From: a virus
Direction: 5' to 3' (one strand)
IMG/VR virus record: IMGVR_UViG_3300043395_000134
Location: 1 to 25,921 of that record
Length of the DNA: 25,921 nt
How positions within the stretch are numbered: position 1 is the stretch's first letter; every line of letters begins with the position of its first letter. The position numbers were made by a program, and so were the translations under genes. The notes under the pieces are model-generated. The model did no database searches. It was not told the DNA's origin and worked only from the letters and a program-made list of their open reading frames with translations. Positions 1 to 25,921 of the stretch are shown here, one piece after another.

Positions 1-208
1 ATGTTCCTGTAATGAATGTTGCAACTGATCCAAGCACATTGAAGAACATCTTATCATTTTCTGATTGTGCTCCAACTGGTTGTGTAACAAACAACAAACC
101 ATATAAAATTCCAAGTGCTGTAAATAAAAGAATTCCTCCAAGAATTAATCCTAGAGTAAACTTTAAACGAGCATCTAACTCTGCTGGTGTTAATCTTTCT
201 TTAGCCAT
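1..208 (-). CDS. Small two-TM membrane protein, 3' end cut by window (holin-like)
   Basis: The gene starts at ATG 208-206 and runs off the window with no stop, leaving 69 codons. It begins MAKERLTPAELDARLKFTLG. A hydrophobic helix (about residues 17-40, rich in Leu, Ile and Gly) is followed by a polar loop QPVGAQSENDK, and a second hydrophobic stretch begins at about residue 57. This is the shape of a small membrane protein such as a holin, and it lies last in a run of four small membrane or lipoprotein genes. Its start overlaps the 3' end of the lipoprotein gene by 8 nt (ATGGCTAA), which suggests translational coupling. Holin is an inference from topology and position; no specific holin signature was recognised. 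A plus-strand reading frame over the same bases is a shadow. Confidence 0.7.
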   Translation of the reverse strand, partial: MAKERLTPAELDARLKFTLGLILGGILLFTALGILYGLLFVTQPVGAQSENDKMFFNVLGSVATFITGT

Positions 209-416
209 TTTTCTTTCCGTTCTGGTATTCGTCCCATACTGTTTTTCCTACTAGATCCCGTGAACAGGTTCCAGAAGGTTCGCAAATTGGTGGATTACAT
301 TCCTTTGCTTCCCAGTTTGCTGGGTCTTGGCAAGGGTAACGATAAAAACCGCTATACCCACAGCCACTAAGACTTAATATAAGTATACACGATAGTAAAA
401 TACTACGAATTTTCAT
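201..416 (-). CDS. Small phage lipoprotein
   Basis: This is a 71-residue protein with a signal sequence, MKIRSILLSCILILSLSGC. The lipobox LSGC ends at Cys19, so lipidation and anchoring on the outer face of the membrane are expected. The mature part is short and holds four more cysteines (29, 40, 45, 51) in a compact pattern with the motif YRYPCQDPANW, which suggests a disulfide-stabilised domain. From memory, similar small lipoproteins occur in marine and freshwater phages including T4-like cyanophages; I could not check this. An outer spanin is one idea but would be odd in a host without an outer membrane; superinfection immunity is another. The function is unknown. The start has no well-spaced Shine-Dalgarno (AAAGG lies 1 nt away) but has TATAAT six nt upstream, so it may be read from a leaderless transcript. 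Confidence 0.85.
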   Translation of the reverse strand: MKIRSILLSCILILSLSGCGYSGFYRYPCQDPANWEAKECNPPICEPSGTCSRDLVGKTVWDEYQNGKKNG

Positions 417-422
417 GCCTTT

Positions 423-431
423 ATTATACCA
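423..431 (-). promoter_or_regulatory. Extended -10 promoter, probably leaderless start for the lipoprotein gene
   Basis: On the minus strand the sequence is TGGTATAAT, a TGN extended -10 with a perfect TATAAT (428-423). It is followed by AAAGGC and then the ATG at 416. Six bases between the -10 box and ATG would place transcription start at or next to the A of ATG. No convincing -35 box is visible, which is usual for extended -10 promoters. Confidence 0.5.
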
Positions 432-433
432 AT

Positions 434-658
434 CTATTCATCATCTTTCTTGCTACCCTTGGCTCCAAAGTAGCCACCAATGATGCCTATAAGGCCTCCA
501 AGGGCTGTTTGGACAAGGGTCATTACTTCTGCAGAGACTTCTACTGGCTCCCCTGTTTTCTGGGTCTCAAGGGCAGCAGTAATATAATCTCCAACAATGG
601 CGGTAATGATAGCAAGACCTACCATTACTGATAATGTAAAAATAACTTTATCTTTCAT
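434..658 (-). CDS. Small two-TM membrane protein (holin-like)
   Basis: This 74-residue protein has two membrane helices, about residues 5-30 (VIFTLSVMVGLAIITAIVG and following) and 48-66 (LVQTALGGLIGIIGGYFGA). They are separated by an acidic loop, and the C-terminus is charged (KGSKKDDE). Two helices, a glycine-rich second helix and a charged tail are common in holins and antiholins. It sits between another small membrane protein and a lipoprotein, consistent with a lysis cassette. The start at 658 is supported by AAAAGGAG six nt upstream. The holin role is inferred from shape and position, and no endolysin lies in the window to confirm it. Confidence 0.75.
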   Translation of the reverse strand: MKDKVIFTLSVMVGLAIITAIVGDYITAALETQKTGEPVEVSAEVMTLVQTALGGLIGIIGGYFGAKGSKKDDE

Positions 659-660
659 TT

Positions 661-870
661 TTACTCCTTTTCTTCACGAAGTGGAATGGTAATAAGCCAG
701 AGGGCAATTGATATTAATGTGGCTATTCCCACTACCTGCTGGGCGGTACCTGTAAGGGTAAGCCAAGCAATGAAAAAGCCAAGAATGGTGAATACCTGGG
801 CTATGCTCTCAATAATGGCAGCCTTAAACCAGTTAAGCAAACCCTTAACTATTCTTTTAATCATGTTCAT
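661..870 (-). CDS. Small two-TM membrane protein (holin/antiholin-like)
   Basis: This 69-residue protein has an amphipathic basic start (MNMIKRIVKGLLNWFK), two hydrophobic segments (about 20-42 and 46-63) and a charged end (REEKE). It may form a pair with the next membrane gene at 434-658, two nt downstream. AAGGAGG lies 7 nt before the ATG at 870, so that start is well supported. A second ATG at 864 lies exactly 6 nt after a TATAAT (876-871) that also holds the stop codon of the upstream gene, so a shorter leaderless product starting at Met3 is possible. Dual starts are known for some holins, but nothing proves one here. Function is inferred from topology only. Confidence 0.75.
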   Translation of the reverse strand: MNMIKRIVKGLLNWFKAAIIESIAQVFTILGFFIAWLTLTGTAQQVVGIATLISIALWLITIPLREEKE

Positions 871-871
871 A

Positions 872-2935
872 TTATAACCTCCTTAGTGACATAACTGAAC
901 CAACTATATTTCCTACCAAAATAACAGGGATTACAACTTCTTGTACCTTCTCTCTTTGGTCATCTGTCATATCTTTACCCCATTCTGTAGGACTTAATAA
1001 TTTTTCAAAATCTATATCTGTCAATGTTCCAAGTGGGTCTGCTAAAAATGCTTCTGTTTGTACTTCTGTAATAGCATCTGCTAATGTATAAGGCATTGCT
1101 GCATCCCCTGCTTCTGCTGCTCTATCTTTAAACTCTACAAACGCTGTAGCGATAGCAGGATCAGATTTCATAGCCTCTGCAATCTTTTCAACTTCTGATG
1201 CCTTGATACCTAAGTCTTGTGCTACCTCTGCTTTTGCTTCCTGAGTCAAAGCCTTCAGTGTTTTGCTAACTGCTGCTACTTGCTCAGGTGATAAAACAAC
1301 TAACTTATTATCCTTGCTTGTAAGGTTTGCAATTACTCCAGATAGATCTTCTGCTGTTCCTGTACCTTTTTCAGGAATAAGTGCAGCCAATTCCTCATCT
1401 TTTATTTCAGGATCAGTTGTTGGCTCTGGTTCAATAGTAGGTTCTGGTCCAGGGGTAGGCTCAGGAGTTGGATCAATGGTAGGTTCTGGTGTAGGCTCTA
1501 TGGTTGGTTCTGGAGTAGGTTCTGGTTCAGGAGTTGGTTCTACTGTAGGTTCTGGTGTAGGCTCTGGCTCTGGCGTAATGTCAGGAGTTGGCTCTACTGT
1601 AGGTTCAGTGGTTGGCTCAACAGTTGGTTCTGGGGTTGGTTCTACAGTTGGCTCAGGGTCTGGACTTGCTATAGGTGTTGGTTGATTTGCTGCAGCATTT
1701 GCTGCTGCTTGAGCGATAGCAATTTGAATTTCTCTTTCTTTTTGAATATCATAATATTCCCAAGCATCATCAATTGCATTATTCATATCAATAATTGCTT
1801 GATCATAAACTGCAATAGCATTATTTTTTGCAGTCAAAGTACTTGCTGTATTTTCTACAGCAGTATTGTATGCAGTAGTTTTTGTTTGTAATGTTTGATT
1901 ATATGTATTTAATGTTGATACTTCTGCATTGTATGTATTAAGTTTATTATTATAATTGGTTTGTGCTGCTGCTTGATCTGCTACAGCCTGATTATATGCA
2001 TTTGTTTGTTCTTGTGTTGGACCAGAACCAGAAGAGAATGTATTTAGGTTACAACTAAAACCCACTCCCCATCCGCCAGTATAATCACACCCTGCTCCAG
2101 TCCATCCTCCAGGAATTGCCCATCCAAGATGGTAATATCCTGGCCCTCCGCCGTTGTACCACCAAATTTCTACATTTAAGGTTTTATTTTCGCTAACATC
2201 ATAAACTGGGGAATATGGACTCCATGTACTTCCCTGTTCTCTCCAGTTATTAACTGCAAGTTGTCCATTAACATACATTCTAAAACCATCGTCTGTATAT
2301 CCTGCAAAATATGTTGATGTCCAGTGTGACGGCACTGTAATAGTTCCAGTAAACTTAACTATAAAATCGCTGTATCTATAACATGTTGCAACTCCAGGGG
2401 ACATAGAGTTTGATGTCCAGGTTCCATAGCAACCAGTCTCTCCTGCAGTTAAAGCAACTCCGCCAAACCCTCTTGTAAGATAATAAACCGTGTAAGAAAG
2501 TCCTGAACTACCAGCATTTTGCATACTTGATTGTGTTGTTTGAACATTAATGTTTGCTATATCTAATGCATTTTGAGCAGCATTCTTTTCTGACAATGCT
2601 GTAGCCACTGTTACTGTTTGTCCATCTACTGCTGATTGGGCTAATGTTTTTTCTTCAAGTGCCGTGGCTTCTGCTGCTATCGCAGAATCATATGAGTCAT
2701 ATGCATCATCTCTATTTTCCTTTGCTTGCACTGCCTCATCATATTTTTCTTCTGCTATATTTATTAAACTATTAAATTCATCTTTATAATTTAGGTCTTC
2801 TACGCTGTTCTTAAGGTCTTGTATTTCTTGGGCAGCAATTGTTATAGGGTCATCAGAATTAGCCTCTGTAGGGGCTACTAGAAGCCATCCAAAGGCTAAA
2901 AAACTGGCTATTGCTATGCGTATTAATCGTTTTAT
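872..2935 (-). CDS. Exported, membrane-anchored PA14 protein with coiled coils and PEPT stalk; AUA start
   Basis: About 687 residues. The order is: signal peptide [17 protein letters not shown]... ending near PTEA (1-25); Ala/Asn-rich coiled coil (about 26-142); a PA14-like beta domain (about 143-302, with [15 protein letters not shown]); second coiled coil (303-415); a Pro-Glu-Pro-Thr stalk (about 418-510); a helical C-terminal domain; and a final membrane helix (about 667-683) ending SLRRL. Together these describe a surface protein anchored by its C-terminus and lifted off the cell by a stalk. PA14 domains commonly bind carbohydrate. I placed the start at ATA 2935-2933 because GGAGG (2948-2944) lies 8 nt upstream and the signal peptide then begins cleanly. 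The frame can be extended to TTG at 2953 or 2950, but neither has a ribosome site. It could act in surface remodelling, superinfection exclusion or cell adhesion; the role is not known. Confidence 0.85.
1405..1680 (-). repeat. PEPT/VEPT low-complexity repeat within the PA14 protein
   Basis: About 90 codons encode irregular tandem copies of P-[ED]-P-T and V/I-E-P-T-P-E-P-T. At DNA level this appears on the plus strand as repeats of ggttctg / gtaggctc units. Pro/Glu/Thr stalks are extended, protease-resistant spacers in cell-surface proteins. Copy number can vary by replication slippage. The long plus-strand Gly-Ser-Val frame over the same bases is an artefact of the repeat. Confidence 0.9.
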
Positions 2936-2943
2936 TGTCCTTT

Positions 2944-2948
2944 CCTCC
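2944..2948 (-). promoter_or_regulatory. Ribosome binding site that decides the AUA start
   Basis: A perfect GGAGG on the minus strand is followed after 8 nt by ATA AAA CGA. No ATG, GTG or TTG lies downstream at a workable distance in this frame before the hydrophobic signal core. The upstream TTG codons either overlap or precede this site. Confidence 0.65.
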
Positions 2949-2967
2949 AACAATAAGTAATAAGATG

Positions 2968-2976
2968 ATTATATCA
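2968..2976 (-). promoter_or_regulatory. Extended -10 promoter for the PA14 surface gene
   Basis: The minus strand reads TGATATAAT: TGN plus a perfect TATAAT at 2973-2968. It lies directly after the terminator at 2986-3016 and about 20 nt before the GGAGG of the PA14 gene. The same nine bases occur before the gene at 8716. No clear -35 is seen. The position between a terminator and a ribosome site makes it a convincing promoter. Confidence 0.65.
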
Positions 2977-2985
2977 TTTTATTAT

Positions 2986-3016
2986 AAAAGAAAAGGGAGC
3001 CAGTTTCCTGACTCCC
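2986..3016 (-). terminator. Rho-independent terminator
   Basis: In the transcript the sequence is GGGAGUCAG, loop GAAA, CUGGCUCCC, followed by UUUUCUUUU. The stem has nine pairs with one G-U, and GAAA is a stable tetraloop. It sits 19 nt after the stop codon of the exported protein at 3035-4183, and would end its transcript before the PA14 gene's own promoter. Confidence 0.92.
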
Positions 3017-3023
3017 AATCTTT

Positions 3024-3042
3024 TTAAGTATTAATTACTTAA
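3024..3042 (-). repeat. Short inverted repeat over the stop codon
   Basis: The arms TTAAGTA and TACTTAA (7 bp) flank a 5-base loop and overlap the TAA of the upstream gene. It lies just before the strong terminator hairpin. It may add to termination or transcript stability; it is AT-rich and weak on its own. Confidence 0.5.
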
Positions 3043-4183
3043 CAAGTGTAACCTTAGCCTTTGGATTCTTTGCATTCCATTGACGAGCCAACTTATTGAA
3101 AGCATCCTTAAGTGACTTAATTGCTGCAGCATTATCTGCTGTCAACTTAGCAATCTGTGCATCCTTAGCAGCAAGTGCATCTGATGCAACCTTAGCAGCA
3201 GCAGCAGCCTTGTCAACTTCTGCCTTTACAGCAGCAGCCTTGTCAGCATCAGCAGCAGCCTTAGCAGCAACAGCATCAGCAGTAGCCTTTGCAGCAGCAG
3301 TAGCAGCATCTGCTACAGCCTTAGCAAGAGCAGCATCTGCTGCAGCCTTAGCAGCAATAGCAGCATCCTTAGCAGCCTTTTCAGCAGCAAGTTCTCCAAG
3401 AAGATCACGAACTGTGATTGTCTTGACTACGCTTGAAGTTACTGTGTTGAAACCTGTTACAACAGATGCAACATCAGATGAGTTTGTAACAGAAACAACA
3501 AGGGTTGAAGAACCTGTTGTTGGAAGTGTTACCTTAAAGTCTGCTTGACCAAAGTTAGTCAAAGTAGCACCAGTTGTAGCAGTAGTTGTATCAAGAGTTC
3601 CACCAACAACAAGTGCTGTTAGACCCTTGCCTGATACCTTGTTACCAAATACGTCTGTTGCTGTTACTGTTGCAGTTACAACACTTGAGGTTGTTCCAGC
3701 ATCAGCAGATGAAAGTGCAAGTGTGTTAATCTTTCCTGCAGTTCCTTGTACATAATATGTTAGGGTTGTTCCCTGATTGGTAATTGTTACAGTACCAATT
3801 GCAGTTGTCTTTGTATAAACCCAAAATGTTGCAGTTGTTCCTGTTCCAGTTGCAATTGTCAAAGATGAAGATCCTGATGACGCAGATACTGGTGCAGCAG
3901 ATGTATGCAATGCAGAAACAATTGTTGCATTTGTTGTTGATACAGTTACCGATGTTCCTGTGTCAACTGTTGCAACAAACTTGAGTGCATCAGCAGCGTC
4001 AACTGTGTTGTCTGCTGGTACTGGCAATGCAGCAGGTGTAGCAATTGCGGATGCTGTTGTATTAGCAGTTCCGTCAAGTGATACAGCGACTGTCATTACG
4101 GCTGCGCTTGCAGGCGAAGCCACGATTGTTGCGGTAGTCATGGCTGCAACCACGGCTAGAGCGATTTTCTTTAATGAATTCAT
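3035..4183 (-). CDS. Exported surface-layer-like protein with Ala-rich coiled coil
   Basis: This 382-residue protein begins with a signal peptide, MNSLKKIALAVVAAMTTATI followed by VASPASA, with cleavage expected near residue 27. Residues about 28-255 are rich in Thr, Ser, Val and Ala, with beta-strand rhythm like bacterial Ig-like (invasin/BIG) domains. Residues about 258-350 are an Ala/Lys/Asp coiled coil with near-repeats of AAKAAADA. The C-terminus is basic (KLARQWNAKNPKAKVTLVK). The architecture is that of a bacterial cell-surface or S-layer-like protein rather than a virion part, and composition is visibly richer in G+C than its neighbours, which suggests capture from a host. The start is firm: AAGGAG five nt before ATG. 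It is probably a single-gene unit, because a strong terminator follows. It lies directly after the large terminase gene. The role is unknown; coating or altering the infected cell surface is one inference. Confidence 0.88.
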   Translation of the reverse strand: MNSLKKIALAVVAAMTTATIVASPASAAVMTVAVSLDGTANTTASAIATPAALPVPADNTVDAADALKFVATVDTGTSVTVSTTNATIVSALHTSAAPVSASSGSSSLTIATGTGTTATFWVYTKTTAIGTVTITNQGTTLTYYVQGTAGKINTLALSSADAGTTSSVVTATVTATDVFGNKVSGKGLTALVVGGTLDTTTATTGATLTNFGQADFKVTLPTTGSSTLVVSVTNSSDVASVVTGFNTVTSSVVKTITVRDLLGELAAEKAAKDAAIAAKAAADAALAKAVADAATAAAKATADAVAAKAAADADKAAAVKAEVDKAAAAAKVASDALAAKDAQIAKLTADNAAAIKSLKDAFNKLARQWNAKNPKAKVTLVK

Positions 4184-4208
4184 TTTTCTCCTTGTATATT
4201 CATTTTAT

Positions 4209-5987
4209 TTATATTGTTTTTAGCCTATCCAAATAGTCATTTATTTCTTCTATTTGACTAGGTTTATAGTGTATCACATTCTCTGGGAGACTGTCAATTC
4301 GCTTAGGCTTGTCCCTAAATGTATGGACTTCAACCTCAAGGTTTTGATCCCTTGGAGTATATGAGATAGCACCAAAAATAGATCCGCACACAGCATCCGC
4401 TAAGTCCTTAGATTTTTTGCGTGGGTGGTCAACTTTATCATTTTTCATAATCTTAAGTTCTGTTAATTCCTCAAACAAAAGTTCGATAGCAGGCATAGCA
4501 AGTCTTTCTTCATATACAAGCATAGCCATGTCCTCGTAGTGTTTCTTTGCCACAGATACAGTTTCTGTTTTCATACCTACCGCCTGTAATTCATTTTGAA
4601 TATCAAATGACTGCCAACGGTCAAATGTAACTAAACCAATATTAAATCCGAGTCTGCGTAGGTTTTGTATCCACTGCTTTACCTCAGATAAATTTACTGG
4701 ACCTTCTACCTTCGGCTCCCACCATGCTACAGCGTCTACAACTACTACTGGGGATATCTGCTCGTAGTCTTTAATTACCTGCACATTAACCCATTTCTCA
4801 ACATGTGCAATTGCTACTGCACACTTGTCATGCTTTTGTGCAAGGTCAGCATGAACAAAATAAACCTTTTCTGGATCTGGCTTAAAATTTTCTTCAAACC
4901 TTCTGAAGGTATCAAGAGGATTTCTAATACTCATACAGGCTCTTACTTTATCCGCCTGCTTAAAAAATGCATCAGAAGCATATGTAGGAACGCAAGCAAA
5001 ACGCATCATTGCATCTCCAAGGTCTGTCATAAAAGCAATCTTAAAATCATCAATTTTTCTTGTTGGATTTACTTCCCATGTTGGTCTTTTGATAGCAAAT
5101 ACTCCAGGGTACTTGTATGATTTAATATGATCTTCATCCCAAGCAATATCAAACCAGTTATCTTTATCATCTTCAGGAAGTAATGGATTAACAATAAATC
5201 TATGTGTTTTTGACACTGTTTCTTTTTCAGCAATTACTGCTTCATACCGCTCAGAAATAAAGTCTCCGTTGTATCTTGGGAATGAAAGAAGAACTACTTT
5301 GCCAAGATCTGGGAAACGAGAATCAACAGATCCACGGAAAGCCTTATAAATATTATCTGCTGTTTTGCCTTGCTCATTACCTGTTGCTACTTCAGATGCA
5401 AAACCTGAAATCTCATCAAGAACTGCAAGCAAAAGATTAAGTCCCTCATGTGATTCTCTTTCTGAGTGACCAGAGTAAACGGTTACAGACTTATCAAAAC
5501 TGATAGAGTCTACCTTTGCTTCATACTTACCAGCAAACCATGGTGATCTTTCAATCTTTGATTTAAAGCCTTTAAAGAAAACATTCTTTGCTTGCTGTGC
5601 GTTAATGGCAACATTGATTAAGTCTATAGCGTCTCCAGATGGCTTTCCGAAGTATTTTGCAGGGTCCTTAAGACAAAGTAGTTTGTAAACAATATAAGCA
5701 CAAGCAACAGTGGAAGTAAAATCTTTACCGCTACCCTTCCCCAGTTGTAAGATGATTTCGTTCTTTGTATATTTTTCAAAATACTTTGCCCCCTCTTCTT
5801 CACCCATTATTATTTTAAGATCTTCTTTTCTATAAATCTGACTCATTGCTTCAACAATGTCATATTGAATATCTGATAAACCAGGCTGCCCCAAATAATC
5901 TGGTGACTCAACAAATGTTTTAGCGTCTACTGGAGTTTCTTCAAAGTGGTTATCGGCAAGAGCCTCAAGAAAATCATCAAACTTCAT
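4209..5987 (-). CDS. Terminase large subunit (packaging ATPase-nuclease)
   Basis: This 592-residue protein is the motor that cuts concatemeric phage DNA and pumps it into the prohead. The ATPase half shows Walker A LGKGSGKDF (about 82-90) and Walker B LLAVLDE (186-192, with D191 and E192). The nuclease half is RNase H-like, with candidate metal-binding acids D381 (FVHADLAQ), D456 (VTFDRWQ) and D528/D531 (KDLADAV). The usual Ser/Thr after the P-loop Lys is Asp here. I chose ATG 5987, which lies inside the end of the small terminase gene (overlap 11 nt), over a TTG two codons earlier. Size and motif order fit the large terminase family. Confidence 0.95.
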   Translation of the reverse strand: MKFDDFLEALADNHFEETPVDAKTFVESPDYLGQPGLSDIQYDIVEAMSQIYRKEDLKIIMGEEEGAKYFEKYTKNEIILQLGKGSGKDFTSTVACAYIVYKLLCLKDPAKYFGKPSGDAIDLINVAINAQQAKNVFFKGFKSKIERSPWFAGKYEAKVDSISFDKSVTVYSGHSERESHEGLNLLLAVLDEISGFASEVATGNEQGKTADNIYKAFRGSVDSRFPDLGKVVLLSFPRYNGDFISERYEAVIAEKETVSKTHRFIVNPLLPEDDKDNWFDIAWDEDHIKSYKYPGVFAIKRPTWEVNPTRKIDDFKIAFMTDLGDAMMRFACVPTYASDAFFKQADKVRACMSIRNPLDTFRRFEENFKPDPEKVYFVHADLAQKHDKCAVAIAHVEKWVNVQVIKDYEQISPVVVVDAVAWWEPKVEGPVNLSEVKQWIQNLRRLGFNIGLVTFDRWQSFDIQNELQAVGMKTETVSVAKKHYEDMAMLVYEERLAMPAIELLFEELTELKIMKNDKVDHPRKKSKDLADAVCGSIFGAISYTPRDQNLEVEVHTFRDKPKRIDSLPENVIHYKPSQIEEINDYLDRLKTI

Positions 5988-6510
5988 GGACAATTGTAAT
6001 CACTTCATCCTTTTTAGCAATATCAGAAAGTCTACGCATAATCTCATCACGAATTTCTGGATGTTCGGATGCTATGTCTCGAAGAATTGCCATGAGAACT
6101 TCTTGTTTCTTTTCTATCTGTAGCATCTCTTCTGCGAGTTCTTTGTTTTCAAGAAGACCTGCTTTTTGTAACATATCAATTCTCTTAGACTCAATGTCCA
6201 TAACTAGTTTAATTGCAGCAGTTTTTGCGCTAAGATTATTGGTCATAGATGCTTCATCAATAACTTCATAAGACTTACTAATCAACTTGTTGTAATGTGT
6301 ATCTGCAACAGCAAGTGCTTCTTTTGCACGAGCACGAATAGCATCATTGGCAGAAGCCATAACCTTCCACTCATTAATATGTTGAACTACACGAGTTCTT
6401 GGAATGGCAAGATCTTTAGAAATTTTAGTTGCGTCGTTACCTTTTAAATATTCTCCAACAACTATATTGATCTCATCTAGATGCTTAACTAAATCTTCTT
6501 CAGTCGACAT
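5977..6510 (-). CDS. Probable terminase small subunit
   Basis: This 177-residue protein is highly helical. The first third holds a helix-turn-helix (GNDATKISKDLAIPRTRVVQ, about 24-43) suited to recognising the packaging site. A long charged helical region (about 60-150) is of the type used for ring assembly. It lies directly upstream of, and overlaps, the large terminase gene, the classical arrangement. AAGGAAAG lies just before the ATG. No sequence family was recognised with certainty, so the call rests on the HTH, helical build, size and position. Confidence 0.8.
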   Translation of the reverse strand: MSTEEDLVKHLDEINIVVGEYLKGNDATKISKDLAIPRTRVVQHINEWKVMASANDAIRARAKEALAVADTHYNKLISKSYEVIDEASMTNNLSAKTAAIKLVMDIESKRIDMLQKAGLLENKELAEEMLQIEKKQEVLMAILRDIASEHPEIRDEIMRRLSDIAKKDEVITIVHEV

Positions 6511-6835
6511 TTCTTTCCTTTGCTATTTTTAAAAGTACAAGGTAGCCAATTAAATCGTCTATATCGTTGTCTCCTGGATACTCAGAGCCTTTCATAAGTC
6601 TGCTTAACTTATCATCAATACGAACATGTAATTGTTCTCTTGGATCTGATTTACTAAAAATTCTTACAGGACTCAATGCAGAATCTCCATAAGCAATATT
6701 TTTATCTATTAACATTTTTGCAATATTGTGACATGTATCTAAAATATTTGAACCAGATGGTGCGCCTGTGGAATGCAAATATAAATCTTGACAACTAAAA
6801 TTTTTAACATCTGAATATACTGGTTCTGGTCTCAT
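6500..6835 (-). CDS. Small conserved-looking phage protein, possibly MazG/DUF1599-like
   Basis: This 111-residue protein has a middle section KNIAYGDSALSPVRIF and a helix RIDDKLSRLMKG, then acidic residues and DIDDLIGYLVLLKIAK at the C-terminus. A His/Lys/acidic helical bundle with DLIGYLVLL resembles small all-alpha proteins of the nucleotide-modification/MazG-like kind (DUF1599/DUF6378), judged by recollection only. If that is right it could act on nucleotides; otherwise its function is unknown. The start overlaps the stop of the HTH gene (ATGA), with AAGGAAG eight nt upstream, and its 3' end overlaps the small terminase gene by 11 nt. Confidence 0.75.
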   Translation of the reverse strand: MRPEPVYSDVKNFSCQDLYLHSTGAPSGSNILDTCHNIAKMLIDKNIAYGDSALSPVRIFSKSDPREQLHVRIDDKLSRLMKGSEYPGDNDIDDLIGYLVLLKIAKERNVD

Positions 6836-6987
6836 CGCTTTGACTTCCTTAATCCAAACTTGGCAAGGTATACATAAATAGTTTCCACACTAACCCCGCA
6901 TTCTTGTGCTATGGCCTCTGGAGTTTTCTTATCAATATGATATCTTTTCTTAAGCCATAATTCATTTGTATATAGTTTAGCAGCCAT
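6832..6987 (-). CDS. 51-residue helix-turn-helix protein
   Basis: A short gene reading MAAKLYTNELWLKKRYHIDK then a helix-turn-helix (TPEAIAQECGVSVETIYVYL, residues 22-41) and a basic end (KFGLRKSKR). It is almost only a DNA-binding unit, similar in form to sigma region 4 or transposase/recombinase N-terminal HTHs. AGGA lies about 7 nt before the ATG, and the stop TGA overlaps the next gene's ATG (ATGA), so it fills exactly the gap between the RuvC-like gene and the following gene. It may regulate transcription or help the terminase or resolvase choose a site; nothing in the sequence decides this. Confidence 0.8.
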   Translation of the reverse strand: MAAKLYTNELWLKKRYHIDKKTPEAIAQECGVSVETIYVYLAKFGLRKSKR

Positions 6988-6998
6988 GGCAGTTCCTG

Positions 6999-7598
6999 TC
7001 AAATCGCCTTATCCCAATTATTTATTGCCCAATGTCCTATCCCAGCAGAATCAGCAACATCGTTATCTGTTATTTTTTTATCATAAATAACATCTAATAA
7101 TTTAATCGTTCTTTGCTTTCTAAAATCTCTTTCATATGTTTTATACCAAGAAGTTGACTTGTTCGGATTTAATGATCTTATATGTATCTGTTCTTCCTTA
7201 GTTAATTTTTTATTTCCTAAATAAGATTGCCAAGTAATTGGCGATACCTTTCCTATAATGTTGACACCAGCCAGACCAGCACCACCAATTATTGCACCCT
7301 GAACAAGAGCAAGATCTGCAGCAGTTTTCGGGGAATTCATAAAAACAGTATGTTCAATTACGATAGCCTCAACAAGATTATAGTGCTGGAATAATGCTTT
7401 AGTTTTTTTATTTGCATCTATAACTTTTTGATATATATCTTTTCCCTCAAAAGTAATTTTGCCATGATCTGATAAATTTTTATACGAGTAGATAGTAAAA
7501 GCCAAACTGTTAGTGCTTGCATCAATAGCACAAATAACTCCAGGCTGAACAGATAGTTCTGGCCTAAAATATCTATCTGTTTCTTTTGCTTTTGTCAT
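6999..7598 (-). CDS. RuvC-like Holliday junction resolvase
   Basis: This 199-residue RNase H-fold nuclease shows the four acidic positions of RuvC in order: D26 (ICAIDAS), E82 (AIVIEHT), then D180 and D183 (TDNDVADSAGIGHW). RuvC-type enzymes cut four-way junctions symmetrically. In phages they clear branched DNA before packaging, fitting the nearby terminase genes. Length is near that of bacterial RuvC (about 170-190). The start ATG at 7598 has AAAGGA upstream and overlaps the zinc-finger gene by 26 nt. A general RuvC-like nuclease of other specificity cannot be excluded. Confidence 0.85.
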   Translation of the reverse strand: MTKAKETDRYFRPELSVQPGVICAIDASTNSLAFTIYSYKNLSDHGKITFEGKDIYQKVIDANKKTKALFQHYNLVEAIVIEHTVFMNSPKTAADLALVQGAIIGGAGLAGVNIIGKVSPITWQSYLGNKKLTKEEQIHIRSLNPNKSTSWYKTYERDFRKQRTIKLLDVIYDKKITDNDVADSAGIGHWAINNWDKAI

Positions 7599-7869
7599 TA
7601 GACATTCCTTTTATTTGTCCTAAAGTTTTTTTAACATCGTTTGGATTTATGTTACAGTTATTGCATAAAACATCATCATTATAAATAGATAGTTTTTCAT
7701 TGCATTTTTTGCAGCGACGATCTTTTCCTTTTCTTTTTTGTCTTCTTAAATGGACATATCTTTGTGAAATTTTTTCTTTTGTTGCAAGTTCTCTACAACT
7801 ATCAGAACAGTAAATCTGATAGGAAACATTAGAAATAAAGTTAGACTCACACCATTTACATGTCTTCAT
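7573..7869 (-). CDS. Double zinc-finger protein
   Basis: This 98-residue basic protein has two four-cysteine sites: C4, C7, C21, C25 (CKWC...CSDSC) and C53, C56, C69, C72 (CKKC...CNNC), joined by a very basic segment (HLRRQKRKGKDRR). Such treble-clef or ribbon proteins bind nucleic acid. It lies between the Cas4-like nuclease and the RuvC-like resolvase, with overlaps on both sides, so it may serve recombination. No His-Asn-His endonuclease motif is visible. The specific function is unknown. Confidence 0.8.
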   Translation of the reverse strand: MKTCKWCESNFISNVSYQIYCSDSCRELATKEKISQRYVHLRRQKRKGKDRRCKKCNEKLSIYNDDVLCNNCNINPNDVKKTLGQIKGMSNDKSKRNR

Positions 7870-8716
7870 CTTTCAGCAACTCCAGAGGTTTAAGTTTAAT
7901 TACCCCTGTCTCTGCTTCAGCACATGCTTTTTGAATTGGACAAACTTTACAGATCTTAGAATTGGAACGATAAGGTTTTTGTGGCAACTCTCTATCTTTC
8001 CAAGACTTGTGTACTGTTCGCATCCAATCAAAAGCCTGGTCTACCCACCGACGGTAATGATCGTTTACTACTACAGGTAAAGTTAACAATTCATGATTAT
8101 TTTTATTTTCATAAATCATTACACCCTTACCAATTTTCCAAACCTTCATATAGATTAATAATTGCATAAGATGACCCATCTTAGGCTTTCTACTATTCTT
8201 TTTATATTCAAATCCTTCATTAGTTATTGTTTTAATTTCACCAACTAGTCTTTCTCCATTATAATTAAGCATAACATCACCATAACCATCAAACGGAGGA
8301 TCTTCTGTCTTAACTCTAAATTCCATTGATGGATGTGTTTGCTTATTATACTTTCTTGGAAGCGGATCCATTTCCATGTCTTGATCAAGAAGTCCAGACG
8401 CCTCTATAGCCTCTTGTATTCTTTCATGTCCGAGAGTTCCATTAGTTCTATTTGCAACTCCATACGCATCTGAATTATCATAGTGAACTTGACCATCAAA
8501 CGCAAGGTACCAATATCTTGGACACTCTCCAGCGCCATATGTTAGACCAGAAGCAGAAAAGTTATTCTTTTTAGTAAACTTTGGCTTTGTTTTTGTTAAG
8601 TATCCAGACTCTATTTTTTCAATTAAGCCCTCGATGAAACTTCCGTCTTCACCATTGCTTGTAGTATTATTTTTATTTGAATCTTTTATCATTACTTCTT
8701 TTAGTAAATTTTTCAT
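7856..8716 (-). CDS. Cas4/RecB-type PD-(D/E)XK nuclease with Fe-S cluster
   Basis: This 286-residue protein shows the Cas4/AddB pattern. A single N-terminal cysteine C65 (GECPRYWY) and a C-terminal triplet C256, C259, C265 (CKVCPIQKAC) would hold a 4Fe-4S cluster. Nuclease residues are H97, D147 (GYGDVML), E160 and K162 (VGEIKTI), and Q185 (HLMQLLIYM). Cas4 relatives are DNA exonucleases that trim ends and make recombinogenic strands. No CRISPR genes are nearby, and the neighbours are RecA and two resolvases, so a role in phage recombination or replication is more likely. The start at 8716 has AAAGGA 6 nt upstream and an extended -10 promoter just before it. Confidence 0.92.
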   Translation of the reverse strand: MKNLLKEVMIKDSNKNNTTSNGEDGSFIEGLIEKIESGYLTKTKPKFTKKNNFSASGLTYGAGECPRYWYLAFDGQVHYDNSDAYGVANRTNGTLGHERIQEAIEASGLLDQDMEMDPLPRKYNKQTHPSMEFRVKTEDPPFDGYGDVMLNYNGERLVGEIKTITNEGFEYKKNSRKPKMGHLMQLLIYMKVWKIGKGVMIYENKNNHELLTLPVVVNDHYRRWVDQAFDWMRTVHKSWKDRELPQKPYRSNSKICKVCPIQKACAEAETGVIKLKPLELLKDEDM

Positions 8717-8736
8717 TATTATCCTTTGTTTGTATA

Positions 8737-8745
8737 ATTATATCA
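8737..8745 (-). promoter_or_regulatory. Extended -10 promoter before the Cas4-like nuclease gene
   Basis: The minus strand reads TGATATAAT (TATAAT at 8742-8737), about 20 nt before the ATG at 8716. It lies in one of the few real gaps between genes. The same nine bases precede the PA14 gene at 2968-2976. No clear -35 box is seen. Confidence 0.6.
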
Positions 8746-8749
8746 GATA

Positions 8750-9055
8750 TCAGCGAGTTATGTATTTGAGTGCAGAAACAAGATTATTTATAGACTCTGC
8801 TGCCGTATAATAAATGTTCTTTTTGCCTCTGTCTGACTTATCCACATTGGCCATCCATGTTGCTCTAAATGCCATTTTGGCTGCAATTGCCTGTAGTCTT
8901 ACTATCTCTAATGTTGCCACATTCATTGGGATGTCTGGCTTAATAATTATCTTAGCAATAAATGTAAGGGCTGAGGTTAACTCATCATCCTCCATATATT
9001 CTGCTATTTCTGACAAACCGTTAATCATTTCTAATGTTGTATTATTCTGTTCCAT
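8750..9055 (-). CDS. Small helical phage protein of unknown function
   Basis: This 101-residue, largely helical protein has an acidic first half (EIAEYMEDDELTSALTFIAK) and a second half with mixed charge ending in SALKYITR. I recognise no functional motif, although from memory similar short proteins occur beside recombination genes in actinobacteriophages. It overlaps the Hjc-like gene by 14 nt and is followed by a promoter, so it probably ends the transcript unit that begins with the replication genes. GGTGA precedes the start. Confidence 0.72.
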   Translation of the reverse strand: MEQNNTTLEMINGLSEIAEYMEDDELTSALTFIAKIIIKPDIPMNVATLEIVRLQAIAAKMAFRATWMANVDKSDRGKKNIYYTAAESINNLVSALKYITR

Positions 9056-9332
9056 TATTCACCATCTGTTCTAGTAGTTCTAACTCTATTATAGCAAGTC
9101 TTACCTTTTTAGACCCCTCGCCAAGTACCACTACGATGGCTGGATCATTGCCATTTCGTATAGCATCTGTGGTTGCTTTAGCCCATACATCCTGATTTAG
9201 TGTAAAAGATTTTGAGTTTTCTTTAAAATCTACAGTAAAGTTTCCCCAAGTAGCATCGCCCTTCTTAGTATTTCTACCAGAATTTTTGTGCTGCTTTGCC
9301 CCTAACCTTTTACTTTCGTTTTTTTCAGTCAT
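9042..9332 (-). CDS. Hjc-like PD-(D/E)XK nuclease (probable Holliday junction resolvase)
   Basis: This protein of 96 residues carries an order of residues like archaeal Hjc: E6 (KNESKRLGAKQ), a basic loop HKNSGRNTKKGD with D26, then V34-D35-F36-K37, a variant of the E-x-K core with Asp in place of Glu. A serine (SKSF) and helix (NQDVWAKATTDAI) follow, then strand PAIVVVLGE. That supports a small endonuclease, probably acting on branched DNA. I placed the start at ATG 9332, which overlaps the stop of the 58-residue gene (ATGACTGA). A TTG eight codons earlier is also open. Identification is moderate because the protein is short. Confidence 0.68.
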   Translation of the reverse strand: MTEKNESKRLGAKQHKNSGRNTKKGDATWGNFTVDFKENSKSFTLNQDVWAKATTDAIRNGNDPAIVVVLGEGSKKVRLAIIELELLEQMVNNGTE

Positions 9333-9501
9333 TTCTTTTGACTTTCTTATATCCAACCTTAAACAATTGAACTTCTGATAAATGCTTATCTTGACACATC
9401 CAGGATGCCATCCCAGTTGATGTGTATATTCTGATAGTTTTTACTTCTTTTTTACAAGTTTTGCAAGGAAATTTTCCTTCAAATATTGTGTACTTATCCA
9501 C
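9325..9501 (-). CDS. 58-residue zinc-binding protein
   Basis: A GTG-started gene overlapping the end of recA by 8 nt. It begins (M)DKYTIFEGKFPCKTCKKEV and contains C13, C16, C36 and H40 (CKTC ... WMCQDKH), a likely single zinc site. The end is basic (KVGYKKVKRND). It fills exactly the gap between recA and the Hjc-like gene, with coupled overlaps at both ends, which strongly supports it being real. Zinc-ribbon miniproteins beside phage recA may bind DNA or modify another enzyme; the role is unknown. From memory, a similar one is frequent in actinobacteriophages. Confidence 0.78.
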   Translation of the reverse strand: MDKYTIFEGKFPCKTCKKEVKTIRIYTSTGMASWMCQDKHLSEVQLFKVGYKKVKRND

Positions 9502-10507
9502 TGATCTTAGTCTTAATCATATCTTGTAGATCAAGATCCTCTCTTACTCTATTAACAAATCCATCTCTACCCTGAACCTTTGATCCATCTGGGAGAACAT
9601 ACCACGCTCCAGTTCTTTCAACAATACCAACTAACTCAGCAGTGTCAACAAGATCAGCGACCCCATCAATGCCCAAAGTATCGCCTCTAAAATAGAAATC
9701 ATATTCACCAGACTGAAAAGCAGGGCTAGTTTTACTAAATTGAAGTTCCCATCTAATCTTTCTACCAATCTTTTCTTCAATAGCCTTGTCACCAACATAT
9801 ATCTTTCCTTTCAACGCTTGATTATCTGATTCAGATGAAAATAGTTTAACAACAGTAGAAGAATAAAACTTTGTAGCCTGACCACCAGTTGGTTGCTGGC
9901 TTGTGTACATTGCATTAATATTATTTCTAGATTGAGAAATAAGAATTAATAGTGTTGGCTTAACCTTATTATTTGCATAGTTAAGCATCTTCCAGGCGTT
10001 ACTAAAGTCACGAGACTCTGCACCAATTTGCTTTGTATTTTCTAACTGCTTTAATTCTGATGAATCTTTTTCAAAATAAATTGCTGGAAGCAAAGAGGTA
10101 ATTGAGTCAACAACAATTATATCAACTCCAGCCTCAATTAGGTTTACTCCAACATCGACCATTTCATTAATAGTTCTTGCTTGTGAAACAATTAGTTTTG
10201 AGGTATCTACGCCTAACTTTTCTGCCCACTCTTTGTCGTATGACATTTCTGCATCAATCCATGCACAGATCTTTCCTTCTTTTTGCGCTAAAGCAATTGT
10301 TTGAAGGCATAAAGATGATTTTGCGCTTGACTTACTTCCCCAAATGAGAACTTGTCTACCGTAGGGCAGGCCACCATTTAGTGCACGATTTAACCCAAAA
10401 CTTGGTGTTGCTGCATACTCTGTTTTTGGTACTTCATCACCTACAAGAATATTCTTTCTTAATTTTGGATTTAGTTGTGCTAATACATCTTCAAGGCTAA
10501 CTGACAT
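9494..10507 (-). CDS. recA: RecA-like recombinase with altered Walker A
   Basis: This 337-residue protein follows RecA throughout: Walker A region GSKSSAKSS (57-65), the catalytic glutamate in WIDAEMSYD, Walker B IIVVDSITSLLP, the loop L2 region QPTGGQATKFYSSTVVKLF, and the C-terminal segment ending in GAWYVLPDG and RVREDLDL. RecA coats single-stranded DNA and drives strand exchange for repair and recombination-dependent replication. The Walker A Gly before Lys63 is Ala62, a departure from GPESSGKT of bacterial RecA. GGAGG lies 6 nt before the ATG. It overlaps the DnaE gene by 11 nt, placing recombination and replication in one operon. Confidence 0.93.
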   Translation of the reverse strand: MSVSLEDVLAQLNPKLRKNILVGDEVPKTEYAATPSFGLNRALNGGLPYGRQVLIWGSKSSAKSSLCLQTIALAQKEGKICAWIDAEMSYDKEWAEKLGVDTSKLIVSQARTINEMVDVGVNLIEAGVDIIVVDSITSLLPAIYFEKDSSELKQLENTKQIGAESRDFSNAWKMLNYANNKVKPTLLILISQSRNNINAMYTSQQPTGGQATKFYSSTVVKLFSSESDNQALKGKIYVGDKAIEEKIGRKIRWELQFSKTSPAFQSGEYDFYFRGDTLGIDGVADLVDTAELVGIVERTGAWYVLPDGSKVQGRDGFVNRVREDLDLQDMIKTKISG

Positions 10508-13500
10508 TTATATCCTCCAATATTACTGTACCGTCTTTAGTTTTACCTAATTCAAACTTATATGCATGGCCTTCTTCAATCTTCATGTATGCTTTGGCAA
10601 ATGCAGTAGGAAATACTGTTACTGGATGAAGTTCTCTAGATGTATCTGCTAGAGTCAGCGATGCCATCTTCTTTCCTGCTTTCGTTATCCTAGGTTTAAA
10701 GGATACCACAAACAACTCATCATCCTTGTAAGGCAACATTCTATAATTTAAAAACTTAATCAATGCAGCATCTGAATTTTTTATCTCGTCCACAGGAACA
10801 GCACTGACAATTCTATTATCAGAACAGAGTGCAATATAACTTCGTCCAGCCTCAATCGTAGTTTGCTCTTCATCAAATACACCAATACTTCCTGTCTTAT
10901 CTAAGATTTCAACACGAGACCAACCTTTACCACGCTTAATACCTTTAACCATTCCCATAAGAATGAATGATCCCTTTTCTTCAAAGTCTTCTACAGGATT
11001 TATAAATGCGTGATAATGTGATGGAACTGTTTGTGTAAATTCTGGTAAACCTAAATACTCATAAAGATTTTCTCTTAATTCATCATCATTTCTTGGATTA
11101 TCTGGGAATGTTGCAGCACCAATAATTCTTAGGGCTTCAAGCGCTCTGCTGTTGACTCCATTACCTTTTGTAAATGTAAAGGTTTTAACTTCCTCGAAAG
11201 ACTTAAAAGGTCGTGCCGATATATATCGTTCTGCAATCTTATCAGAGATAAACTTGATCCCCGAGAGTCCAAACCGAATACCCTTACCCTCAATTTTAAA
11301 ATCAATATCCGAATCGTTAATGTGAGGTAGTTTAATGCTAATACCCATTCTTTTCGCTTCAATAAGATATTCAGTTCGTGCATCCTTGTCCCTTTCATTT
11401 TTTAGCAATGAGTACATAAACTCAATTGGATAATAATACTTTAGCCATGCCGTCCAATACGAGAGCGTAGAATAAGCAACCGCATGAGACTTGTTGAACG
11501 AATAACCCGCATGCGCTTCAAAGTCATGCCATAAATCACGAGCCTGATTAGGACTAACAAACTTAGAAGCACCATCAACGAACCTATCACGAAACGCATC
11601 AAACTCTCTAGCATCCTTCTTTTTACCAATGATCTTACGAACCTTGTCGGCCTCAGACCATGACATTCCTCCTAGTTGAACACAGGCTTGCATAACCTGT
11701 TCTTGATATAGGATACACCCATATGTTTCTTCTGTAAAAGGCTTCATAGTTTGATGAAGGTAGTTTACTGCCTGTCTGCCGTGCTTACGCTCAATATAAT
11801 CTTTACCGATAGTGTTCATGGCACCTGGACGAACAAGAGCATTTGATGCTGAAAGTTCTGCTAGATTTTTTACACCCATCTTTACAAGAAGGTTTGTATA
11901 TGGTGTTGCTTCACATTGGAAGACGCCCTTTGTGTACCCTTCAGATAACATCTGATAAACCTTTTGATCTTCCATGTCTATGTCTAAAAGATTAATATCA
12001 GTACCTTCTCGTTCCTTAATAATCTTTAATGTATCATTAATAACGCTTAAGGTTTTAAGACCAAGTGCATCGATTTTGATGAGTCCGATTTTTTCAGCCT
12101 CTTCCATGTCAACCGCCACAACTGGTATGCGATCATCGCTGCCAGGAGAATTGCGTGTTTCCATCGGTGCGTACCTAAAAATAGGATTTTTACTAGTGAC
12201 AACACCAGCAGCGTGAATGCCAGTACCCCTAATACGACCACGAAGTTGTTCTCCATATTGTTCCACCTCTGGATATTTTTCTCTAAACCAAGCAGTAGTT
12301 TTTGATGAACAATATTCATCCCAAGTGTCTACTAACTTTAAAACTTTATTGACATCTACTAATGGTATGTTTAATGCACGAGCAACATCTCTTACAACAC
12401 CCTTATCTTTAAATTCTAAGAATGTAGCAATAGATGCAACATGCTTATATTGTCTAACAAGATAATCTTTTACTTCATCACGACGAGAATCTTGAATATC
12501 TGTATCAATATCTGGAAAGTCGTTACGCTCTGGATTAATAAAACGGAAAAATAATAGTCCATGTTTTAATGGATCAATATCAGTAATACCCAGTGCGTAA
12601 CATAATAAAGAACCAGCAGATGATCCACGACCTGGACCAACCATGATGCCTTCTTTTTTAGCCCATGAGATCATGCTCTGAACAACAAGGAAGTAAGGTC
12701 CAAAGTTTTTATCTTTAATAACCTTTAGTTCTTCCTCAAGTCTATCAAGATATTCTTGATTAGTATCAAGACCCTTATCCTTTAAGCCCTCCATAGCAAG
12801 TTCTTTTAATTGCTTATCTGGATTTTTATATTGAACTGGCAATAGGTTTAGTCCATCTTGTATATCGTAGTCTTCAATCTTATTGGCAAGGTCGATTGTA
12901 TTTTCATAAATATCAGTTCTCCATACCGCCTGCTTTTCCATAGCCTCTTTGATTTCCTCATATGACAGTAGATGGATATCAAACTTATTAAATGACATCT
13001 GTCTGTCTGCACCATACAAGTAATCTAGTCGCTTCATTAAATCGCCTTGCTTTTTAGATTTTTCATATGTAGCATCTTTTTGAATCTTATTAGAATAAGT
13101 ATTAAGAATTAACTTTAACTCTTGAATCTCTTTTTGTGATTTATCAACATGATGACAGTCTGGAGTTACAATTGGCTTAATCTTAAATTCATCTGCTAAC
13201 TGTAGAATTGTTCTGTTAATTGATTCATCGTTATGTGGCATAACCTCAAGATAATAATCATCACCAAATTCTTCTTTAAACCATTTAATATATTTCTTTG
13301 CCATTCCAAGTTCGCCAAGTTCGATTGACTTAGCAACAATTCCACTTGGACAGGCAGAAGACACAATAATGCCTTCCTTATATTTAGACAAAACTTCAAA
13401 ATCTATTCTTGGCTTTTTATAATAACCTTCTGTCCAAGCAATTTCGTTTAGTTTATTTAAATTTTCTAAGCCTACCTTGTTCTTGGCTAGAAGGATTATA

Positions 13501-13775
13501 TGGTTATAAACCATATCTAATTGATCGGTTCGTTCGCCTTTATCTCTTTGATCAAAGCGATCTTCACACATATAACCTTCTATGCCAAGAATAGGCTTTA
13601 TACCACTTGCTTTAGCAATACGATACATTTCTCTGTGGCCAGAAAGGGAGCCATGGTCTGTAATTGATACTGCAGGCATACCCAACTTTATAGCACGGTC
13701 AACATATTCTGATGGCAACCCAATACCATCGAATAGTGAAAAGTGGGTATGTAAATGAAGTGGTACGTAATTCAT
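10497..13775 (-). CDS. dnaE: DNA polymerase III alpha subunit (DnaE type)
   Basis: This 1092-residue C-family replicative polymerase has an N-terminal PHP domain with metal-binding residues intact (PLHLHTHFSLFDG, SITDHGSLSG, TPDCHH). Intact residues suggest possible proofreading or pyrophosphatase activity. Polymerase motifs follow: GPGRGSSAGSL, PDIDTDI (about residues 419-425, two catalytic Asp) and KIDALGLKTL (third Asp near 568). Helix-hairpin-helix and OB-fold regions (GMVKGIKRGKGWSRVEI) lie in the C-terminal third. It has no DnaQ-type exonuclease insert, so it is DnaE rather than PolC. It is somewhat shorter than E. coli DnaE (about 1160). It starts 3 nt after the SSB gene's stop. A phage carrying a C-family polymerase probably relies on the host clamp, unless one is encoded elsewhere. 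Confidence 0.97.
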   Translation of the reverse strand: MNYVPLHLHTHFSLFDGIGLPSEYVDRAIKLGMPAVSITDHGSLSGHREMYRIAKASGIKPILGIEGYMCEDRFDQRDKGERTDQLDMVYNHIILLAKNKVGLENLNKLNEIAWTEGYYKKPRIDFEVLSKYKEGIIVSSACPSGIVAKSIELGELGMAKKYIKWFKEEFGDDYYLEVMPHNDESINRTILQLADEFKIKPIVTPDCHHVDKSQKEIQELKLILNTYSNKIQKDATYEKSKKQGDLMKRLDYLYGADRQMSFNKFDIHLLSYEEIKEAMEKQAVWRTDIYENTIDLANKIEDYDIQDGLNLLPVQYKNPDKQLKELAMEGLKDKGLDTNQEYLDRLEEELKVIKDKNFGPYFLVVQSMISWAKKEGIMVGPGRGSSAGSLLCYALGITDIDPLKHGLLFFRFINPERNDFPDIDTDIQDSRRDEVKDYLVRQYKHVASIATFLEFKDKGVVRDVARALNIPLVDVNKVLKLVDTWDEYCSSKTTAWFREKYPEVEQYGEQLRGRIRGTGIHAAGVVTSKNPIFRYAPMETRNSPGSDDRIPVVAVDMEEAEKIGLIKIDALGLKTLSVINDTLKIIKEREGTDINLLDIDMEDQKVYQMLSEGYTKGVFQCEATPYTNLLVKMGVKNLAELSASNALVRPGAMNTIGKDYIERKHGRQAVNYLHQTMKPFTEETYGCILYQEQVMQACVQLGGMSWSEADKVRKIIGKKKDAREFDAFRDRFVDGASKFVSPNQARDLWHDFEAHAGYSFNKSHAVAYSTLSYWTAWLKYYYPIEFMYSLLKNERDKDARTEYLIEAKRMGISIKLPHINDSDIDFKIEGKGIRFGLSGIKFISDKIAERYISARPFKSFEEVKTFTFTKGNGVNSRALEALRIIGAATFPDNPRNDDELRENLYEYLGLPEFTQTVPSHYHAFINPVEDFEEKGSFILMGMVKGIKRGKGWSRVEILDKTGSIGVFDEEQTTIEAGRSYIALCSDNRIVSAVPVDEIKNSDAALIKFLNYRMLPYKDDELFVVSFKPRITKAGKKMASLTLADTSRELHPVTVFPTAFAKAYMKIEEGHAYKFELGKTKDGTVILEDINVS

Positions 13776-13778
13776 CTA

Positions 13779-14441
13779 CTACCAGTCGATATTCGTCGCT
13801 GATGTAGATGAAGGCGAATCAAATCCTAGATAGAATGCTTCTTGTTCCGCATATGGAACACGACGCAATGCTTTCTCTAGTGGATATGGTTCAATGCCTT
13901 CCCAGTTAAAAGGCTCCTTATCTGGAGCAGAAGGAATTAAAGTGTATGATGTTTCAGTTCCCTGACCATTACGCTTTAACTTCCATACAATGTTTGAGAT
14001 GCTTCCTGTTTCAAGTGCATACTCACGAATAGTATTAAATGCAGATTGCTTGCTTACTCCCATAGACCAAATTGCAACATAAGGCTTTTCCTCAATGCCG
14101 TCGTCTACAAGAACATTACAGTAAAAACGAAGACGACCACGCCATCCGCTATTACCCTTTGGATCCTTACGATACATCTCTTCAGCCCAGTCACGACCTT
14201 CTGTATCAAGTGTATCTACAGCCTTACGCTTGTAGTCCTTTGGATTTGTATGTTCTTTAACAACAAGAGCAAGGCCACGCTTCTCGTTATAATTTGCTGA
14301 GTCCTCATCCAATTCTTCAATGAATCGAATCTTTACTGCTTGTCCATCAGCCAACTTTAGCCAACGAACCTTTGGACCTGTTTCATCTGTTTTCTTGTCG
14401 AGCAGGGCATTGATGTTTTTTAATCCCTTAATAACGCTCAT
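13779..14441 (-). CDS. Probable single-stranded DNA-binding protein
   Basis: This 220-residue protein has a beta-rich core beginning PKVRWLKLADGQAVKIRFIEELDEDS (about 24-49; given here only for its ADGQxVKIRF strand). Later come LRFYCNVLVDDG, YVAIWSMG and a basic KLKRNGQGTETSYTLIPS. This matches my memory of phage SSBs of the gp32/actinophage type, which start with the LADGQ strand. The C-terminus is Ser/Thr-rich and ends NIDW, possibly the partner-binding tail. It sits between primase and DNA polymerase, where an SSB is expected. AAGGAG seven nt before the ATG marks the start. It would coat template DNA and recruit the replisome. Confidence 0.72.
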   Translation of the reverse strand: MSVIKGLKNINALLDKKTDETGPKVRWLKLADGQAVKIRFIEELDEDSANYNEKRGLALVVKEHTNPKDYKRKAVDTLDTEGRDWAEEMYRKDPKGNSGWRGRLRFYCNVLVDDGIEEKPYVAIWSMGVSKQSAFNTIREYALETGSISNIVWKLKRNGQGTETSYTLIPSAPDKEPFNWEGIEPYPLEKALRRVPYAEQEAFYLGFDSPSSTSATNIDW

Positions 14442-14461
14442 AGTTTTCTCCTTTGTTTTCT

Positions 14462-15406
14462 CTAGTTTAGCATAGACAGTATTGATTTGTCAAATTGGTA
14501 TTCCAATTCTTTTATTGACTTATCGTCCATATCGCCTATATCTTTATATTGTTTATCTAAGTTAATTACGGTAACACTTCCACTTAATCTTTCGACTATC
14601 TTTTCTTTCATGTTACCGCCTGCCTCATCGTTATCAGCAATAATAATTATATCACTAAAGTACCTTTGAAGCAAATCTATTTGTTTGGATGATACATTTG
14701 CACCCAATGTGGCGACTGCTGGAAAACCAACCTGATCTAATCTAATGGCATCAAATGATGATTCCACTACATAAACCTTAGATGCAGTTTTAACTCTATT
14801 TAAATTAAATAATAATTTAGATTTGGGTAGTTTAGTTGTATTCTTAAATTCTTTACCTTCAACTGATCTTGCTACAAAGCCAACACATAAACCTTCATGG
14901 TTATATACTGGTATTGATATCATGTCCTGATTTTCAGAGTAACCAAGTTTAAATTTAATTACAGAATCTTTAGTAATCTTTCTTCTAATAAAATAATCTT
15001 TTGCTCTTTCAGAAACTAGTGCTTGTTCGTGCAATCTATCTACAACAGAAATATCAAACTCTGTCCACTCTTCTTTTTCAACTAACTTATAATTTACCTC
15101 AGATAAAATATCTGTTTCAACCTCTTTACTCTTAATAAATCTAACAGCCTCAAAATATGTTCTATTAGAAAAATGCATTACAAGTTCTACTAAGTCTGCC
15201 GTCTTGCTACAAGAAAAACAAAAAAACAATCCACTAAACTTATTTATTTCTCCAGCAGGTGTTCTATGGTTTGAGTGAAACGGACAAAATACTATGTACT
15301 CAGACTCTGCTTCTTTTTCTACAGTTATGCCAGATCCTGCGAGTACTCTTTTAACTTGGCTGGTTGTGTATACACTGGCTTCACTCCGTCTATTCCTAGT
15401 ATCCAT
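14462..15406 (-). CDS. DnaG-like primase
   Basis: This 314-residue protein has a CHC2 zinc site (C41, H44, C63, C66: FCPFH ... CFSC), a linking helical part, and a TOPRIM domain with E215 (VYVVESSFDA) and D258/D260 (IIIADNDEAGG). Primases with this order make RNA primers for DNA polymerase. It lacks the C-terminal helicase-binding domain of bacterial DnaG (about 600 residues), which is usual in phages. ATG 15406 lies 82 nt inside the upstream gene. A GTG at 15373 with GGAG eight nt ahead would give a shorter overlap and keeps the zinc site, so the start is not settled. The helicase is encoded one gene upstream. Confidence 0.92.
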   Translation of the reverse strand: MDTRNRRSEASVYTTSQVKRVLAGSGITVEKEAESEYIVFCPFHSNHRTPAGEINKFSGLFFCFSCSKTADLVELVMHFSNRTYFEAVRFIKSKEVETDILSEVNYKLVEKEEWTEFDISVVDRLHEQALVSERAKDYFIRRKITKDSVIKFKLGYSENQDMISIPVYNHEGLCVGFVARSVEGKEFKNTTKLPKSKLLFNLNRVKTASKVYVVESSFDAIRLDQVGFPAVATLGANVSSKQIDLLQRYFSDIIIIADNDEAGGNMKEKIVERLSGSVTVINLDKQYKDIGDMDDKSIKELEYQFDKSILSMLN

Positions 15407-15651
15407 TCTGCTTTCTTTCTCCCAATATATATTCCGTATACGCTTAATGTAAATTCAAAGTAATTTTTGTTTTCATTATATGATAGTGTAAATTGTGGAT
15501 CGATGTCAAATTTTGGAACATACCCAGATAGTCGCATTTCTGATACCAATAGTCTGATATATTCTTGCTGTAATCTGTATATTGCAGAGTCATCATTGAT
15601 GACCCCATTTAAACCAAACCTTTTTATGGGTTTGTGCTGATATGTCTCCAT
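15325..15651 (-). CDS. Small conserved-looking protein between helicase and primase
   Basis: This 108-residue protein shows mixed alpha/beta character: a helix DSAIYRLQQEYIRLLVSEMR, then strands (FTLSYNENKNYFEFTLSVYG) and a Trp-Ile segment. I recall similar proteins in actinobacteriophages but know of no function. The ATG has no Shine-Dalgarno sequence, yet TATAAT lies exactly 7 nt upstream, overlapping the stop codon of the helicase gene. It overlaps primase by up to 82 nt. Position suggests a helper for helicase or primase; that is inference. Confidence 0.78.
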   Translation of the reverse strand: METYQHKPIKRFGLNGVINDDSAIYRLQQEYIRLLVSEMRLSGYVPKFDIDPQFTLSYNENKNYFEFTLSVYGIYIGRKKAEWILGIDGVKPVYTQPAKLKEYSQDLA

Positions 15652-15658
15652 ACCGCAT

Positions 15659-15664
15659 ATTATA
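15659..15664 (-). promoter_or_regulatory. Candidate -10 box, leaderless start of the 108-residue gene
   Basis: The minus strand has TATAAT followed by ATGCGGT and then the ATG at 15651. Seven nt of spacing would put the first transcribed base at the start codon. The box includes the TAA stop of the helicase gene. It lacks the TGN extension and a clear -35, so it could be chance. Confidence 0.38.
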
Positions 15665-16886
15665 CTGTCTTATCTTCATAATCCTTATATCTGTAATATC
15701 CCTTGTCAAAATCAGCCTGAACTAAGAATTCTCCCATAAAACCATTACGGTTCTTTCTAAATACGCATTCAATAATGTCACTATTTGTACCTCGCCCAAG
15801 TGCCAAAACCCAGTCAGCATCGTAAGCAATCTGCCTTGACCATGCTGTTTGACCAAGAGTTGGCACGGTTTCAAGTTTGGTTACATCGTCAGGAGTAGCA
15901 GAAGAGATAGCAATAATAGGAACCTCTTCTGAAATAGCCATCAACTTTAATTCACGAGAAAGATTCTTCATGCGAACAGTTTCATTATCTGACTTTTGAT
16001 TTGGACTCATGAGTTGCAAATAGTCTACAATAACAAAGTCTGGTTTATATTGATCAATCTTTCCACGAAGAACTAATGGATTAATATCTCCACCAGTGTC
16101 GTTTGAAATAATATGAAACTCTGGTCTACCCTGAACATATTTAGTGTGCCAGGACTTTAACATGTCCATCTCAACTTCACCAGCACTTAATTTACGATGT
16201 GACCAAACTCCCTCCCCCATAATTGCAAATACACGATTTCTAACTTCAACCTCAGACATTTCAAGACTTATGATCATTGGGCTACGACCCTGTTTCCAAG
16301 CCTGTACAGCGAAATAGAGAGATAGCCAAGACTTTCCTATACCTGGATATGCAAGAAAGACTCCTAACTGCCCTGGCATGATTCCAGAAGGTAGGTAGTT
16401 GTCAAATCCTGGAAGACCTGTTTTAATTCCTATAGCGCCAGCCTCTTGTTGCTTCTTTAGGTTTTCAAAATATGCAACTGCTGAATCTAAATCAGTAACA
16501 TCAATATCACGAATGGCTGCAGTATTTTTTCTAAGTTCTGCTGTTTTTGTAATTAATATTTCTAATGCCTCAACACCAAGACCGCCTTGCACATCTGTCG
16601 CAGCAGATCTAATAATATCCTTTAAACTATTTGTAAGATACTCTGCCTGTAATTCTTCAAGATGGTGTTTTGTTGACCCAACCCCATTAATAGGTTCAAA
16701 GTCTCTAAACTTTTCAACTACTAACTCTGATGGAGGTACTGTTCCATTATGCTCATAATACTTTCTTATAAACTGCCAGACATCCACATGAGTGCTGAGT
16801 ATGCTTTCTACATTGGCCTGTAATAATACATGAGCCTGCTTATCTTTTAATACGGCTGAGATTAACTTTGATTCTGTATTATTCAC
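15660..16886 (-). CDS. DnaB-like replicative helicase
   Basis: This 408-residue RecA-fold helicase has an N-terminal helical domain (1-125), a linker helix and a motor domain. Walker A is AYPGIGKS (179-186), Walker B is FVIVDYLQLMSP with D288, and the arginine-finger region is QTAWSRQIAYDADWVLALGR. DnaB-family helicases form hexamers that unwind the fork and recruit primase. The start is GTG at 16886 with AAGGAG seven nt ahead, 8 nt inside the end of the preceding 102-residue gene. Length is shorter than E. coli DnaB (471), mainly in the N-terminal domain, as in many phage helicases. Confidence 0.93.
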   Translation of the reverse strand: MNNTESKLISAVLKDKQAHVLLQANVESILSTHVDVWQFIRKYYEHNGTVPPSELVVEKFRDFEPINGVGSTKHHLEELQAEYLTNSLKDIIRSAATDVQGGLGVEALEILITKTAELRKNTAAIRDIDVTDLDSAVAYFENLKKQQEAGAIGIKTGLPGFDNYLPSGIMPGQLGVFLAYPGIGKSWLSLYFAVQAWKQGRSPMIISLEMSEVEVRNRVFAIMGEGVWSHRKLSAGEVEMDMLKSWHTKYVQGRPEFHIISNDTGGDINPLVLRGKIDQYKPDFVIVDYLQLMSPNQKSDNETVRMKNLSRELKLMAISEEVPIIAISSATPDDVTKLETVPTLGQTAWSRQIAYDADWVLALGRGTNSDIIECVFRKNRNGFMGEFLVQADFDKGYYRYKDYEDKTV

Positions 16887-17187
16887 TCAACCACTCCTTA
16901 GCCATCTTTCTACGCTCTTCTCGTTCCTTTAAATCCTTGTTCTGCTGTTCTTTTGCTTCTAGTATATCATCTGCCATATATGCAAAATTATTCCAGGACG
17001 GACTTTCGCTAACTTCAAAATAATATTCTAGTAAGTCATAGCAAACTTCTAGTCCATAAGATTCTATTAAGGCATCGGCAGACCATTGCTCAACCCACTT
17101 GTTATAGCGTGGCTCTTGTCCCAGTTTAAACTTATAGTGTTTGTCAAACCTACTCAACAGAGCAAAACGCTTCTGTTTATTAGTCAC
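16879..17187 (-). CDS. Small charged protein coupled to the helicase gene
   Basis: This 102-residue protein has a basic N-terminus (MTNKQKRFALLSRFDKHYKF), aromatic-rich middle (RYNKWVEQWSADALIESYGL, then YDLLEYYFEVSESPSWNNFA) and a charged C-terminal coiled coil (EAKEQQNKDLKEREERRKMA). Phage helicase loaders and primosome accessory proteins often have this size and lie next to DnaB. Translational overlap of 8 nt with the helicase start supports linked function. A loader role is inference; no AAA+ motif is present, so it is not DnaC-like. The start is GTG, one nt after the upstream stop. Confidence 0.75.
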   Translation of the reverse strand: MTNKQKRFALLSRFDKHYKFKLGQEPRYNKWVEQWSADALIESYGLEVCYDLLEYYFEVSESPSWNNFAYMADDILEAKEQQNKDLKEREERRKMAKEWLSE

Positions 17188-17188
17188 A

Positions 17189-17395
17189 CTATTCGCTTTC
17201 AGATAGTTCTAACTTTGCCTCTGATATTTTTGTTGTTAATTTATCTTCAACAAACTTATAGACACGCTCAAAAGCCTGATCCGTATTTTCACCATCACGC
17301 TTTGAATCTATTACACCTAGATCTAGTCTAAGTGATTGAAAATTTCCAAGATTTAATGTGTACCCCAGTGTTACTGATACTTTTGTTTCTTCCAT
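17189..17395 (-). CDS. Small protein of unknown function
   Basis: This 68-residue protein begins MEETKVSVTLGYTLNLGNFQ and continues with a short beta-rich part and a helix DQAFERVYKFVEDKLTTKIS. I chose ATG 17395, which has AGAAGGG about 6-8 nt upstream, over a start 11 codons earlier that overlaps the previous gene. It resembles, in form only, small ligand or DNA-associated proteins with a beta-beta-alpha layout. No family was recognised. It lies between the MerR-like gene and the helicase-associated gene. Confidence 0.65.
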   Translation of the reverse strand: MEETKVSVTLGYTLNLGNFQSLRLDLGVIDSKRDGENTDQAFERVYKFVEDKLTTKISEAKLELSESE

Positions 17396-17409
17396 TTCAT
17401 ACCCTTCTG

Positions 17410-17952
17410 TTATATTGATTCTGACCAAATTGGTATAAACCTACCATCTTCAGTCTTCGTATATGTCAGTATACCATCTCCCATTCTTCGTGTCAACTCA
17501 GCCTTTGTGGGAGTAATATCATTTGTTATTAAATTATCTTTTCTTGGTCTACCAATATGATATGTAGAAAGTATATCACGAATCTGATGAACTGTCGATT
17601 CTGAATAATATGACCTTATTTGCCATCCACGCTTTCCACCTTTTTGACACCCAACTGGTTCTGGGATAATTCCCTTTTTAATAAGAGATGGCATATATTT
17701 TTTATGCCTATTCATTAGTTGTGCTGTTTCAGAAATAGTATACGCTCTTTGTCTTTTTGTTTTAAAATCAGAAATTAAACAACTTTGTAATAAATCTTTT
17801 GTTATATTATAAATAGACATAATCCCACTTGATCTGTTATAATGATGCACTCTAACTAAATCACCATTTAAAAACCAGATTTTTTTACTTCCAGTTATTA
17901 CAGGAGCGAGATTGTATTCTTCGCTCTTATTTTTTCTACCGCTAGTAACCAT
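17410..17952 (-). CDS. MerR-like DNA-binding protein with AT-hook core
   Basis: This 180-residue protein has a beta-rich start (KIWFLNGDLVRVHHYN), then a winged-helix/MerR-like HTH (YTISETAQLMNRHKKYMPSL, residues 71-90, followed by KKGIIPEP), a basic wing (KGGKRGWQIR), a helix, and GRPRK (134-138), the core of an AT-hook. The end is RRMGDGILTYTKTEDGRFIP. It probably binds AT-rich DNA, as a transcription regulator or an origin-binding protein, given its place ahead of the replication genes. The first residues overlap the upstream zinc gene by 55 nt, but GAGGGAAAATG gives a good start. From memory this is a known actinobacteriophage family. Confidence 0.82.
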   Translation of the reverse strand: MVTSGRKNKSEEYNLAPVITGSKKIWFLNGDLVRVHHYNRSSGIMSIYNITKDLLQSCLISDFKTKRQRAYTISETAQLMNRHKKYMPSLIKKGIIPEPVGCQKGGKRGWQIRSYYSESTVHQIRDILSTYHIGRPRKDNLITNDITPTKAELTRRMGDGILTYTKTEDGRFIPIWSESI

Positions 17953-18089
17953 TTTCCCTCAACTGAGTTTTCTGGTGGATGATAAAAAACTCTTGTTCCA
18001 CAATGTAAACAATATGTCTCAATATGTGATATAGAATTATAAACTCTATCAACAAACATTTTTCTTTTACATTTCTTGCATGGTATCAT
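17898..18089 (-). CDS. Zinc-ribbon miniprotein
   Basis: This 63-residue basic protein has C4-x-x-C7 (CKKC) and C27-x-x-C30 (CLHC), a classical zinc ribbon, followed by RVFYHPPENSVEGKW. It starts with a TAATG overlap on the tail accessory gene. A nucleic-acid role is likely but unproven. It marks the switch from tail genes to replication genes. The 55-nt overlap with the MerR-like gene is long, so one of the two may have a different end or start in use. Confidence 0.72.
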   Translation of the reverse strand: MIPCKKCKRKMFVDRVYNSISHIETYCLHCGTRVFYHPPENSVEGKWLLAVEKIRAKNTISLL

Positions 18090-18529
18090 TAATTGGGTAT
18101 CCCTATTATCATTAGGTTTACCCCCACAGTTGCATCTCCGCCTTCATAAAATCTTACTAGACCAGTAACTTTTGTTGTTGTTGGTGGATCAATTACAACA
18201 GAAACATTTTTACCAGCAACCGTTCCAGTAATGTTTACTGGTGTTGCCGTTACAATTGGTGGAAACTTAAAATCAGCATAATCATAATCAAAAGAAACAG
18301 TGTCCCCAGGCTTTACTGTTTGCGTTGTTGTTACTTGCTTATATCCTAAAACTATTTTTGCATTAGACGTTTTTTCTGTTTCTGAAGGTCTTCCAGGAAT
18401 ATCTAATGTTAAATATTTATAAGTGGTAGATGGAATGCTTGCAGACAAACTATTGATAGCGTCAACCATACTATAAATGTATGTTACATCAAGCGGTTGT
18501 CCTCTTTCTGGTAATGGAATTTTTGCCAT
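18089..18529 (-). CDS. Tail accessory protein with H-type-lectin-like beta domain
   Basis: This 146-residue protein has a short helical N-terminal stretch (MAKIPLPERGQPLDVTYIYS, likely for attachment to the tail), and a beta domain with KPGDTVSFDYDYADFKFPPI and IVTATPVNITG. The FPP-x-VTATP pattern resembles the H-type lectin-like fold used in phage receptor-binding tips. It would help adsorption by binding sugars. The gene is last in the tail block. It has no Shine-Dalgarno, but has TGGTATAAT eight nt before the ATG, suggesting separate, perhaps leaderless, expression. Confidence 0.72.
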   Translation of the reverse strand: MAKIPLPERGQPLDVTYIYSMVDAINSLSASIPSTTYKYLTLDIPGRPSETEKTSNAKIVLGYKQVTTTQTVKPGDTVSFDYDYADFKFPPIVTATPVNITGTVAGKNVSVVIDPPTTTKVTGLVRFYEGGDATVGVNLMIIGIPN

Positions 18530-18537
18530 AATTAAAT

Positions 18538-18546
18538 ATTATACCA
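18538..18546 (-). promoter_or_regulatory. Extended -10 promoter, probably leaderless start of the lectin-like tail gene
   Basis: The minus strand is TGGTATAAT, then eight nt, then the ATG at 18529. The box begins right after the upstream stop codon. The same TGGTATAAT stands before the lipoprotein gene (423-431). No ribosome site is visible before this ATG. Confidence 0.5.
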
Positions 18547-18972
18547 TTAAATGGTAGTTCCTCCTGTATATATACTAGTTTTATCACTATATGTTTTGAT
18601 AGAAGATTTTGGATGAACAGAGACTGAGACGGCAGAAGCACTGCTATTTTTTACAAATGAATATGTATTATTGCTTGAAGATCCAACATATGCATAATCT
18701 CCAGCATCATATTTTACATAAATATCAAATGCCTGTATCGGTCTTATATTAGACCATCTAACAACAATAAATTCTCCACTTATAGAAACAGAACCCTCTT
18801 CCATTTCTTCTGGTAACTTTATTCCATTTATGTTGTATATTGGTGACCACTCAGACACTCTATTTTTATCTTCAGATATTATTCTGTATCTAACATAATG
18901 CTTATTCTGTGCATCAACACCAGGTAGAGTTTCTTGTGAAATAATAACATTTTTAATTATTTCTGAAGACAT
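18547..18972 (-). CDS. Tail protein with fibronectin type III-like domain
   Basis: This 141-residue beta-rich protein has KHYVRYRIISEDKNRVSEWS, a pattern seen in fibronectin III-like domains of phage tails, followed by IVVRWSNI, IQAFDIYVKYDAG and YAYVGSSSNNTYSF. These domains act as weakly sugar-binding decoration modules. It is coupled to the upstream 442-residue gene by a TAATG-type overlap. It probably belongs to the tail tip or fibre; its exact place is unknown. Confidence 0.75.
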   Translation of the reverse strand: MSSEIIKNVIISQETLPGVDAQNKHYVRYRIISEDKNRVSEWSPIYNINGIKLPEEMEEGSVSISGEFIVVRWSNIRPIQAFDIYVKYDAGDYAYVGSSSNNTYSFVKNSSASAVSVSVHPKSSIKTYSDKTSIYTGGTTI

Positions 18973-20300
18973 TATACATCCACCCCAAACCTAAACTCTA
19001 AATAACTTGCTTTATTTTCAGACTTTACTATAGTTCTTTTATTGTCTGTTGTTAATCTCGTATAGCCAACAAGACCATATAACGGATTAATTATTGATGT
19101 ATTCTCAAGTCTAAGTCCATCTAAAAGAACAAAATATTGATTTGAAGGTATATCATTTTCAATAACAGAACAATATACCTTTATCGTGTCTACGCTTGAC
19201 CAGTTAAATCCGTTGCTGCTTTTAACTAAATCCTGTAATTGTTTTTTTATAACAAAATATCTATTATTAGAAAAATCTAAACTTTCATCAACAACAAATC
19301 TAGCCCATTCTCCACTTCCAAAAACAGTAGAATTAGAAAACTCTATGATAATTTTAACGGCATCTGGAACATATGAGTTAGAATCAAATTTATTTATTAC
19401 TGAGAATGCAAGCCTTAATTCGTCTGTAGGAGTATTTTGTTTTAGATTAACATTTTCTCCAGTCAAAACAAGATGATTTCCTGGAGCAGTAACTGGAACT
19501 TGCTGTCCATCTTCTTCTATAATCTCGCAACTATCGCCAGCAAACGCTAAGGCTTTATTTAAAAATCTTGGTCTTTCATTTCTTATAGTACGAGCATTAC
19601 TTGCTAAAACTCTGTTATCTGCATTAGTAGAAAATATTTTATGTGTGACTGTTATGTTATTACTTTTTTCATCATTTAGTCCATCATTTCCAGCGTCAAG
19701 CGGTGTGAGAACTTCACTAATTGCAGTTTGATCTGGACCTACTGTCCAGTTTTTATTAGTATCAAAAGAAAAAATTGTTTTACTATCATAAACTCCAGCA
19801 TTCGGATTTGCTTTTGCTGACCAAACACCTATTTCTGATATCTCATATCTTTCTTCTGTCGGGACTTCTGCTGTTAAAACTATTTTAGAAACACCATCTT
19901 GATTAACATATCCCTTTGATGTTACTGGAACTCTTATCATCTCAAAATCTAAATTTTCTTTATTAGAAAAATCAAAATATATTGTTCCAGTAATTTCTTG
20001 CTGGGATATTGCATTTCCAGAATATTCAAATTCTAATATATTTTCATTAATGTCAACAATATTTTTTGTTCCGTCTATAGAACTTATATTTAATTTAACA
20101 TATACAGAATCTCCAATTTCAAATTCATGATCTGGGCATGTTAAATATAATTTTGTAGGTGTAGCCAAAATGTCTGTAATGTTAAAACTTAAAGATGATA
20201 TTGGCTTTGTACCGCAACCTATGGCGATATAGGAGGCATAAGATGTTGTCTGCCCAACCAGGTACTTTGATATTATGTTTTTGCCAATATTAGTTATCAT
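18972..20300 (-). CDS. Minor tail protein
   Basis: This 442-residue protein starts MITNIGKNIISKYLVGQTTS with YIAIGCGTKP, a beginning I recall from minor tail or fibre proteins of actinobacteriophages. Beta-strand-rich segments follow with repeated domain spacing; the middle includes KTIFSFDTNKNWTVGPDQTA and the end FVLLDGLRLENTS. It overlaps the gene before it by 4 nt (ATGA). It is likely part of the tail tip or fibre. I see no enzyme motif. Confidence 0.75.
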   Translation of the reverse strand: MITNIGKNIISKYLVGQTTSYASYIAIGCGTKPISSLSFNITDILATPTKLYLTCPDHEFEIGDSVYVKLNISSIDGTKNIVDINENILEFEYSGNAISQQEITGTIYFDFSNKENLDFEMIRVPVTSKGYVNQDGVSKIVLTAEVPTEERYEISEIGVWSAKANPNAGVYDSKTIFSFDTNKNWTVGPDQTAISEVLTPLDAGNDGLNDEKSNNITVTHKIFSTNADNRVLASNARTIRNERPRFLNKALAFAGDSCEIIEEDGQQVPVTAPGNHLVLTGENVNLKQNTPTDELRLAFSVINKFDSNSYVPDAVKIIIEFSNSTVFGSGEWARFVVDESLDFSNNRYFVIKKQLQDLVKSSNGFNWSSVDTIKVYCSVIENDIPSNQYFVLLDGLRLENTSIINPLYGLVGYTRLTTDNKRTIVKSENKASYLEFRFGVDV

Positions 20301-20827
20301 GATATATCCTCAGTATATATTGTACCATCTGACAGGTCTATGGAGTTAAAAATTTGAACCTCTACCTGCTCTGATTTTTCCATATTTGTAACATTTATAA
20401 CAAGGCTTCCAGTTATTGGGTCTATATAGACTATGTTGCAGTTAGGGCTTTTTACTTCAGACTCATAGTCATAATCATACCCCGTACCGCATTGAGGTAT
20501 CTTTTTTGATAGTTGTATTGGGAAGTTTTTAAAATAGTCTAATGATGCGTCTTGCAATTTTAATATGTTATTTGGATTCCATGTAAAATAGAGCATGCTT
20601 ATATTTTTAATTGGCTGATACAAAACATCAATGCCATTAATGAGGTCGTGTCTTGAAATATTTATTAACTCTTGGCCACCAATATCCTCAAAAACAAGAT
20701 CAGTCATTATCTCTACTGGTATTGCTATTTCATTAAATATTTGAAGATCTGGGGTGGCCTGCTTTACTGCAGTTGATGCTGTTGTAGAAGCCTGTGGAGT
20801 TGGTGTGTTTGGTGTTGAAGATGTCAT
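20297..20827 (-). CDS. Tail-associated protein
   Basis: This 176-residue protein begins with a Ser/Thr/Pro/Ala-rich flexible stretch (MTSSTPNTPTPQASTTASTA, 1-20) and continues as a beta domain (ELINISRHDLINGIDVLYQP, then MLYFTWNPNN). It follows the long tail protein with an ATGA overlap and is followed by a minor tail gene with the same overlap. It is probably a linker or accessory of the tail tip. The family was not recognised. Confidence 0.7.
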   Translation of the reverse strand: MTSSTPNTPTPQASTTASTAVKQATPDLQIFNEIAIPVEIMTDLVFEDIGGQELINISRHDLINGIDVLYQPIKNISMLYFTWNPNNILKLQDASLDYFKNFPIQLSKKIPQCGTGYDYDYESEVKSPNCNIVYIDPITGSLVINVTNMEKSEQVEVQIFNSIDLSDGTIYTEDIS

Positions 20828-23800
20828 TGCTCTACCTGAGATAAGTATACAGTCATCTCTGGTCCTCCCGTAGTTTTAGAATATTCTATATTATAGACTA
20901 CAAATCTTGTTATACCGCCGACAACATCTATTCCATTTTTAACACAATCTACAGAAACAATGTCTCCTAGTTGAATCATAGGGTTTGCAAATATTTTTAG
21001 ACCTATGTTTTGTCTTGGTTTCATTACACGGTCAACAAACCATTCCATCATGGTGGTTGCTGAGTCTGCCGACTGAATATATACTGGACTAATATTAAAT
21101 TCTTTATTTCCATATGTCATTCTATTTAATTTTATATCTTCAAAATTTTTCTTTAATTTAAACGGAGACCTAACTAATGAATCTCCAGATATTTCTTGAT
21201 TTGAAAGATCCATATTTTTATTAAAATATTCATCAACACTTAGAACCGATGGATTTTGCTGTGTAAAAGTAATTCCCTGTATTCTTAAATAATTTCCAGA
21301 TCCAGAGTCTAGTGTCAATGCTGTATCAGTTGAATTAAAAATTAAGAACTCAGCACCATAAGATCCTGCACGGAATCCAGAAACAGTATAACCTTTAACT
21401 CTATTAAAGGTAGGTGATAGTTTTGCATATAATGCTGGATATGCTTTGTCATATCTAATATTAAAATATGATGCTTCACGCATAATAGTTCCAAATTCAT
21501 CAAAATACATATCGTATTCTGGAATTTGATTAGGGGATATACCAGCAAGATAAGTTGACTTAATGGCACCAGACATTGCATACTTTCTGAATGCCTCATT
21601 ATTATCAACTTCGTCATCTCCAAAAACAGAATTCATCGGTGTGTCTAATTTTGTTACTGTTGATTGACTATAGTTATTAGTAACTGCATATATATTTTCA
21701 AACATACATGTTGCTGACCCTCTTACAAATAAGCACATATTATTATACTTTGGAAGAGGGTTAACATCGTCAACTACTTTTAATAGTTTTCCATTAATAT
21801 ATAAGTAAAACCTTCTTACATTTGCTATATCTTTATACTCAACAGATAGATCATAAACGGTAGGAGTCTTTTCATTTACCATCCTATACTGTCCAGTGAA
21901 CTTTCCATCATCAACAACAATTTGTCCCAGACTTTCCCAAAGTTTTACTGGAACAGCACTACTACTAGCAGAATCTTTTTTAATTTTATAAAAAATTATA
22001 TTGTTAACATTTTTTATATCTTTAAGACTTTGTGTTCCAAGCGCACATATTTCAAAATAGTAACCGACATTTGTATCTGGATTTACCATAACTCCAATAC
22101 CGCCAGAGCCACCAGATATATTAATATTTTTATCTGGAGTAGTACCAGGGATGGTATAAAGATATGACGCACCGTTTGGTGTCTGAGCCTGTCCAGTTTC
22201 TAATCTTCCCACAATTCTCATTCTAGTTCCAAAATGCACATACTTGCTATCTAATGGCTTATAGACATAACTCAAAAAGTCTCTTGGTGTTTCTGTTGTA
22301 TTAAATTTTGGACCTTGAAAAACAAGTGCAGAAGATTGGATTGTTCCAGACTGTGTTGATAATTTTTGTAAATCAGTTTCTTTTACATTTGTAGTAGATA
22401 AAAAGTTTTTAATAACTCCAGATCTTACAGATTTTTTTGCCTGGTCATTATTAATACCAGCAGGACCTACTACAGTTGGTATTTCAGTTTTACTGCTATC
22501 AAAAATATATTCGGATTTCATACTACATCCACGGACGTTTGTATTATCTGCCCAATATGGATTAAGTCCAGCAAAATGATCTACTGGTGTTGTCCCAAAC
22601 TGTCCACGGCCATGCTTTGCAACCGTACCGTTTTTTAATTTTATAACTCCATTTATTTCTTCATAATTTGGTTCGCAATAAATTCTAACTCTACCAGTGG
22701 GATATATTTTTCCATTGAATGGCAACTTTGAAAAATATTCAGAATATTCTTCTGTGCTGTTAATCCAAACATCGCCTACTCCAGCAACATTGTATTCTAC
22801 TGCATCAAACTTAATAATTTCTCCATTTGCATAAAACAAGCCATTGTATCTTGTTATCCAATATACACCTTCTCCTAAACTAATAATATTATTTTTAATT
22901 TGTCTATTGCTTACATATGGAACATCTTTGGTCAAATCAAAGTTTAATGGTATTGCACATAACACATAGTTTGATTGATTGTTTATTTCACCGTTAATTG
23001 ATTTTGTATTTTGAGTCCCGCCAACTTCCCATAAAAGAACTGGCTTGTATATCCAGGTTTTATCTTGATCAATCATTGTTGCTTGTTTAATTGAACCGTA
23101 TGACTTTTGGATATATCTAGATGTATAATTAATTTTCCCACCATTAAAAATATTAGTGGACTGTGAACTAACATTAATAATATTTGCTAGTTTATCTGAT
23201 ATTCTTTTATTCTTTATTCTTTCATCTCTAACAGAATCTTCAGAACCCAATAACTCTAAGTCAGTTGTTCTTTCTGTAGACTTTGGTAAAATATAAGACT
23301 TACTCATAACCACAAAATTATTATATTCATCAAAAAACATTGCACATTGAGATGAGACCGCAATATCTTGTAAAACCTGAGCAACGCTTTGATCTGGTCC
23401 TACAAAAAAGTATGGGATAAGTTGTTCAGACTCTCCTTCATTTCTTTTAAATACATAATTACTAAAACCAATATAATCCAATATTGTTGATACAGCAGTG
23501 CTAATAGAAACATTTGTCATTAGAAGTTGTGGAGCAGTCAAACTATCAAAATAAAAATATAAATCTTTTAAAGATAAAGAAACATGCTTATTTTCTTCTT
23601 TGCTATCTGGTAAGTTTTCTGTATACAGTGTTTTAATTGGAACATAATAATCATACTTTATTCCATTGCTTGATTGCAATACTCCTACTATTATCTCATA
23701 AATCTTTATTTGTATATTTTTATTTAAATAATTATTAATAATACTATTTTTGTTATTAATATTAAAGGAATCATCGTAGTCAAATAATTCTAAAGAACCG

Positions 23801-25203
23801 ACTGATGCCAACAATTGGCTAACTGGTAGTCCAGCAACTCCTAAGTCTGATGCTGATTTTGTAACATTAAAGGACACAGTTCTATCTGTTAAATTTGCAA
23901 CAAGTCTTGGCGATAGTTCGATTAAATCAAAAATAGAATTTTTATTATGCATTGTATCTACAACAATTCTTATTCCAGAAATAAAATCAACTTCACGGTA
24001 TACTGTTTGTCCAAGTCCACTATTAATAAATTTTGGAATGTCAACAAATTTAGTTACAAAGTTAGTCAAACGATCAACAGTTTCTTCTTCTAAATACCAT
24101 CCATACTCTGGTGTAAACTCTTCATAATCATTAATATCATCAATCCAGATATAATACTTTCCCTGCTCATTTTCATTTTCAATAACCAAATATGCATATC
24201 CGTTTACATTTTTTTCTGGTAATAATGTTGAACTTGATAGTGTTTCTGCATAAATAAAGATATCTCTATATTTTTCTGGAACCTTTAATCCGTATGCAAT
24301 CTCTACATATCCATCACTTTTAATAATATCTGAGCCGTCTTTTCTTTTTGATGTTGATGTAAATGATATTATATCTGTCCAGTTATTATTTTTAAGTACT
24401 TGAATCTTCCACTTTTTCGGTGTTTGTTTATTGGTGTTTCCATAAAATGGATCTGAAAATGCTGTTGAGTTATTTGAGAATGTACCTAAATCTATTGAGC
24501 CTATATGTGTTTGTATTTTTGTCACAATTCTATTAACTGGAACATTATTTTCATAAACAACAAATGGTGCAGTGTCACTAATAAAATTATCACCATTGAT
24601 TGATTGAGAAACACCATACTCTGTAGTTGAAACCATCTCTCCGTCTTTTTGTGTTCCTTCATTGTCTACATAGGTTGGTTTGGCGCTATAGATAACTTCA
24701 GTTCCATATTGATGCTTGTACAGTGATTCTGTTCTTATAGATGTCCAATATTTGAATAAATCATTTTTATCTGGCATGTAATATCTTGGACGCTTTGCCA
24801 TATTAATATTTGGATGATGCAAATATGTTTTGTCTATATACCGTGCTTTATTTATTCCTGATCTTGGCCTAAATGGCTTAAAGCAATCCTCTAAAGAAAA
24901 AAGTAAATTATTTTTTTTATTCTTTTTTAAAAATAAAAACGGTTGACCCTCATCATCAAATGTTCCGTCTATTATTATGTCTGCATCAGTTGCATTTGTA
25001 TAATAATATCCATTATCGTTAATATCAAAAGAGTTTGGAATATTTTTATAAAGACTATTTGTTTCTGTAGGTCTATATCTATAGTTTCCTATTTTTAAAA
25101 TATTTGTTGGAATATTCATGTTCCATTCTGCTATTACGGCAGATTGAGTTGAAACAGAAGAAGACTCATATAAATGCTTTTTAAGATCATCAGAATCAAA
25201 CAT
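20824..25203 (-). CDS. Large tail tip protein with LamG-like insert
   Basis: This 1459-residue protein is the largest of the tail block. The N-terminal half has mixed beta domains (SAVIAEWNMNIPTN and ISGIRIVVDTMHNKN) typical of phage tail/baseplate hub proteins. At about residues 970-1170 is a concanavalin/LamG-like domain (FLSYVYKPLDSKYVHFGTRM, FEICALG, FYLYINGKLL), likely for sugar or receptor contact. The C-terminus (RQNIGLKIFANPMIQLGDIV, then YNIEYSKTTGGPEM) resembles the end of gp27-like tail proteins. The start is ATG 25203 with GGAAGAGG upstream and TAATG overlap, rather than a start 11 codons earlier. It follows the Dit-like tail gene, as tail-associated hub proteins usually do. Confidence 0.85.
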   Translation of the reverse strand: MFDSDDLKKHLYESSSVSTQSAVIAEWNMNIPTNILKIGNYRYRPTETNSLYKNIPNSFDINDNGYYYTNATDADIIIDGTFDDEGQPFLFLKKNKKNNLLFSLEDCFKPFRPRSGINKARYIDKTYLHHPNINMAKRPRYYMPDKNDLFKYWTSIRTESLYKHQYGTEVIYSAKPTYVDNEGTQKDGEMVSTTEYGVSQSINGDNFISDTAPFVVYENNVPVNRIVTKIQTHIGSIDLGTFSNNSTAFSDPFYGNTNKQTPKKWKIQVLKNNNWTDIISFTSTSKRKDGSDIIKSDGYVEIAYGLKVPEKYRDIFIYAETLSSSTLLPEKNVNGYAYLVIENENEQGKYYIWIDDINDYEEFTPEYGWYLEEETVDRLTNFVTKFVDIPKFINSGLGQTVYREVDFISGIRIVVDTMHNKNSIFDLIELSPRLVANLTDRTVSFNVTKSASDLGVAGLPVSQLLASVGSLELFDYDDSFNINNKNSIINNYLNKNIQIKIYEIIVGVLQSSNGIKYDYYVPIKTLYTENLPDSKEENKHVSLSLKDLYFYFDSLTAPQLLMTNVSISTAVSTILDYIGFSNYVFKRNEGESEQLIPYFFVGPDQSVAQVLQDIAVSSQCAMFFDEYNNFVVMSKSYILPKSTERTTDLELLGSEDSVRDERIKNKRISDKLANIINVSSQSTNIFNGGKINYTSRYIQKSYGSIKQATMIDQDKTWIYKPVLLWEVGGTQNTKSINGEINNQSNYVLCAIPLNFDLTKDVPYVSNRQIKNNIISLGEGVYWITRYNGLFYANGEIIKFDAVEYNVAGVGDVWINSTEEYSEYFSKLPFNGKIYPTGRVRIYCEPNYEEINGVIKLKNGTVAKHGRGQFGTTPVDHFAGLNPYWADNTNVRGCSMKSEYIFDSSKTEIPTVVGPAGINNDQAKKSVRSGVIKNFLSTTNVKETDLQKLSTQSGTIQSSALVFQGPKFNTTETPRDFLSYVYKPLDSKYVHFGTRMRIVGRLETGQAQTPNGASYLYTIPGTTPDKNINISGGSGGIGVMVNPDTNVGYYFEICALGTQSLKDIKNVNNIIFYKIKKDSASSSAVPVKLWESLGQIVVDDGKFTGQYRMVNEKTPTVYDLSVEYKDIANVRRFYLYINGKLLKVVDDVNPLPKYNNMCLFVRGSATCMFENIYAVTNNYSQSTVTKLDTPMNSVFGDDEVDNNEAFRKYAMSGAIKSTYLAGISPNQIPEYDMYFDEFGTIMREASYFNIRYDKAYPALYAKLSPTFNRVKGYTVSGFRAGSYGAEFLIFNSTDTALTLDSGSGNYLRIQGITFTQQNPSVLSVDEYFNKNMDLSNQEISGDSLVRSPFKLKKNFEDIKLNRMTYGNKEFNISPVYIQSADSATTMMEWFVDRVMKPRQNIGLKIFANPMIQLGDIVSVDCVKNGIDVVGGITRFVVYNIEYSKTTGGPEMTVYLSQVEQ

Positions 25204-25850
25204 TATGCCTCTTCCAACGATAAAGTAACATTCCACAAATCAAAATATTGTCCTCTTTTAACTACATCATAATTAAAACTTGAAAAAAATACTTCAATTA
25301 CTTCATTATATTGGTTAAGGTGTGCATACGAAGCATCATTGTCTCCAAAATTTCTATAATTATCATATGCCAAAAACATCCAAAAAGATCCCTGATGGTT
25401 GTTATACCAATTCAATAGTTCGTTTCCTCCAGCACCGCCATCCACCGTGTATGATGCTTCTTGTCTGTTTGGCAAGCCAGTAACACCGTCGTACTCAGAA
25501 ACTCCATTAGCATCAAAATCTGGACGCAATGCATATGCTCTTGATGGAAGGTTATCCCAATTCATTGATATGTTTAGTTTATCGGCAATATGATAAGACC
25601 TCATTCTGCCATTAATCATTCTTTCCTTTTTTTCAATTCTTGTGTTAGAAAAATTAAGACTCTTTCTATTATGATCAGATAAAATTAAAAACTCATCTGA
25701 TAGAGAATCTTCTCCATCATTATATGCACCTATCTCAAGTCCTCTTGGTACATAAAGTCCGTCAACAAGGGTTCCTGGATTATTTGACCACAATATTGAT
25801 TGTGCTCTATGGTATTTTTTACGACCAGACATGTATAATTCTGTAGCCAT
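25203..25850 (-). CDS. Tail protein, probably Dit-like (distal tail)
   Basis: This 215-residue protein has GRKKYHRAQSILWSNN at the start, DKLNISMNWDNLPSRAYALR and FSSFNYDVVKRGQYFDLWNV, with a C-terminal beta strand VTLSLEEA. The RGQYFDLWNVTLSLEE end resembles the finish of distal tail and tail-tube-associated proteins, which join the tube to the tip. It stands directly before the large hub-like protein, as Dit does. Start: ATG 25850 in a TAATG overlap, with GGAG about 14 nt upstream. Moderate certainty on role, high on being a gene. Confidence 0.8.
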   Translation of the reverse strand: MATELYMSGRKKYHRAQSILWSNNPGTLVDGLYVPRGLEIGAYNDGEDSLSDEFLILSDHNRKSLNFSNTRIEKKERMINGRMRSYHIADKLNISMNWDNLPSRAYALRPDFDANGVSEYDGVTGLPNRQEASYTVDGGAGGNELLNWYNNHQGSFWMFLAYDNYRNFGDNDASYAHLNQYNEVIEVFFSSFNYDVVKRGQYFDLWNVTLSLEEA

Positions 25851-25921
25851 TATATTCTAACTCCTGTAATTCTTTGAGAATCTATTCTCTTTAATTGTAC
25901 CATTACTGCATTTGCAATCTC
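25850..25921 (-). CDS. C-terminal end of an upstream tail gene (5' part outside the window)
   Basis: Twenty-three residues remain, EIANAVMVQLKRIDSQRITG then VRI, ending at TAA, which overlaps the ATG of the next gene (TAATG). By position before a Dit-like gene it could be the end of a tape measure protein. The stub is too short to identify. Confidence 0.6.
   Translation of the reverse strand, partial: EIANAVMVQLKRIDSQRITGVRI

Follow-up and report, generated by a model that had tools for sequence, protein, structure and literature searches.

The DNA analysed here, a virus record of 25,921 bases that we call the window, has a GC content of 35% and carries its main genes on the minus strand, the strand of every feature given below as a coordinate range. 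A gene at 201-416 encodes a 71-aa Cys-rich lipoprotein with a signal peptide and the lipobox LSGC, whose cysteine is residue 19. Its ATG start codon (416-414) is the only in-frame start ahead of the lipobox: as read from the sequence, the stretch from the preceding in-frame stop codon to the lipobox Cys contains no other ATG, GTG or TTG. Along the minus strand, the TAG stop of the upstream gene (436-434) is followed by the 17-nt intergenic gap ATTGGTATAATAAAGGC (433-417) and then by the ATG. This gap contains TGGTATAAT (431-423), an extended -10 element in which TATAAT is directly preceded by TGn in the form TGG, and which ends six bases ahead of the lipoprotein ATG, a spacing that we denote N6. 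The intervening AAAGGC (422-417), with C at -1, is a discriminator whose length is fixed and whose sequence is variable in homologues. We found no -35 box at this site, where AAGAAA at a spacer of 17 gives three of six matches; extended -10 promoters of the sigma-70 type do not require a -35 box and may lack one.

A preliminary description of this DNA had placed an extended -10 element at N6 from the lipoprotein ATG, and the coordinates bear this out directly. It had also held that the only Shine-Dalgarno (SD)-like bases lie too near the ATG to work. The only such stretch before the gene is AAAGG, 1 nt from the ATG, and judged by its sequence the lipoprotein gene of the window is without a usable SD site. 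Ordinary SDs precede the window genes that begin at 870, 658, 4183 and 10507, and several other genes, mostly overlapping a neighbour, have no clear SD.

The immediate upstream neighbour (434-658) is a 74-aa membrane-protein-like gene with an SD, and in many relatives a different gene stands in its place. In the three nearest records whose similarity covers both flanks of this gene, nothing matches the gene itself. Similar genes occupy the same position in loci L005, L008 and L132, and the segment presents a case of small-gene turnover beside a conserved promoter. Beyond it lies a 69-aa small membrane protein (661-870) with the SD AAGGAGG, holin-like by appearance only and without a family match in PHROGs or Pfam; in many phages a relative of this gene is the immediate upstream neighbour of the lipoprotein gene. 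On the downstream side, a further small membrane protein gene (2-208) is cut by the window end and overlaps the end of the lipoprotein gene; it has a weak PHROG match whose function is not annotated. The lipoprotein itself has 17 invariant columns in an alignment of 15 sequences, no match in PHROGs or Pfam, and a poor structure prediction (mean pLDDT 64.7, pTM 0.27). A scan of genome contigs gave only one match, a partial one (44% over 32 residues), in a MAG named Sphingobacteriales. That the protein acts at the cell surface, for example by excluding other phages, is only a guess.

We considered how often such an arrangement would be expected by chance. The window has 8 occurrences of TATAAT followed by ATG at any spacing from N4 to N10, where shuffled sequences give 6.72, and 42 of 100 shuffles reach 8, so that there is no excess. 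The longer TGGTATAAT is found twice against 0.44 expected, a count that 7 of 100 shuffles reach, and both copies stand just before an ATG. The second (18538-18546) lies between the preceding gene and the ATG at 18529, at N8 from that ATG; only three near-identical relatives were found for it. Because the window by itself shows no excess, the question was put to its relatives, and the case rests on them.

Homologues of the lipoprotein were collected in a scan of viral contigs, from which 80 of 304 were kept, and in an alignment-based scan, from which 80 of at least 589 were kept. The resulting 157 loci and the window were put through a motif search in which the start was chosen without regard to TATAAT, and this yielded 105 distinct homologues including that of the window. 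These are the homologues that fit a fixed motif; a few divergent ones fall outside, among them that of locus L025, which also has TATAAT at N6. In 78 of the 105 the box is separated from the start by exactly 6 nt; the distance is 7 nt in 11 (89 at N6 or N7 together) and 9 nt in one, where a neighbouring in-frame ATG or GTG was allowed as the start because TATAATG itself forms an ATG. The remaining 15 have no TATAAT at N5-N9: six of them have GATAAT at N6, an ambiguous case that overlaps TGA TAA, and others have an SD-like motif or a TAG immediately before the ATG. Neither of the two records of an annotated-phage collection with a clear homologue, DSL-LC01 and MW202675, has the box, and the lipoprotein gene (locus L077) of the relative G007, at 43.7% GC, also lacks it. 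The exact position of the promoter is thus conserved in most of the related phages examined, with the qualification that homologue counts are not independent events, since the homologues are related.

The composition of the site is conserved together with its position. Among the 78 N6 homologues, the extended -10 G at -14 is present in 77 and the T at -15 in 47, and base -1 is a pyrimidine in every one (T in 64, C in 14); most other discriminator positions vary more. An SD-like motif precedes only one of the 78, in agreement with what had been noted for the window alone. Two properties of leaderless genes of the actinobacterial type, a -10 box placed some 6-8 nt ahead of the start and the lack of a functional SD, are both found here. 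The suggestion that the lipoprotein transcript is leaderless is accordingly strengthened as a prediction from sequence by the conservation, before this gene, of box position, G-14, -1 pyrimidine and lack of an SD.

An upstream ORF was found in 77 of the 78 N6 homologues, and its stop lies 12-35 nt before the ATG, at many different values. Such proximity could indicate that the lipoprotein is translated from the upstream operon transcript by reinitiation of ribosomes that finish the preceding gene, with TATAAT incidental, and six loci (L065-L069 and L076) in which a TAG abuts the ATG and TATAAT is missing are the kind of arrangement that such a route would use. Across the family, however, the upstream gene differs from phage to phage and the stop-to-ATG distance varies while the box-to-ATG distance stays at 6, which argues that the position of the box follows the start codon rather than the preceding gene. 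Reinitiation leaves this fixed spacing unexplained, as it does the conservation of G-14 and of the -1 pyrimidine and the presence of the same box before many unrelated genes, and we regard it as a very unlikely account of the site. The promoter and reinitiation routes could nevertheless operate together.

The preliminary description had proposed counting TATAAT-N6-8-ATG across the full genome. The window being a 26-kb virus fragment, this test was run on relatives. Across 1.1 Mb, made up of the window and the first 80 loci, we counted distinct occurrences of TATAAT-Nk-ATG that open an ORF of 45 codons or more. N6 has 93 of them, with lipoproteins counted in, and N9, the next-highest spacing, has 31; the 19 other hexamers composed of three A and three T reach at most 13 at N6. 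When the lipoproteins are left out of all 158 sequences, N6 still has the most of any spacing, with 95 sequences in 24 protein families; the 95 contain three lipoproteins that the filter missed, and 19 of them form a family of small membrane proteins, probably SD-led, with a strong SD at its representative. As a separate observation, TATAAT stands at N6 before relatives' genes whose products begin MAKI or MARI; some of these also have AAGGAG farther upstream.

In the records of 12 relatives, 79 of 1,863 predicted genes have TATAAT-N6-ATG, lipoproteins included, compared with about 8.5 at an average control spacing (spacings 12-30, summed over per-record averages). The 1,863 genes were chosen greedily from ORFs of 50 codons or more and are not a curated annotation, and a gene entered among the 79 if any ATG in its first 40% fitted. 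The proposed excess is thus strong at N6, and at N7 and N8 it is weak. A cruder control, the reversed pattern, gives 37 against 187 in 19 whole records, at least two of which look like the same phage, and 18 of the 19 have one or more matches. G007 has no TATAAT-N6 gene. Phage T4, examined over 100 kb at similar GC, shows no excess (1 against 0.74 expected), and Streptomyces phage Gilson, also over 100 kb, has TATAAT at N6 twice against 0.26 and TAnnnT at N6 10 times against 5.95, a signal that is at most weak.

The N6 genes of the 12 records resemble the lipoprotein sites in composition. G-14 is present in 56 of the 79, and -1 is a pyrimidine in 64 of the 79 as compared with 91 of 269 SD-led genes. 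Boxes resembling TTGACA in at least five of six positions occur six times at a spacer of 17 and three times at 18, with at most two at each of the remaining spacers between 8 and 34, and by eye a few N6 sites directly follow terminator-like sequences. These features bear on the idea that TATAATNNNNNN is an AU-rich element that enhances translation and is no promoter. It does lie within reach of the ribosome at a gene from which an SD is absent; the extended -10 G is nevertheless a feature of promoters, as is the TTGACA that a subset has at 17-18 nt, and we consider this idea extremely improbable. It might alternatively be that the promoter is real and its start site misses the ATG by a few bases, so that the mRNA has a leader of 1-4 nt and is not strictly leaderless. 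The spacing of 7 in 11 homologues and of 9 in one would fit such a leader, as would N7 and N9 counts above background in some records, for example G001, and the N8 of the second window site. We judge it very unlikely, given that N6 is by far the commonest spacing and that the step from pyrimidine to A falls on the ATG itself.

A surface-protein family that adjoins the lipoprotein neighbourhood also has TATAAT-containing leaders. In the window it is represented by a PA14-domain protein gene (2935-872) that seems to start at an ATA codon (2935-2933), 8 nt after the SD GGAGG, with a TTG at 2953 as an alternative start upstream. Among 37 PA14 homologues including that of the window, the codon after the SD is TTG in 24, ATT in four and ATA in three, four are ambiguous between ATA or ATC and ATT, and two are unassigned; none has ATG or GTG there, and only five have any in-frame ATG or GTG near the start. 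The family thus appears to avoid ATG starts and may be under translational control. We used a script to select 33 leaders of this family in which TATAAT is followed by an SD-like motif. TGn precedes the box in all 33, and by eye a short hairpin starts 6-8 nt past the box in about 20. The hairpins stand near the predicted mRNA 5' end and just before the SD, as in L025, L121, L033 and L093, and their arms, again judged by eye, differ in sequence between phages and keep their complementarity. Their position offers an independent hint as to where transcription may start relative to the box.

The group to which the window belongs probably infects actinobacteria, since both the relatives of its terminase and the presence of WhiB in related phages point there. 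The terminase shares about 55% identity with its counterparts in Streptomyces phages, for example Gilson, and WhiB (PF02467) is present in 16 of the 19 relatives and, among 14 control genomes, in Corynebacterium glutamicum only. Passages of PMC6802176 and PMC10202952 describe WhiB as restricted to actinobacteria and use it to recognise actinophages. The hint at an actinobacterial host that had been drawn from the leaderless arrangement thus gains indirect support, and low-GC freshwater actinobacteria are a plausible host group.

Leaderless expression of a phage gene has a familiar precedent in cI of phage lambda. Lambda, whose leaderless transcript is mentioned in PMC3160421, is alike in that a phage gene is read from a leaderless mRNA; its host is E. 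coli, whereas in the phages considered here the lipoprotein and several other gene families per phage carry the pattern. Leaderless genes with a TATAAT-type box are already known in actinobacteria, where, according to the passages of PMC3160421 consulted, such boxes lie about 12 bp before the starts of roughly a fifth of genes and low-GC genomes have a fuller TATAAT, sometimes with a TG extension. The TANNNT-box genes described there resemble ours in a -10 element that places the transcription start at or next to the start codon, in the absence of an SD and in their actinobacterial setting, and they differ in that here we have phage genes of low GC with a full TATAAT and an extended -10 G. In mycobacteria, an ATG or GTG at the 5' terminus is both necessary and sufficient for translation (PMC4633059, as far as consulted), and the same rule would suffice here, although the mycobacterial leaderless mRNAs were shown by experiment and those of this phage group are predicted. 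The freshwater actinophages of PMC6802176 and PMC10202952 are likewise low-GC tailed phages with whiB. The words 'leaderless' and 'promoter' do not appear in the main text of PMC6802176, as consulted, and the portions consulted of PMC10202952 do not discuss leaderless genes. Among the top-ranked papers of the open-access literature, we found no earlier report of conservation of the box in this phage lipoprotein family or of its repeated use in these phages.

Taking these observations together, we consider it very probable that the lipoprotein gene has an extended -10 promoter with its start at the ATG and a leaderless mRNA. We infer that TGGTATAAT would be bound by a housekeeping-type (sigma-70/sigma-A-like) RNA polymerase holoenzyme, most likely that of the host, and would work without a clear -35 box. 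Transcription would start at the A of the lipoprotein ATG, so that the mRNA probably begins at the start codon itself, and the 5'-terminal AUG would be recognised directly by the ribosome, as in actinobacteria. The promoter could thereby provide the lipoprotein gene with expression of its own, besides or apart from that of the preceding gene.

TGnTATAAT-N6-ATG can be read as a sequence rule for promoters and true start codons in a phage group that is represented in the present data almost entirely by metagenomes. For a cultured Ca. Planktophila strain, phages have been described (PMC10202952, as far as consulted) that belong, as far as tested, to another phage family, and a comparable system might thus allow 5' ends to be mapped. 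The rule marks genes that these phages may express from promoters of their own, and gene callers based on SDs may misplace such starts. A broader and rather unlikely proposal is that leaderless genes form a set kept throughout the clade, and that each of them has an extended -10 promoter of its own within operons that are otherwise SD-led. Through this set, a few products such as the lipoprotein would be synthesised by the host's polymerase and 70S ribosomes, outside the timed programme of the phage. If this is true, leaderless products might be made, for example, early, changing the cell surface, or late, at a stage of reduced SD-dependent initiation.
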